Assembly (NCBI RefSeq): GCF_027568395.1
Contig: NZ_JANKZL010000009.1
Coordinates: 62,001-126,000, forward strand
DNA: 64,000 nt
Source: Aminobacter sp. HY435
GTDB taxonomy: Bacteria; Pseudomonadota; Alphaproteobacteria; Rhizobiales; Rhizobiaceae
Reading direction: 5' to 3'
The position numbers and the translations under genes are program-made. Of the stretch, positions 1 through 64,000 are shown in pieces; position 1 is the first letter of the stretch; each line of letters begins with the position of its first letter. The notes under the pieces were generated by a model that worked only from the letters and a program-made list of their open reading frames with translations, was not told where the DNA came from and did no database searches.

Positions 1-590
1 ACGACGGCACGGTCATGCGCGGCCCGCAGGTCGCCGCCTTTGCCGAAAAGAACAATCTCAAGCAGGTCTCGGTCGCCGATCTGATCGCCTATCGCCAGCG
101 CCAGGAAACGCTGATCGAGCGCGTCAGCAGCTTCGACATCGACACCCCTGCCGGCAAGGCCAAGGCCATCACCTACACGCTGCCATGGGACGTCATGCAC
201 CACCTGGCGATTGTCTTCGGCGACATTCGCGATGGCGAGGAGGTGCCGGTGCGCCTGCATGCCGAAGACGTCGTCACCGACGTTTTTGGCACCAGCAATC
301 GCCTCGACGACATCATGAAGACGTTTGGCGAATGCAATCGCGGCGTGATCGTCTATCTGCGCGAGGGGTCGGTCGGCGTTTCCAATCTCGGCCGCAATCG
401 GCCAGTGGCCGAGCGCGAAGACCATGAAGAAGCGCGTCGCCGCGAGGATGAATGGCGCCAGATCGGCCTTGGCGCGCAGATCCTGAAAGACCTCGGTATT
501 TCGTCGATCAATCTGATCGCCTCGCGCGAGCGCCACTATGTCGGCCTCGAGGGCTTCGGCATCCGCATCGCCAAGACCGAAATCCGCTAG
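1..590 (+). CDS. ribB: 3,4-dihydroxy-2-butanone 4-phosphate synthase with GCHII-like C-terminal domain, 5'-truncated by the window
   Basis: The reading frame is open from the window edge and the N-terminus lies outside. The first residues (DDGTVMRG) match the end of the DHBP-synthase domain, which converts ribulose 5-phosphate into the four-carbon precursor of riboflavin. The rest, from about IDTPAG onward, has the GTP cyclohydrolase II fold. In that part, where a true GCHII has the TGD..S..CDCG zinc cysteines, this protein reads RLHAEDVVTDVFG followed by RLDDIMKTFG with no cysteine triad, so the second domain is probably catalytically dead. This matches the RibBX class known from proteobacteria. 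A cytosolic enzyme; the next gene starts 173 bases downstream and looks unrelated. Confidence 0.85.
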   Translation, partial: DGTVMRGPQVAAFAEKNNLKQVSVADLIAYRQRQETLIERVSSFDIDTPAGKAKAITYTLPWDVMHHLAIVFGDIRDGEEVPVRLHAEDVVTDVFGTSNRLDDIMKTFGECNRGVIVYLREGSVGVSNLGRNRPVAEREDHEEARRREDEWRQIGLGAQILKDLGISSINLIASRERHYVGLEGFGIRIAKTEIR

Positions 591-763
591 CGCCGAGGGT
601 TTTTCCACCGGAAAAGCGCTGTCTTCAGGTAGGCGGCGAAACGCCCGCCCGGCGTGCTTTTTGTTGCCCAACAGTGCCTCGGGGTCGCTACGGTTGTGCG
701 CGCCTGTGGTTGACAACCGTTCGTCGCAGCGCATCCTCGTGCTCCTCTCGGGGGAGATTCGGC

Positions 764-1747
764 ATGTGGGATTTCAGCATCGGCACGAGCCTGGCGATCA
801 TGGCGCGCACCTGGCCGTTCATCGCCCTGCGCATGGTCGTCTATTTCGGGATTACCCTTGCTTACATCGTCGCGACGGGTGCCGGAGCAGGCGTCGGCTA
901 TGGCGTGGGCCACGCAGCCGCTGATCCCGACGGGCCGGTTTCCTTTGCGTTGTGGGGCGGTATCGCCGGATTCGGCGTCGTTTCCATCGCGGTCTACTGG
1001 GTGCGCGAATACATCCTCTACATCGTCAAGGCTGGCCATATCGCGGTGATGGTGCATCTGCTTGATGGTCGCGAAATCCCTGGCGGCCAGAACCAGATCG
1101 CCTATGCCCGCGAGGTCGTCACCGAGCGCTTCAGCGAAGCAAGCGTGCTGTTTGTCCTCGACCAACTGGTCAAGGGCGCGGTGCGCGCCATAACCGGGCT
1201 GATCGGCGGCATCGCGGCGTTCCTGCCGCTCCCGGGCCTCGATGGGCTGGTCAGGTTCCTCAATACCGTCATTCGCATGTCGCTGACCTATGTCGACGAG
1301 ATCATTCTTGCCTACAACATCAGGGTCGGCAGCAATTCGCCGTGGCAGACCGCGCGTCAGGGCGTCGTCCTTTATGCCCAGAACGGCAAGATCATGCTCA
1401 AGAACGCGGTTTGGCTGTCGATCGTCGCGTGGGTGGTGTCGCTGCTCGTCTTCCTGTTCATGCTCGCGCCAGCCGGCGCCATTCTCTACTTCATGCCGGG
1501 CGAACTCGCCGGCTGGGCCTTCGTCATGGCAATCGTCTTTGCCTGGGCCTTTAAGGCGGCGCTGATCGAGCCGTTCGCCATCGCGTCGCTGATGCAGGTC
1601 TATTTCAAGGCGATCGAGGGACAGGTTCCCAATCCCGAATGGGACCGCAGGCTCGAGGACGCGTCGTCGAAGTTCCGCGAGCTCAAGGAAAAGGCGTTCG
1701 GCTCCGGCGAGGCTTCGCGCTGGGACGGCGCGCCAAGGAACGTCTGA
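764..1747 (+). CDS. Multi-pass membrane protein of unknown function
   Basis: The start at 764 (MWDFSIG) was chosen because a GGGGAGA ribosome-binding site precedes it; the frame is open further upstream but that part reads like non-coding sequence. The product is 327 residues with about five or six hydrophobic segments: roughly residues 15-40 and 55-80 at the N-terminus, a glycine- and proline-rich hydrophobic stretch near 140-160, and two strong segments around 215-245 and 250-280. The C-terminus is charged and probably cytoplasmic. The middle (YVDEIILAYNIR and the following VLYAQNGKIMLKNA) faintly recalls choline-transporter-like (CTL/SLC44) proteins, but this is a weak impression and I assign no function. 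A 14-bp terminator hairpin follows directly. Confidence 0.75.
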   Translation: MWDFSIGTSLAIMARTWPFIALRMVVYFGITLAYIVATGAGAGVGYGVGHAAADPDGPVSFALWGGIAGFGVVSIAVYWVREYILYIVKAGHIAVMVHLLDGREIPGGQNQIAYAREVVTERFSEASVLFVLDQLVKGAVRAITGLIGGIAAFLPLPGLDGLVRFLNTVIRMSLTYVDEIILAYNIRVGSNSPWQTARQGVVLYAQNGKIMLKNAVWLSIVAWVVSLLVFLFMLAPAGAILYFMPGELAGWAFVMAIVFAWAFKAALIEPFAIASLMQVYFKAIEGQVPNPEWDRRLEDASSKFRELKEKAFGSGEASRWDGAPRNV

Positions 1748-1755
1748 ACGATATG

Positions 1756-1797
1756 CAGCCGGCGCGGCCTGCTTGGGGCCGCGCCGGCTGGTTTCTT
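1756..1797. terminator. Bidirectional hairpin terminator between convergent genes
   Basis: A perfect 14-bp stem (left arm 1756-1769, right arm 1777-1790, beginning CAGCCGGCGCGGCC) with a 7-nt loop is followed by GTTTCTT. It sits between the membrane protein gene and the convergent MFS gene, where it could serve both. Confidence 0.75.
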
Positions 1798-3007
1798 ACG
1801 TGGCGGGGACCGGTGTCGCCACTGTCCGTGTCGAGCGCTGCAGTGTGCCCTGGCCGAGGAAGGTGATCGCAAGCGCTGCGAAGCCTGCCCCCAGCGAAAC
1901 CAGGAAGCCGTCCGCCGCACCGAGCTCGTCGATGATCCAGCCGGAAGCCGACGAGCCGAGCGCCAGGCCGATGCTGATGCCGGTGATCGCCCAGGTCATG
2001 CCTTCCGTCAGCTTGGACGATGGCACCAACTGCTCGACCAGCGCCATCGAGGTGATGATCGTCGGCGACACGGCGATGCCGGCTATGAACAGGACGACGG
2101 CCATCGTCGGGATGCTCGTCACCATCAGCAGCGGCAGCGTGGTGAGTGCCGCCAGGGCAATGGTGATGAGCAACTGGCGCGCCAGCGGCAGCTTCAGTTT
2201 CAGGGCGCCGAAGGCGACGCCGGCAATGAGCGAGCCTGCAGCATAGGCGGCGAGGGTCAAGCCTGCGGCGCCCTTGTCCCCTTGAGCTTCGGCAAACGCC
2301 ACGGCCGTCACTTCGGACGTGCCGAAGATCGCGCCGATGGCCATCAGCGTGAGCACGAGGATCTGCATCGACGGAAGCCGGATGACGGAGGCGCCGCCGC
2401 CCCTGTCTTGTGCATGGACGGGCGGTTCGGTCGACTTTTGCGCGGCAAACAGCAGGTTGCCGATTGCCAGCAATACCGTTGCCACAAGTGGCCCGGCCTC
2501 TGGAAACACGCCGACGCTCAACCCGATCGAGACGATCGGACCGGCGATGAAGATCATTTCGTCGGCGATTGATTCAAAGGCGAACGCCGTGTGCAGCTTG
2601 GGTGTGTTGCGATACAGCTCGGTCCAGCGTGCCCTGACCATGGCGCTCATGCTGGGCATGGTGCCTGCCATGACGGCGAACACGAACAGAGCCCAGTTTG
2701 GCGCGCCATAGTGCGTGGACAGCATCAGTCCGGAAAGCGCTGCAACCGCAGCGATGGTGCCGGGGATCAGAATTCTGCTCTGTCCGTAGCGGTCGACGAG
2801 CCGCGACACCTGCGGCGCGATAAGCGCGTTCGAAAACGCGAATGTCGCTGCAACCGCACCCGCCAGCCAGTATTCGCCGTGGGTTTCCGAAAGCATGGTC
2901 ACGATTCCGAGCGTGATCATCGACAGCGGCAGGCGGGCGACGAAGCCGGCGGCCGAGAACGCCTTGGCGCCGGGCGCCTTGAAGATTTCTGTGTAGGGAT
3001 TACGCAT
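1796..3007 (-). CDS. MFS transporter (paralog 1, downstream copy)
   Basis: Major facilitator superfamily permease of 403 residues with about twelve hydrophobic segments and no signal peptide. It starts at MRNPYTEIFKAPGAKAF; an in-frame GTG nine bases upstream would add three residues, but the ATG aligns with the start of the neighbouring paralog. The two proteins share long blocks: the N-terminal NPY.EIF..PGAK.F.AA.F.ARLP, the MVRARWTE loop after helix 4, and TAFAFES.ADEM. The charged loop with D and R after helix 2 (SRLVDRYGQ) fits the MFS signature region. The substrate is unknown. It lies behind the second MFS gene on the same strand (97 bases apart) and is probably co-transcribed with it under the divergent TetR regulator. 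Drug or metabolite export is an inference from that arrangement. Confidence 0.88.
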   Translation of the reverse strand: MRNPYTEIFKAPGAKAFSAAGFVARLPLSMITLGIVTMLSETHGEYWLAGAVAATFAFSNALIAPQVSRLVDRYGQSRILIPGTIAAVAALSGLMLSTHYGAPNWALFVFAVMAGTMPSMSAMVRARWTELYRNTPKLHTAFAFESIADEMIFIAGPIVSIGLSVGVFPEAGPLVATVLLAIGNLLFAAQKSTEPPVHAQDRGGGASVIRLPSMQILVLTLMAIGAIFGTSEVTAVAFAEAQGDKGAAGLTLAAYAAGSLIAGVAFGALKLKLPLARQLLITIALAALTTLPLLMVTSIPTMAVVLFIAGIAVSPTIITSMALVEQLVPSSKLTEGMTWAITGISIGLALGSSASGWIIDELGAADGFLVSLGAGFAALAITFLGQGTLQRSTRTVATPVPAT

Positions 3008-3104
3008 GGAAGTCACCGGATATCTGAGATTTCAAAGGCAGTCGAGCCGCCTGGGGCGGCGGCTCGTTGGTTCTGTCGCGAGGTCTTTGCGGGAGGATGG
3101 AGGC

Positions 3105-4325
3105 TCATTCGGCCGCTTGCGCCTGCGCTTGCGGCAACTCGTTGTCGGGCTCGCCGGCGAGTGTTTTCTGGCCAAGCAGGACGACAATGAACGAGATCGT
3201 GCCTGCCGCCACCGACACCCAGAAGCCGTTCTGCGCGCCAAAATTGTCGACGACCCAGCCGGCAATGAACGCGCCCAACGCCATGCCGATGCCGATGCCG
3301 GTCATCACCCAGGTGATGCCCTCGGTCAGCATGGCCTCGGGCACTCGCCGCTCGATCAGGCCGAAGGCCATGATGAAGGTTGGCGAGATCGCAACGCCGC
3401 TGACGAAGATGGCAAGCGCGAGCAGCGGCACCGTGTCCGCAACCAGCAAAGGAAGCGTGGTCAAGGCGACGACAGCGATTGCGATGGCGAGCAGGCGCTG
3501 TTTCGGTGCCTTGAGGTTCAGCGCCCCGACAATCAGGCCGACGATCAGCGAGCCGGCGGCGTAGACGCCGATGACCAGGCTGGCGGCGGTGGGTTGTCCG
3601 AGTTCCTTGGTGATCGCCACGGCGCTGACTTCGGCTGTGGCGAAGATCGAACCGACGAAAATGAGCGCCAGCGTAATCACCTGGACCGGACGCAGCATGA
3701 TCGCCGAGCCGCCGCCTGCCAGTTCCGGTGCCCTGACCCTGGGCTCGCTTGACCGTTGCAGGATGAAGGCGGCCATGCCGAAGGCCAGGAACAGCGTGCT
3801 CGCCAGCATTCCGGCTTCCGGAAACAAGGCGACGCTCAGGCCGACCGAAAGCGAGGCGCCGGCGATGTAGACCATTTCGTCGGCGACCGATTCGAAGGCG
3901 AAGGCGGTGTTGAGTTCCGGCCGGTCGCGGAAGATCTCGGTCCAGCGCGCGCGCACCATGGCTGGCACGCTCGGCATGGCCGCTGCCAGGAATGCCGTTG
4001 CGAACAGCGTCCAGACGGGCCAGTTATAGTGGGTCGCGAGGAGCAGGATGGCAAAGGCGAGGACCGAAACGAGGGTTGTGGGGACAGCCACTGCGGTCTG
4101 GCCGAGCCGGTCGATCTGGCGAGAAAGCTGTGGGGCGACGAACGCGTTGGTCAGCGCGAAAGTGGCCGAGACCGCGCCGGCCAGCCAGTATTCGCCCCGT
4201 GTCTGCGACAGCATCGCAACGATGCCGATAGGGGCCATGGCGATCGGCAGGCGGGCGATGAAGGCGGCCGCTGCGAAGCCCTTGGCCCCGGGAACCCGGA
4301 AAATTTCACCATACGGATTGTGCAT
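3105..4325 (-). CDS. MFS transporter (paralog 2, adjacent to TetR)
   Basis: MFS permease of 406 residues, a clear paralog of the gene behind it and almost the same length. The start MHNPYGEIFRVPGAKGF was chosen because AGGAG sits eight bases upstream; an upstream in-frame ATG lacks this and would put 11 extra residues into the operator region. The family loop SRQIDRLGQ follows helix 2, and MVRARWTEIFRD and TAFAFESVADEM are shared with the paralog. The C-terminal tail is short and rich in Q, A and E. The start codon lies only 36 bases from the first of four operator repeats, so repression by the divergently encoded TetR protein is very likely. The substrate is unknown. Confidence 0.9.
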   Translation of the reverse strand: MHNPYGEIFRVPGAKGFAAAAFIARLPIAMAPIGIVAMLSQTRGEYWLAGAVSATFALTNAFVAPQLSRQIDRLGQTAVAVPTTLVSVLAFAILLLATHYNWPVWTLFATAFLAAAMPSVPAMVRARWTEIFRDRPELNTAFAFESVADEMVYIAGASLSVGLSVALFPEAGMLASTLFLAFGMAAFILQRSSEPRVRAPELAGGGSAIMLRPVQVITLALIFVGSIFATAEVSAVAITKELGQPTAASLVIGVYAAGSLIVGLIVGALNLKAPKQRLLAIAIAVVALTTLPLLVADTVPLLALAIFVSGVAISPTFIMAFGLIERRVPEAMLTEGITWVMTGIGIGMALGAFIAGWVVDNFGAQNGFWVSVAAGTISFIVVLLGQKTLAGEPDNELPQAQAQAAE

Positions 4326-4360
4326 CGGAGCACTCCTGGGAATTCGAGGATGCGCCACCT

Positions 4361-4453
4361 ACATACGCGGCGTATGTGAATGAGATAATTGCATACGCGA
4401 CGTATGTCAATTATCATATACGCGGCGTATGTGAAAAAACACGCGACGTATGT
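4361..4453. promoter_or_regulatory. Array of four near-palindromic operators in the divergent MFS/TetR control region
   Basis: Four copies of a 17-bp near-palindrome lie between the two divergent start codons. Site 1 (4361-4377), ACATACGCGGCGTATGT, is a perfect 8-bp inverted repeat around one central base. Site 2 (4391-4407) is GCATACGCGACGTATGT. Site 3 (4416-4432) is ATATACGCGGCGTATGT. Site 4 (4437-4453) keeps the right half with a degenerate left half. Centres are about 30, 25 and 21 bp apart, close to whole or half helical turns. Three of the four right halves continue into TGTGA and one into TGTCA. These are the expected binding sites of the TetR protein encoded at 4478. Confidence 0.88.
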
Positions 4454-4477
4454 GAAGAGACCGTCTGGGAACAAGCG

Positions 4478-5089
4478 ATGAAGACAGCGCACAAGCCCCG
4501 TAGCGAAATGATTGCCGAAACGCGCGCCAAGCTGATCGCTGCCGCGCGCAACGCCTTTGCGACCGTGGGGTATGCCAACGCGTCGATGGATGATTTCACC
4601 GCCGAGGCCGGGCTCACGCGCGGCGCGCTCTATCACCACTTTGGCGACAAGAAGGGCCTGTTCGAGGCTGTCATGGCCCAGATCGACCATGAGATGTCGG
4701 TGCGCCTCACTACCATCTCGGCCAGGGCCAGGACGCGCTGGCAGGGTTTCGTCGACGAGAACATCGCTTATGTCGAAATGGCGCTGGAGCCCGAAATCCA
4801 GCGCATCGTCCTGCGCGACGGTCCGGCGGTTCTCGGCGACCCGGCGCAATGGCCCAACGCCAACGCCTGTATCTTGTCGATATCGGGCAATCTCGCTGCG
4901 TTGAGGCAGGAGGGCGTCATTCGCGACATCGACCCCGAGGCGATGGCGCGGCTGATCAGCGGCGCATCGCTCTATGCCGCGCAGTGGATCGCCAATTCCG
5001 AAGACCCGGCCGCCACCTCAAGGAAGGCGGTCAAGGCGTTCCGCGCGCTGATGGAGGGGCTGCTGGTCAACGGCAAGGCGGTCAGCTAG
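4478..5089 (+). CDS. TetR/AcrR family transcriptional regulator
   Basis: Protein of 203 residues starting MKTAHKPRSEM. The frame is open further upstream, but an earlier start would translate the operator repeats themselves. The N-terminal helix-turn-helix is typical: TRAKLIAAARNAFATVGY, then MDDFTAEAGLTRGALYHHFGDKKGLFEAV, with the GALYHHF recognition-helix signature. The C-terminal ligand-binding half is helical and not assignable to a ligand. It is divergent from two MFS transporter genes with four operator copies between, the last one 24 bases before the start codon, so autoregulation plus control of the exporters is the natural reading. What is seen: family and operators. What is inferred: the target genes. 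Confidence 0.9.
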   Translation: MKTAHKPRSEMIAETRAKLIAAARNAFATVGYANASMDDFTAEAGLTRGALYHHFGDKKGLFEAVMAQIDHEMSVRLTTISARARTRWQGFVDENIAYVEMALEPEIQRIVLRDGPAVLGDPAQWPNANACILSISGNLAALRQEGVIRDIDPEAMARLISGASLYAAQWIANSEDPAATSRKAVKAFRALMEGLLVNGKAVS

Positions 5090-5207
5090 GGGCGGCCTTG
5101 GCTGGCGGTTCCCGTCGGGTCGGTAACGGCGCGACGGCTGCCGATTTTCCCCAGGGCTTTGACAGGTATGGCGTGGTCTGGCCGGCCATTGCTGATAAGG
5201 TGGGGCG

Positions 5208-6134
5208 ATGACCACTCGGCTCTACACGCATCCGATCTATCTCGAACACCTGATGCCCGCCGGCCACCCCGAGCGGCCCGACAGGTTGCGGGCCATCGAG
5301 CGTGCGCTCGACGACGAACCTTTTGAAGCGCTCGACCGTGTCGAGGCGCCGGAAGGCGATGAACAGACGATCCTGCTGGTTCATCCCGAGCCTTTCGTCG
5401 AGGACATCCGCCTGAGGGTGCCGGAAGAAGGCCTCGTCAGGATCGATGGCGACACCGTCGTCAGCCCGAACAGCTGGCGCGCGGCGATCACTGCGATAGG
5501 CGCGGCAAATGCCGCCGTGGACGACGTGTTCACCGGCAAGGCCGACAACGTCTTCGTCGCCTCGCGTCCACCCGGGCACCATGCCGAGAAAACCACGGCG
5601 ATGGGCTTTTGCCTGTTCAACAATGCCGCGATCGCGGCGCGCTACGCCCAGCGCCGGCATGGCGCCGAGCGCGTCGCCATCGTCGACTGGGACGTCCATC
5701 ACGGAAACGGCACCCAGGACATCTTCTGGAACGACCCGTCCGTGCTCTATTGCTCGACGCATCAGATGCCGCTGTTTCCAGGCACTGGCGCAAAGAGCGA
5801 GACCGGCGCAGGCAACATCGTCAATGCGCCGCTCGCGCCCGATACCGGCAGCGACCTCTTCCGGGAGGCGTTCCGCTCGCGCGTGCTGCCGGCACTCGAC
5901 AATTTCGCGCCCGACCTGATCATCATCTCGGCCGGCTTCGATGCGCACCATCGCGACCCGCTGGCCGAGATCAACCTGACCGAAGCCGACTTCGACTGGG
6001 CGACGGGGCAATTGATGGACCGTGCCGCAAGGCATTCGTCGAACCGTCTCGTCAGCTTGCTCGAAGGCGGCTATGACCTCCATGGGCTGGCCTTTTCCGT
6101 CGCCGCCCACGTTACCCGCCTGATGAAAGGATGA
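5208..6134 (+). CDS. Histone deacetylase-like / acetylpolyamine amidohydrolase family protein
   Basis: Zinc-dependent deacetylase-fold enzyme of 308 residues. Motifs in order: HPERPDRL near residue 22; RPPGHHAE with the paired catalytic histidines near 124; GFCLFNNAAIAA; DWDVHHGNGTQD with zinc-ligand Asp and His near 164; GFDAHHRDPL with the second zinc Asp; and EGGYDL with the transition-state Tyr near the end. Bacterial members remove acyl groups from small amines or proteins; the substrate here cannot be read from sequence. It is three bases upstream of xseB and probably co-transcribed with it, an arrangement common in rhizobia. Confidence 0.92.
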   Translation: MTTRLYTHPIYLEHLMPAGHPERPDRLRAIERALDDEPFEALDRVEAPEGDEQTILLVHPEPFVEDIRLRVPEEGLVRIDGDTVVSPNSWRAAITAIGAANAAVDDVFTGKADNVFVASRPPGHHAEKTTAMGFCLFNNAAIAARYAQRRHGAERVAIVDWDVHHGNGTQDIFWNDPSVLYCSTHQMPLFPGTGAKSETGAGNIVNAPLAPDTGSDLFREAFRSRVLPALDNFAPDLIIISAGFDAHHRDPLAEINLTEADFDWATGQLMDRAARHSSNRLVSLLEGGYDLHGLAFSVAAHVTRLMKG

Positions 6135-6137
6135 ACC

Positions 6138-6389
6138 ATGGCCGTTGAGCCCAATGACGAAATCAAGGCGATGAGCTTCGAGCAGGCGCTGGCCGCACTG
6201 GAAAAGATCGTCGACGACCTGGAGCGCGGCGACGTGCCGCTCGACCAGTCGATCAAGATCTACGAGCGTGGTGAAGCGCTTAAGGCGCACTGCGATCGCC
6301 TGCTCAAGACGGCCGAAGACAAGGTCGAGAAGATCCGCCTGTCGCGCGACGGCAAGCCAGTTGGCACGGAACCGCTCGACGGGGAGTGA
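6138..6389 (+). CDS. xseB: Exodeoxyribonuclease VII small subunit
   Basis: An 83-residue protein with the family core [34 protein letters not shown] and the following LK.HCD..L. It forms the small helical subunits that decorate XseA in ExoVII, which degrades single-stranded DNA in both directions during repair. The length is typical. The start is three bases after the upstream deacetylase stop codon. xseA is not in the window. Confidence 0.95.
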
Positions 6390-6535
6390 GCAGGCGGGGG
6401 CGGCGCGTTTCGCTTCGCCCTCGTAACCATGCTCGCCAACGTCCGGCTCCGCCGGCAGCCAATGGCTTGACCTTGCGGCATGTTGCGCCCAGTTATGGGG
6501 TACCCATACGGTTGAATGAAACCAGGGAGTTGGCT

Positions 6536-6802
6536 ATGTGCCGCAACATCAAGACATTGTTCAATTTTGATCCGCCGGCGACGCATGACGAAATCCGCGA
6601 CGCAGCTCTCCAGTTCGTGCGCAAACTGAGCGGTTCGACCAAACCTTCGAAGCGAAACGAAGAAGCGTTTCACCTGGCGGTCGACAGGATCGCCGAAGCG
6701 GCGCACGATCTGCTTCATTCCATGGAAACGCACCAGCACCCGCGCAACCGCGAGGAAGAAGCCGCAAAGGCGAAGGCGCGCTCGGCGTTGAGGTTTGCGT
6801 AG
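6536..6802 (+). CDS. DUF2277 family protein
   Basis: An 88-residue protein starting MCRNIKTLFNF, preceded by AGGGAG. The opening MCRNI..LFNF.PPAT..EI..AALQFVRK is the hallmark of the DUF2277 family, widespread in bacteria and without a known role. The conserved Cys at position 2 is present. The C-terminus is charged (REEEAAKAKAR). The frame continues upstream to 6386, but that part reads as low-complexity arginine-rich sequence and lacks a ribosome-binding site. Confidence 0.85.
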   Translation: MCRNIKTLFNFDPPATHDEIRDAALQFVRKLSGSTKPSKRNEEAFHLAVDRIAEAAHDLLHSMETHQHPRNREEEAAKAKARSALRFA

Positions 6803-6845
6803 AAGCAACATCGTTGTCGATCCTCCGTCTCCCTAGGATGTACCC

Positions 6846-7766
6846 ATGAGCTTCTTCCCAGCCAATGATCCGACCCCCGGCGACGCCTTTTCCTGCGACC
6901 AGATCGAACTGATGGTCGTGCCAAACGCCAAGGACATCGACGGTTTCCAGGTGCGCCGCGCCCTGCCGACGGCCAAGCGCCGGCTGGTCGGGCCGTTCAT
7001 CTTTTTCGACCGCATGGGGCCCGCCATCATGCGCGCCGGTCAGGCGCTCGATGTCCGCCCGCATCCGCATATCGGGCTGGCGACCGTGACCTACCTGTTC
7101 GACGGCAAGATCAGGCACCGTGATTCGCTGGGCACCGAAATGGTCATTGCGCCGGGCGACGTGAACCTGATGACGGCGGGCAGCGGCATCGTTCACTCCG
7201 AGCGTACGCCAGAGGAATTGCGCGGCTCGCCGATGTCGATGTCGGGGCTGCAGACCTGGCTTGCCTTGCCCGACGGCAAGGAGGAGGTCGCGCCGCTGTT
7301 CGAAAACACCGCCGCGGCGGAGCTGCCGGCATTCGATGCCGATGGCGTTTCCGGACGCGTCATCATCGGCGATTTCAAGGGGTTGCGCGCCCCGGTGCGC
7401 CAGGCGTCCGATACGCTTTACGCCGACATCCGGCTGGCGCCGGGCGCCCGGATCAAGATTCCCGCCGATGCGGAGGAGCGTGCCATCTACACGCTCGACG
7501 GCGAAATCGACATTCTCGGCGATCGCTTCCCGATCGAGCGGCTTCTGGTGTTCAAACCGGGCGACGAGATCGTCGTGTCGTCGGAGCGGGGAGCGCATTT
7601 CATGCTGTTCGGCGGCGCCTCGCTCGGCTCCAAGCGCTATATCTGGTGGAACTTCGTGTCGTCGTCGAAGGAGCGGATCGAGCAGGCAAAGAACGAATGG
7701 AAGACCGGCCGCTTCGATATCGTTCCCGGTGATGAGGAAGAGTTCATTCCCTTGCCCGAGAGCTGA
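6846..7766 (+). CDS. Pirin family protein
   Basis: A 306-residue bicupin. The N-terminal cupin carries the metal-binding set: HPHIGLATVTY (two His), SLGTEM, and the SGIVHSERTPEE segment with His and Glu. RRALPTAKRRLVGPFIFFDRMGP is the usual pirin opening. Pirins bind a single iron; some have quercetinase activity and others act as redox-sensing cofactors, and neither role can be chosen here. A ribosome-binding site is not obvious. The flanking genes are DUF2277 and dxs, and the gene is probably its own transcription unit. Confidence 0.92.
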   Translation: MSFFPANDPTPGDAFSCDQIELMVVPNAKDIDGFQVRRALPTAKRRLVGPFIFFDRMGPAIMRAGQALDVRPHPHIGLATVTYLFDGKIRHRDSLGTEMVIAPGDVNLMTAGSGIVHSERTPEELRGSPMSMSGLQTWLALPDGKEEVAPLFENTAAAELPAFDADGVSGRVIIGDFKGLRAPVRQASDTLYADIRLAPGARIKIPADAEERAIYTLDGEIDILGDRFPIERLLVFKPGDEIVVSSERGAHFMLFGGASLGSKRYIWWNFVSSSKERIEQAKNEWKTGRFDIVPGDEEEFIPLPES

Positions 7767-7828
7767 GCCGCGTCACCGCCGCGCATTTACATTCGGTGCT
7801 CGGGGTCGTATCTGCCAAAGGTTAACGG

Positions 7829-9757
7829 ATGCCAGTCGGTTTGATGAACGCGAAACTTGAAACACCTCTGCTCGACAAGGTCCATGTGCCGGCCGATTTG
7901 CGCGCGCTCGACGAAGCGCAGCTGCCGCAGCTTGCGAGCGAATTGCGCGCCGAGCTGATCGACGTCGTCTCGCAGACAGGCGGCCATCTTGGCGCTGGTC
8001 TCGGCGTTGTCGAACTGACCGTGGCGCTGCATTACGTCTTCGACACGCCCGGCGATCGGCTTGTCTGGGACGTCGGCCACCAGGCCTATCCGCACAAGAT
8101 CCTGACCGGACGCCGCGACCGCATGCGCACCTTGCGCCAGGAGGGCGGGCTCTCCGGCTTCACCAAGCGCAGCGAGAGCGAATATGATCCGTTCGGCACC
8201 GCGCACTCCTCGACGTCTATTTCGGCCGGTCTCGGCATGGCCGCGGCCCGCGACCTCGATGGTGGCAAGAACAACGTCATAGCTGTCATCGGCGACGGCG
8301 CGATGTCGGCCGGCATGGCCTATGAGGCGATGAACAACGCCGGCGCGCTGGGTGCTCGGCTGATCGTCATTCTCAACGACAACGACATGTCGATTGCGCC
8401 ACCTGCCGGAGCCATGAGCGCCTATCTTGCGCGTCTTGCTTCGGGCCGCACCTATGCCGGCGTGCGCGAGCTTGGCAAGAAGCTGACCTCCTATCTCGGC
8501 CGCCGCGTCGACCGCGCGATCACCCGCGCCGTCGAGCACGCGCGCGGCTTCGTCACCGGCGGCACGCTGTTCGAGGAGATGGGTTTCTTCCACATCGGCC
8601 CGATCGACGGCCACAATCTCGAGCACCTGGTTCCTGTCCTCAAGAACGTCCGCGACAACGGCACCGGACCGGTGCTGATCCATGTCGTGACCCAGAAGGG
8701 CAAGGGCTACGCGCCGGCGGAAGCCGCCGCCGACAAGTATCACGGCGTCAACAAGTTCGACGTCATCACCGGTGCTCAGGCCAAGGCGCCGGCAAATGCG
8801 CCGAGCTACACCAAGGTCTTCGCCGAAAGCCTGGTCCAGGAGGCACGCGAGGACGACAAGATCGTGGCCGTCACCGCGGCCATGCCGTCGGGCACCGGGC
8901 TCGACCTGTTTGGTGAGGCGTTTCCATCACGTACGTTCGACGTCGGCATCGCCGAGCAGCATGCGGTGACCTTTGCCGCGGGCCTCGCCACCGAAGGTTA
9001 CCGGCCGTTCGTCGCGATCTATTCGACCTTCCTGCAACGCGCCTACGACCAGGTCGTGCACGACGTCGCCATCCAGAAGCTGCCGGTGCGTTTCCCCATC
9101 GATCGCGCCGGCTTTGTCGGCGCCGACGGCCCGACCCACTGCGGCGCCTTCGACACCACCTATCTCGCCTCGCTGCCGGACTTTGTCGTCATGGCGGCAA
9201 GCGACGAGGCTGAACTGCGCCATATGGTGCGCACGGCTGCCGAGTATGATGAAGGTCCGATCTCCTTCCGCTATCCCCGCGGCAACGGCGTCGGCGTCGA
9301 CATGCCCGAGCGCGGCCAGGTCCTGGAGATCGGCAGGGGCCGCATCGTCAGGGAAGGCACCAAGGTCGCGCTGCTGTCCTTCGGGACGCGTCTCAAGGAC
9401 TGCCTGCTCGCCGCGGAGGAACTCGGCGCTGCCGGCCTGTCGACGACAGTCGCCGACGCGCGCTTTGCCAAGCCGTTGGATGAAGACCTGATCCGCCGGT
9501 TGGCGCGCTCGCACGAAGTGCTGGTGCTGGTCGAGGAAGGTTCGGTCGGCGGCTTCACCAGCCAGGTGCTCGACTTCCTCGCCCGCAACGGCTTGCTCGA
9601 CAACGGTCTCAAGGTTCGCGCGCTGACGCTGCCCGACCAGTTCGTGGATCACGCCAACCCCGACAAGATGTATGTCGATGCCGGCCTCGATTCCGGCGGT
9701 ATTGTTCGCACGGTCTTTGCCGCGCTCGGCAAGGCCGCCCAGGCTGCTCGGGCCTGA
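7829..9757 (+). CDS. dxs: 1-deoxy-D-xylulose-5-phosphate synthase
   Basis: A 642-residue thiamine-diphosphate enzyme that condenses pyruvate and glyceraldehyde 3-phosphate, the first step of the MEP isoprenoid pathway. Motifs: [20 protein letters not shown], the [17 protein letters not shown] block near residue 75, the TPP site [16 protein letters not shown] near 155, and the transketolase-like pyrimidine domain with [17 protein letters not shown] and [15 protein letters not shown]. The length is normal. An alternative ATG at 7844 (MNAKLETP) would remove five residues; 7829 was kept because AAAGG lies at a suitable distance. ispH, a later step of the same pathway, is also in this window but not linked. 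Confidence 0.96.
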
Positions 9758-9808
9758 ACGGATCGAGTGAGCGCTTGCCTTGCAGGCGCGCATTCGCCAT
9801 TGAAAGCC

Positions 9809-10672
9809 ATGGAAATCTCACGGCAAGCCGCATCTGCCCGGAAATCGAAGTCGGTTCTCGGCAAGCACGTTGCGCAGGATCAGGAAGCTGGAGCGCCTTC
9901 GAGCACCCAACCGGATGCGCAGCGCTCGGAGGGCAGCCTGCGGCTCGACGAACTGCTCGTCAGCCGCGGCCTGTTTGCCAGCCGCTCGCGGGCGCGCGAT
10001 GCGGTGACGCGCGGCGCGGTGTCCGTTGACGGCCAGGTGGTGAAGAAGCCCGGCCAGACCGTCGCCAGCACCGTCGGCATCGCGGTCGATGATCCGGCCC
10101 AGGCCTATGTGTCGCGCGCGGCGCTCAAGCTCATCGCCGGACTCGATCATTTCGGCTTCGATCCCGCAGGCAGCCGGGCGCTCGATGTCGGCGCGTCGAC
10201 TGGTGGCTTCACGCAGGTTCTGCTGGAACGCGGCGCTGAGCATGTGGTGGCGATCGACGTCGGCCACGGCCAGATGGCCGACAGGCTCAAGGCAGATCGG
10301 CGCGTCACCTGCCGGGAGGGGCTCAATGCCCGCAACCTGACGTCGGACGATCTCGACGGGCATCGCCCTGACTTCATCGTGTCCGATGTCAGCTTCATCT
10401 CGCTGCGTCTTGCCCTGCCGAATGCCCTCGAGCTGGCGGCTCGCGGCGCGCGCGGAGTCTTTCTGGTCAAGCCGCAGTTCGAGGCCGGCCGCGAGGCGAT
10501 CGGCAAGGGCGGGCTGTTGAAGAATCCGAACGACGGTCCCCGCATGGCCGAAGAGCTTTTCGGCTGGCTCGACGCCGTACCCGGCTGGCGCGCCGTCGGC
10601 ACATGTCCGTCGCCGCTCGAAGGCGGTGACGGCAACCTCGAATACCTGCTCGCTGGAGTGAAAGATCGATGA
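9809..10672 (+). CDS. tlyA: TlyA family S4-domain RNA 2'-O-methyltransferase (putative hemolysin)
   Basis: A 287-residue protein from ATG 9809; a GTG at 9767 in the same frame is possible but adds only unstructured sequence. The N-terminal S4 RNA-binding domain (LRLDELLVSRGLFASRSRARDAV) is followed by a FtsJ-like Rossmann methyltransferase domain with ALDVGASTGGFTQVLLERGA as the SAM loop, then DFIVSDVSFISLR and VFLVKPQFE. TlyA homologs methylate ribose in 16S and 23S rRNA; the older name hemolysin is historical. It lies 51 bases after dxs and overlaps the next methyltransferase gene by four bases, so the three form an operon typical for rhizobia. Confidence 0.92.
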   Translation: MEISRQAASARKSKSVLGKHVAQDQEAGAPSSTQPDAQRSEGSLRLDELLVSRGLFASRSRARDAVTRGAVSVDGQVVKKPGQTVASTVGIAVDDPAQAYVSRAALKLIAGLDHFGFDPAGSRALDVGASTGGFTQVLLERGAEHVVAIDVGHGQMADRLKADRRVTCREGLNARNLTSDDLDGHRPDFIVSDVSFISLRLALPNALELAARGARGVFLVKPQFEAGREAIGKGGLLKNPNDGPRMAEELFGWLDAVPGWRAVGTCPSPLEGGDGNLEYLLAGVKDR

Positions 10673-11910
10673 CGACACGGTTCGAGATTGCGCGTCTGGG
10701 CGCGCATGGCGACGGCGTCGTCGACATGAATGGCGGCCACGTCTTCGTGCCGTTTGCGCTGCCGGGCGAGGTGGTGACAGCCGCGCGCGACAGGGACAGG
10801 GCGCAGCTGATCGCGGTGCTGGAAGCATCGCCCCAGCGTGTTGCCCCGGCGTGCCGGCATTTCACCGAATGCGGCGGCTGTGCCATCCAGCATCTCGAAG
10901 ACAGCGCCTACCGCGAATGGAAGCGTGGCCTTGTGGTCCATGCCCTGAAGGGGCGGGGCATCGATGTCGAGGTCGGCGAGCTTGTCAGCTGCCCTCCTCA
11001 CAGCCGCCGTCGCGCCGCTTTTACCGCCCGCAACACGGAAACCGGCCTGCATCTCGGCTACAACAAGGCGTTCTCCAACGTCATAGTCGACATCACCGAA
11101 TGTCCGGTACTGGTGCCGCAAATCGTCGAGGCGACGGGCACCTTGCGCCATCTCGCCGGCATCATCGCCAACACCTCGAAGCCGTTCAGGTTCCTGGTGA
11201 CGTCGACCGAAACCGGGCTCGACGTTGCCGCCAGCGATTGCGGCAAGCCGACCGAAGCCATCCGCCGCGCCGCCACCGACTTCGTCATCAAGTCGAAGAT
11301 CGCCCGTCTTTCCATCGATGGCGAAACTATCGTCGAACCGGTCAAGCCGGCGCTGACCTTCGGCACGGCGACCGTCACCCCGCCGACCGGCGGCTTCGTG
11401 CAGGCCGTCGCCGAGGCGGAGCAGGCAATGGCGTCGCTGGTTGCCGGACACTTGCGCAAGGCCAAGAAGGTCGCCGACCTGTTTTCGGGGTCGGGAACCT
11501 TTGCCCTGCGCCTGGCCGCCAATTCCGAGATCCACGCTGTCGAAGGCGATGGTCCGGCACTTGCAGCGCTCGACCGCGGCTTCCGCTTTGCCAATGGCAT
11601 GAAGCGGGTGACGGTCGAGCGCCGCGACCTCGATCGCCGTCCGCTGACCTTCAAGGAACTGAACGCCTTCGACGGCATTGCGTTCGATCCGCCGCGCGCC
11701 GGCGCTGAAGACCAGTGCAAGCAGATCGCCCGCTCCGATGTGCCGTATGTCGCTGCGGTGTCCTGCAATCCGGCGACGCTCGCGCGCGATCTCAGGATAC
11801 TCATCGACGGCGGCTATGCCTTGAAGAGCGTCACGCCCATCGACCAGTTCCTGTGGTCCCACCACGTCGAGGCGGTGGCGCTGCTGGAGAAGCCGAAGAA
11901 GCGTCGGTGA
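10669..11910 (+). CDS. rlmD: 23S rRNA (uracil-5-)-methyltransferase, RlmD/RumA-like
   Basis: A 413-residue class I SAM-dependent RNA methyltransferase. The N-terminal TRAM domain (IARLGAHGDGVV..GG.VFVPFALPGE) is followed by CRHFTECGGC, the C-x5-C-x2-C iron-sulfur cluster motif, with a fourth Cys in ITECPVL. The catalytic domain has the SAM loop DLFSGSGTFALRLA, FDPPRAG and VSCNPATLARD with the nucleophilic Cys near residue 365. It transfers a methyl group to C5 of uridine, in the RlmD class to 23S rRNA, although TrmA/RlmC-type targets cannot be excluded by eye. The start ATG overlaps the tlyA stop (ATGA), indicating translational coupling. Confidence 0.9.
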   Translation: MTTRFEIARLGAHGDGVVDMNGGHVFVPFALPGEVVTAARDRDRAQLIAVLEASPQRVAPACRHFTECGGCAIQHLEDSAYREWKRGLVVHALKGRGIDVEVGELVSCPPHSRRRAAFTARNTETGLHLGYNKAFSNVIVDITECPVLVPQIVEATGTLRHLAGIIANTSKPFRFLVTSTETGLDVAASDCGKPTEAIRRAATDFVIKSKIARLSIDGETIVEPVKPALTFGTATVTPPTGGFVQAVAEAEQAMASLVAGHLRKAKKVADLFSGSGTFALRLAANSEIHAVEGDGPALAALDRGFRFANGMKRVTVERRDLDRRPLTFKELNAFDGIAFDPPRAGAEDQCKQIARSDVPYVAAVSCNPATLARDLRILIDGGYALKSVTPIDQFLWSHHVEAVALLEKPKKRR

Positions 11911-11934
11911 ACGGCTGCGATTGATTGGGCTGGC

Positions 11935-12645
11935 TCAACCGCCAGCCAGCAGATGCTCGACAAATTCAGGCACGATCTCGGACGCGCGTCCGTGGATCGC
12001 CTGGTCGAACAGGCCGCGACCTGACGACGGCTCAAGATTGAGTTCAACGGTGCGCGCGCCGGCGTCGCGCGCCATCTCGACGAAGCCGGCGGCAGGGTAG
12101 ACGTTGCCGCTTGTGCCAATCGAAACGAACAGATCGCATTGCCACAGCGCCCCTTCGATCTCGTCCATGCGATAGGGCATCTCGCCGAACCACACGACAT
12201 CCGGCCGCAAATGCCCGACCTGCTGGCAGGACGGGCAGCGCGAGGAGCCGCTCGTGGCGCCGTGCCATTCATGCCGTGCCCCGCACTTGGCGCACAGCGC
12301 CTTGGTCAGCTCGCCGTGCATGTGGATCAGCCGTCGCGAGCCGGCCCGCTCGTGCAGGTCGTCGATGTTCTGGGTGACGAGCAGGAACCTGCCCCGGAAA
12401 GAGCGCTCGAGCCTGGCCAATGCGGCATGCGCCGCGTTAGGCACGACTTCGGCGAGGCCGCTCCGGCGCTGGTTGTAGAAATCGTGCACCAATTCCGGAT
12501 CGCGGGCGAAGCCTTCCGGCGTCGCCACGTCGCGGTAGTCGACCTTGGACCAGATGCCGTCCTTGTCGCGAAAGGTGTCGACGCCGGATTCGGCCGAGAT
12601 GCCGGCGCCGGTCAGCAGGACGATCGAGGCGGGACGGTGCAGCAA
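11935..12645 (-). CDS. cobB: Sir2-family NAD-dependent protein deacylase
   Basis: A 236-residue sirtuin. Motifs in order: LLTGAGISAESGVDTFRD (NAD pocket), TQNIDDLHERAG, HMHGEL with the catalytic His, two cysteine pairs CAKC and CPSC for structural zinc, LRPDVVWFGE, and SIGTSGNVYPAAG. It removes acetyl, succinyl or related groups from lysines using NAD+. The Y and R after the first motif that mark class III desuccinylases are not clearly at the usual position, so acyl preference is open. The only workable start is a TTG at 12645; the gene follows tldD by 22 bases on the same strand. Confidence 0.9.
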   Translation of the reverse strand: MLHRPASIVLLTGAGISAESGVDTFRDKDGIWSKVDYRDVATPEGFARDPELVHDFYNQRRSGLAEVVPNAAHAALARLERSFRGRFLLVTQNIDDLHERAGSRRLIHMHGELTKALCAKCGARHEWHGATSGSSRCPSCQQVGHLRPDVVWFGEMPYRMDEIEGALWQCDLFVSIGTSGNVYPAAGFVEMARDAGARTVELNLEPSSGRGLFDQAIHGRASEIVPEFVEHLLAGG

Positions 12646-12667
12646 TTCGTTTCGAATTCCCGGCAGC

Positions 12668-14077
12668 CTAGACGCGGGTGCCGCCGACGGTCATCTGGTT
12701 CATCCGGAGATGCGGCTGGCCGACGCCGACCGGTACGCCCTGTCCCGCCTTGCCGCACATGCCGATGCCGGTGTCGAGCTTCATGTCGTTGCCGACCATC
12801 GACACCCGGTGCATGGCGTCCGGCCCGTTGCCGATCAGCATCGCGCCCTTGATCGGCTGCGTCACCTTGCCGTCCTCGATCATGTAGGCCTCGGTGCAGC
12901 CGAACACGAATTTTCCACTGGTGATGTCGACCTGGCCGCCGCCGAACGACACCGCATAGATGCCGTTCTTGACCGACGCGATGATCTCTTCCGGCGTCAT
13001 GTCGCCCGAGGTCATGTAGGTGTTGGTCATCCGCGGCATGGGCTCGTGCGCATAGGATTCGCGACGGCCGTTGCCAGTCGCCTTCATGCCCATCAGGCGT
13101 GCGTTCTGGCGATCCTGCATATAGCCGACCAGCTTGCCGTCCTCGATCAGCACGTTGCGGGCGCTGGGCGTGCCCTCGTCGTCGACGGTGATCGACCCGC
13201 GCCGCTCGGCGATGGTGCCGTCGTCAACCACGGTGACGCCCTTGGCGGCGACCTGCTGTCCCAAAAGCCCGGCGAAGGCCGAGGTCTTCTTGCGGTTGAA
13301 GTCGCCTTCGAGGCCGTGGCCGACCGCTTCATGCAGCATGACGCCCGGCCAGCCGGAAGACAGGACGATGTCGAAGGTCCCGGCCGGTGCGGGGATCGCC
13401 TCGAGATTGACCAGCGCCTGCCGCAGCGCTTCGCTGGCGGCGTTCTTCCAGCTTTCGTCGGCGAGGAATTCATCGAAGCTCTTGCGTCCGCCGGCGCCGT
13501 AGGAGCCGCTTTCCTGGCGGTCGCCGTCACCGACGACGACGGCAACGCTCATCCGCACCAGCGGCCGGATGTCGCGCACGACCTGGCCATCGCCGCGCAG
13601 GATCTCGACATGCTGCCAGGAGGCGGCCAGCGATGCGGTCACCTGACGGACGCGCGGATCCTTGTCACGCAGCCACGCGTCGATCTCCTGCAGGAGCTTG
13701 GCCTTGGCCTCGAAGCCGGGCGAGGTGATCGGGTTCTCCTCGCCATAAAGATGACGGTTGGTGCGGGCGGGCGCATCGGCGAGGGTGCCGGAGTAGCCGC
13801 CCTTGACCGCCGAAACGGCGTCGGACGCCCGCAGCAGCGCAGCCTCCGAAAGCTCGCTTGAATGGGCGTAGCCCGTGGCCTCGCCGGCGACGGCGCGCAG
13901 GCCAAAACCCTGGTCGGTGCTAAAATTGGCCGTCTTTAGCCGGCCGTTGTCGAACATCAGCGCTTCGCCTTCGCGATACTCGAGGAACAGTTCGCCGTCG
14001 TCGGCGCCCTCGATAGTGTTGCTGACGAGCTTGCGTACGCGATCTTCGGAAATGTCGAACTGGCTGACGAGGTTCAT
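12668..14077 (-). CDS. tldD: TldD metalloprotease
   Basis: A 469-residue protein starting MNLVSQFDISEDRV; an upstream open extension to 14188 has no family sequence. The zinc-protease motif HEAVGHGLEGD near residue 260 is intact, followed by the conserved KKTSAFAG, and the C-terminal GGGQVDI, VFGCTEAYMIEDGK and MCGKAGQGVPVGVGQP stretches are family-typical. TldD works with TldE (PmbA) as a heterodimer that digests unfolded peptides, processes microcin-type peptides and affects gyrase-toxin sensitivity. TldE is not in the window, as is usual because the two genes are often unlinked. Transcribed with the downstream sirtuin. Confidence 0.95.
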   Translation of the reverse strand: MNLVSQFDISEDRVRKLVSNTIEGADDGELFLEYREGEALMFDNGRLKTANFSTDQGFGLRAVAGEATGYAHSSELSEAALLRASDAVSAVKGGYSGTLADAPARTNRHLYGEENPITSPGFEAKAKLLQEIDAWLRDKDPRVRQVTASLAASWQHVEILRGDGQVVRDIRPLVRMSVAVVVGDGDRQESGSYGAGGRKSFDEFLADESWKNAASEALRQALVNLEAIPAPAGTFDIVLSSGWPGVMLHEAVGHGLEGDFNRKKTSAFAGLLGQQVAAKGVTVVDDGTIAERRGSITVDDEGTPSARNVLIEDGKLVGYMQDRQNARLMGMKATGNGRRESYAHEPMPRMTNTYMTSGDMTPEEIIASVKNGIYAVSFGGGQVDITSGKFVFGCTEAYMIEDGKVTQPIKGAMLIGNGPDAMHRVSMVGNDMKLDTGIGMCGKAGQGVPVGVGQPHLRMNQMTVGGTRV

Positions 14078-14206
14078 GGCGGGTTCCCGTACTGGATTGT
14101 CGTGATGTAGGGCGGCTTGGCCGCATTCGCAATCGCTGGCGTCGTAAGTGGTCGCGGACAAACCACGCAGGGGCGGAACGCGCTGCAATCAGTAGCTGCG
14201 GCCATT

Positions 14207-14235
14207 TGATTGATGCAAGTATTAAGAGTATTGTG
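14207..14235 (+). promoter_or_regulatory. Candidate sigma-70 promoter of the subtilase module
   Basis: TTGATT (14207-14212), exactly 17 bp spacer, then TATTGT (14230-14235), in a locally AT-rich stretch upstream of the subtilase gene and pointing toward it. Transcription would start near 14242, about 30 bases before the start codon. Read by eye only. Confidence 0.5.
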
Positions 14236-14273
14236 GTTTGGGTTCAATCAGACCGGGTTGAGTGGGGGAGGAA

Positions 14274-15776
14274 ATGGAACAGTTCGTCTTCATTCCGGAC
14301 AAAAGATCCAACAGCGAGCAACTGATGGCGACCCTGCAGGGCGTGGTGGCCGCCGACGCCGAGCTCGATTTTCTCGCAGCGCCAGCCGGCATGGGTGGCG
14401 GGCTGCCGATGGCGGTCGACCCTGTCTCCGGTGGCGGACACCCGCGCGGATTGGAAGTCATCGAGGTGGTTCCGCAAAGCGGAGCTGCGCTGGTCATGAC
14501 GTCGAATGCCGGTCCAGTTCCGGCGGCGGTCGGGGGGACGTTCCATCCCGTCCTCAACTACACACTTGCCGTTGCGGATGTACGCCTCGGTCGGCTCAAG
14601 CTGACCGGTAGCATCGGCCCCACAGGCACCGATTTCCTCAAGATCGTGATTCGATCGGCCGGCGACAACAAGGCGATCGCCAATGCGGTCGCCATATTGG
14701 GACTGAAAGACGGCGGCATGCAGCTGACGGCGGTTTCTGACAACGCCGGAGTGGCGAGGTTCGGCCTCCGTGCGCCGGAGGTAGCTGAGGCGATGCTTGC
14801 AGTTGAGCCCGGGTTTGCCGGCCATTGGGGCCATTTTCGGCGGCGGGCGAGAATCCAGTCGGGAGACGTGGTGCTTCTCGATCCCGTTGATCTAACCAAT
14901 GCGCCGGACACGCTCAGGCACTTCATTCCGCCCGGCGACGCCGGGAGCGGCGCAGGCGTCGTGGTCGGCGTGATCGACAGCGGTGTCGGCCCGCACAAGC
15001 ACCTCACCAACATGAAGGGCGACCCCGACACCTCGATCGGGCACGGCACCCATGTCGCAGGCATCATCGCGGGCAGTGGTACGGGCGGTTACGGCGGTGT
15101 AGCCCCAGGCGCATATATCCGCAGCTACAGGGTCTTCGGCGACCCGACGACCGGCGTCGCCCGCAATTTCGAGATACACCGGGCCATCGAGCAGGCGGTC
15201 GACGACGGTTGCCACCTCATCAATCTCAGCCTCAAGGCTGAGCGGGAAGCCGACCCCGGCTTCGACGACAAGGTGCTGTCGCGAGCCATCGAGGATGCGG
15301 CGGACCATGGCGTGCTAGTCGTTGCCGCCGCCGGCAATGATTTTCGCCGGTTCGTGGCGTTTCCGGCCCGACACCGCGACGCGATAGCGGTTTCGGCACT
15401 GGGGTGGGAGCCGGGCCTGCCGGGCGACGCCTACGATCGCTGGACGATTTCGGGCGATCGTGGCGAAGCGGATCCGGACACCTTCTTCGCCACCTTTTCC
15501 AACGAGGGGCATGCGCCGACGCGCGTCGATCTTGTCGGCCCCGGGGCAGGGGTGGTGTCGACTGTGCCAGGCGATCACTATGCGCCGATGAGCGGCACCT
15601 CGATGGCCTGCCCGGCAATGACCGGGGCGATCGCCAAGGCCCTGGCGGCACATAGTGACGTGCTTGTCATGCCGGCCAACCGTAGCCGGCACGCGAAAAT
15701 GCGTGAACTGGCGTTCGCCAATCTGAAAAGGATGGGCTTCGGCGCGATCCGTGAGGGGAGCGGCATGATCCTTTGA
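14274..15776 (+). CDS. S8 (subtilisin) family serine peptidase without signal peptide
   Basis: A 500-residue protein from ATG 14274 (MEQFVFIPDKRS). A GTG at 14262 in the same frame would add four residues; the GGGAGG before the ATG is unusually close, so the start is uncertain. The catalytic triad is complete: Asp about 235 in GVIDSGVG, His about 257 in GHGTHVAGI, Ser about 443 in SGTSMACP, with oxyanion Asn in AAAGND. The first 210 residues precede the peptidase domain: a short beta-alpha-beta-like start, then a segment (AVAILGLKDGGM, TAVSDNAGVARFGL) resembling an Ig-like or carboxypeptidase-regulatory module. No signal peptide or membrane anchor is seen, so a cytoplasmic enzyme is inferred. 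Followed after 84 bases by a small partner gene. Confidence 0.9.
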   Translation: MEQFVFIPDKRSNSEQLMATLQGVVAADAELDFLAAPAGMGGGLPMAVDPVSGGGHPRGLEVIEVVPQSGAALVMTSNAGPVPAAVGGTFHPVLNYTLAVADVRLGRLKLTGSIGPTGTDFLKIVIRSAGDNKAIANAVAILGLKDGGMQLTAVSDNAGVARFGLRAPEVAEAMLAVEPGFAGHWGHFRRRARIQSGDVVLLDPVDLTNAPDTLRHFIPPGDAGSGAGVVVGVIDSGVGPHKHLTNMKGDPDTSIGHGTHVAGIIAGSGTGGYGGVAPGAYIRSYRVFGDPTTGVARNFEIHRAIEQAVDDGCHLINLSLKAEREADPGFDDKVLSRAIEDAADHGVLVVAAAGNDFRRFVAFPARHRDAIAVSALGWEPGLPGDAYDRWTISGDRGEADPDTFFATFSNEGHAPTRVDLVGPGAGVVSTVPGDHYAPMSGTSMACPAMTGAIAKALAAHSDVLVMPANRSRHAKMRELAFANLKRMGFGAIREGSGMIL

Positions 15777-15860
15777 GCCAAGGCCGGTTGCGACCCGGGC
15801 CGGCCAGCCTGTATCCTTGAGCCACGCCGCGCCCGTGACGTGGCGGTGGAGTGCGCGTGA

Positions 15861-16142
15861 ATGGAAAAGCTGGTGTTGATTCTCAGCAAGTCGATCAAAG
15901 ACAGCGCCAAGATAGCAGGTGAGGTCGATGCCCTGCCCGGGGTTTTCGTGAAGGGGTTTTCGCGCTCGCTTGTCGATGTCGAGGCGTCAGCACCGGAAGC
16001 CGCCGAGCAACTGCGCGGTTATGCCCGCGAACACGGCTTCGAAGTCGAACAAATGTCGGCGCCCACGCTGATCGAGCCGATTTCGCCTTTCGGAAAAGGC
16101 GTGCCGTTTTCGCCATCGAACAGCGAGGAGGAGGAAGGCTAG
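15861..16142 (+). CDS. Small 93-residue protein, possible I9-like propeptide/inhibitor partner of the subtilase
   Basis: Not a family I can name with certainty. It starts MEKLVLILSKS, echoing the MEQFVFIPDK start of the peptidase upstream. The predicted order is beta (KLVLILSK), helix (SAKIAGEVDALPG), beta (VFVKGFSRSLVDVEA), helix (APEAAEQLRGYAREHG), beta (FEVEQMSA), which is the ferredoxin-like layout of S8 propeptides and stand-alone I9 inhibitors. The C-terminal tail is extended and ends in acidic residues (SNSEEEEG), which could thread into an active site. It is on the same strand 84 bases after the peptidase gene, with no terminator between them, so co-expression is likely. Function is inferred from context and topology only. 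Confidence 0.65.
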   Translation: MEKLVLILSKSIKDSAKIAGEVDALPGVFVKGFSRSLVDVEASAPEAAEQLRGYAREHGFEVEQMSAPTLIEPISPFGKGVPFSPSNSEEEEG

Positions 16143-16167
16143 CTGCCTTCCCGGTCCAGCCGGCCGC

Positions 16168-16683
16168 TTACGGCAGCGCGGCGAAGCCTTCGGCGAAACC
16201 GTTCAGGTCGACGGGAATGCCGATACCTTCTTCAGGTGTCTGGAACACGATGAACGTTGCCGACTTGCCGGTCTTGAACGAGTCGAGCAGCGGCTTTTCG
16301 AGGATGACCTCGGCGTAGCAGCCGTCCTGGAAGCAGCGCACGAAATAGGCGCGGCCGATGTCCTTCTGGTCGATGTTGAGGCCCAGGCCGTTCGGCAAAA
16401 GCACGCCAAGCGGCGCGAGCACGCGCAGGATTTCGGCCTTGTTGTCGGCCGTGCGCAACACCACCACCGACAGGCCCATCTCCGGGCGATCCTCGGCGAT
16501 GACATTCTGCATCATCACGCATTGTTCGTTGGTGGCGCCGGCGGGGGTGTCGCAGATGATCGACCATGCGCCGTGCGTGGACTTCACCGTGCCACCCTGC
16601 TGTTGCGCGCCCGCCTGCAGCGGTGCAAGGCACGAAGCGGCGACCAACACCTTCGCCAAGGATCTAAACAGCCCAGACTTCAT
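16168..16683 (-). CDS. Invasion-associated locus B (IalB) family protein
   Basis: A 171-residue exported protein. The start MKSGLFRSLAKVLVAASC was chosen for the GGAG eight bases upstream; residues 1-25 form a Sec signal peptide ending near LQAGAQ. The mature part has the IalB pattern: HGAWSIICDT, QCVMMQNV, then LRVLAPLGVLLPNGL and YFVRCFQDGCYAEV, with paired cysteines that probably form disulfides. IalB is named from Bartonella, but homologs occur across non-pathogenic rhizobia, where the role is unknown. It is convergent with the subtilase module and divergent from the cytochrome oxidase cluster. Confidence 0.88.
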   Translation of the reverse strand: MKSGLFRSLAKVLVAASCLAPLQAGAQQQGGTVKSTHGAWSIICDTPAGATNEQCVMMQNVIAEDRPEMGLSVVVLRTADNKAEILRVLAPLGVLLPNGLGLNIDQKDIGRAYFVRCFQDGCYAEVILEKPLLDSFKTGKSATFIVFQTPEEGIGIPVDLNGFAEGFAALP

Positions 16684-17066
16684 GACGGCTCCATTGCGAA
16701 TCACGACTATTTAGGTCGCGCAGGCAGTAAGTAAATAACAAGACAGCGGCTTCGCCATCCTGAAATCTGTGAATTTCCAGACATTCGAGCCCAATCTGGC
16801 CCGATTTGCGACGTTCCCAAGGGGGCGGCAACGCAATTGCCGCGCAGGCGATGTCGGCTCGCGCTCCCTGCAAGTAGCGCCAAACGCGCCGCAGCGCCAG
16901 CCCGCTGGCCTACGCGCAAAAATGCCGCATGACTAACGCCTCTGCTTCCTTGCGGTTACAAAGAGAGTATGGTTTGAACCTCCGAACGTCTCTGGGATTC
17001 CCGTCCCGGAGCGGCACGATTGTCCATGCGGCAATGTTCGCACGGAAATGGGAGATACTGAGGGCG
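16684..17066. other. Divergent control region between ialB and ctaC
   Basis: About 380 bases without a convincing gene. It must hold the promoters of ialB (leftward) and of the cytochrome oxidase operon (rightward). An in-frame extension of ctaC back to 16929 exists, but ctaC homologs begin at the signal peptide. No promoter could be placed with confidence and no palindrome stands out. Confidence 0.5.
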
Positions 17067-19620
<2,554 letters not shown>

Positions 19621-19636
19621 GGCACGAGTGAAATTC

Positions 19637-19663
19637 GAAACCGCCGGTTCGACCGGCGGTTTC
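19637..19663 (+). other. Strong 12-bp hairpin between ctaD and ctaB without a U-run
   Basis: GAAACCGCCGGT (19637-19648) pairs perfectly with ACCGGCGGTTTC (19652-19663) around a TCG loop. The bases after it (GGCCAAACGG) contain no T-tract, so it is a poor intrinsic terminator. An mRNA-stabilising or processing hairpin that separates highly expressed structural genes from assembly genes is more likely. Confidence 0.65.
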
Positions 19664-19694
19664 GGCCAAACGGAACGACTGGACGTAAGTACGC

Positions 19695-20636
19695 ATGGCC
19701 ATTGTCAAGAACAGTGTTGACGACCAGGCCTTCCGCATGTCGGAGGCCACCGCAGGCGACTTCTTCGCACTGCTGAAGCCGCGCGTCATGTCCCTGGTCG
19801 TGTTTACGGGCTTTGTCGGCATGGTCGCCGCGCCGGATACGATCAATCCTTTCCTCGCCATCATTGCGATCCTTGCGATCGCCATCGGCGCCGGCGCCTC
19901 GGGCGCCCTGAATATGTGGTACGACGCCGACATCGACGCCATCATGTCGCGCACCGTCAACCGTCCGGTGCCGTCGGGCAAGGTGACGCCCCATGAGGCG
20001 CTGACTTTCGGCCTGGTGCTCTCGGTGCTTTCGGTGATGACGCTGGGCGTCCTCATCAATTGGCTTTCGGCGGCGTTGCTCGCCTTCACCATCTTCTTCT
20101 ACGCCGTGGTCTACACGATGTGGCTCAAGCGCTGGACGCCGCAGAACATCGTCATCGGCGGTGCTGCGGGTGCGCTGCCGCCGATGATCGGCTGGGCCGC
20201 GGTGACCGGCTCGCTCAGCATCGAGAGCCTGGTGCTGTTCATGATCACCTTCCTTTGGACGCCGCCGCATTTCTGGGCGCTGGCCCTGTTCAAGTCGCAG
20301 GACTACGAGCGCGCCGGCATTCCGATGATGCCGAACGTGAAGGGCGAGGCGTCGACACGCCGCCAGATCTTCGCATACTCGCTGCTGCTCGCACCGGTCG
20401 GCGTGCTTCCCTGGATTCTGGGCTACACCACCGTCGGCTACGGCATCGTTTCGCTGGCGCTTGGCATCGGTTTTGTCTGGTACGCCTGGAAGGTTCTCCA
20501 GATGCCGGACAGCGACCGCGTCATGAAACCCGCCAAGCAGCTGTTTGCCTATTCGCTGCTTTACCTGTTCGTGATCTTCGCCGCTTACCTGGCCGATAGC
20601 GTCGTCGAGCGTGTCTTTGCGCTTGGAGGTGCATGA
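19695..20636 (+). CDS. ctaB: Protoheme IX farnesyltransferase (heme O synthase)
   Basis: A 313-residue UbiA-type prenyltransferase with nine hydrophobic helices. It attaches farnesyl to heme b to give heme O, the precursor of heme a for the oxidase encoded around it. Motifs: [15 protein letters not shown], the first Asp-rich site [19 protein letters not shown] with N and Dxxx[21 protein letters not shown], and the second loop [16 protein letters not shown]. The length fits. Its stop codon overlaps the start of the 52-residue coxF. Confidence 0.96.
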
Positions 20637-20794
20637 TGTCTGACAAGGATCTGGTGACGTTGACCGACAAGCAGAAGAAGGCGCGCCGCAGCCGCAATAT
20701 TGCGATCGGCCTGGCATTGGCTGCACTGGTGATCATCTTCTACGTTGCGACCATCGCAAAATTCGGCCCGGCGATTCTGGACCGGCCGCTATGA
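20636..20794 (+). CDS. coxF: CoxF-like small membrane protein of the cytochrome oxidase cluster
   Basis: A 52-residue protein starting [20 protein letters not shown], with one transmembrane helix (about residues 23-43, [18 protein letters not shown]) and a short tail ending DRPL. A second ATG directly before it (20633) is possible. It overlaps the ctaB stop by one base and its own stop overlaps the ctaG start (ATGA), so it is translationally coupled on both sides. Rhizobial cta clusters commonly carry such a gene, often annotated coxF or hypothetical. A role in oxidase assembly is inferred from place only. Confidence 0.82.
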
Positions 20795-21432
20795 GCAATG
20801 GCATGACAAATTCGACACAGGCGGAACAGAAGCAGCAGCGCTCCAACCGCATGGTTGCCGGCATGTGCGTCGCGTTCGTCGGCGGCATGGTCGGCATGGC
20901 CTACGCCGCGGTGCCGCTTTACGCGATGTTCTGCCAGATTACCGGCTATGGCGGCACGACCCAGCGCGTCGAGCAATATTCCGACAAGATTCTCGACCGC
21001 GAGATCACGGTCCGCTTCGACGCCAATACCTCGGGCGGACTGCCCTGGGATTTCCAGCCGGTCGCCCGCGACGTCAGGATCAAGATCGGCGAGACGACGC
21101 AGGCGCACTACAAGGCAACCAACGTCTTTACAGTGCCGACGCAGGGGCGGGCGACGTTCAACGTCACTCCTGACCTGGCAGGTGCCTATTTCAACAAGGT
21201 CGAGTGTTTCTGCTTCACGGACACCACGCTGCAGCCGGGCGAAACGCTCGACATGCCGGTGGTCTTCTTCGTCGATCCGGAAATCGTCAACGTGCCCGAA
21301 CTCAAGGACATCAAGACGATCACCTTGTCGTACACCTTTTTCCCAATTGAGGGGGAAAAGCCCGTAGCTGCCGCGCCCAAGGTCGACGGCGAAACGAAAA
21401 ATGTTAATTCCGACGGAAAAGCCGGGGGCTGA
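20791..21432 (+). CDS. ctaG: Cytochrome c oxidase assembly protein CtaG/Cox11
   Basis: A 213-residue copper chaperone anchored by one N-terminal helix (about residues 23-45, [20 protein letters not shown]), with the rest a periplasmic Ig-like domain. The copper-binding motif [15 protein letters not shown] with C-F-C is intact, and [15 protein letters not shown] supplies the additional conserved Cys. It delivers Cu(I) to the CuB site of CtaD. It overlaps coxF by four bases and lies one base before the ctaE start. Confidence 0.96.
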
Positions 21433-21433
21433 T

Positions 21434-22324
21434 ATGGCAGACGCGCACGCCAAACCACAACACGACTATCACATCATCGATCCCAGCCCGTGGCCGTTCC
21501 TCGGCTCGATGGGAGCGCTCATCATGGCCTTCGGCGGCGTCGCCTGGATGCAGCACATGAAGGGCGCGACGTTCCCGATCTTCGGCTACAACGTCGCCAA
21601 TGCCAACTACTGGATCTTCATGATCGGTCTGGCCGTGGTGCTCTACACCATGTTCGGCTGGTGGTCGGATACCATCAAGGAAGGCAACGAGGGTCATCAC
21701 ACCCGCGTCGTGTCGCTGCACCTGCGCTACGGCATGATCATGTTCATCGCTTCCGAAGTGATGTTCTTCGTCGCCTGGTTCTGGGCGTTCTTCGACGCTT
21801 CGCTGTTCCCGAACGAAGCCAACCAGTACATGCGCCTCGAATTCACCGGCGGCGTGTGGCCTCCCAAGGGCATCGAGGTCCTCGATCCCTTCCACCTGCC
21901 GCTCTACAACACCATCATCCTGCTGCTTTCGGGCACGGCGGTGACCTGGGCGCACCACGCGCTGCTGCATGACGACCGCAAGAGCCTGATCAACGGCCTG
22001 GCGATCACCGTGGCGCTCGGCGTGCTGTTCTCCTTCGTGCAGGCTTACGAGTACATTCACGCTCCGTTCGCCTTCAAGGACTCGATCTACGGCGCGACCT
22101 TCTTCATGGCGACCGGCTTCCACGGCTTCCACGTCATCGTCGGAACGATCTTCCTGCTGGTCTGCCTGCTCCGCGCCATGGCCGGCGGCTTCACCCCGAA
22201 GCAGCATTTCGGCTTCGAGGCTGCTGCCTGGTACTGGCACTTCGTCGACGTGGTCTGGCTGTTCCTGTTTGCCGCGATCTACGTCTGGGGTTCGGTCGGC
22301 GGAACCATTGCCGCGGGTCACTGA
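21434..22324 (+). CDS. ctaE: Cytochrome c oxidase subunit III
   Basis: A 296-residue, seven-helix subunit starting [21 protein letters not shown], the usual opening. Further family marks: [26 protein letters not shown] with the buried Glu, [28 protein letters not shown], and the C-terminal [20 protein letters not shown]. It has no redox centre but stabilises subunit I and long-term turnover. Last structural gene of the operon, ended 21 bases later by an intrinsic terminator. Confidence 0.97.
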
Positions 22325-22345
22325 CCTCACTGCAATTTGAAAAGA

Positions 22346-22380
22346 GGCGGTCGCGGCAACGCGGCCGCCTTTCTCTTTTT
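22346..22380 (+). terminator. Intrinsic terminator of the cta operon
   Basis: A 10-bp stem GGCGGTCGCG / CGCGGCCGCC (22346-22355 and 22360-22369, one G-T pair) closes a GCAA tetraloop of the GNRA type and runs straight into TTTCTCTTTTT. This is the clearest factor-independent terminator in the window. Confidence 0.93.
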
Positions 22381-22408
22381 GGGCGCTTTCTTAGGCCAGA
22401 CAATTGGC

Positions 22409-22906
22409 ATGACAATCAGCCGCATCGCATGTGTGGGATTTGCCCTTCTGGCCTCCCTTGTCTCCGCCGACGCGGAGCAGGCAAGGATCGAACTGGTTCG
22501 GGTGAACAAGTCGGAGCGCAAGCTGGAGCTGGTTTCTGGCGAAAGGGTAGTCCGCAGCTACGGCATAGCACTGGGGGCCAATCCCGTCGGCCACAAGCTC
22601 CAGGAGGGCGACGAGCGGACGCCCGAGGGCCGCTACGTGCTGGACTGGCGTAATCCCGACAGCGCCTTCACCAAGTCGATCCATATTTCTTATCCCGACG
22701 CCGACGACGTCGCTGCGGCAAAGAGGGCAGGTGTCGAAGCAGGTGGAATGATTATGATCCATGGCCAGTCTAAAGGCTTTGGTTGGTGGTCGTGGCTGAT
22801 GCAGCTCTACGACTGGACGAATGGCTGTATCGCCGTTACCGACGAGGACATGGCGGAGATCTGGCAGATGGTCGAAAACGGCACCCCAATCGAGATAAAT
22901 CCATGA
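22409..22906 (+). CDS. L,D-transpeptidase (YkuD domain) family protein
   Basis: A 165-residue exported protein starting MTISRIACVGFALLASLVSA, a signal peptide of about 22 residues. An open frame back to 22337 overlaps the upstream terminator and is not used. The YkuD domain ends in IMIHGQ (catalytic-site His) and DWTNGCIAVTDEDMAEIW, with the nucleophilic Cys in a TNGC rather than SHGC setting, as in YafK/ErfK-like small members. These enzymes form 3-3 cross-links or cleave lipoprotein from peptidoglycan, and the type cannot be decided. It overlaps the following DUF983 gene (ATGA), so it is tied to the oxidase assembly genes by translation. Confidence 0.88.
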   Translation: MTISRIACVGFALLASLVSADAEQARIELVRVNKSERKLELVSGERVVRSYGIALGANPVGHKLQEGDERTPEGRYVLDWRNPDSAFTKSIHISYPDADDVAAAKRAGVEAGGMIMIHGQSKGFGWWSWLMQLYDWTNGCIAVTDEDMAEIWQMVENGTPIEINP

Positions 22907-23289
22907 GCGACGACAAAGCCATCTGGCCGCCCGTCGACCCGGTCTCGGCGGGCCTCAAGGGGCGCTGCCCGCGCTGCGGCGAGGGCAAGCTGTTTTCGAG
23001 CTTCCTGACCGTCGGCAAGCAGTGCGGCGTCTGTCGCCTCGACTATTCCTTTGCCGATGCCGGCGACGGCCCGGCGGTGTTCGTCATTCTCATCATCGGC
23101 TTCATCGTCGTCGGCCTCGCGCTGTGGATGGAGGTCAATGTTGGGCCGCCGCTCTGGGTGCATTTCCTGATGTGGATTCCGCTCACCCTTGTGCTCAGCC
23201 TCGGCGCGCTGCGGCTGATCAAGGGCGTGCTGATCACGCTGCAATATCGCAACAAGGCGGCCGAAGGGCGCCTGGAAAAGAACCAATGA
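22903..23289 (+). CDS. DUF983 family zinc-ribbon membrane protein
   Basis: A 128-residue protein. The N-terminal CPRCGEGKLFSSFLTVGKQCGVC is a four-cysteine zinc ribbon, followed by two transmembrane helices (about 55-80 and 85-108) and a basic tail. DUF983 proteins sit next to cta genes in many alphaproteobacteria and are suspected to help oxidase assembly, without a proven role. It overlaps ldt upstream and SURF1 downstream by four bases each. Confidence 0.9.
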   Translation: MSDDKAIWPPVDPVSAGLKGRCPRCGEGKLFSSFLTVGKQCGVCRLDYSFADAGDGPAVFVILIIGFIVVGLALWMEVNVGPPLWVHFLMWIPLTLVLSLGALRLIKGVLITLQYRNKAAEGRLEKNQ

Positions 23290-24041
23290 ACCAGGACAAT
23301 ACCTTGCAAGCGCCGGTGCGCCGCACCGGGCAATTGCTGATGCTTGTGCTCGGCGCGATCGCTTTTGCCCTCTTGATTGCTCTCGGCACGTGGCAAGTGC
23401 AACGGCTGCACTGGAAGAACGGCCTGGTCGAACAGATCGCCGAGCGCACCCAGGCGCAGCCATTGCCTTTGGCCGAAATGGAAGTGAAGTACCGCGCCAC
23501 CGGCGACGTCGACTACTGGCCGGTGACGCTCTCCGGCACGTTCCTGCATGAGGGCGAACGCCATTTCTTCGCCACCTGGGACGGCCAGTCGGGCTTCTAC
23601 GTCTACACACCCCTCAAGCTTGACGATGGGCGCTATGTCCTGGTCAACCGTGGCTTCGTGCCATATGACCTGAAGGATGCCGCGAAGCGGCCGACGGGAC
23701 AGGTAGCGGGCAGTGTCGGCATTACCGGGCTGGCGCGCAATCCGCTTGACGAAAAGCCCGGCGCCCTGGTCCCGGACAACGACCTGGCCAAGAACGTGTT
23801 CTATTGGAAGGAGCGCGATGCCATGGCGGCCACCGCAGGCCTGCCGGCGGGCGCAACGGTGCTGCCGTTCTTTGTCGACGCCGACAAGACCGCCAATCCC
23901 GGCGGCCTGCCGATCGGCGGGGTGACAATGATCAACATGCCCAACAACCACCTGCAATACGCCGTCACCTGGTACGGCCTGGCGGCGGCGTTGCTTGGCG
24001 TGATGGGCGTCTGGCTGCTGCGACGGCCCGATCGCAGATAG
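23286..24041 (+). CDS. SURF1 family cytochrome oxidase biogenesis protein
   Basis: A 251-residue protein with two transmembrane helices at the ends (about 15-38 and 220-242) and a periplasmic domain. Family marks: LGTWQVQRLHWKNGLVEQI after the first helix, PVTLSGTFLHEGE, VLVNRGFVP, and the C-terminal NNHLQYAVTWYGLAAALL. SURF1 supports heme a insertion into subunit I. Coupled to DUF983 by an ATGA overlap. The ispH gene begins 93 bases further on. Confidence 0.94.
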   Translation: MNQDNTLQAPVRRTGQLLMLVLGAIAFALLIALGTWQVQRLHWKNGLVEQIAERTQAQPLPLAEMEVKYRATGDVDYWPVTLSGTFLHEGERHFFATWDGQSGFYVYTPLKLDDGRYVLVNRGFVPYDLKDAAKRPTGQVAGSVGITGLARNPLDEKPGALVPDNDLAKNVFYWKERDAMAATAGLPAGATVLPFFVDADKTANPGGLPIGGVTMINMPNNHLQYAVTWYGLAAALLGVMGVWLLRRPDRR

Positions 24042-24134
24042 CGGCAGTGGCACGAACGGTGCCGCTTCGGTTGCGCCCTTGACAGCAGGGGGGCGCAGAC
24101 ATCATTTCGGGCGCTGAACCAAGAACCGGATGCT

Positions 24135-25145
24135 ATGCTCCAGACCACGACAAAACCACCTTTGACGATCAGGCTCTGCCAGCCCAGAGGCTTCTGCGCC
24201 GGCGTCGACCGCGCCATTCAGATCGTGGTCCTGGCGCTCAAGAAATATGGCGCGCCGGTCTATGTCCGCCACGAGATCGTGCACAACCGCTATGTGGTCG
24301 AAGGTCTGCAGAATCTCGGCGCTGTGTTCATCGAGGAACTGCACGAGATCCCCGAGGATCACCGCGACGCCCCGGTGGTCTTTTCCGCGCATGGCGTGCC
24401 GAAGTCGGTTCCCGCGGATGCGGTTGCCCGCAATCTGTTTTACCTCGACGCCACCTGTCCACTGGTTTCCAAGGTGCATAAGCAGGCGATGCGACACCAG
24501 CGCCAGGGCCGCCATGTGCTGTTGATCGGCCATGCCGGGCACCCCGAAGTCATCGGTACCATGGGGCAATTGCCCGAGGGCGCCGTCACGCTGGTCGAGA
24601 CCGAGGCCGACGCGGCCAGGCTTGCGCCCGCCGACCCCCAGGCGCTCGGCTTCGTCACCCAGACCACCCTGTCGGTGGAAGACACCGCAGGCATCCTGAA
24701 GGCGCTGCAGGAGCGGTTCCCGGCGCTCCAGGCGCCCGCTGCCGAATCGATCTGCTACGCCACCACCAACCGCCAGGAGGCGGTGAAGGAAACCGCGCCG
24801 GGCGCTGACCTCTATCTTGTCGTCGGCGCGCCCAATTCATCCAACTCGCGCCGCCTCGTCGAGGTCGCCGAGCGGGCAGGGGCGAAGATGTCGCTGTTGG
24901 TGCAGCGTGCGTCGGAGATACCTTGGAACGACATCGGCTCGATCTCTACGCTCGGCCTTTCGGCAGGTGCGTCCGCGCCGGAGATCATCGTCGACGAGAT
25001 CATCAACGCCTTCCGCGAGCGCTTCGAAGTGAACGTGGAACTCGCCATCACGGCGACCGAAACAGAGGACTTTCCGGTGATGCGGGTATTGCGCGACGTC
25101 GAGCTGACATCAGCCGACATGGCCTTCGTCAACGGTACGCGCTGA
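24135..25145 (+). CDS. ispH: 4-hydroxy-3-methylbut-2-enyl diphosphate reductase
   Basis: A 336-residue iron-sulfur enzyme, last step of the MEP pathway, giving IPP and DMAPP. The three cluster cysteines are present: [27 protein letters not shown] and [11 protein letters not shown]. Also seen are the substrate-binding [17 protein letters not shown], and [15 protein letters not shown]; the Glu of the proton relay lies in [12 protein letters not shown]. The stop codon overlaps the thrB start (TGATG). Confidence 0.96.
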
Positions 25146-26107
25146 TGGCTGTCTACACCGACGTCACGGAAGGCGAGCTCGGGGCCTTCCTCCGCAACTA
25201 TCCTGTCGGCGACCTGCTCTCCTACAAGGGCATCGCCGAAGGGACGGAGAATTCCAACTTCCTGCTGCATACGACCACGGGTTCGTACATCCTGACGCTC
25301 TATGAGAAGCGCGTCGACAAGGCGGACCTGCCGTTCTTTCTCGGCCTGATGCAGCATCTGGCCCACAAGGGCCTTTCCTGCCCGCTGCCGGTCGACGGCA
25401 AGGACGGCAATGTCATCGGCACGCTGGCCGGCCGTCCGGCCGTCATCATCACCTTCCTTGAAGGCATGTGGCTGCGCAAGCCGCAGGTCGTGCATTGCCG
25501 CGAGGTCGGCAAGGCACTGGCCTCGCTGCACGTCGCCGGCCAGGATTTCACCATGACGCGGTCCAATGCGCTCGCTATCGATGGCTGGAGCAAGCTGTGG
25601 GACGCGGCGCGCGGGCGTGCTGACGAGGTTGAGCCGGGACTGGCAAGGGAGGTCGACGCCGACTTCGCGGAATTTGCCGGGAGCTGGCCTACCGACCTGC
25701 CTGCCGGCGTCATCCATGCCGACCTTTTCCCCGACAACGTGTTTTTCCTCGGCGACGAGCTGTCGGGCCTGATCGACTTCTATTTCGCCTGCACCGACTT
25801 CTATGCCTACGATCTGGCCACCTGCCTCAATGCCTGGTGCTTCGAGAAGGATTTCTCCTTCAACCTGACCAAGGGCACGGCCTTGCTGGAGGGCTACCAG
25901 AGCGTCAGGCCGCTGAGCGAGGCGGAGAAGGCGGCGCTGCCGATGCTGGCGCGCGGCTCGGCGCTGCGTTTCATGCTGACCAGGCTCTATGACTGGCTGA
26001 CGATCCCCGACGGCGGCCTTGTGATGAAGCGCGACCCGATGGAATACATCCGCCGTCTGCGCTTCCACAGGGCGATCAAATCCCCGCAGGAATACGGCCT
26101 CAAATGA
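25145..26107 (+). CDS. thrB: Homoserine kinase, aminoglycoside-phosphotransferase-fold type
   Basis: A 320-residue kinase starting [16 protein letters not shown]. It is the APH/choline-kinase-fold ThrB found in alphaproteobacteria and pseudomonads, not the GHMP type of E. coli. Motifs: [13 protein letters not shown] with the nucleotide loop, [14 protein letters not shown] as the catalytic Brenner motif with Asp and Asn, and [17 protein letters not shown] as the metal-binding DFG equivalent. It makes O-phosphohomoserine, the substrate of ThrC encoded at 33564. It sits between ispH and rnhA, an order shared by many rhizobia. Confidence 0.94.
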
Positions 26108-26559
26108 AGCATGTGGAAGTTTTCACCGACGGCGCCTGTTCGGGCAATCCGGGACCGGGCGGCTGGGGCGCGCTGATGCGCTACAAGGCCAAGGTCAAGG
26201 AGCTGTCGGGCGGCGAGGCCGAGACCACCAACAACCGCATGGAGTTGCTGGCTGCCATCTCGGCATTGAACGCGCTCAAGGAGCCGTGCCAGATCGACCT
26301 GCACACGGACAGCAAATACGTCATGGACGGGATCTCCAAGTGGATCCATGGCTGGAAGAAGAACGGCTGGAAGACCGCCGACAAGAAGCCGGTCAAGAAC
26401 GGCGAGTTGTGGCAGGCGCTGGACGAGGCCAACAAGCGTCACAAGGTGACGTGGCACTGGGTCAAGGGCCATGCCGGTCATCCCGAGAACGAACGGGCGG
26501 ACGAGCTGGCGCGCGAGGGCATGGCGCCCTTCAAGAACGGCCGCAAGGCATCGGCATAG
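26104..26559 (+). CDS. rnhA: Ribonuclease HI
   Basis: A 151-residue enzyme cleaving RNA in RNA-DNA hybrids. The four acidic residues of the active site are in place: Asp in [15 protein letters not shown], Glu in [10 protein letters not shown], Asp in [11 protein letters not shown], and Asp in NERADELAR. The basic protrusion [15 protein letters not shown] that grips the hybrid is present. Starts inside the thrB stop (ATGA), so it is coupled. Confidence 0.96.
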
Positions 26560-26578
26560 GCCGCCCATGCTTGGTATA

Positions 26579-26615
26579 GGCGCGCCGCCGAAAGGCCGCG
26601 CGCCATTGTCTTTTT
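26579..26615 (+). terminator. Intrinsic terminator after rnhA
   Basis: An imperfect 11-bp stem GGCGCGCCGCC / GGCCGCGCGCC (one mismatch) with a GAAA loop, then ATTGTCTTTTT. It lies between convergent rnhA and the peroxiredoxin gene and reaches the latter's stop codon. Confidence 0.75.
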
Positions 26616-27100
26616 CAGAGCTGTTCGAGGATCCGTGCGGCGCCCGAATCGATGGCCTGGCCCGGCGTGCCCTCGATGTTGAGCTGGGTCACCTTGCCGT
26701 CGTCGACGATCATCGAAAAGCGCTTCGAGCGCAGGCCCATGCCGGCCGCCGAAAGGTCAAGATCGAGGCCAGCCGCGCGGGCGAAATCGCCGCTGCCGTC
26801 GGCGAGGAACTGCACCTTGCCTTCACCGCCGCTGAAGCGCGCCCAGGCGCCCATGACGTGGACGTCGTTGACGGAAACGACGGCGATGGTGTCAACCCCA
26901 CGCGCGAGGATGGCATCGTGGTTTTCGATATAGCCTGGCAGATGATTGTTGCTGCAGGTCGGCGTGAATGCGCCCGGAACCGCAAACAGCACCACCTTCT
27001 TGCCGGCGAACACGTCGTCGGTGGTCAGGTTCTTGGCGCCCTCGGCGGTCATCGTCTTGAAGGTGGTTTCAGGTAGCTTGTCGCCGATCGAAATGGTCAT
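26615..27100 (-). CDS. Peroxiredoxin, Prx5/AhpE-TSA type
   Basis: A 161-residue thiol peroxidase starting MTISIGDKLPETTF; an in-frame extension to 27166 is rejected because it lacks family sequence. The peroxidatic site is PGAFTPTCSNNHLPGY with the reactive Cys near residue 49, and RFSMIVDDG and the end segment fit the Prx5 group. It reduces hydrogen and organic peroxides, usually with glutaredoxin or glutathione. No clear resolving cysteine is visible downstream, which suggests a 1-Cys mechanism. Confidence 0.93.
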   Translation of the reverse strand: MTISIGDKLPETTFKTMTAEGAKNLTTDDVFAGKKVVLFAVPGAFTPTCSNNHLPGYIENHDAILARGVDTIAVVSVNDVHVMGAWARFSGGEGKVQFLADGSGDFARAAGLDLDLSAAGMGLRSKRFSMIVDDGKVTQLNIEGTPGQAIDSGAARILEQL

Positions 27101-27200
27101 CAGTGTCGCTCGCATCCGTTGATTGAAAAGCCGGTGTTTCCTACCGCAGTGGCAGCGCTTGTCCAATGGTCACGGCAGGAGATTGATTGCGTCAGCAGAA

Positions 27201-28007
27201 TCAGGGGTAGGGCACAAAGCCTTCGACGGCGCCGGCCGGACTCGTCAGCGTATACGGGATGCCCTTGCCGCCGGGAGGTGACTTCGGGCGTTCAAGAACC
27301 TTCATCGAGAAGGTCACCTTGCCGTCCGCTTCGTGACGCTCGGGCGTGCCGAACATGTAGCCATCCACACCGGCGACGTACAGATCGGCGTCTCGGGTAC
27401 CGGCGGGCAGATTTGCCGTTAGCGACAGCATCTGGCCATCGCTGGCGTTTGCCGCAACGCCGAAGTCCGGGCTGGCCGGCCTGGGCAGGGCAGCAAAAGC
27501 CGCCTGCACGAGATTTGCATCGCCGGGATTACCCGGATCGATGTTGGGGTCGAGCTCAATCCGCGCCTGGACCGGAACGCAAATGGTTTCGCACACACCC
27601 AGGAATACGTCGGCGACGATTTTGGTCGGGGTATCGGAGGACGCGAGCGTGAGAGTTATGGGCAATCCGAGCGAATAATCGTAGCCGGCCCATTTGGAAT
27701 AACCGTCGTCATGACGCTCTGGGGCAGGAAAGCCGACATCGGCCGTGCTGACGTTCTGGCTGGCGGAGATATCGACCTGCGGCGGCACGCCTGCGTCGCC
27801 GGGGTCGCGCCAGTATGTCTTCCAGCCCGGCTTTAGCTCGATGTCGAGCACGCCCCTGAGCTTTCCGTCGGCGTCGGGCTTGCCGGAGGTCACGAGCCGG
27901 AAGCGACCTCCCTCGGCTTGATGCCACTCCGACGACGACGCATGGGCCGACGCTGCGGCAAGCAGCGACGCAGACAAACCAGCCGCGAGAACGATCGCAT
28001 TTTTCAT
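27201..28007 (-). CDS. Exported protein with stand-alone DsbD N-terminal domain
   Basis: A 268-residue protein starting MKNAIVLAAGLSASLLAAASAHA, a signal peptide. The mature protein reads like the DsbD/ScsB alpha domain (DsbD_N family): LKPGWKTYWRDPGDAGVPP, then YSLGLPITLTL and VFLGVCETICVPVQA with the C-x3-C pair that would exchange disulfides. The membrane and thioredoxin parts of full DsbD are absent, so it would need a separate partner. It is divergent from yqgE, an arrangement common in rhizobia. Periplasmic redox or copper-tolerance roles (as ScsB) are inferred. Confidence 0.82.
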   Translation of the reverse strand: MKNAIVLAAGLSASLLAAASAHASSSEWHQAEGGRFRLVTSGKPDADGKLRGVLDIELKPGWKTYWRDPGDAGVPPQVDISASQNVSTADVGFPAPERHDDGYSKWAGYDYSLGLPITLTLASSDTPTKIVADVFLGVCETICVPVQARIELDPNIDPGNPGDANLVQAAFAALPRPASPDFGVAANASDGQMLSLTANLPAGTRDADLYVAGVDGYMFGTPERHEADGKVTFSMKVLERPKSPPGGKGIPYTLTSPAGAVEGFVPYP

Positions 28008-28154
28008 GGGCCTGATTTGATAGTCTCCCGCCGCCATCGCAACCTGCATCGGCTGCATTCGCCATCATTTTTGCGTGACGGCCTTGCTCAAAGATGAACG
28101 TGCCGACCTCGACTGCATCTTTCAAGACGCGGGGAAACGCGTTACGTTCTTTCC

Positions 28155-28763
28155 ATGGACCTCTTGCGACAGAAAAAGGGCGCCTCGCAGCGCGGTTTTC
28201 TCGACGATCAGTTCCTCATCGCCATGCCGGGGATGAAGGACGACAGGTTCTCGCGTGCGGTGATCTACATCTGCGCCCACAGCGACGAAGGCGCGATGGG
28301 GCTGATCATCAACCAGGTTCAGCCGCTGCTGTTTCCCGATCTGCTGGTCCAGCTCGGCATCCTCGACGAGCAGGAGGCGATCCGCCTGCCGATCAAGGCC
28401 AAGGACTTCATCGTCCGCAACGGTGGCCCCGTCGATCGCAGCCGTGGCTTCGTGCTGCACAGCGACGACTACAAGGTGGAATCTTCGCTGCCGGTCTCGG
28501 AAGAGATCTGCCTGACTGCCACCGTCGATATTCTCCGGGCGATTTCGGCAGGGCGCGGTCCTCGCCATGCCCTGATGGCGCTCGGCTATTCCGGCTGGGG
28601 TGCTGGCCAGCTCGAAAGCGAGATTGCCGAAAATGGCTGGCTGACATGTCCCGCTACGTCGGAGCTGTTGTTCGACACCGACATCGACCGCAAGTACGAC
28701 CGCATCCTGGCCACGCTCGGCATCGACCTTGCGCGGCTCAGCAATGCTGCCGGTCACGCCTGA
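28155..28763 (+). CDS. YqgE/AlgH family protein
   Basis: A 202-residue protein with the family opening [43 protein letters not shown] and the later [16 protein letters not shown] and [15 protein letters not shown]. The family is conserved in proteobacteria (AlgH in Pseudomonas) but its biochemical role is unsettled. Its 3' end overlaps the convergent GGDEF/EAL gene by ten bases. Confidence 0.93.
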
Positions 28764-31642
28764 GCAAGCGGGTACTGCTCTTTCAGCATCTTCAGGGCCT
28801 GATCGCCGGGGATCGGCGCCCCGAACATGAAGCTCTGCACGTATTCGCAGCCCATCTGCCGCAATTCGAGTGCGTCGCTCTCGTCGGAGATGCCTTCTGC
28901 CACGACCGATAGACCGAGCTCGTGCGCCATGTTGACCATCGACTTGAGCAGCACGGCGCGCTTGGGCGAGGTGTCGTCGACGAAGCTCTTGTCGATCTTG
29001 ATCGTGTCGAACGGAAAGCGCGTCAGGTAGGCGAGCGACGAGTAGCCGGTGCCGAAATCGTCGAGCGACAGGCCGATGCCGAGTTGCTTGAGCTTGGTCA
29101 GCACGTGGTTGGTCTGCTCGGGATTGTCCATGACCAGCGATTCGGTGAGTTCGAGACGGAAGCAGCGTGGCTTGAGATTGGCGCGCGCGATGACCGAACG
29201 AACATCGCTGACCAGGTCGCGGCGAATGAGCTGGCGACTCGACAGGTTGACCGACACCGAGAGCGGCGCCTCGCCGATCTGCTTTTGCCAGTCGGCCAGG
29301 TCCTCGGCGGCGCGCTGCATCGCAAACAGGCCAAGCTGGACGATCAGTCCGCAGCTCTCCGCGACCGGAATGAAATCGCCCGGCGGGATCATGCCGCGAC
29401 GCGGATGGTCCCAGCGCAGCAGCGCCTCGAAGCCGGCGACGGAGCCGTCCTCCAGCCGCACGATCGGCTGGTAGGCGAGAGTGAATTCCTTGCGCTCGAT
29501 GGCGCGGCGCAGATCCGATTCGAGCTGCAGACGGTCGGTGCCGACGGTGCGGAAAGCCGGGCGGAACGGCTCGATGCGGTCGCCGCCGAAGCGCTTTGCC
29601 TGGTGCATGGCAAGTTCCGCGTCCTTGACCATGTCTTCGGCCGAGGCCTGCGCCGTAGTCCAGGTAATCAGGCCCACGGAAGCCGTCAGCACGATCTCGC
29701 GCTTGGCGAAGGTTATCGGCGCCTTGATCGCCTGCTTGATGGCGTCGGCGACGGCGGCGATGCGCGAGGGGTCCTGCTCGGACAGCAACATCAGGGCGAA
29801 CTGGTCGCCGGCGAACCGCGACAGCGAGTCCTTGGGCTTGAGCAGCCGGTGCAGGCGCCGCGCGATGGTCAGAAGGATGGTGTCGCCGGCCGAAATGCCA
29901 AGGCCGTCATTGACCAGCTTGAAGCGGTCGATGTCGATGACGAACACCGACGGGCGCACCTTCTCTTCGGTGCGGGCGATCGAGATGATCGCCTCCAGCC
30001 GGTTCATGAACAGTTCGCGATTGGGCAGGCCGGTCAGGTTGTCGTGCACGGCGTCGTGCAGCAGCCGCTCTTCCGATTTCTTCTGCTCGGTCACGTCGAC
30101 CATCGTGCCGACGCAGCGGATGACTTCGCCGTCGGAGCCGATGACCGGGCGCGCCTTGAGCGAGAACCAGTGATAGTGGCCGTCGGCGCCGCGCAGGCGG
30201 AAGCTTTGCGCGACGCGGCCGCGGCGATGCTCGAGCACGACGTCGAGCGTGGTGCGGAACGTGTCGCGGTCGTCGGCATGCAGCACCGGCAGCCAGTTGC
30301 GCGCCGCGCCGCCGAGGCTGTTGGGCGCGAGGCCGAGCTGGATCGAAACATCGGGGCGGGTGACGACGCGGTCGCGCAGCACGTCCCAGTCCCAGACGAT
30401 GTCGCCCGAACCCGAGATCGCCAGCGCCTGGCGTTCCATGTCGCTGAACAGGCCCTGGTGGGCGCCGCCGCCGGCAAAGGCGTGCTGCATCACCGTGAAG
30501 CCGATGAGCAGGATGATCAGGATCAGGCCGCCACCGAGGGCTGGCTGGACGATGTCGTTGTCGAGCACGCCGGTTATCGCCATCCACGAGCCGGTCAGCC
30601 ATATCAGCACCATCGCCCAACTGGGCACCAGCATGATGGCGCGGTCATAGCCGCGGATGCTGAGATAGACGATCAGGCCCAGGCCGGTGATGGCGGTGGC
30701 GGCGAACGAGATGCGGGCGATGCCGGCGGCGACCGCCGGATCGATGATGGCGACGCCGGCGATCAGCAGCAGGCCGAAGATCCAGACCACCGCGCCGTAG
30801 CTGAAGTGGCCATGCCATCGGTTGAGGTTGAGATAGGCAAACAGGAAGACGACGAAGGTTGCCGCAAGCGCCACCTCCGTGCCCGCTCGCCATATCTGTT
30901 CGTTGCCGGGCGAGACCTCGATGACCTTGTTGAGGAAGCCGAAGTCGACGCAGATATAGGCCAGAACCGCCCATGCCAGTGCTGCGGTCGCCGGGAACAT
31001 CGAGGTGCCCTTGACCACGAACAGGATGGTCAGGAACAGGGCGAGCAGGCCGGCAATGCCGATCACGATGCCGCGAAACAGCGTGTAGGAGTTGACCGTG
31101 TCCTTGTAGGATTCAGGCTCCCACAGATAGACCTGCGGCAGTCGCGGTGAGGCCAGTTCCGCGATGAACGTCACCACGGTGCCCGGGTTGAGCGTCACCA
31201 GGAAGACGTCGGCGTCGGGGCTTGCCTGGCGGTCGAGCGCGAAGCCTTCGCTGGGCGTGATGGCGGCGATTCGGCTCGACCCGAGGTCGGGCCAGAACAG
31301 GCCGGAGCCGACGAGACGGAAATGCGGGGCGACGATCAGGCGATCGATCTGCTGGTCGGTGGTATTGGCGAGCGCGAACACCGCCCAGTCGCCGCTGGAG
31401 CGCTTGTCGTTCGCCTCCACCTCGATGCGGCGGACGATGCCATCGAGGCCGGGCGCCGTCGAAACCTGGAAATTCTCACCCTGGTTCCGGTAGATTTCGA
31501 CCGCGCCGGAAAGGTTGAGGGCAACGTCGTCGCGCGAAATCTTGATCGGCTCGACTGCGAGCGCCGGCGATATCGCGCACAGGCTGGCGATCACGGAAAC
31601 GACAAGCGCAAACAGGGGCGCCAGCAGGAAATGCTTCGACAA
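28754..31642 (-). CDS. 7TM-type sensor with PAS, degenerate GGDEF and EAL domains (likely c-di-GMP phosphodiesterase)
   Basis: A protein of about 962 residues. The start is a TTG at 31642 ([15 protein letters not shown]) preceded by GAAGGG and overlapping no coding need; the GNAT stop is two bases away. Order: signal peptide to about 30; extracytoplasmic beta-rich domain to about 185; seven hydrophobic helices to about 420 (7TMR-DISM-like layout); PAS near 430-545 with [16 protein letters not shown] near 555-710; EAL near 720-955. The GGDEF signature reads AGDQF, so cyclase activity is improbable. The EAL part keeps [37 protein letters not shown] and VAEGI, so phosphodiesterase activity is likely. 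Confidence 0.88.
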
Positions 31643-31644
31643 GT

Positions 31645-32241
31645 TCAGCCCTTCATGATGACGGCGTTGGGGTCGTCCGCGATCAGTGCGTAGAGATAGT
31701 GGTCGTGCCATTCGCCGTTGATCCTGAGGTAGGATCGCAAAAGTCCTTCGCGCCGGAATCCGGCTTTTTCAAGCACACGTACGGAACGCGCATTGTCGGG
31801 GATACAGGCAGCTTCGATCCGGTGCAACCGAAGCGTATCGAAGGCGTGCCTGACCACAAGCCGCAGGGCATCGACCATGAAGCCTTGGCCGGCGTAACGC
31901 TCGCCGATCCAGTAGCCGATGTGGCCGGTCTGGGCGACGCCGTAGCGGATGTTGCCCAGCGTAATACCGCCGACGAGCTTGCCGCCGGCATTTTCGTAGA
32001 TGAAGAAGGCGAGCGCCGACCCCTGGATGAATTCATCCTGGTAGCGCGCCAGGCGTATGCGCCATGCCGAGCGTTCGAGTTCGTCAGGTGCCCAGCGCGG
32101 TTCCCAGGGTTCCAGGAACGACCGGCTTTCGCCGCGCAGTACGACCCACTCGTGATAGTCGCGCCAGTTGGGCAGGCGCAGGCTTACGCGCTCGCCCTTC
32201 AGCGCCGGTGTGTCGCGGCGAAAGAGCGAGAACGGGAACAT
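31645..32241 (-). CDS. GNAT N-acetyltransferase, RimJ/RimL type
   Basis: A 198-residue acetyltransferase. Family features: VSLRLPNWRDYHEWVVLR at the N-terminus, FLEPWEPRW, IGYWIGERYAGQGFMVDALRLVVRHAFDTLRLHRIEA with the acetyl-CoA pyrophosphate loop (Q/R-x-x-G-x-G/A region), and the C-terminal NARSVRVLEKAGFRREG with the usual Asn and Phe. RimJ-like members acetylate protein N-termini or small amines. It lies 15 bases after the M16 peptidase gene and two bases before the sensor gene on the same strand, so it belongs to the thrC operon. Confidence 0.9.
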   Translation of the reverse strand: MFPFSLFRRDTPALKGERVSLRLPNWRDYHEWVVLRGESRSFLEPWEPRWAPDELERSAWRIRLARYQDEFIQGSALAFFIYENAGGKLVGGITLGNIRYGVAQTGHIGYWIGERYAGQGFMVDALRLVVRHAFDTLRLHRIEAACIPDNARSVRVLEKAGFRREGLLRSYLRINGEWHDHYLYALIADDPNAVIMKG

Positions 32242-32256
32242 GCGTGCGGAAGCGGG

Positions 32257-33549
32257 TCAGACGGCGAGCTTGCGGGCGGCAGCCGGCGTGCCCGGCAGCG
32301 AGTCCAGGATCGCCTCGTAGGGCGCCAGGGTGCCCACCGGCCCGACGGCGGTGATGGTTGGCCGCGTCGAGAACAACCGCGACGACAGGTCGGTCAGGCG
32401 TTCGGTGTTGAGCGCCGACAGCCGCTCCATCAGCTCTTCCTTGGCGATCGGCCGTCCGAACAACAGCAGCTGGCGTGCGATCTGCGAGGCGCGGCTGGAG
32501 CAGCTTTCGGCCGACATGATCAGGCCGGCGCGATACTGCGCGCGCGCCCTGTCGAGCTCTTCCTGGAGGATGTTTTCGCCGGCTTTCTGGAGTTCGCCGA
32601 TGATGACAGGCAGAAGCTCGGCGATGTCGCTCTGGCCGGTAGCCGCGTGGATGCCGAAGATGCCGGTATCGGAGAAGCCCCAGTGGAAGGCATAGACCGA
32701 GTAGCACAGGCCGCGCTTCTCGCGCACTTCCTGGAACAGGCGGGAGGACATGCCGCCGCCGAGAATCATCGACAGGACCTGCGAGGCGTAGAAGTCGCGC
32801 ACGTGGTAGGCGCGGCCTTCGAATCCAAGCACGATCTGCGCGTCCATCAGGTCGCGGTCTTCGCGGAAGTCACCGCCGACATATTGCGCATATTGCGGAA
32901 TGGCGCTCTCGGCCTTGGGCCGGAAATTGCCGAGGCGCTTCTCGACCTGGCGCACGAATTCGTCGTGCTTTACGTCGCCGGCGGCAACCACCACCATGCG
33001 CTCGGCGCCATACTGGCGGGTCATGAAGTCGTGCAGTTGGGCCGAGGTGAAGGACTGCACCGTCTCGGGTGTGCCGAGGATCGAACGGCCGATGGTCTGG
33101 TGGCGGAAAGCCGTTTCGGTGAAACGGTCGAAGACGATGTCGTCGGGCGTGTCGTGCGCGGCGCCGATTTCCTGCAGGATGACGTGCTGCTCGCGCTCGA
33201 GCTCATTCGGGTCGAATTCGGAATCCTGGAGAATGTCCGACAAGATGTCGACGGCCAGCGGAATGTCGTCGGACAGCACGCGGGCATAAAACGATGTCGT
33301 CTCGACCGAGGTCGCGGCGTTGATCTCGCCGCCGACATTTTCGATCTGGGATGCGATCTGGAAGGCGGTGCGGCTCTTGGTGCCCTTGAAGGCCATGTGC
33401 TCAAGCAGGTGGGCCATGCCATGCTCGTCGTCGCGCTCGTTGCGCGCGCCCGACTTGACCCAGGTCCCCAGAGCTACGGTCTCTACGCTCGGAAGTGTTT
33501 CGGTGGCCACTGTCAGGCCGTTCGACAGACGGCTTACCTCAACACTCAT
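32257..33549 (-). CDS. M16 family zinc peptidase (mitochondrial processing peptidase-like)
   Basis: A 430-residue insulinase-family protein starting MSVEVSRLSNGLTVATE. The inverted zinc motif HLLEHMAFKGT (H-x-x-E-H) lies near residue 48, with the third ligand Glu in the ELEREQHVILQE segment about 75 residues later. The C-terminal half repeats the fold without the zinc site. These one-chain bacterial homologs of the beta subunit of mitochondrial processing peptidase are well known in alphaproteobacteria, and the gene regularly follows thrC, as here (14 bases). Substrates are unknown. No signal peptide is seen. Confidence 0.94.
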   Translation of the reverse strand: MSVEVSRLSNGLTVATETLPSVETVALGTWVKSGARNERDDEHGMAHLLEHMAFKGTKSRTAFQIASQIENVGGEINAATSVETTSFYARVLSDDIPLAVDILSDILQDSEFDPNELEREQHVILQEIGAAHDTPDDIVFDRFTETAFRHQTIGRSILGTPETVQSFTSAQLHDFMTRQYGAERMVVVAAGDVKHDEFVRQVEKRLGNFRPKAESAIPQYAQYVGGDFREDRDLMDAQIVLGFEGRAYHVRDFYASQVLSMILGGGMSSRLFQEVREKRGLCYSVYAFHWGFSDTGIFGIHAATGQSDIAELLPVIIGELQKAGENILQEELDRARAQYRAGLIMSAESCSSRASQIARQLLLFGRPIAKEELMERLSALNTERLTDLSSRLFSTRPTITAVGPVGTLAPYEAILDSLPGTPAAARKLAV

Positions 33550-33563
33550 ATTACGCGTACTCC

Positions 33564-34961
33564 CTAGCGTGCCGCTCGTGTGCGGCGGCTAATGTAATCT
33601 TCCACCATTTTTATCTCTGATGGAAGTACCGTGAACTTTTCCTTACGTTCCATCAGCCCGGAGAGCCAATTCGGCAAGTTTGGTTCGATGCCGCAGGCAG
33701 CCTTCACCGCTGCGGGGAATTTGGCCGGGTGGGCAGTGCCCAGGATCACCATTGGAGTGGCGCTTGCGGGCAGGGCTCCCGCCACGTGCACGGCAGTCGC
33801 CGTGTGCGGGTCGAGCAGGTAGCCGTCGCGTTCCAGCGTCGATCTGATGGTTGCCGCCGTCTCGGTCATGTCGGCGCGGCCGGCACCGAATTCCGAGCGG
33901 ATGGCGGCAAGCGCCTTGTCCTCGATGGTGAACGCGCCCGACTGCTTGAGCCCGGCCATGTAGCGCCGCACCACGGCCGCGTCGCGGTCCGAGGCTTCGA
34001 ACAGCAGGCGCTCGAAATTCGATGAAACCTGGATGTCCATCGATGGCGACGTGGTGGCGACCACGCCGGTCTGGCGGTATTCGCCGCTCTTCAGCGTGCG
34101 GGCCAGGATGTCGTTGTCGTTGGTGGCGATGACCAGCTGGTCGATCGGCAGGCCCATGCGCTTGGCGGCATAGCCGGCGAAGATGTCGCCGAAATTGCCT
34201 GTCGGCACGGTGAACGACACCGGCCGGTCGGGGGCGCCGAGCGAGATCGCCGAGGAGAAGTAATAGACGATCTGGGCCATGATGCGGGCCCAGTTGATCG
34301 AGTTGACGCCCGACAACTGCACGCGGTCGCGGAAGCCATGGTCGTTGAACATGTCCTTGATCAGGCCCTGGCAGTCGTCGAAGTTTCCTTCGATCGACAG
34401 CGCGTGCACGTTGGCGGCGTCGGACGTGGTCATCTGGCGCTGCTGCACCGGCGACACGCGGCCGTGCGGGAACAGGATGAAGATATCGGTGCGCTCGCGC
34501 CCGGCAAAGGCTTCGATCGCCGCGCCACCAGTGTCACCCGATGTCGCGCCGACGATGGTGGCGTGCTGGCCGCGTTCGGCGAGCACATGGTCCATCAGCC
34601 GCGCCAGCAACTGCATGGCGACGTCCTTGAAGGCGAGCGTCGGGCCGTGGAATAGTTCGAGCACGAAGCTGTTTGCGCCAGTCTGGATCAACGGGCAGAC
34701 GGCGTCATGGCGGAACGTGCCGTAGGCCTCGCGCACCAGGCGCTCGAACACTTCCTGCTTGATTTCACCGCCGAGGAAGGGCGTGAGGAGCCTGATCGCC
34801 AGCTCGGCGTAGCCGAGACCGCGCATGCTGCGGATTTCGGCGGAGCTGAAGGTCGGCCACTGCGCCGGGAGATACAATCCTCCGTCGCGTGCGAGGCCGG
34901 CCAGTACGGCGTCGGAAAATCCAAGCGTGGGCGCTTCCCCACGAGTACTTACATAGTGCAT
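33564..34961 (-). CDS. thrC: Threonine synthase
   Basis: A 465-residue PLP enzyme starting MHYVSTRGEAPTLGFSDAVLAGLARDGGLYLP, the typical long-form opening. The PLP lysine is in PTLAFKDVAMQ, with ATSGDTGGAAIEAF and FPHGRVSPVQQRQMTT following, and the phosphate loop VPTGNFGDIFAGYAAKRMG. It converts O-phosphohomoserine, made by ThrB (25145), to threonine. First gene of the four-gene operon with the M16 peptidase, GNAT and sensor genes; its promoter must lie in 34962-35089, shared with the divergent lipoprotein gene. Confidence 0.96.
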   Translation of the reverse strand: MHYVSTRGEAPTLGFSDAVLAGLARDGGLYLPAQWPTFSSAEIRSMRGLGYAELAIRLLTPFLGGEIKQEVFERLVREAYGTFRHDAVCPLIQTGANSFVLELFHGPTLAFKDVAMQLLARLMDHVLAERGQHATIVGATSGDTGGAAIEAFAGRERTDIFILFPHGRVSPVQQRQMTTSDAANVHALSIEGNFDDCQGLIKDMFNDHGFRDRVQLSGVNSINWARIMAQIVYYFSSAISLGAPDRPVSFTVPTGNFGDIFAGYAAKRMGLPIDQLVIATNDNDILARTLKSGEYRQTGVVATTSPSMDIQVSSNFERLLFEASDRDAAVVRRYMAGLKQSGAFTIEDKALAAIRSEFGAGRADMTETAATIRSTLERDGYLLDPHTATAVHVAGALPASATPMVILGTAHPAKFPAAVKAACGIEPNLPNWLSGLMERKEKFTVLPSEIKMVEDYISRRTRAAR

Positions 34962-35089
34962 ATCTATCCGTTCCAAGGCGCAACGACCTGCCGTTGAACG
35001 GCGGGGCGGGGAAAACTGCGCTCCATCAGTCGCATTTTTGCCGCGCGGTTGATATAGAACGACTGCTTTGCGAGAGGGAAGTGCAGTTC

Positions 35090-35683
35090 ATGTTGTTTCG
35101 TAAGATCGACGGTCGCTTTGTGGCGGCTTTGGCGACCTCCTGCTTTATGCTTGCCGTCACCGGTTGCCAATCAGGCGGCGCGGGTGGGCTTTTTGGCCCC
35201 GCGGCCCCGAAAGATCCCAAACAGATAGCGGCCGAAGAGGGCAAGATCTTGGCCAGCGAGCTGCTTGCCTACTGTCCGAATGTCACGCTGCGCGACGGCA
35301 CGGCCTTCTTCAACAGCTATGCCAAGGGCGGCCAGGACGATCCGGCCAAGCTGACCCATCAGTCGGCTATTACCGACACGACGCGCAGTTGCACCCGCGC
35401 CGATGGCACCATGACCATCAAGGTCGGCGTCGCCGGCAAGGTGGTGGTCGGGCCCGCGGGCGGCGCCGGCACCGTCAACATGCCGATCCGCATCGCGGTC
35501 GTGCGGAATGGCGAAGTGCTTTATTCGCAACTTCACAAGAACTCGGTGCAGGTAACCGACCCGTCGACCGCAACCCAGTTCGTGTTCACCGACCAGAACG
35601 TCGTGATCCCCATTCCCACCGCGCGCGACATCCAGATATTCGCCGGTTTCGACGAAGGCCCCGCCAAGAAGAAGGCGCAGTAA
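35090..35683 (+). CDS. Putative lipoprotein of unknown function
   Basis: A 197-residue protein starting MLFRKIDGRFVAALATS, with a lipoprotein signal peptide ending in the lipobox LAVTGC, so the mature N-terminal Cys is near residue 26. A glycine-rich linker follows, then a predicted all-beta domain (TMTIKVGVAGKVVVGPAGG, MPIRIAVVRNGEVLYSQL). The start was chosen for GAGGGA upstream and for the signal peptide; the frame is open earlier. Related proteins are conserved in rhizobia without assigned role. It stands alone, divergent from thrC, with a terminator right after. Confidence 0.82.
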   Translation: MLFRKIDGRFVAALATSCFMLAVTGCQSGGAGGLFGPAAPKDPKQIAAEEGKILASELLAYCPNVTLRDGTAFFNSYAKGGQDDPAKLTHQSAITDTTRSCTRADGTMTIKVGVAGKVVVGPAGGAGTVNMPIRIAVVRNGEVLYSQLHKNSVQVTDPSTATQFVFTDQNVVIPIPTARDIQIFAGFDEGPAKKKAQ

Positions 35684-35705
35684 AGCTTCGTTGAAGCGAG
35701 ACAAC

Positions 35706-35734
35706 AAAGCGCCGGCCAGTGGCCGGCGCTTTTT
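35706..35734. terminator. Bidirectional intrinsic terminator
   Basis: A 12-bp perfect stem AAAGCGCCGGCC / GGCCGGCGCTTT with an AGT loop, T-tract on the plus side and A-run on the other. It separates the lipoprotein gene from the convergent HAD gene. Confidence 0.92.
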
Positions 35735-35762
35735 GCATTTGAGTCCTGTTCGACGCGATCGG

Positions 35763-36452
35763 TCAGGCGTGCTCAGACCACATGCTGAGCGCCTGCAGCA
35801 CGCTGCCCAGGTCGGCCCAGCGCCGGATCACCGTTTCCGCGCCTGCCTCGGTCAGCATGTCGGCATGGCCTGGATAGCTGTGCGCACCGCCAGTGAAGCC
35901 GATGACGCGCATGCCTGCCGAAACCGCGCCGGCGATGCCGTGCACCGAATCCTCGATGACGAAGGTATTGGCCGGATTGGCGCCGAGGGTCTTTGCCGCA
36001 TGCAGGAACACGTCGGGCGCGGGCTTCGGCTTCTTGCTCGGCGTTTCCAAAGCCGAGAAGATGCGGCCCTTGAACAACGGCAGGATGCGCGTGCGCTCGA
36101 GCATCATCTCGATGCGTTCGGTTGTCGAATTGGAGCAGATGCAGCGCGGCGCTGCGACTGCTGCCACCGCCTCGTGGACGCCCTCGATGGCTCGCACGTC
36201 GTTCTTGAGGCGACGGTCGACAAGCTCTTCGGCCTGGGTGATGAGCGAGGCCTGGAAGGGGATCGCAGCCTTCTCCTCGATCTTCAGCATGATGTCCTTG
36301 AAGGTGAGGCCGGCATAGGTCTCGGCGATCTCTTCGGCGCTGATCTCGAAACCTGCCGAGGTCAAGAGCTCCGCCTCGATCCGGGCGGCGATGATTTCTG
36401 AATCGACGAGCACGCCGTCGCAATCGAAAATGACTAGATCTGGCTGGGTCAT
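35763..36452 (-). CDS. HAD-superfamily hydrolase (beta-phosphoglucomutase/phosphoglycolate-phosphatase type)
   Basis: A 229-residue phosphatase. Motif I is FDCDGVLVDSE with the nucleophilic Asp and the acid/base Asp; the helical cap follows; motif II is CSNST; motif III is the KKPKPAPDVFLHAAK lysine; motif IV is FVIEDSVHGI. The cap is of the C1 helical type, and the length and motif I (VDSE) match the sugar-phosphatase branch. The substrate is undetermined. Convergent with the lipoprotein gene, divergent from ccrM. Confidence 0.9.
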   Translation of the reverse strand: MTQPDLVIFDCDGVLVDSEIIAARIEAELLTSAGFEISAEEIAETYAGLTFKDIMLKIEEKAAIPFQASLITQAEELVDRRLKNDVRAIEGVHEAVAAVAAPRCICSNSTTERIEMMLERTRILPLFKGRIFSALETPSKKPKPAPDVFLHAAKTLGANPANTFVIEDSVHGIAGAVSAGMRVIGFTGGAHSYPGHADMLTEAGAETVIRRWADLGSVLQALSMWSEHA

Positions 36453-36494
36453 GGTGGTCCGGGGAATGGGGCCGGCGCGTTCGCGCGGGCCGAA

Positions 36495-36499
36495 GAGTC
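36495..36499. promoter_or_regulatory. GANTC methylation site in the ccrM upstream region
   Basis: GAGTC lies 124 bases before the ccrM start codon, in the shared region with the HAD gene. GANTC is the target of CcrM itself. In Caulobacter, ccrM expression responds to methylation of such sites; a similar feedback here is an inference. No clear CtrA box (TTAA-N7-TTAA) was found. Confidence 0.4.
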
Positions 36500-36595
36500 C
36501 AAGGCGCCGCGATTACACCATTCCCGCGCGAACAGCAAATTCCGGGGCGGCTTCACCAAATATTTACGCTGATCAGTAACCATAACGGCGAGTAA

Positions 36596-37756
<1,161 letters not shown>

Positions 37757-37775
37757 CAACTGGCGATCCCGCCTT

Positions 37776-37806
37776 AGTCGCGCCGCATGGTTCGGCGCGA
37801 CTTTTC
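37776..37806 (+). terminator. Intrinsic terminator of ccrM
   Basis: A perfect 10-bp stem AGTCGCGCCG / CGGCGCGACT (37776-37785, 37793-37802) with a 7-nt loop is followed by TTTTC. Confidence 0.85.
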
Positions 37807-37917
37807 AGGTTCCATGGCTTGTGCCGTCTGGCCCTTCAGGAACGCAGGCAGTTCTGCCAAACAGATCGAAATTCCGGGCCTACGGGTTTCGGATTTCGCC
37901 GATCGGCCGGTTTCCAG

Positions 37918-38529
37918 TCACCGTCCGATCCCGAGACGCTCGAGGTCCGCCTCGAGCGTTTTCGCGTTTGTGAACAGCACCGCCTGCCAGCCGGCGTCGA
38001 TGGCGGCGTTCACGTTCTTCTGGCTGTCGTCGATGAACAGCGAGGCTTTCGGGTCGAGGCCGAAAGTCTCGACATGCAGGTCGTAGATGCGGCGGTCGGG
38101 CTTGATCAGGCCGACATCGCCCGAAACGGTGACGCCACGCGGCTTTTCGAGAAACGGGAAGCGGCCGCGCGCCTCGCGAAAGGTGTCTGAGGCCCAGTTG
38201 GTCAGCATGGTGACGTCGTGGCCGGCGGCGACCAGGCTTTCCATCAGCGCGACACTGTCTTCGTAGTGATGCGGCACCATCTCGTGCCAGTGCTGGCGGA
38301 AGGCGCGAATGCTGTTTTCGTGCTCGGGAAACTGGGCGATAAGCAGCGCTTCGGCCTCTTCCCAGGTGCGGCCGCGATCCTGTTCGATGTTCCAGTCGCT
38401 GGTGCAGACATTGTCGAAGAACCAGCGCCGCTCGACCGGGTCCGGGATGATGCGGCTGAAGGGCAGATCGGGGTCGTAGTGGATCAGCACCTTGCCGATG
38501 TCATAGACGATGTGGCGGATTTCACTCAT
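37918..38529 (-). CDS. HAD-superfamily hydrolase (IA type, YihX-like)
   Basis: A 203-residue protein. Motif I is YDIGKVLIHYD: the first Asp is present, but the second Asp of the usual DxD is replaced by a Gly (DIG), as in the haloacid dehalogenase/YihX-like branch. MLTNWASD is motif II, LIKPDRRIYD carries the motif III Lys, and LFIDDSQKNVNAA is motif IV. The substrate is unknown. It follows mutY by seven bases on the same strand and is probably co-transcribed with it. Confidence 0.88.
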   Translation of the reverse strand: MSEIRHIVYDIGKVLIHYDPDLPFSRIIPDPVERRWFFDNVCTSDWNIEQDRGRTWEEAEALLIAQFPEHENSIRAFRQHWHEMVPHHYEDSVALMESLVAAGHDVTMLTNWASDTFREARGRFPFLEKPRGVTVSGDVGLIKPDRRIYDLHVETFGLDPKASLFIDDSQKNVNAAIDAGWQAVLFTNAKTLEADLERLGIGR

Positions 38530-38536
38530 GGCTTGC

Positions 38537-39649
38537 CTAGCGTCCTCGCTTCGTTGCGCCCGGTATGGCAGCTTCGATGACCTTTTTCATGACGGTTGGC
38601 AAGGCTTCGCCGTTAAGCTCGTCCGGAGCGGACCAGAACTGGCCGTCAGTTGCCACGTTTCGGTCGATTTCGGCCCGAAACACGTCGAGTTCCAGTGAAA
38701 AATGGGTGAAAACATGCGTGATTGTACCCTTGCGCTGCCATGCGGCGGGGAAGGGCGCGCTGCCTTCGCCCGTTGCGCCGTCGGTCCGCGCGGTCCAGCC
38801 GGTCGTCGGCACCTCCGTCATGCCACCCAGCAGGCCCTTGCCGGGACGCTTGCGCAGCAGCACCGAGCCATCGGGCGCAACCGCGACGAAGGCCGCACCC
38901 CGCCGCATCGGCTTTTCAGCCTTGGGCGGCTTGACCGGATAGAATTCGGGATCGCCATTGGCGATCGCGCTGCAGTCCTCGCGCAGCGGACACAGCATGC
39001 AGCGCGGCCGGCGCGGCGTGCAGATGGTGGCACCGAGGTCCATCATCGCTTGGGCGAAGTCGCCCGGCCGTGATGCTACGAGCATGCGCTCGACATGGGT
39101 GCGGATTTCGGGCTTCGCCTCGGGCAGGGGCGTTGCAATTGAAAACAGCCGCGTGACGACACGCTCGACATTGCCATCGACCACCGCCGCCGGCAGGTTG
39201 AAGGCGATCGAGGCGATGGCCGCCGCCGTGTAGGGGCCGATGCCGGGGAGGTCGCGCAGGCCTTTTTCGCTCTCGGGAAAGCGGCTGCCGGGCAAGGCGG
39301 CGACCATCTCGGCGCAGGCCTTGAGATTGCGGGCGCGAGAATAGTAGCCGAGCCCGGCCCATGCCTTCATGACGTCTTCTGTCTCTGCCGCAGCCAGGGC
39401 GGCGACGTCCGGCCATTTTTCCACGAAGGCGCGGAAATAGGGCTTTACCGCCTCGACTGTCGTCTGTTGCAGCATGATTTCGGAAAGCCAGACGCGGTAG
39501 GGATCGGGTCGCGCCCCGCTGGCCAACTCGCGCGGCGGCATGCGCCATGGCAACTCGCGGTGATTGGCGTCGTACCAGGCCAGCAGCCCGGCGGCGATCC
39601 TGTTGTCAGCGTCATCGGCATGCTTGCGGGTCTGTGCTGGGGATGCCAT
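38537..39649 (-). CDS. mutY: A/G-specific adenine glycosylase
   Basis: A 370-residue repair enzyme that removes adenine mispaired with 8-oxoguanine. Seen: ELPWR near residue 32; SEIMLQQTTVEAVKPYF; GLGYYSRARNL; the helix-hairpin-helix LPGIGPYTAAAIASIAF; the catalytic Asp in VVDGNVERVV; the 4Fe-4S motif C-x6-C-x2-C-x5-C in CTPRRPRCMLCPLREDC; and a C-terminal NUDIX-like 8-oxoG recognition domain (GSVLLRKRPGKGLLGGM). The length is normal. Divergent from the DUF721 gene with 56 bases between. Confidence 0.96.
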   Translation of the reverse strand: MASPAQTRKHADDADNRIAAGLLAWYDANHRELPWRMPPRELASGARPDPYRVWLSEIMLQQTTVEAVKPYFRAFVEKWPDVAALAAAETEDVMKAWAGLGYYSRARNLKACAEMVAALPGSRFPESEKGLRDLPGIGPYTAAAIASIAFNLPAAVVDGNVERVVTRLFSIATPLPEAKPEIRTHVERMLVASRPGDFAQAMMDLGATICTPRRPRCMLCPLREDCSAIANGDPEFYPVKPPKAEKPMRRGAAFVAVAPDGSVLLRKRPGKGLLGGMTEVPTTGWTARTDGATGEGSAPFPAAWQRKGTITHVFTHFSLELDVFRAEIDRNVATDGQFWSAPDELNGEALPTVMKKVIEAAIPGATKRGR

Positions 39650-39705
39650 TGGTGGTCGGAACTGCCTTCGGCTTTACATGTCGACAAGGTTACCTGGAGA
39701 ACGAC

Positions 39706-40203
39706 ATGGCAGGGAAAAGGTGGACGGGCAATCCCGTTCCGGTGAGCGATCTGGCAAGTGCCATCCTCGATCCCGTTCTGCGCAAGCGTACCGGCATCTC
39801 CGTCGGGCTGGTGCAGTCGTGGGAGGAGATCGTCGGTCCGCGCCTTGCGCTCAATTCGCGGCCGGAGAAGATCCAGTGGCCGCGCCGGCTGCATGAGGAC
39901 GATCCGTTCGAGCCGGCGGTCCTGATCGTCGCCTGCTCGGGTCCGGCCGCACTGCATCTGCAGCACGAGACCGGCGAGATCATCGGCCGGGTCAATTCCT
40001 ATCTCGGCTTCAACGCCATCGGCCGCATTCGCATCGTCCAGAAGCCGGTCTCCGGCAATGCCGCCAAGCCGCGACCGCGTCTGCGCAAGCTGACCGACGC
40101 CGAACAGGGCAAGCTCGCGGGAACGGTCCGCTTCATCGAGGACGAGGGCCTCAAGGCGTCGCTGGAAAAACTCGGCGCCAGCATTCTCGGCAGCCGAAAG
40201 TAG
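39706..40203 (+). CDS. DUF721 (DciA-like) domain protein
   Basis: A 165-residue protein starting MAGKRWTGNPVPVSDLA, with TGGAGA upstream. The DUF721 core is visible: ILDPVLRKRTGISVGLVQSWEEIVGPRLA, LIVACSGPAALHLQHETGEII, and INSYLGF-like NSYLGFNAIGRIRI. DUF721 contains DciA, the ancestral loader of the replicative helicase, but rhizobial members between mutY and dsbA are often only called DUF721, so the helicase role is probable rather than shown. The C-terminal tail is basic, then helical. Confidence 0.88.
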   Translation: MAGKRWTGNPVPVSDLASAILDPVLRKRTGISVGLVQSWEEIVGPRLALNSRPEKIQWPRRLHEDDPFEPAVLIVACSGPAALHLQHETGEIIGRVNSYLGFNAIGRIRIVQKPVSGNAAKPRPRLRKLTDAEQGKLAGTVRFIEDEGLKASLEKLGASILGSRK

Positions 40204-40346
40204 ATACTGAGGTCTTTCTCGCGCATTCGTGATCGATAGCGCGTCAAATCGCAATTGGTTTGGGGACAGGCATGCCTTAATTCGCGCCAACTCTCGCTTT
40301 CACGTAACTCGTCATTGCAAAATTCAACCATCGTCAGGTGATTCGT

Positions 40347-41081
40347 ATGCTCCGTTCCATTTCCCGCAGGACCGCACTTACCGGGTTGGCCGCCGTTTCG
40401 GCCGCCGCACTGCTTTCCGCCTGCAGCGACTCTGGCGAACAGGCCAACGCGGCAGCGCCCAAGCCAGCAGAGCCGGCAGCGCCTGCGGCTCCGGCGACGC
40501 CGGCCGCTGCGGCGGTAAAGGCGCCTGATGCGCAGGGCACCGTCGACATGGCGAAGGTGCTCGAACCAGGTGCCCTGCCTGACATGGTGATGGGCAAGGC
40601 CGATGCGCCGGTGACCATCGTTGAATATGCGTCGATGACCTGCCCGCACTGCGCGCATTTCCATGAAACGACACTGCCGGCGCTGAAGACCAAATACATC
40701 GACACCGGCAAGGTCCGGTTGATCTTCCGCGAGTTCCCCTTCGATCCGCTGGCCGAGGCGGGCTTCATGCTTGCGCGTTGCTCCAAGGACAACTACCTGC
40801 CGATGGTCGACGTGCTGTTCAAGCAGCAGTCGAACTGGGCGGCGTCGCAGACGCCGAAGGATGCGCTGCTGCAGATTTCCAAGCTTGCCGGCTTTACACA
40901 GGAGTCGTTCGAGGCCTGCTTGACGGACCAGAAGCTTCTGGACGATATCAGAGCCGTGCGCGCCCGCGGCGAGAAGGACTTCAAGGTCGACTCGACGCCG
41001 ACCTTCTTCATCAACGGGAACGTCTACAAAGGGGCAATGACCATTGAGGAAATGTCGGCGGTTATCGACGGCATGCTCTGA
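40347..41081 (+). CDS. DsbA-family thioredoxin-fold lipoprotein
   Basis: A 244-residue protein. ATG 40347 is preferred over GTG 40338 because AGGTG then sits at a good distance. Residues 1-28 form a signal with an SRR motif and lipobox LLSAC, giving a probable lipidated Cys; a proline- and alanine-rich linker of about 35 residues follows. The thioredoxin fold has the active site SMTCPHCAHFHE and the cis-Pro in STPTFFINGN. It probably oxidises or isomerises periplasmic disulfides while anchored to the membrane. Located between DUF721 and smc, as in many rhizobia. Confidence 0.9.
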   Translation: MLRSISRRTALTGLAAVSAAALLSACSDSGEQANAAAPKPAEPAAPAAPATPAAAAVKAPDAQGTVDMAKVLEPGALPDMVMGKADAPVTIVEYASMTCPHCAHFHETTLPALKTKYIDTGKVRLIFREFPFDPLAEAGFMLARCSKDNYLPMVDVLFKQQSNWAASQTPKDALLQISKLAGFTQESFEACLTDQKLLDDIRAVRARGEKDFKVDSTPTFFINGNVYKGAMTIEEMSAVIDGML

Positions 41082-41090
41082 CAGGCTCAT

Positions 41091-41118
41091 GGCGCCGAAG
41101 CTTGATGGCTTCGGTGCC
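41091..41118 (+). other. Hairpin between dsbA-like gene and smc
   Basis: An 11-bp stem GGCGCCGAAGC / GCTTCGGTGCC (one G-T pair) with a six-base loop begins ten bases after the stop codon. There is no T-run after it, so it is a partial terminator or attenuator at best. The smc start codon is 24 bases further on. Confidence 0.5.
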
Positions 41119-41141
41119 TGCTTCCGTGCGGATTGGCGCGA

Positions 41142-44100
41142 ATGAAGTTCTCGCGCCTCCGCCTTCTCGGCTTCAAGTCATTCGTCGAACCGGGCGAGTT
41201 CGTCATCGAACGTGGCCTGACAGGCATTGTCGGCCCGAATGGCTGCGGCAAGTCCAATCTGGTCGAAGCACTGCGCTGGGTGATGGGCGAAAGCTCATAC
41301 AAGAACATGCGCGCCTCGGGCATGGACGACGTCATCTTCTCGGGTTCCGGCACCAGGCCGGCGCGCAACACCGCGGAAGTGACGCTTTTCCTCGACAATT
41401 CCGACCGCACCGCGCCGCCCTCCTTCAACGACGCCGACGAACTGCAGGTGTCGCGCCGCATCGAGCGCGAGGCCGGCTCCGTTTATCGCATCAATGGCAA
41501 GGAAGCGCGTGCCAAGGACGTGCAGTTGCTGTTTGCCGACCAGTCGACCGGCGCACGTTCGCCGTCGATGGTGGGGCAGGGCCGCATCGGCGAGCTCATC
41601 CAGGCAAAGCCGCAGGCGCGCCGCGCGCTGCTCGAAGAGGCGGCCGGCATCTCAGGTCTGCACACCCGCCGGCATGAAGCCGAGTTGCGGTTGCGCGCCG
41701 CCGAACAAAATCTCGAGCGCCTCGACGATGTCGTCGGTGAACTGGAAAGCCAGATCGAGAGCCTGAAGCGCCAGGCGCGCCAGGCCTCCCGCTTCAAGAA
41801 CCTGTCTGCCGACATCCGCAAGGCCGAAGCCACCCTGCTGCATCTGCGCTGGACCCTGGCCAAGGTTCAGGAAGGCGAAGCGCAGTCGGCGCTGGCGACA
41901 GCCACTGCGCTTGTCGGTGATCGCGCCGCAGCCCAGATGGCCGCCGCGAAGGACCAGGCCGTCGGTTCGCACAAGCTGCCTGAGATGCGCGACGCGGCTG
42001 CAGCGGCTGCGGCGGCCTTCCAGAGGCTGTCCATCGCCCGGACGCAGCTTGAGGAAGAAGCGGGCCGCATCAATTCGCGCCAGAGCGAGCTCGATCGCCG
42101 CCTGCAGCAGCTTGACGCCGACATTGCGCGCGAGCAGCGCATGATCGGCGACAATGCCGCCATCCTCTCGCGCCTCGACAACGAGGAACGGGCGCTGCAT
42201 GACGAAAACGCCGGCGCGGTCGACCGCGAGACGGCAACGCTGGCAGCGCTTGAGGAGGCCAAGGCAATCTTGGCTCTCACCGAGGTCGAACTTGGCCGGG
42301 TGACGGCCGAGCGCGCCGAGGCGGCGGCCGGACGCACCCAGGCCGAGCGCGCCATGCGCGATGCGGCCGAGCGCCGCGACCGCTTTGCCCGCCAGCTCTC
42401 CGAGCTCGATCGCGAGGCCGGCGAGATCGCCGCTCGTATCGGCGCGCTGGCCGATCCGGCCGAAAAGCAGATGCTTGCCGAGGCTGCACAGGAAGCGCTG
42501 GAGGAGGCGGAGTTCGCCGCCACCGAGGCCGAACGCGCCGTCGCCGACGCGCGTCAGGCCGAGGCTTCGTCGCGCACGCCGTTGCAGGAGGCCAAGGCCG
42601 AGCTCGCGCGCATCGAGACCGAGGCGCGCACGCTCGCAAAGATCATCAACGCCGCTTCCGGGGACCTTTTCCCGGCAGTGCTTGAGCAGATCGGCGTTGA
42701 GCGCGGTTACGAAACCGCCCTTGGCGCAGCCTTGGGCGACGATCTCGAGGCCGCCCTCGACCGCGCAGCGCCGGTTCATTGGGGCGATGCCGAGCCATCG
42801 CCGCAAGACCCCAGGCTGCCCGAAGGGGTTCGCAGCCTGGCGGATCTCGTTCGCGCCCCCCGCCAGCTGGCGCGCCGGCTGGCCCAGATCGGCGTTGTCG
42901 AAGCTTCCGCCGCCGGAGAGCTGCAGTCGCGCCTCGCGCCCGGGCAGAGACTTGTCAGCCGCGAGGGCGGTCTTTGGCGCTGGGACGGCCTGACGGCAAG
43001 CGCCGACGCGCCGACGGCCGCCGCGCAGCGCCTCGCCCAGAAGAACCGGCTTGCCGAACTCGACGCCGAGGCGATCGAGGCGACCCTTGTCGTCCGTTCC
43101 GCCGAAGAGACCCTTGCCCGCGCCGAGGCCGCGGTCCGTGAGGCGACCGAGGCGGAGCGCCAGGCGCGACAGGCGTGGCGCGATGCGCAGCATCAGGTTG
43201 GCGCCGCGCGCGATGCGCTGGCCCAGGCCGAAAAGGCCGCCGGCGAACTGACCAGCCGCCGCGCGGCGCTGGAAGAAGCCCGCTCTCGCGTCGCCGATTC
43301 GCATGAGGAGGCCCAGGAGGCATATGTCGAAGCCGAGGATATGCTGGGCTCGGCGCCCGATCTTGCCGACCTGCAGATGCGCCTCGAACAGCTTTCCGGT
43401 GCAGTCGCGCGCGACCGTTCGGCATTGGCCGACGCCCGCGCCGTGCACGACGGTCTAAGCCGCGAAGCGGAGGCGAGGGCGCGCCGTCTGACGGCGATCG
43501 CGTCGGAGCGGCAAAGCTGGGTGCTGCGCGCCGAAAGTGCAGCCGAACAGATCGAGGCGCTGGCCGAGCGGCGCGAGGAAGCCGCCGCTGAACGCGAAAC
43601 GCTTGCCGAGGCCCCGGATGAGTTGGACGCCCGTCGCCGGAGTTTGATGTCGGAACTGAGCCGCGCCGAGGCGGCGCGCAAGGAGGTTCAAGACAGGCTG
43701 CAAGAAGCCGAATCCAGGCAGGCGGTGCTCGACAAGGCGGCGACGGCGGCGATCCAGGGACTGGCCGAAGCGCGCGAGGCGCGTGCCCGCGCCGAAGAGC
43801 GCCTGACCGCCGCGGACGAACGCCGCCGCGAGATCGAGGCGCGTATCCAGGAAGTGCTTGCCACACCGCCGCACCTGGTCATCCGCCACACCGGCCTCGA
43901 AGCTGACAGCCCGATGCCGGATCCTGCCGAGATCGAGCGCACGCTGGAGCGCCTGAAGATCGAGCGCGAGCGGCTTGGCGCGGTCAATCTTCGCGCCGAG
44001 GAAGAGCAGAAGGAACTCTCCGATCGGCTTGAGGCGATCGTCTCGGAGCGCGAGGATATCATCGAGGCGATCCGCAAGCTGCGCCAGGGCATTCAGGGCC

Positions 44101-44600
44101 TGAACCGCGAGGGACGCGAGCGCCTGCTCGCGGCATTCGACCTGGTCAATGGCCACTTCAAGCGCCTGTTCACGCACTTGTTCGGCGGCGGCACGGCAGA
44201 GCTTCAGCTGATCGAGTCCGAGGATCCCCTAGAGGCGGGGCTGGAAATCCTGGCGCGCCCGCCCGGCAAGAAGCCGCAGACGATGACGCTGCTTTCGGGC
44301 GGCGAGCAGGCGCTGACGGCGATGGCGCTGATCTTCGCGGTGTTCCTGACCAATCCGGCGCCGATCTGCGTGCTGGACGAGGTCGACGCACCGCTAGACG
44401 ACCACAATGTCGAGCGGTTCTGCAACCTGATGGACGAGATGGCCGCCTCGACCGAGACGCGTTTCGTCGTGATCACCCACAATCCCATCACCATGGCGCG
44501 GATGAACCGCCTGTTCGGAGTGACCATGGCCGAGCAGGGCGTGAGTCAGCTGGTGTCGGTCGATCTGCAGGCCGCCGAGGCGCTGCGCGAAGCAAGCTGA
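41142..44600 (+). CDS. smc: Chromosome segregation protein SMC
   Basis: A 1152-residue protein starting MKFSRLRLLGFKSFVEPGEF. Walker A GPNGCGKSNLVEALRW is near residue 30, then ADQSTGARSPSMVGQGRIGELIQAKP (Q-loop region). Two long Ala/Glu/Arg-rich coiled coils (about 165-500 and 660-930) flank a hinge (about 510-640, with GYETALGAALGDDLEAAL). The C-terminal head has the signature LLSGGEQALTAMAL and Walker B PICVLDEVDAPLDD. It condenses and aligns chromosome arms with ScpA and ScpB, which are not in the window. The unusually high Ala and Arg content of the coils is typical of GC-rich alphaproteobacteria. Confidence 0.97.
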   Translation: MKFSRLRLLGFKSFVEPGEFVIERGLTGIVGPNGCGKSNLVEALRWVMGESSYKNMRASGMDDVIFSGSGTRPARNTAEVTLFLDNSDRTAPPSFNDADELQVSRRIEREAGSVYRINGKEARAKDVQLLFADQSTGARSPSMVGQGRIGELIQAKPQARRALLEEAAGISGLHTRRHEAELRLRAAEQNLERLDDVVGELESQIESLKRQARQASRFKNLSADIRKAEATLLHLRWTLAKVQEGEAQSALATATALVGDRAAAQMAAAKDQAVGSHKLPEMRDAAAAAAAAFQRLSIARTQLEEEAGRINSRQSELDRRLQQLDADIAREQRMIGDNAAILSRLDNEERALHDENAGAVDRETATLAALEEAKAILALTEVELGRVTAERAEAAAGRTQAERAMRDAAERRDRFARQLSELDREAGEIAARIGALADPAEKQMLAEAAQEALEEAEFAATEAERAVADARQAEASSRTPLQEAKAELARIETEARTLAKIINAASGDLFPAVLEQIGVERGYETALGAALGDDLEAALDRAAPVHWGDAEPSPQDPRLPEGVRSLADLVRAPRQLARRLAQIGVVEASAAGELQSRLAPGQRLVSREGGLWRWDGLTASADAPTAAAQRLAQKNRLAELDAEAIEATLVVRSAEETLARAEAAVREATEAERQARQAWRDAQHQVGAARDALAQAEKAAGELTSRRAALEEARSRVADSHEEAQEAYVEAEDMLGSAPDLADLQMRLEQLSGAVARDRSALADARAVHDGLSREAEARARRLTAIASERQSWVLRAESAAEQIEALAERREEAAAERETLAEAPDELDARRRSLMSELSRAEAARKEVQDRLQEAESRQAVLDKAATAAIQGLAEAREARARAEERLTAADERRREIEARIQEVLATPPHLVIRHTGLEADSPMPDPAEIERTLERLKIERERLGAVNLRAEEEQKELSDRLEAIVSEREDIIEAIRKLRQGIQGLNREGRERLLAAFDLVNGHFKRLFTHLFGGGTAELQLIESEDPLEAGLEILARPPGKKPQTMTLLSGGEQALTAMALIFAVFLTNPAPICVLDEVDAPLDDHNVERFCNLMDEMAASTETRFVVITHNPITMARMNRLFGVTMAEQGVSQLVSVDLQAAEALREAS

Positions 44601-44628
44601 GCTCAAGGATCGGTTTCACGTCAACGAA

Positions 44629-44657
44629 AAAGCCCGCTGCGAGCCGAAGCGGGCTTT
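44629..44657. terminator. Bidirectional terminator between smc and GT25 gene
   Basis: A 10-bp stem AAAGCCCGCT / AGCGGGCTTT (44629-44638, 44648-44657) with a nine-base loop. Short A and T runs on both sides allow it to act in both directions for the convergent genes. Confidence 0.82.
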
Positions 44658-44673
44658 CCATCGAGTGCTGCGA

Positions 44674-45441
44674 TCAGTTGGATTTGAATTTCAGCCGGTT
44701 CTGGTTGCGATAGCGCCGGTAGTTGATCTGACGCAGCGCGGTCTGTCCCAATGCCTTCACCGAAACCGTCCAATGCCGCTTCTGCTTGATATGGTTGCGG
44801 TCAGCTTCAAGCAGGCTTCCGCCGAGACGCTCGCTGATGTCGGTGACCAGGTTGGGCCGAACAGACAGCACCCGCAACTTGAGCTCCCAGAAGTATTTGA
44901 TGTCCTCGTCGATCTGACGATAGACGCGCGGGCGGCTCAGCATCTTCTCGGCACCCTGCCGGGTGATGAGGTAGCCGACCATGCCGGCAGTCGGGCTGCC
45001 ATGCGACACGATCGCCACGTCGCCGACGTTGACTTCATCGACAACCGGTCGCTGCTGAAAGTCAAAAAGCTTGAGAATGTCCCATTCGACAGGCGCAGCC
45101 AGGAGCCCTTCCATCCGTTCGGTGAAAGCAGCCGGGTCGAGCAGTCGAAAGTCGTCCTCCAGTACCAGGGCCAGGGGCTGTTCTGTATCGAGGAACTCGC
45201 GCATCGCCTTGCGATGGCTGGCATAGGCGGCGACTTCGACGGGCGCCAACGGCCGCTTGCAGCGACGCCTGTTCATCTGGGGATCGTAAAGGCAAACGGT
45301 CTCCGGGCTTTGCGGAGTCAGGCCCTGCACGAACTGGAACGGCCAGCCCAACGCTGCGAGTTGCAGGTTGGCAGACTTGCGGCGCGGCCCGGATTCGACG
45401 TCGACGGTCACAACAAGTGTGAGCGGCTTGGAGTGCTGCAT
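44674..45441 (-). CDS. Glycosyltransferase family 25 (LPS beta-1,4-galactosyltransferase-like)
   Basis: A 255-residue protein from ATG 45441; a GTG at 45450 would add three residues. GT25 marks: PLAPVEVAAYASHRKAMREFLDT (the GE.GC..SH equivalent), ALVLEDDFRLLD with the acidic ExD metal motif, and GMVGYLITRQGAEKML. The N-terminus lacks a signal peptide, so it acts in the cytosol on lipopolysaccharide or capsule precursors. The acceptor is unknown. The C-terminus is basic (YRRYRNQNRLKFK) and may hold it to the membrane. It is alone among unrelated genes. Confidence 0.85.
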   Translation of the reverse strand: MQHSKPLTLVVTVDVESGPRRKSANLQLAALGWPFQFVQGLTPQSPETVCLYDPQMNRRRCKRPLAPVEVAAYASHRKAMREFLDTEQPLALVLEDDFRLLDPAAFTERMEGLLAAPVEWDILKLFDFQQRPVVDEVNVGDVAIVSHGSPTAGMVGYLITRQGAEKMLSRPRVYRQIDEDIKYFWELKLRVLSVRPNLVTDISERLGGSLLEADRNHIKQKRHWTVSVKALGQTALRQINYRRYRNQNRLKFKSN

Positions 45442-45613
45442 AAAGCTCACTAAAATACGAGTATCGCCAATCTAAACGTAGCTACCGGGCAAAATATCCA
45501 CGCGGCGGAATTTCTATTTGCACGTTCTTGGTTGCATGTCATCAACTTTATGCAACGTATGGTAGGGGATTGCCCATGAGGAAAAGCTGCCCCGGCCCGC
45601 TACCGCCAGCACA

Positions 45614-46150
45614 TTACGACGCGTTCGCCTCAGCGAGCAAATAGGAAATCGCCATGTTGCGTTCATCTTCATGGAGTATGTCCATGTCGAAAAGCTTCAT
45701 GCTTCGCAGGCCCTCGATAACCAGGAAGGCCACCAGCAGCTTGGCAATATCGGGGGTTTCTGCTTTCAATTGATCGAGCAGATTGCGCTTGAAGTCGCGG
45801 ACCGGCTGGAGGAAGTCGGGGTCTTCGGCAAGTGCAGCCAATACGCCCGCCGCAGATGGTTGCTTCTGGTCGCATTCCTGGGCCGACAGCTCGATATAGG
45901 CGGCGAGGCTTCGAGCGGGATTGTCTGACGCCCTGGCGGCCAGCGCATGCTCGAAAGTCTTGAGGTATTCCTCGACCAGGCCCTGCATGAGCTTGGCCTT
46001 GGTCGGAAAATTGTAAAGGAGACCGCCCTTTGACACACCAGCACGCTGCGCGACTGCTTCGAGAGAAAGATTGCCGGGGCCGACCGCATCTGCCAGTTCG
46101 GCAGCGGCAGCCAGAATCTTCTCACGGGAACTCGGCCTGTGGCCTGACAT
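45614..46150 (-). CDS. TetR family repressor of the RND efflux operon
   Basis: A 178-residue protein from ATG 46150 (MSGHRPSSREKIL), preceded by AGGAGG at ideal distance; a GTG at 46171 lies upstream in frame. The helix-turn-helix is REKILAAAAELADAVG, then LSLEAVAQRAGVSKGGLLYNFPTKAKLMQGLVEEY. The C-terminal helical domain is of the short type. It is divergent from the RND pump genes with a perfect 7-bp inverted repeat in between (46194-46209), so repression of the pump and of itself is expected. The ligand is unknown. Confidence 0.9.
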   Translation of the reverse strand: MSGHRPSSREKILAAAAELADAVGPGNLSLEAVAQRAGVSKGGLLYNFPTKAKLMQGLVEEYLKTFEHALAARASDNPARSLAAYIELSAQECDQKQPSAAGVLAALAEDPDFLQPVRDFKRNLLDQLKAETPDIAKLLVAFLVIEGLRSMKLFDMDILHEDERNMAISYLLAEANAS

Positions 46151-46186
46151 GGGCAACGCCTCCTTGTTCACTCTCTTTATCGTGGA

Positions 46187-46215
46187 TTGACATTACCGTC
46201 CAGACGGTACAGTAA
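46187..46215 (+). promoter_or_regulatory. RND operon promoter with embedded TetR operator
   Basis: TTGACA (46187-46192) is a perfect -35. The operator TACCGTC-CA-GACGGTA (46194-46209), a perfect 7-bp inverted repeat, fills the 17-bp spacer, and CAGTAA (46210-46215) is at the -10 place. A repressor bound here would block RNA polymerase directly. Confidence 0.75.
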
Positions 46216-46299
46216 GCATCTCGAATTTGGGTCTTGCTGAAGCTGGCCCTATTTGCGCGTGGCCCGTCCGGGCGCAGTTCCAAACGATTGGGGTCTCCT

Positions 46300-47448
46300 T
46301 TGATCAAGCGTCTCATCATCGCACTCGTGCTGCTGGCCGTCGTCTGCGGCGGCATCGTCGGGTTCAACATCTTCCGCGACAACGCCATCGAGCAGTTCTT
46401 CGCCAACAGGCAGGCGCCCGCAGCTGCTGTCGCCGCAATCACCGTCGAGGCCTCGACCTGGACTCCGGGTATCGAGACGATCGGAACGGTCGGCGCATCC
46501 CAAGGCGTCGATCTCGGGGTCGAAACGACCGGCATCGTCAAGGAAATCAAGTTCACCGCCAATCAGCGCGTGAACAAGGGCGATGTCCTGATCCAGCTCG
46601 ACGACAGCGTCCAGCAGGCCGATCTCGCGGCAGCCAAGACCCAGGCCGAACTCGACCAGCAGTCGCTGGACCGGGCGATCGAGCTGAAGCGTCGCGGCGT
46701 CGGTTCGGACGTCACGCTCGATGCAGCCCGCGCTGCCGCGTCGACGTCGGTGTCGCAGGCCCAGAAGCTGCAGGCCGTGCTCGACCAGAAGCAGCTGCGG
46801 GCGCCGTTCTCGGGCACCATCGGCATTCCGCGCGTCGACGTCGGCCAGTACCTGGCTCCAGGCACCATCGTGGCCACGCTGCAGGACCTCGAAACGATGC
46901 GGGCCGACTTCACTGTTCCCGAGCAGCAGCTCGACCTGCTGAAGAGCGGCCAGCCGGTGCGTTTCGGCGTTTCCGAAGACGACATGCCCTTCCGCGGCTC
47001 GATCGTCGGTATCGACCCGAAGGTCGACCCGCAAAGCCGCCTCGTTTCGGTTCGCGCCGAGATCACCAATCCCGAAGGCAAGCTGAGCCCTGGCCAGTTC
47101 GTGCGCGTTCGCGTCGAGCTTCCCGAGGAAACCGGCGTCGTAGCCGTGCCGCAGACCGCGCTGGTCACCAGCCTTTACGGCGATTTCGTCTACATCGTCG
47201 TCCCGGCCGAGCAGCCCGAAGGCCAGCCCGCAGCCGCGGCAGATGCCGAAAAGCCGACGGTCGCCAAGCAGGTGTTCGTCGAAGTTGGTCGCCGTTCGCA
47301 GGGCCGCGTCGAGATCACCAAAGGTGTCGCCAGCGGCGATAAGCTGGTCGTCGCCGGGCAGAACAGGCTGAGCAACGGCGCCTCGGTCAAGATCGACAAC
47401 ACGGTTTCGCCCGTGGCCTCGGCCAACGCAAAGGCGGCGACAAAATGA
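46300..47448 (+). CDS. RND efflux periplasmic adaptor (membrane fusion protein)
   Basis: A 382-residue protein. The start is taken as TTG 46300 (LIKRLIIALVLLAVVCGG), which gives a clean N-terminal anchor helix; a TTG at 46234 is also open but would leave almost no leader after the promoter. Order: anchor, linker, barrel-sandwich/lipoyl half (GVDLGVETTGIVKEIKFTANQRVNKGDVLIQLD), alpha-hairpin (about 100-160), second lipoyl half (LRAPFSGTIGIPRVDVGQYL), beta-barrel and membrane-proximal domain. It links the inner-membrane pump to an outer-membrane channel. It overlaps the pump gene by four bases. Confidence 0.92.
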   Translation: MIKRLIIALVLLAVVCGGIVGFNIFRDNAIEQFFANRQAPAAAVAAITVEASTWTPGIETIGTVGASQGVDLGVETTGIVKEIKFTANQRVNKGDVLIQLDDSVQQADLAAAKTQAELDQQSLDRAIELKRRGVGSDVTLDAARAAASTSVSQAQKLQAVLDQKQLRAPFSGTIGIPRVDVGQYLAPGTIVATLQDLETMRADFTVPEQQLDLLKSGQPVRFGVSEDDMPFRGSIVGIDPKVDPQSRLVSVRAEITNPEGKLSPGQFVRVRVELPEETGVVAVPQTALVTSLYGDFVYIVVPAEQPEGQPAAAADAEKPTVAKQVFVEVGRRSQGRVEITKGVASGDKLVVAGQNRLSNGASVKIDNTVSPVASANAKAATK

Positions 47449-50400
47449 GTTTCTCGGATATCTTCATCCGCCGCCCCGTCCTGTCGACGGTCGTGGCGCT
47501 CATGATCCTGCTCCTGGGTTTCCAGGGCATCTTCAACCTGTCCGTCCGGCAGTATCCGGAGGTCGAGGAGACGGTGATCACCATCTCCACGGTCTATCCG
47601 GGCGCCAGTGCCGACCTGATTCAGGGCTTCATCACCGCTCCGATCGCCGCCGCTGTCGCGACGACCGAAAACATCGACTACGTCACCTCCAAGAGCAGCC
47701 CGTCGATGAGCACGGTGACTGTTCAGATGGAGCTCGGCTCGGATCCCGATACGGCGCTGACGGAAGTCATGTCCAAGGTTCAGCAGGTGCGCGGCCAGCT
47801 GCCCAGCGACGCCAAGGACCCGACGATCGTCAAGGGCACGGGCATGCAGTTCGCCATCATGTACCTGGCGATGCAGAACCCGAACATGAGTTCGGAAGAG
47901 CTGACCGAATACATCGAACGCGTCATTCGTCCGCGCATGTCGACCATCGAGGGCGTTGCCGAAGTGCAGGTTCTGGGCGCGGCGAACTATTCGATGCGCG
48001 TCTGGATCGACCCGGTGAAGCTCGCCGCGCGCGGCCTGACCGCCGCCGAAGTGCTGCAGGCCATCAACGCCTCGAACTTCCTCTCGGCGCCTGGCAAGAC
48101 CAAGAACGAATACGTCACCTATTCGATCACCATGAAGTCGACGCTGCAGACGCCTGAGTCGTTTGCCGAGTTGCCGCTCAAGTCGGAGAACGGCAACGTC
48201 GTCCGTCTTGGCGACGTCGCCAAGGTCGAACTGGCTGCCGAAAGCACCGACACCGTCGTCAACTTCAATGGCGAGCCGGGCACCTTCATCGGCATCTTCC
48301 CGACGCCGTCGGCTAACCCGCTGACCACCGCGGGCGCAGTCATCGCCGAGTTGCCGGCGATCACGGCGAGCCTGCCCGAGGGCATGACCATCACCATGGT
48401 CTACGATTCGACCGAGACCATCAGCGCGTCGATCGATGAGGTGTTCAAGACCATCGCCGAGGCCGTTGCCATCGTCGTCGTGGTCATCCTGCTGTTCCTC
48501 GGCTCGTTCCGCTCGGTTCTGATGCCTGTCGTCACGATCCCGCTGTCGCTGATCGGTGTCTGTTTCGTCCTTCTGATGATGGGCTATTCGATCAACCTCT
48601 TGTCGCTTCTGGCGATGGTTCTGGCGATCGGTCTGGTCGTCGACGACGCCATCGTCGTGGTGGAAAACATCCACCGGCACATCGAAGAGGGCATGACGCC
48701 GATGCAAGCGGCGTTCAAGGGCATGCGCGAGATCTTCGGCCCGGTCGTCGCCATGACGATCACGCTGGCGGCGGTGTTTGCGCCACTCATCTTCACCGGC
48801 GGTCTGACCGGTTCGCTGTTCCGCGAATTCGCCGTCACCCTTGCCGGCGCAGTCGTCATCTCCGGCTTCATCGCCGTAACGATCACGCCAATGATGTCGG
48901 CGCGCCTGTTGAAGTCGGGCGGCCACAGTCGCTTTGCCGCTCTGGTCGACCGCACCTTCGAACGCATCGCCAACCGCTACGAGCGGATGGTGGCGGGCTC
49001 GCTCAACTACCGGCCGGTCACGCTGCTTGTGGTCATCGGGCTCGTCTCGGTAACCGGCTTCATGTTCTTCAAGACGTCGACCGAGCTCGCGCCTGAAGAG
49101 GATTCCGGTGCACTGTTCTCGCTGGTGACGGCCCCGCGCTACGCCACCACCGAATACACCAGCCTCTACACCGACCAGATCCGCGACCTGACCAAGGATC
49201 TGCCGGAGCTCAAGGCCAACTTCTCCATCGTCGGCATGGGCGGAGCGACCAATTCGGGCTTCTCGGTCTGGGCGTTCAAGGACTGGGCCGATCGTGATCG
49301 CTCGCAGAAGGAACTGCAGGCCGACATCCAGGGCCGTCTGTCGAAGGTTGCCGGCGTCGAAGCGCTTGTCTTCGCGCCGCCCTCGTTGCCGGGCGCCGGC
49401 GGCGGCCTGCCGATCTCCATCGTCATCCAGTCGACCGGCGATCCAAGCCAGGTCTACGAGGTGGCGAACGAGATCAAGGAAAAGGCGCAAGCTTCCGGCC
49501 GCTTCATCGTGGTCCAGAATTCGCTGGCCTTCGACGCTCCGCAGGTGACGGTCACAATCGACCGTAACCGCGCGGCGGCCTTGAACCTGTCGGTCCGCGA
49601 CATCGGCACCACGCTGAGCCTGCTCGTCGGTGGTGGATCGGTTGCGGAATTCGACCGCGATTCGAACAGCTACGACATCATCATGCAGGTGCCGGAAGAG
49701 TACCGCGACAATCCCGAGAAGCTCGGCGAGTTCTTCGTCCGCAGCGTCAACGGACAGATGGTGCCGCTGTCGGCCGTGGTGCAGATCAGCACCAACGCAT
49801 CGCCCGCCTCTATCGAGCAGTTCAACCAGCTCAATTCGGCGACGATCTCGGCGCTGCCGGTGCCGGGCGTGACGACCGGCGAAGGCCTCAAGGCGATCGA
49901 GGAAATTGCCGGGCCGCTTCTGCCCGCCGGCTTCTTCGTCGACTATGCCGGCCAGTCGCGTCTCGAAAGCGAGCAGGGCAATACCATCCTGATCGCCTTC
50001 GCGCTTGCCATCGTCGTCATCTACCTGGTTCTGGCAGCACAGTTCGAAAGCTTCCGCGACCCGCTCATCATCATGATGTCGGTGCCGTTGTCGATCTTCG
50101 GCGCGCTTGTGCCGCTGAACCTCGGACTGGGCACGCTCAACATCTACACCCAGGTCGGTCTGATCACGCTCATAGGCCTGATCACCAAGCACGGCATTCT
50201 GCTGGTCGAGTTCGCCAACCAGCAGCGCGAGGAGCACGGCCTGTCGCGGCGTGAGGCGATCATCGCATCGGCCAAGGTTCGCCTGCGCCCGATCCTGATG
50301 ACCACCGCCGCCATGGCGCTGGGCGTCGTGCCGCTGATCATCGCCTCGGGCGCCGGTGCTGCCGCACGCTACTCGATGGGCCTGGTGATCTTCTCGGGCG

Positions 50401-50528
50401 TTATCGTGGGAACCATCTTCACCCTGTTCGTGGTGCCGATGTTCTACACCTTCATCGCCCGCAAGGACCGGGCAGAGCATGCCGAGCTGCCAGACGCAGC
50501 GCAGATGGCCGAACCGGCCCATCACTGA
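47445..50528 (+). CDS. RND (HAE1 family) efflux permease
   Basis: A 1027-residue, 12-helix proton antiporter starting MSFSDIFIRRPVLSTVVALM. The proton relay motif is in helix 4 (LAIGLVVDDAIVVVENIHRHIEEG, with the DD pair), and the conserved Lys is in the helix-10 region (FALAIVVIYLVLAAQFESF). The large periplasmic porter loops follow helices 1 and 7. The HAE1 signature GASADLIQGFITAPIAAAV is near residue 50. It expels hydrophobic or amphiphilic compounds; the spectrum cannot be read from sequence. No TolC-like outer-membrane factor is encoded nearby, so a channel encoded elsewhere is needed. Terminator at 50551. Confidence 0.95.
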   Translation: MSFSDIFIRRPVLSTVVALMILLLGFQGIFNLSVRQYPEVEETVITISTVYPGASADLIQGFITAPIAAAVATTENIDYVTSKSSPSMSTVTVQMELGSDPDTALTEVMSKVQQVRGQLPSDAKDPTIVKGTGMQFAIMYLAMQNPNMSSEELTEYIERVIRPRMSTIEGVAEVQVLGAANYSMRVWIDPVKLAARGLTAAEVLQAINASNFLSAPGKTKNEYVTYSITMKSTLQTPESFAELPLKSENGNVVRLGDVAKVELAAESTDTVVNFNGEPGTFIGIFPTPSANPLTTAGAVIAELPAITASLPEGMTITMVYDSTETISASIDEVFKTIAEAVAIVVVVILLFLGSFRSVLMPVVTIPLSLIGVCFVLLMMGYSINLLSLLAMVLAIGLVVDDAIVVVENIHRHIEEGMTPMQAAFKGMREIFGPVVAMTITLAAVFAPLIFTGGLTGSLFREFAVTLAGAVVISGFIAVTITPMMSARLLKSGGHSRFAALVDRTFERIANRYERMVAGSLNYRPVTLLVVIGLVSVTGFMFFKTSTELAPEEDSGALFSLVTAPRYATTEYTSLYTDQIRDLTKDLPELKANFSIVGMGGATNSGFSVWAFKDWADRDRSQKELQADIQGRLSKVAGVEALVFAPPSLPGAGGGLPISIVIQSTGDPSQVYEVANEIKEKAQASGRFIVVQNSLAFDAPQVTVTIDRNRAAALNLSVRDIGTTLSLLVGGGSVAEFDRDSNSYDIIMQVPEEYRDNPEKLGEFFVRSVNGQMVPLSAVVQISTNASPASIEQFNQLNSATISALPVPGVTTGEGLKAIEEIAGPLLPAGFFVDYAGQSRLESEQGNTILIAFALAIVVIYLVLAAQFESFRDPLIIMMSVPLSIFGALVPLNLGLGTLNIYTQVGLITLIGLITKHGILLVEFANQQREEHGLSRREAIIASAKVRLRPILMTTAAMALGVVPLIIASGAGAAARYSMGLVIFSGVIVGTIFTLFVVPMFYTFIARKDRAEHAELPDAAQMAEPAHH

Positions 50529-50550
50529 GGCAAGCAAGGCTTGAAATGAA

Positions 50551-50585
50551 AAGGCCCCGGAGAAATCCGGGGCCTTTGGCTTTTT
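50551..50585 (+). terminator. Intrinsic terminator of the RND operon
   Basis: A 12-bp stem AAAGGCCCCGGA / TCCGGGGCCTTT (50551-50562, 50567-50578) with a GAAA tetraloop, followed by GGCTTTTT. Confidence 0.92.
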
Positions 50586-50661
50586 GCGTGGCAGAAATGC
50601 TGAACAGGCCCGCACATGCAGGTGTGCAATCTGATGACACTGGTTTGGAAGATCTGGGCGA

Positions 50662-50736
50662 TGGCTGGGGCGCCAGGATTCGAACCTGGGAATGTCGGTA
50701 CCAAAAACCGATGCCTTACCGCTTGGCGACGCCCCA
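50662..50736 (-). tRNA. tRNA-Gln (anticodon TTG)
   Basis: Reading the minus strand, the 5' end TGGGGCG pairs with CGCCCCA at the 3' end, followed by the discriminator G and an encoded CCA (50662-50664). The anticodon stem TCGGT/ACCGA holds the loop TTTTGGT, giving anticodon TTG for CAA. The T arm CCAGG-TTCGAAT-CCTGG is perfect. The 75-nt length including CCA fits. It lies between the RND operon and the VOC gene. Confidence 0.97.
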
Positions 50737-50854
50737 ACGAGCCTTGCGCTTTCGGATATCAAGCTGCAGGCGAGTCAATCGACCGCCGCCTTATATGCAG
50801 TGTGCGGCAAAAGCACAATCGCGCCTTTGCCGCTTTTCCAATGCTGAAAACCGT

Positions 50855-51190
50855 CTATTCGCCCCAGACCGCCAGTTCGTTGCCCGCCGGATCGGTGAAG
50901 TGGAACCGCCGCCCTCCCGGAAAGGCGAATATCGGCTTGATGATCGTGCCGCCTGATTCCTCGACGGCGGCAAGCGTCTCTTCCAGCGCTTCCGAATACA
51001 GGATCGGCAGCGGCTTGGCCGGGGCCTGCGCCTGGAAGCCGCCTTCCAACCCTTCGTCGAAGGCCGCATATTCGGGGCCGTAGTCGGTGAAAGTCCAGCC
51101 GAACGCCGCGCTGTAGAAGGCCTTGACGTGGTCCAGCGTGCCGCCTGTTGCCGCCATTTCGATATAGTCGAGCTTGCCGGTCTTTTTCAT
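50855..51190 (-). CDS. VOC family (glyoxalase/bleomycin-resistance-like) protein
   Basis: A 111-residue single-domain vicinal-oxygen-chelate protein. ATG 51190 is preferred over ATG 51196 because GGAG touches the latter directly. Features: LDYIEMAATGGTLDHVKAFYSAAFGWTFTDYGPEYAAF at the N-terminus and the closing GRRFHFTDPAGNELAVW with the metal-ligand Glu. The mid segment (LEETLAAVEESGGTIIKPIFAFPGG) is the usual linker. Substrate unknown; a dimer is expected. Divergent from ppdK. Confidence 0.9.
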   Translation of the reverse strand: MKKTGKLDYIEMAATGGTLDHVKAFYSAAFGWTFTDYGPEYAAFDEGLEGGFQAQAPAKPLPILYSEALEETLAAVEESGGTIIKPIFAFPGGRRFHFTDPAGNELAVWGE

Positions 51191-51395
51191 CGTCATCTCC
51201 GCAGTTTGTTCTATTTATGTTCTACAATGGCGCCCGACGGCCCGCAAGGCCGGCGGAGCATCGGACGATTAATCGATTGTAGCTCGTGCCCGTGCGGAAA
51301 CGCGCCTTGCCTTTCGCACCGCAGCATCATATCGCTCCCGCGAGAAGCAGACCGCAGCCAGGTTTGCCTCCACACTCAGTCGGCGAGGAGAAGGC

Positions 51396-54062
51396 ATGAC
51401 AAAGTGGGTCTACAGGTTTGGCGACGGTGCGGCGGAGGGGCGCGCGAGCGACCGCGACCTGCTCGGTGGCAAGGGTGCCAATCTCGCCGAGATGTGCAGT
51501 CTCGGCCTGCCGGTGCCGCCCGGTTTCACCATCACGACCGGGGCCTGCAACTGGTTTTATGCCAACGGCCGCAATTATCCCGGGACGCTCGAGAGCGAGG
51601 TTCGCACGGCCCTCGAACACATCGGCGCGATCGCCGGCCGCAGGTTTGGCGATGCGGAAAACCTGCTCCTGGTGTCTGTGCGCTCGGGCGCACGCGCTTC
51701 GATGCCGGGCATGATGGACACCGTGCTCAACCTTGGCCTCAACGACGTGACCGTCGAGGCATTGGCCAAGGACGCGGGCGACGCACGGTTTGCCTATGAC
51801 AGCTACCGCCGCTTCATCACCATGTATTCCGACGTCGTGCTGGGCCTCGACCACGAGGTCTTCGAGGAGTTGCTCGAGGACGAGAAGGGCAGGCTCGGCC
51901 ACGAGCTGGACACCGACTTCACCGCCGAGCAGTGGCAGGACGTCATTGCGCTCTACAAGGCCAAGGTCGAGGAGGAGCTTGGCCGCTCCTTCCCGCAGGA
52001 CCCGCACGAGCAGTTGTGGGGCGCCATCGGCGCGGTGTTCTCGTCCTGGATGAACCATCGCGCCATCACCTATCGCCGCCTGCACGACATCCCCGAAAGC
52101 TGGGGCACGGCCGTCAATGTCCAGGCCATGGTGTTCGGCAACATGGGCGACAGCTCGGCCACCGGCGTTGCCTTCACCCGCAATCCCTCGACCGGCGAGA
52201 AGATGCTGTATGGCGAGTTTCTGGTGAACGCCCAGGGCGAGGACGTCGTCGCCGGCATCCGCACGCCGCAGAACATCACCGAAGCGGCGCGCATCGCAGC
52301 CGGCTCCGACAAGCCGTCGCTGCAGAAGCTGATGCCGGAGGCATTCGCCTCGTTCGTCGCGATCTCCGATCGCCTCGAAAAGCACTACCGCGACATGCAG
52401 GACCTCGAATTCACCATCGAGCGCGGCAAGCTTTGGATGTTGCAGACCCGTTCGGGCAAGCGCACCGCCAAGGCGGCGCTCAAGATCGCCGTCGAGATGG
52501 CGGCCGAGGGCCTGATCAGCAGGGACGAAGCCATCTGCCGCATCGAACCGGGTTCGCTCGATCAGCTGCTGCATCCGACCATCGACCCCAAGGCGCAGCG
52601 CGAGGTCATCTCCGTCGGCCTGCCGGCATCGCCGGGCGCGGCCACGGGCGAGATCGTGTTCTCGTCCGACGAGGCCGAGGAAATGAAGTCGGCCGGCCGC
52701 AAGGTGATCCTTGTCCGCATCGAGACCAGCCCCGAGGACATCCACGGCATGCATGCCTCGGAAGGCATCCTGACGACGCGTGGCGGCATGACCAGCCACG
52801 CGGCGGTGGTTGCGCGCGGCATGGGCAAGCCCTGCGTTTCGGGCGCCGGTTCGCTGCGCGTCGACTACCGCGCCGGCACGTTGACAGCGCTCGGCAAGAC
52901 CTTCCGCAAGGGCGACATCATCACCATCGACGGCTCCAACGGCCAGGTGCTGAAGGGCTCGGTGCCGATGCTGCAGCCGGAACTCTCGGGCGATTTCGCC
53001 GCCATCATGGAATGGGCTGACGCAGCCAGGCGCATGAAGGTGCGCACCAATGCCGAGACGCCCGCCGATGCGCGCATGGCGCGGTCGTTCGGCGCCGAGG
53101 GCATCGGGCTCTGCCGCACCGAGCACATGTTCTTCGACGACGACCGCATCGTCGCGATGCGCGAGATGATCCTCGCGGACACCGAAAACGGCCGCCGCAA
53201 GGCGCTCGACAAGCTGTTGCCGATGCAGCGTTCCGACTTCCTCGAACTGTTCGAGATCATGGCCGGCCTGCCGGTGACGATCCGCCTGCTCGATCCGCCG
53301 CTGCATGAATTCCTGCCCAAGACCGAGGACGAAATCGCCGAGGTCGCCGAGGCGATGAAGGTGCCCGCCGACAAGCTGCGCCAGCGCACCGAGGTGTTGC
53401 ACGAATTCAACCCGATGCTCGGCCATCGTGGCTGCCGCCTCGCCGTCTCCTATCCCGAGATCGCCGAGATGCAGGCGCGCGCCATCTTCGAGGCCGCCGT
53501 CGAGGCTGGCAAGAAAACCGGAAGCCCGGTCGTTCCAGAAGTGATGGTGCCGCTGGTCGGCCTGATGAAGGAGCTCGACTACGTCAAGGCGCGGATCGAT
53601 GCGGTCGCCAAGAGCGTCATGGAAGAGACTGGCGTCAACATCGACTATCTCGTCGGCACCATGATCGAGCTGCCGCGCGCCGCCATCCGCGCCCATGTGA
53701 TCGCCGAGGCGGCCGAGTTCTTCTCCTTCGGCACCAACGACCTGACGCAGACGACCTTCGGCATCTCGCGCGACGATGCGGCGTCTTTCCTGGAAACCTA
53801 TCGCCAGAAGGGCATCATCGAGCAGGATCCGTTCGTTTCGCTTGACATCGACGGTGTCGGCGAACTGGTCAAGATGGCGGCCGAGAAGGGCAGGGCGACG
53901 CGGCCTGAGATCAAGCTCGGCATCTGCGGCGAGCATGGCGGCGACCCGGCTTCGATCCGCTTCTGCGAAAGCGTCGGCCTCGACTATGTCTCGTGCTCGC
54001 CATTCCGCGTGCCGATCGCACGCCTGGCGGCTGCGCAGGCTGCAGTGAAGGCGAAGGGGTAG
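51396..54062 (+). CDS. ppdK: Pyruvate, phosphate dikinase
   Basis: An 888-residue enzyme interconverting pyruvate, ATP and phosphate with PEP, AMP and pyrophosphate. Order: ATP-grasp domain (KWVYRFGDGAAEGRAS..LLGGKGANLAEM, then VSVRSGARASMPGMMDTVLNLG); the swivelling phosphohistidine domain with GGMTSHAAVVARGMGKPCVSG (catalytic His about 468); and the PEP/pyruvate TIM barrel (GIGLCRTEHMFF, LGHRGCRLAVSYPEIAEMQARAIFEAA, GTNDLTQTTFG, and GICGEHGGDP with the catalytic Cys). In rhizobia PpdK works in gluconeogenesis alongside PckA. The length is normal. The start lies 205 bases from the VOC gene in a divergent region. Confidence 0.97.
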   Translation: MTKWVYRFGDGAAEGRASDRDLLGGKGANLAEMCSLGLPVPPGFTITTGACNWFYANGRNYPGTLESEVRTALEHIGAIAGRRFGDAENLLLVSVRSGARASMPGMMDTVLNLGLNDVTVEALAKDAGDARFAYDSYRRFITMYSDVVLGLDHEVFEELLEDEKGRLGHELDTDFTAEQWQDVIALYKAKVEEELGRSFPQDPHEQLWGAIGAVFSSWMNHRAITYRRLHDIPESWGTAVNVQAMVFGNMGDSSATGVAFTRNPSTGEKMLYGEFLVNAQGEDVVAGIRTPQNITEAARIAAGSDKPSLQKLMPEAFASFVAISDRLEKHYRDMQDLEFTIERGKLWMLQTRSGKRTAKAALKIAVEMAAEGLISRDEAICRIEPGSLDQLLHPTIDPKAQREVISVGLPASPGAATGEIVFSSDEAEEMKSAGRKVILVRIETSPEDIHGMHASEGILTTRGGMTSHAAVVARGMGKPCVSGAGSLRVDYRAGTLTALGKTFRKGDIITIDGSNGQVLKGSVPMLQPELSGDFAAIMEWADAARRMKVRTNAETPADARMARSFGAEGIGLCRTEHMFFDDDRIVAMREMILADTENGRRKALDKLLPMQRSDFLELFEIMAGLPVTIRLLDPPLHEFLPKTEDEIAEVAEAMKVPADKLRQRTEVLHEFNPMLGHRGCRLAVSYPEIAEMQARAIFEAAVEAGKKTGSPVVPEVMVPLVGLMKELDYVKARIDAVAKSVMEETGVNIDYLVGTMIELPRAAIRAHVIAEAAEFFSFGTNDLTQTTFGISRDDAASFLETYRQKGIIEQDPFVSLDIDGVGELVKMAAEKGRATRPEIKLGICGEHGGDPASIRFCESVGLDYVSCSPFRVPIARLAAAQAAVKAKG

Positions 54063-54074
54063 GTGCGACGACGT

Positions 54075-54203
54075 ATGTCAATCAGCCGACGCATGCCGCC
54101 GCCGGCGGCCTGGTAGGGCCTGCTTGAGCTGAAGGCCAAGGGCTGCGAGTTTGTACGGCTCGACGATGCCGAGGACGACGGCACCGACGATACGACGAGC
54201 TGA
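54075..54203 (+). pseudogene. Possible decayed small coding remnant after ppdK
   Basis: Starting at ATG 54075 a 43-codon frame reads MSISRRMPPPAAW, then a TAG stop, then 28 further sense codons (GLLELKAKGCEFVRLDDAEDD and onward) to a TGA at 54203. The part after the stop has normal coding-like composition, which could mean a small gene broken by one nonsense change. It could also be chance in GC-rich DNA. No homolog is recognised. Confidence 0.25.
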
Positions 54204-54212
54204 CAAAGCCGC

Positions 54213-54854
54213 TCAGGCCGCGGCGCGAAACGCCTCGACCACGCCGACATAGGCTTCGGCGAGCTTGGCCAGCGGACTGGTGCTGCGGGATGCCGACTCT
54301 ACCCTGAGCTTGCCGCCGGTAACCGGCAGCGATAGCAGCAGGAACTGGCGTCGGCCGCCGTCGCCGATCGACGCTGCGGCGACGTGCCTGTCTTCGCCGT
54401 CCTCGTCGATGCGCATCTTGAACAACAAGATGCCGCCGACAGCTTCGAGCGAATCGTCGACCATCTGGGCGAAGTCCTCGTCCGAAATGATTTCGGCGAC
54501 AATCGCCGGCGCTTCGATGGTCATCGGCGTCGCCTCGGCTGCGACTTCGACGGCCAGATCCTCGGGCGACAGGTCCAACAGGCTTGGCTCTTCTGCTACG
54601 GCTTCGTCCGCCGTCTCGATTGCGGTCACGTCTCCGATGTCGTCGACCGGATCGTCGTCGGCCGGTGCATCGTCGATGGCGTCCGCCTGGACCTCAGAAG
54701 CGTCGTCGAGAACGGCAGCGTCGGCAAGCAGCGCCTCTTCCGCCGCGACGAGATCCTGCTCGATCGTCGAGGGTGCAATCTGTTCGGGAGCGGGGTGCTC
54801 CGGCGCATCGTCCTGCGGCAGGTTCTGGTCCTCCGCGCGAGGCTGCGTATCCAT
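54213..54854 (-). CDS. Acidic protein of unknown function
   Basis: A 213-residue protein starting MDTQPRAEDQNLPQDDAPEH, with GAGGG at good distance. The first 115 residues are a disordered-looking acidic stretch dominated by D, E, A and P. The C-terminal 90 residues (DFAQMVDDSLEAVGGILLFKMRIDEDGEDRH and LLLSLPVTGGKLR) look like a folded alpha/beta domain. No signal peptide or catalytic motif is visible. It lies convergent to ppdK, and I do not recognise a family. Acidic tail plus small domain could be a protein-binding adaptor, but that is speculation. Confidence 0.75.
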   Translation of the reverse strand: MDTQPRAEDQNLPQDDAPEHPAPEQIAPSTIEQDLVAAEEALLADAAVLDDASEVQADAIDDAPADDDPVDDIGDVTAIETADEAVAEEPSLLDLSPEDLAVEVAAEATPMTIEAPAIVAEIISDEDFAQMVDDSLEAVGGILLFKMRIDEDGEDRHVAAASIGDGGRRQFLLLSLPVTGGKLRVESASRSTSPLAKLAEAYVGVVEAFRAAA

Positions 54855-55026
54855 GTGATCCCTCACATTAATTTACCCACCGCGCCAGCCGGTAACAAAG
54901 GTTAACCGCGACCGTGGCGGCAATATGGCCGCTGGCCTTTGCTGGCTTGTGGCCATTCCTTTCATCGAACTGGACAATCCCCCAATTGCGCCCAAAGATG
55001 GCGGAAAAGCATTTGGGAGGAACGAC

Positions 55027-56664
<1,638 letters not shown>

Positions 56665-56681
56665 GCAAGCTGATGTGGGTG

Positions 56682-56702
56682 AAGGCGGCGAATGCCGCCT
56701 TT
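56682..56702 (+). terminator. Probable terminator of the acyl-CoA ligase gene
   Basis: An 8-bp stem AAGGCGGC / GCCGCCTT with a GAAT loop, followed by a very short T-run. Weaker than the other terminators here. Confidence 0.6.
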
Positions 56703-56734
56703 GCGCTTCAATGGCTGACGGAATCCCTCTAGGC

Positions 56735-56786
56735 TACGCTAGAGCGCCGTGCGTCCGGATGGACGCACAAAGGACGCACTAGCGTA
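56735..56786. repeat. Nested palindromic intergenic element
   Basis: An outer 8-bp perfect inverted repeat TACGCTAG / CTAGCGTA (56735-56742, 56779-56786) encloses an inner 8-bp hairpin GTGCGTCC-GGAT-GGACGCAC (56749-56768). The second half contains a third GGACGCAC copy (56772-56779). Similar GGACGCACAAAGGACGC-type palindromes are, to my memory, frequent between genes in Mesorhizobium, so this is probably a dispersed REP-like element. Only one copy was noticed in this window. Confidence 0.65.
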
Positions 56787-56858
56787 TCGAATCCGATTTT
56801 CGGGCCGATGCGCCAGGGGATGCGGACGTGACAGCCGTTGGGTGGATAGCAGACTTCC

Positions 56859-57674
56859 ATGGTCGAGTATCAGACAAGATATCTGGAGCCGCGCACGACA
56901 CGGGCCGCCGGCGTTTCGAGAGGCCTGGCGTCGTTTTCGGCGGTGCTGCTGATCACCGCCGTCCTCGGCCACCGGCGTGGCCTGATCGATACCACGGCGT
57001 TCTTCTGGGTGCTTGCCATCGTCGCCTTGCTGGCGGCGTTCGCGCTGCTGTTTTCCGGCTTTGCCTTTTCGCGGTTGTGGAAATTCGGCGACCAGGGCGG
57101 CCATGACCTGACCATCGGCGCATTGCTTGGCCTGATCGTGCTGGCGCCATTTGCCTTCACCGCCTATCAGATTTCCACCTATCCCATGCTGCGCGACATC
57201 TCCACCGATGCAGAGGATCCGCCAGCACTCACCGCGGCGGCATCCTTGCGCACTCCCGACATGAACAGGCTGGAATTGGCCACGGCGGGAGAACGCGCGC
57301 TGCAGGCACAGGCCTATCCGCTGGTCGCCGGGCGCCGCTATGACCTGTCGCTCGACCGCGTGCTCGACAGCGTGAGAACGGTGCTCGGACGGCAGGGCTG
57401 GGAGATCGTGGTTCCGCCTCCTGCCGCCGAGCAGGCCAGCGGCGAGGTCGATATCGAGGCCGTGGCGCGTAGCCTGGTGCTGTCGCTGCCGTCCGATGTC
57501 GCGATCCGCGTGGTCGACGACGGCGACTCGACCTTTGTCGACATGCGCTCCGCTTCCCGCTACGGCCGCCATGATCTCGGCGAGAACGCCCAGCGGATTT
57601 CAGGCTTCCTCACCGAACTCGATCAGGAAATCGCCACCCAGGCAGGCACCGCGACCGCTCCGCAGGCGGAATGA
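56859..57674 (+). CDS. DUF1499 domain membrane protein
   Basis: A 271-residue protein with three N-terminal hydrophobic helices (about 24-42, 44-70 and 85-108), then a soluble domain. The DUF1499 core is recognisable: YPLVAGRRYDLSLDRVLDSVRTVLGRQGW, RSLVLSLPSDVAIRVVDDGDSTFVDMRSASRYGRHDLGENAQRI and the closing helix FLTELDQEI. DUF1499 proteins are widespread and unassigned. The end touches the convergent MBL gene (stop codons adjoin at 57674/57675). Confidence 0.88.
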   Translation: MVEYQTRYLEPRTTRAAGVSRGLASFSAVLLITAVLGHRRGLIDTTAFFWVLAIVALLAAFALLFSGFAFSRLWKFGDQGGHDLTIGALLGLIVLAPFAFTAYQISTYPMLRDISTDAEDPPALTAAASLRTPDMNRLELATAGERALQAQAYPLVAGRRYDLSLDRVLDSVRTVLGRQGWEIVVPPPAAEQASGEVDIEAVARSLVLSLPSDVAIRVVDDGDSTFVDMRSASRYGRHDLGENAQRISGFLTELDQEIATQAGTATAPQAE

Positions 57675-58583
57675 CTATCTGGCCGGCGCATAGACGCCGT
57701 CGAGCGACGGCTCGGCATCGCTGACGGCCTTGCCTTTGCCGACCAGGTCTTCCAGATGGGCGAACACCGACAGGCCGGCGGCGCCGTAGAGCCGGGGGTC
57801 GGTGTCGCGGTAGATCGCGCGGACAATGTCGGGGATGGTCCGGTCGCCCAACACGAGGCGTTCCAGGATCGCGCGCTCGCGCATCTTTCGGTGCGTCTTC
57901 AGCCCGCGCACAAATTTCTGCGGCGAAACGACCGGGCCGCCATGGCCCGGGAGGTAGATCCGGTCATCGCGTCCACCCAGGCGGTCGAGCGAAGCCATGT
58001 AGTCGGACATCGCGCCATCGGGCGGCGCGACAATCGAGGTTGACCATGCCATGACATGATCGGCCGAAAACAGGATGCCGGTGCCCTCGAGCGAGAACGC
58101 CGCGTGATTCGCTGCATGCCCGGGCGTCAACAACGCGCTGATTCGCCATCCGTCGCCATCGACGACATCGCCGTCGCCGACGACGAGGTCGGGGACGAAA
58201 TCGGTATCGCTGCTGGCGTCCATCGCCGGGACCTCGCCGAGATGCAGCGGCCTGGCGGATCGATGCGGCCCCTCGGCGACGGTCACAGCACCACTCAGGG
58301 CCTTGAGCCGGGCAGCGAGCGGCGAGTGGTCGCGGTGCGTGTGGCTGACGAAGATATGGCTGACCGGGCGGCCCGCGATCGCCCGCATCAGGGCATCGAG
58401 ATGCGCATCGTCCTCGGGGCCGGGGTCGATCACGGCGAGTGTGTCCTTGCCGATGAGGTAGCTGTTGGTGCCGTGGAAGGTGAACGGGCTCGGATTGTTG
58501 ACGGTCAGGCGCAGGACGCCATCGGCAACCGGGACGGCGAGGCCGTAGGCAGGCTCGAAACGTGTGTCGAAATCCAGGGTCAT
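57675..58583 (-). CDS. MBL-fold metallo-hydrolase, LACTB2-like
   Basis: A 302-residue protein starting MTLDFDTRFEPAYGLAVPVA; the frame is open to 59312 but that stretch is antisense to bioY. Metal sites: SHTHRDHS (H-x-H-x-D-H), TPGHAANHAAF, FSADHVMAW with the bridging Asp, and YLPGHGGPV. The C-terminal helical part (LKTHRKMRERAILERL and LFAHLEDLVGKGKA-like) is the winged-helix tail of LACTB2-type hydrolases. Human LACTB2 is an endoribonuclease; bacterial members may hydrolyse thioesters or RNA, which is not resolvable here. Confidence 0.9.
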   Translation of the reverse strand: MTLDFDTRFEPAYGLAVPVADGVLRLTVNNPSPFTFHGTNSYLIGKDTLAVIDPGPEDDAHLDALMRAIAGRPVSHIFVSHTHRDHSPLAARLKALSGAVTVAEGPHRSARPLHLGEVPAMDASSDTDFVPDLVVGDGDVVDGDGWRISALLTPGHAANHAAFSLEGTGILFSADHVMAWSTSIVAPPDGAMSDYMASLDRLGGRDDRIYLPGHGGPVVSPQKFVRGLKTHRKMRERAILERLVLGDRTIPDIVRAIYRDTDPRLYGAAGLSVFAHLEDLVGKGKAVSDAEPSLDGVYAPAR

Positions 58584-58706
58584 GGCACGCCGATATCTGT
58601 GTGTTGCAAGGCCTGACGGCATTTTCGTTTGCCGCATAGCACGGAAGACAATATAGGGAAAACCATGTCGGGCATGCTCAGGCGTGCGCAACTCAAGGGG
58701 ATTTAC

Positions 58707-59303
58707 ATGGCAGTTGCATCCACCAGTTCCACCGCGCTCGTCTCCGCGGCGCTTCCTGAAAAGGGTGCGACGCGCCTTGCGACCCAGCTCTTGCTGGCTG
58801 TTGCGGGTTCGCTGCTTCTCGTCGCTTCGGCGAAGACCAAGGTCGTGTTCGGCCCGGTCGACATGTCGCTGCAGACGCTGGCCGTTCTCGGCATCGGCGC
58901 AGCCTACGGCCTGCGCCTCGGCCTGGCGACGATCATGCTCTACATGGCGCAGGGCGCCATGGGCTATCCGGTGTTCCAGAGCACGCCGGAAAAGGGCATC
59001 GGAATTGCCTACATGCTCGACTCGACCGGCGGGTATCTCGCCGGCTTCGTCGCCATGGTGGCGATTGTCGGCTGGGCCGTCGACCGCGGCTGGGGCCGCA
59101 GCATCGTCAAGATGCTGGCCGTCATGCTGGTCGCCGAGGTCGTCATGATGGCGATGGGCTTCTCGTGGCTGTCTCTGCTGATCGGCGCGGAAAAGTCGTG
59201 GCAGTTCGGCGTCGTGCCGTTCATCGTGCCCGACCTGGTCAAGGTGGCAATCGCTGCCGCAGCGGTTCCGGCAATCTGGGCGCTTCTGCCCAAGAAGGCC
59301 TGA
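58707..59303 (+). CDS. bioY: Biotin transporter BioY
   Basis: A 198-residue membrane protein with six helices, an S component of ECF transporters. ATG 58707 is chosen for AAGGGG seven bases upstream; two earlier ATGs (58665, 58674) have none. Family motifs: VVFGPVDMSLQTLAVLGIGAAYGLRLG after helix 1, YMAQGAMGYPVF, TGGYLAGFVAMV. No bioM/bioN energising genes are nearby, so it acts alone or with a shared ECF module. No BioR-type palindrome was found upstream. Confidence 0.95.
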   Translation: MAVASTSSTALVSAALPEKGATRLATQLLLAVAGSLLLVASAKTKVVFGPVDMSLQTLAVLGIGAAYGLRLGLATIMLYMAQGAMGYPVFQSTPEKGIGIAYMLDSTGGYLAGFVAMVAIVGWAVDRGWGRSIVKMLAVMLVAEVVMMAMGFSWLSLLIGAEKSWQFGVVPFIVPDLVKVAIAAAAVPAIWALLPKKA

Positions 59304-59332
59304 TCGCCTCAACAGGGCAATGGATTTGCATG

Positions 59333-59363
59333 CGCCCCGGCCTTAGAAAGGCCGGGGCGTTTT
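59333..59363 (+). terminator. Intrinsic terminator of bioY
   Basis: A 12-bp perfect stem CGCCCCGGCCTT / AAGGCCGGGGCG (59333-59344, 59348-59359) with an AGA loop, followed by TTTT. Confidence 0.92.
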
Positions 59364-59386
59364 GCATTTGAAGAGCAAGTGAATTC

Positions 59387-60394
59387 ATGACCGTTCTCGT
59401 TACCGGCACGGCCGGCTTCATCGGATTCCACGTCGCCAGGCGACTGCTCGCCGACGGCTATGAAGTGGTCGGCTTCGACAGCGTCACCGACTACTACGAC
59501 ACCACGCTCAAGCGCGCGCGGCTGGAGATGCTTGCCGAGCATAAGGATTTCCGCTTCGTCCAGGCCGACCTTGCCGATGCTGCGGCGGTGAAAGCCGCCT
59601 TCGAATGCCGTCCGGAGATCGTCGTTCATCTCGCCGCGCAGGCCGGCGTGCGCTACTCGCTCGACCATCCGCAGGCCTATATCGACGCCAATGTCACCGG
59701 CTTCCTGAATATTCTCGAAAGCTGCCGCGCCAACCTGCCGAAGCATCTGATCTACGCCTCGTCGAGCTCGGTCTACGGCGGCAACAAGAAGCAGCCCTAT
59801 TCGCCCCGCGACGGCGCCGACCACCCGGTCAGCCTCTATGCCGCGACCAAGAAAGCCAACGAGCTGATGGCGCATACCTACAGCCATCTGTTTGGCGTGC
59901 CCGCTACCGGCTTGCGCTTCTTCACCGTCTACGGGCCGTGGGGCAGGCCCGACATGGCCTACTACAAGTTCACTCGCGCCATCTTCGCCGGCGATACCAT
60001 CGACATCTACAACAACGGCGATATGTACCGTGACTTCACCTATGTCGACGACATCGTCGAAGGCATCATGCGCTTGCTCGACCTGCCGCCGCAGTCCAAT
60101 CCCGACTACGACATCACAGCCGGCGGCGCGTCCGGAAGCTGGGCGCCACACCGGGTGATGAATATCGGCAACCGGCGCAAGGAGCATCTGCTGGAGATGA
60201 TCCGCATTCTCGAGCGCGCGACCGGACGAGAGGCGGTCAAGAACTTCATGCCGTTGCAGGCAGGCGATGTGCTCAGCACCTGGGCCGACGTCACTGACCT
60301 CGAAGCGTTGATCGGCGAGCTTCCGCACACGCCGATTGAAGATGGCCTGGTTCGTTTCGTCGACTGGTACGGACGCTATTACCGCGTCCAATGA
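59387..60394 (+). CDS. NAD-dependent epimerase, UDP-glucuronate 4-epimerase-like
   Basis: A 335-residue short-chain dehydrogenase/epimerase. The NAD loop is TGTAGFIGFHVARRLLADGY; the catalytic triad is Ser in YASSSSVYG and Tyr/Lys in YAATKKANE. Further family marks: DSVTDYYDTTLKRARLEML (the hallmark of the UDP-glucuronate epimerase branch, YYD..LK..RL..L), HLAAQAGVRYSLDHP, GLRFFTVYGPWGRPDMA and DFTYVDDIVEGI. It makes UDP-galacturonate for capsule or lipopolysaccharide. The specificity is inferred from branch motifs. A bioY terminator separates it from upstream. Confidence 0.9.
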   Translation: MTVLVTGTAGFIGFHVARRLLADGYEVVGFDSVTDYYDTTLKRARLEMLAEHKDFRFVQADLADAAAVKAAFECRPEIVVHLAAQAGVRYSLDHPQAYIDANVTGFLNILESCRANLPKHLIYASSSSVYGGNKKQPYSPRDGADHPVSLYAATKKANELMAHTYSHLFGVPATGLRFFTVYGPWGRPDMAYYKFTRAIFAGDTIDIYNNGDMYRDFTYVDDIVEGIMRLLDLPPQSNPDYDITAGGASGSWAPHRVMNIGNRRKEHLLEMIRILERATGREAVKNFMPLQAGDVLSTWADVTDLEALIGELPHTPIEDGLVRFVDWYGRYYRVQ

Positions 60395-60453
60395 TCGCGC
60401 CGGCCTGCGCCGCGCATCCTTTCGGATGCACGGTATCGAAGGCCACATCAAGT

Positions 60454-61920
60454 TCAGGCATACTGTCCGCCGCTGCTTGCGGAGCCAGCGGCTGACCCCG
60501 GAAAGAATGCCGCGCCACCGCTGGTCGTGACGGCTGCGTTTCCGATTACGGAGTACCTGGCACCCGTCACTGTAGCTCCTGCTACGTTGTAGGACACTCC
60601 CGCAACGCGGATCATTGCAAGATCGCTCGCTCCGGCAAAGCAGGTGAACGCCAGCGTTCCCGTCAGGGTGACAGTCGGTGTCACGCCGGTGACAAGCTGC
60701 AGTCCGGCTTGTTGCCCGATATAGTAGTGGAATGAACCCGCGGAACTGATGGAATAGTTTCCATCGACCCATATCTTGGCGCCGGAGTTTGCCCCCTGAA
60801 TGTGCGCAAAGCCGGTCGAGTTGAAGACGAGGTTGCGCAAGTAGAGAGCACCAACGCCGTTGTGGACGATGGTCTGCTGCGAGCTGGTGTGTTTGAAACC
60901 TCGAACCTTCAGCGCGGCCGGCAACACCGCGTTGGTGATTGAGACCAGCACTCCCGCCGTAACCTCGACATTCGCAGGGGTGGTCTCATCTCCGACAAGC
61001 AGTATCTCGCCAGCTCCGGTCCATCCCTTGCTAACCGTCAGGCCCGCGCCGTAAGACCCGGCCCCAACCTGGATCGTGACGGTATGGCCGGCGACATCAA
61101 GCGTACTCACAATAACGTCGTAGGCTTTCTGGATGGTCAGGAGCGCGCCGCCGGCCGTGTTCGCCAGGCCATTGTTGGAATCCGAACCATTGGCCCGAAC
61201 ATAGTAGGTCCGATTGGCGGTGAGCATTTCTCGAACATGCCGTTTGGCAACGGCCTGGTTCTGGTCGGTCAAGGAAAGACCTGCCGGCAAAAGCACGCGT
61301 CCATCGACGCTGTTCACCTTGAGCGCCTCGGTCCAGGCAGTGCCGTCGGGTGAAACCTTGACATGCCAGTCGTCGTCGCCAGCGAGCCCGAATTCGGCGC
61401 GGCCGGAGTAGGTGGTTTGAAACAGCAGAGTGGCGTTTTCGCCGCTCGTTGCCTTGTTGATCTTGACCTGTTGGCCCGCGCCCTGGTTGTCGAACAGCAC
61501 AGCCTGGCTCTTCACGGACAACCGGTTCGTCGCATCGGCAGTGGTGTTGATACCGACCATTGCTGCCGGGTTGATGCCAAGCGATACGGCATCCAGCCAG
61601 TTGGAGCCGTCATGGACGTAGATGCGCTGTTCATCTGCGACCCAGGCGAGCCAGCCCCTGAGCGGAATGTAGAACGTCCAAGTTCCATCTTGCCAAACTG
61701 CAATCTGGCCGCTCTTGCCGGCCCAGGCGCCTGTTGCCGCTGCAGCGACAATGTATCGGTCGCCCGCGGCGGGAGTTGCAGGTGGTGCCACGAGATGCCG
61801 GTCGAGTGCGGAAAGCTGAACCACGGCGTCCAGCGCTAGCAGCGCTTCATTGTGGGTGACGTGCTTTTGTGCCTGCGAGGGCATGATGAATGGCAATTTC
61901 AGATTGGTCGTTTGTTCCAA
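60454..61920 (-). CDS. DUF2793 protein with C-terminal beta-helix, phage/GTA spike-like
   Basis: A 488-residue protein. The N-terminal 105 residues are the DUF2793 module (NLKLPFIMPSQAQKHVTHNEAL, GDRYIVAAAATGAWAG, QIAVWQDGTWTFYIP). A Gly- and Asn-rich middle (residues about 115-235) resembles tail-fibre shafts. From about 240 (TYYVRANGSDSNNGL, LLTIQKAYDVI) it reads like a right-handed beta-helix of pectate-lyase or tail-spike type, with repeated short beta segments to the end. No signal peptide or anchor. No capsid, portal, terminase or tail genes are near. It is convergent to the epimerase gene and divergent from cysD. Carbohydrate binding at the cell surface is inferred. Confidence 0.85.
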   Translation of the reverse strand: MEQTTNLKLPFIMPSQAQKHVTHNEALLALDAVVQLSALDRHLVAPPATPAAGDRYIVAAAATGAWAGKSGQIAVWQDGTWTFYIPLRGWLAWVADEQRIYVHDGSNWLDAVSLGINPAAMVGINTTADATNRLSVKSQAVLFDNQGAGQQVKINKATSGENATLLFQTTYSGRAEFGLAGDDDWHVKVSPDGTAWTEALKVNSVDGRVLLPAGLSLTDQNQAVAKRHVREMLTANRTYYVRANGSDSNNGLANTAGGALLTIQKAYDVIVSTLDVAGHTVTIQVGAGSYGAGLTVSKGWTGAGEILLVGDETTPANVEVTAGVLVSITNAVLPAALKVRGFKHTSSQQTIVHNGVGALYLRNLVFNSTGFAHIQGANSGAKIWVDGNYSISSAGSFHYYIGQQAGLQLVTGVTPTVTLTGTLAFTCFAGASDLAMIRVAGVSYNVAGATVTGARYSVIGNAAVTTSGGAAFFPGSAAGSASSGGQYA

Positions 61921-62256
61921 GGCCAGCTCCTGTCATTGGCTTTGGCACAAGGATAAGGTCGTTCCAAAGGGCGTGGAAAAGCGGCGATTTCTATCCACGC
62001 TGGGCTTCGATCAAGCCGCACAGCAGGAAACATGCGGTGCGTATCCATCTGTGTTCAGGCGGCAAAGGTGCCAGCCCTCGCGAGGCGTGCTGAAATCACA
62101 TTCCAGCAGATGCGCCGTGGCGGCAAAAACTGCCTTGCCTCGCGCCGCATTTTGGGCTGGTCCTGCTTGATGCCCCCTTGGATTGCAGGGATACTCAGGC
62201 AACAGGTTGTTTCGGCTCCGACGCCACGGCCAGCAGCAATTTCCAAAGGCTTTTCA
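61921..62256. other. Intergenic region between the DUF2793 gene and cysD
   Basis: About 336 bases. It must hold divergent promoters for the spike-like gene and for cysDN. An open frame runs into cysD from 62032, but it carries no CysD sequence and the family start is at 62257. No riboswitch-like fold, tRNA or palindrome was recognised by eye. Confidence 0.5.
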
Positions 62257-63162
62257 ATGCTTGCCAGACTGACCCACTTGGACCGTCTCGAGGCGGAGGC
62301 GATCCACATCTTTCGTGAGGTCGCGGCCACCTTCACCAAGCCCGTCATGCTCTATTCCGTGGGAAAGGATTCCTCGGTTCTGCTGCATCTGGCGATGAAG
62401 GCGTTCTATCCGGCCAAGCCGCCTTTTCCGTTCCTGCATGTCGACACGACCTGGAAGTTCCGCGAGATGATCGAGTTCCGTGACCAGATGGCGCGCGAGC
62501 TCGGCTTCGATCTGCTGGTCCACGTCAATCCGGATGGCGTGCGCGACAACATCAATCCGTTTGACCATGGCTCGAACACACATACCCACGTCATGAAGAC
62601 CGTTGGGTTGCGCCAGGCGCTCGACAAATATGGCTTTGACGCAGCCTTCGGCGGCGCACGCCGCGATGAGGAGAAGTCGCGCGCCAAGGAACGCATCTTC
62701 TCGTTCCGCAATGCCCAGCACGCCTGGGATCCCAAGAACCAGCGGCCCGAAATGTGGAAGATCTTCAACACCCGCGTGTCGGCCGGTGAATCGATCCGCG
62801 TCTTCCCGCTGTCCAATTGGACCGAACTCGATATCTGGCAGTACATCTTGCAGGAAGAAATCCCCATCGTTCCGCTCTATTTCGCCAAGCACCGGCCGGT
62901 GGTCGAGCGCGACGGCATGCTGATCCTGCGCGACGACGACCGCATGAAACTCAATCCGGGCGAGGTGGTGGAAAACAAGCTTGTGCGCTTCCGCACGCTT
63001 GGCTGCTACCCGCTGACCGGCGCCATCGAATCCGACGCCGACAGCCTCGAAGGCATCGTCAGCGAGATGCTGACCGCCCGCACCTCGGAGCGGCAAGGGC
63101 GCCTGATCGACCGCGACGAAGCTGGCTCGATGGAAAAGAAGAAGCGCGAAGGGTACTTTTGA
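62257..63162 (+). CDS. cysD: Sulfate adenylyltransferase subunit 2
   Basis: A 301-residue protein starting [22 protein letters not shown], matching the usual CysD length. The PP-loop [14 protein letters not shown] near residue 32 binds ATP; also [36 protein letters not shown], and the C-terminal [16 protein letters not shown] and [11 protein letters not shown]. It forms adenosine 5'-phosphosulfate together with CysN, whose gene starts two bases after the stop codon. In rhizobia the pair also serves Nod-factor sulfation (NodP/NodQ copies); this copy lies with no nod genes. Confidence 0.96.
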
Positions 63163-63164
63163 GA

Positions 63165-64000
63165 ATGCGCCACGCCATGGCCACCAACATCGAGGCCGCT
63201 GCAAGCGTCCGTGACTACCTCGCCGCGCAGGAGCAGAAGTCTCTCCTGCGCTTCCTGACCTGCGGCTCGGTGGATGACGGCAAGTCGACGCTGATCGGGC
63301 GCCTGCTGTCCGACACAAAGCAGATATTCGAAGACCAGCTGGCGGCGCTCGAGCGCGACTCGCGCAAGCATGGCACGACGGGTGAGGACGTCGATTTCGC
63401 GCTTCTGGTCGATGGGCTGGAGGCCGAGCGCGAGCAGGGCATCACCATCGACGTCGCCTATCGCTTCTTTGCCACGCCGAAGCGCAAGTTCATCGTCGCC
63501 GATACGCCCGGCCACGAACAATATACCCGCAACATGGCGACGGGCGCTTCGACGGCCGACCTTGCCATCGTTCTCGTCGATGCCCGACAGGGCGTGCTGC
63601 GCCAGACGCGCCGCCACTCGATCATCGCCTCGCTGCTGGGCATCCGCAACATCGTCGTCGCCATAAACAAGATCGACCTGGTTGGCTTCGACGAGGCCGT
63701 GTTTGACCGCATCGCCGCGGACTATGCGGCGTTTGCGGCGAGCCTTGGCTTCGAGTCGATCGTGCCGATCCCGATGTCGGCCCGCTATGGTGACAATGTC
63801 ACGCGGCGCACGGAAAAGATGGCCTGGTATTCGGGGCCGACGCTGATCGAACATCTTGAAAATGTGGTGGTCGAGGAAGACGCGGCGGAACGTCCGTTCC
63901 GCTTCCCGGTGCAATATGTGAATCGGCCCAATCTCGATTTCCGCGGCTTCGCCGGAACGATCGCCTCGGGCTCGATCTCGCAAGGCGACGAGATCGTCGT
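63165..64000 (+). CDS. cysN: Sulfate adenylyltransferase subunit 1 (GTPase), 3'-truncated by the window
   Basis: The frame begins at ATG 63165 ([12 protein letters not shown]; an ATG at 63177 is the alternative) and is open to the window end, 278 codons. It is an EF-Tu-like GTPase that drives APS formation with CysD. G1 is [16 protein letters not shown]; the switch region [16 protein letters not shown]3 [17 protein letters not shown] and G4 NKIDL are present, followed by the start of the beta-barrel domain ([19 protein letters not shown]). Whether a C-terminal APS kinase (CysC) domain is fused, as in many rhizobial CysN/NodQ proteins, lies outside the window. Confidence 0.95.

Follow-up and report, generated by a model that had tools for sequence, protein, structure and literature searches.

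A subtilase gene without a recognisable export signal and its small downstream partner gene in Aminobacter, a probable propeptide-like regulator acting in trans

A subtilase that lacks a signal peptide has to be kept under control within the cell. The classical subtilisin propeptide (PF05922) is carried in cis and is cleaved off. The sections of PMC5638518 drawn on here describe the ASP-ORF2 system of Aeromonas sobria, where a small chaperone, encoded just downstream of the subtilase gene, is needed for active protease; the C-terminus of ORF2 binds the ASP catalytic site and inhibits it, and asp/orf2 operons are known from four further genera. ASP itself is a secreted kexin-like enzyme, called propeptide-deficient, as given by titles in the reference list of the same paper (PMC5638518). 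PopC of Myxococcus xanthus appears in the portion of PMC6434023 cited here as a 50.8-kDa subtilisin-like protease with an N-terminal part free of recognisable domains and with no signal peptide, and PopD as a protein that forms a complex with PopC and inhibits PopC secretion until PopD is degraded. popCD is called an operon in the relevant part of PMC4320627, and the site positions given there place popD about 1437 bases downstream of where popC starts, as would fit two genes that abut. Periplasmic enrichment and secretion are also reported for PopC. A third comparison is with the stand-alone I9-type inhibitors, separate small proteins that act on a subtilase. Those named in the part of PMC6993865 used are all eukaryotic (POIA1, yeast proteinase B inhibitor, Arabidopsis SPI-1, TgMIC5 and SUB1-ProM), and the SUB1-ProM gene adjoins subtilase genes.

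The DNA analysed here, the window, is a stretch of 64,000 nucleotides from Aminobacter sp. HY435. It contains a same-strand pair of open reading frames, an S8 peptidase and then a 93 aa open reading frame, flanked by TldD-like and IalB-like genes that are both on the minus strand. The small gene probably encodes a trans-acting, propeptide-like chaperone/inhibitor of the cytoplasmic subtilase. The features are:

12668..14077, minus strand, TldD-like protease gene bordering the insertion site on its left (start placed by comparison with L009)
14274..15776, plus strand, S8 (subtilase) peptidase, 500 aa (open reading frame; Pfam; ribosome-binding sequence before ATG 14274)
14274..14579, plus strand, N-terminal domain of the peptidase, residues 1–102, with an F/YVxxP-like strand at its start (12-row alignment)
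14586..14888, plus strand, middle beta-rich domain, residues 105–205, carboxypeptidase-regulatory-like (Pfam matches of homologues; strands in a low-confidence model)
14949..15680, plus strand, subtilase catalytic domain, with D235 at 14976, H257 at 15042, N355 at 15336 and S443 at 15600
15861..16142, plus strand, 93 aa partner protein (open reading frame; alignment; dN/dS; AlphaFold2)
16068..16091, plus strand, LIEPISPF element, 3′ of the last strand (alignment), a candidate active-site tail with a putative role
16168..16704, minus strand, IalB-like gene bordering the insertion site on its right

The arrangement is like that of ASP-ORF2 in that the small gene lies directly downstream of the protease gene, here after a gap of 84 bases (positions 15777–15860), and in 20 of 26 loci in all. 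Unlike ASP, the peptidase has no visible signal peptide and about 225 residues precede its S8 domain. A search of all PDB chain sequences with the small protein gave no ORF2 match at E 10, by profile or by single sequence, and the structural match to the ASP-ORF2 complex (3wqb) is weak (E = 0.063). The likeness to PopC-PopD is one of description, namely a 500 aa subtilase without a signal peptide (by eye) that is extended at its N-terminus and followed directly by a small gene. As with the stand-alone I9-type inhibitors, the small protein is separate and has a propeptide topology (predicted here), and like the SUB1-ProM gene its gene adjoins a subtilase gene; unlike these inhibitors it is bacterial and has no I9 sequence match. 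Unlike the subtilisin propeptide, it is encoded in trans. By analogy the pair most likely works like ASP-ORF2 and PopC-PopD. The partner could instead be an adaptor or specificity subunit, e.g. a NapD-like binder or a localisation factor, that docks at another site of the peptidase. This is fairly unlikely, since ORF2 and PopD, the nearest bacterial analogues studied by experiment, are described in the cited literature as inhibiting or holding the subtilase they belong to. The first-pass annotation put the pair forward as a candidate for a poorly described system and did not name ASP-ORF2 (PMC5638518) or PopC-PopD (PMC6434023, PMC4320627), which are experimental bacterial precedents. A literature search with subscription journals mostly outside its range found no closer bacterial family of this description.

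ATG 14274 is favoured as the peptidase start because it is preceded by the ribosome-binding sequence GGGGGAGGAA; the alternative is GTG 14262 (open reading frame 14262–15776). Position 14207, where the first-pass annotation began, is 55–67 bases ahead of the gene. The N-terminus, MEQFVFIPDKRSN..., displays no hydrophobic export signal as judged by eye. The S8 domain, from residue 226, matches Pfam Peptidase_S8 (PF00082) above cut-off with E = 5.5e-36. D235, H257, N355 and S443 are invariant in the 12-row alignment, and the protein has the Asp/His/Ser triad and oxyanion Asn of S8 members. The original reading of a complete S8 peptidase without a signal peptide, followed 84 bases on by a 93-residue protein, is borne out, the lack of a signal peptide being judged by eye. 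The dN/dS of the peptidase against Aminobacter L009 is 0.18/1.34, a rough ratio with dS >1. A promoter and terminator scan found none. Genome G000 has three further S8 genes that fall outside the peptidase family (contigs C1, C22 and C26, which are L001, L004 and L002, respectively).

The small open reading frame gives a dN/dS of 0.33/1.19 against L009 (about 0.28) and 0.63/1.55 against L006, both rough as dS exceeds 1. It evolves faster than the peptidase gene yet is constrained, and by this substitution pattern the 93 aa open reading frame is a real gene under constraint. AlphaFold2 predicts the elements E2-7, H15-23, E28-33, E37-42, H45-58 and E61-64 in one compact domain up to residue 64, with a pLDDT of 77.9 overall and of 82–91, by tens, over residues 1–60. 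This reproduces the beta-alpha-beta-beta-alpha-beta order expected at first. A fold search returned a tied list of ferredoxin-like entries, a topology common to many unrelated proteins; naming the partner's family from this list was dropped, the matches being generic and tied. The small protein was also structurally aligned to 3cnq_P.

The proposed propeptide or I9 likeness stands for the predicted topology and not for the sequence. Even at E 10 the small protein draws no Pfam family, none of 12 small-protein members matches I9 (PF05922), and a PF05922 scan that rang in 3 of 14 controls was negative in every one of the 115 class genomes. Membership of I9 by sequence was rejected on the Pfam, PDB sequence and PF05922 genome results. 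The conserved end LxEPxSPF/W is found in the window protein and its three nearest relatives (4 sequences). The acidic tail, SEEEEG, is present in the window protein as first noted; it is absent from the other three and so cannot be a central or family feature. A read-through fusion of peptidase and partner modelled at a pLDDT of 47.7, too poor for reading any interface or docking, and a fold search with this model recovers the subtilisin core only.

The small protein might alternatively be the dedicated substrate or precursor of the peptidase, i.e. a signalling or bacteriocin-like peptide and not a regulator. NCBIfam matches of the peptidase, all below cut-off and with mycosin as top score, include the maturation proteases PatA and QhpE, and in L023, a remote S8 relative, the peptidase gene comes after one that by eye is LanC-like. 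Cysteine is absent from the window protein, its predicted structure is a single compact domain to residue 64 and not a leader plus core, and no modifying enzyme or exporter was recognised by eye among the adjacent open reading frames, all of which makes a substrate unlikely. The L023 peptidase itself (L023:47-2742) has no small gene, and its setting hints at a peptide-maturation cluster.

The region ahead of the S8 domain contains two parts. The N-terminal domain has low confidence in the fusion model. Peptidase residues 52–99 align with columns 26–71 of the partner profile (hhalign probability 54, E = 1.2e-4), compared with 0.1 for the middle domain. For the middle domain, 5 of 12 homologues match Pfam CarboxypepD_reg at E values of up to 10, the best being 1.1e-6, and the window protein itself does not. 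The alignment weakly suggests that the N-terminal domain and the small protein are related modules, the former carried in cis and the latter supplied in trans. The similar starts of the small protein (MEKLVLI) and the peptidase (MEQFVFI), pointed out in the first-pass annotation, may, again weakly, reflect these related modules; the start is outside the aligned columns. The first-pass picture is incomplete in that the peptidase keeps its own N-terminal domain of about 100 residues.

Aminobacter niigataensis DSM 7050 (L009) carries the pair at the same locus, flanked by tldD and ialB. The window TldD-like and IalB-like genes are 95% and 92% identical to those of L009, the peptidase is 74% identical, and the small open reading frame of L009, 80 aa in length, is about 60% identical. 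The ialB flanks were read in 12 genomes of the family, a convenience sample that includes two from the window's own genus. Within 1.5-kb flanks, ctaC is beside ialB in 11/12 relatives and tldD in 11/12. The pair is jointly present in one genome (G177), where the peptidase and small gene adjoin ialB, and jointly absent in 11, where tldD is next beside ialB among the searched genes. These 11 empty tldD-ialB sites have no recognisable remnant of the pair: the best match to the peptidase (E = 0.96) and that to the small protein (E = 1.7) are both at chance level.

The tldD-ialB interval (window positions 14078–16167) is a variable slot in the family and its contents differ between genomes. Some genomes have the peptidase pair and others have little. 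One same-genus genome (L093, about 2040–2560) has a GNAT-like acetyltransferase gene in the slot, recognised by eye.

Presence is sparse. Single-sequence queries of 199 family genomes found the small protein in two (E 1e-3) and the peptidase in two (E 1e-40), the same two genomes, with the window's own included. The peptidase search, own genome included, gave hits in 5/397 order genomes (E 1e-30) and, at E 1e-50, in 3/289 class and 3/299 phylum genomes. Around two wider peptidase matches, 4/197 and 1/28 family genomes were positive (E 1e-60). The small protein scanned alone against genome contigs gave no relative, and against plasmids one weak match (E = 0.7). Among phages, 17 of 50,697 records match, in no case across 80% of the query. 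The 57 loci from viral contigs share only the S8 domain, with 36% identity in the best segment, and were used as controls and alignment rows. In plasmids 119 records match the peptidase at E 1e-5; 12 likely family members were examined, with 6 further plasmid S8 loci (L105-L110) as non-family controls.

The peptidase profile scored 34 entries. Removal of L001 (110 bits) and of six re-fetches of loci already counted (L003, L005, L006, L007, L021 and L030) left 27 loci at >140 bits, and 26 were evaluable, the sequence of L028 ending right after the peptidase gene. The small gene is directly downstream in 20 of these (two atypical), upstream in one and absent in five. Partner status at remote loci was assigned from position, length and strand/helix order by eye, and some of the loci are close relatives of each other. 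The typical downstream loci are the window, L008, L009, L010, L011, L012, L013, L014, L015, L017, L018, L019, L022, L024, L031, L032, L033 and L035, with the peptidase frame interrupted in L024. L016 is atypical in having a downstream open reading frame without a clear start. The five loci without the small gene are L020, L023, L025, L027 and L034; the gene is not universal because L025 and L027, clear family members, are without it. The separate, adjacent and co-inherited small protein of the first-pass annotation is confirmed as an observation, with peptidases lacking the gene in the minority (5/26), and the interpretation as an enzyme with a propeptide-like partner is partly supported.

Two minus-strand loci differ in arrangement. 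The atypical L029 partner, 203–211 aa, directly follows the S8 gene; it begins like the small module, for which residues 1–75 were used, and continues in a C-terminal extension. L026 has a partner-like open reading frame of about 83 aa just upstream of the S8 gene, recognised by eye and missed by the profile, which suggests that the gene order of the pair is not fixed.

By annotation alone, a same-strand coding sequence of 65–105 aa within 150 nt downstream is found in 8/12 family plasmid loci (L015, L017, L018, L019, L031, L032, L033 and L035) vs. 0/6 controls, a comparison whose length and distance limits were chosen after the family had been seen and whose plasmid gene tables are incomplete. 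The plasmid records examined give the small gene no name beyond "hypothetical protein". It is highly improbable that the small gene is an unrelated neighbour with a separate function, adjacent by chance. The proteins are short and show low identity across subgroups (15–22% to the window protein outside its subgroup), which would fit this, but the position is the same in 20/26 loci, with flanking genes that differ in the annotated ones, and the pair is jointly present and jointly absent.

Leave-one-subgroup-out profiles were run against 3,457 open reading frames from 33 family entries and 62 control loci. Three of the four members of the window subgroup were recovered at E = 0.005–0.012 (best control 0.63), L011 at 3.4e-8 (best control 2.4), L014 at 1.5e-5 (control 0.23) and L016 at 0.076 (control 0.65); the rest of the L014 subgroup score no better than controls. 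Partners of the Paracoccus type and the L013/L022 type were level with controls in this search, and L012, L029, L026 and L035 were not usefully recovered. Homology is supported by these profile scores for part of the partner set, and is limited to that part because only some subgroups beat controls; the remainder are positional analogues of similar size. The partner profile was positive in 7 of 249 order genomes. Four matches are strong (E = 4e-11 or better) and are known partners beside S8 genes, themselves rows of the profile; three are weak (E = 0.002–0.005) and sit in larger frames. Among the best control matches of the leave-one-subgroup-out search, only one, at chance level (E = 3.3, L001), lies near any of the other S8 genes of G000. 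Small-protein and peptidase distances correlate over 12 pairs (Mantel r = 0.92, 0/10,000 permutations), as joint descent alone would also give.

A gene of about 700 aa annotated as "DNA/RNA non-specific endonuclease" is right after the peptidase pair in a Rhizobium sp. CIAT894 plasmid (L017:4961-7093) and in Agrobacterium pTiCFBP5877 (L031:4965-7067), the latter also with a CHAT-domain gene upstream. In a conjugative Cupriavidus plasmid (L016:1226-3252) a second S8 peptidase with an overlapping 192 aa hypothetical gene precedes the family member, and an ATP-binding protein gene is further upstream of this second peptidase.

A toxin-antidote or anti-phage cassette, in which a harmful cytoplasmic protease is restrained by the partner until triggered, would suit the patchy occurrence in a slot of variable content, the CHAT or nuclease genes next to members on plasmids and the matches to the PADLOC "subtilase" model. 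Such a cassette is very unlikely: the PADLOC model matches 12/12 family members along with IetS models, a pattern that resembles generic S8 similarity, inspection by eye showed no further defence gene next to the window pair, and some family members have no partner. Both the PADLOC "subtilase" and the IetS matches were discounted as generic.

The preferred reading, a chaperone/inhibitor acting in trans, would make the two genes an enzyme/regulator cassette. The peptidase would be made without a recognisable export signal and the small protein would serve as its propeptide-like subunit. We infer that the ferredoxin-like domain packs on the catalytic domain, helping it to fold and/or blocking it, with the conserved LxEPxSPF/W segment placed in the cleft for the substrate. 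Activity would then be freed, or the enzyme released, once the peptidase itself or another protease removes the partner. A wider generalisation is tentative and carries more doubt than confidence: the peptidases may belong to an unnamed, widespread group of proteobacterial cytoplasmic subtilases with two propeptide-like modules, one fixed and apparently retained N-terminally in cis and the other a removable brake that a fast-evolving neighbour gene provides in trans, with ASP-ORF2 and PopC-PopD as special cases of a general bacterial mode.

The linked, fast-evolving partner gene in Alpha- and Betaproteobacteria would offer many simple pairs for testing propeptide action in trans. With such pairs the specificity of trans propeptides and their evolution from cis propeptides would become testable, and the family would set ASP-ORF2 and PopC-PopD in a wider frame.
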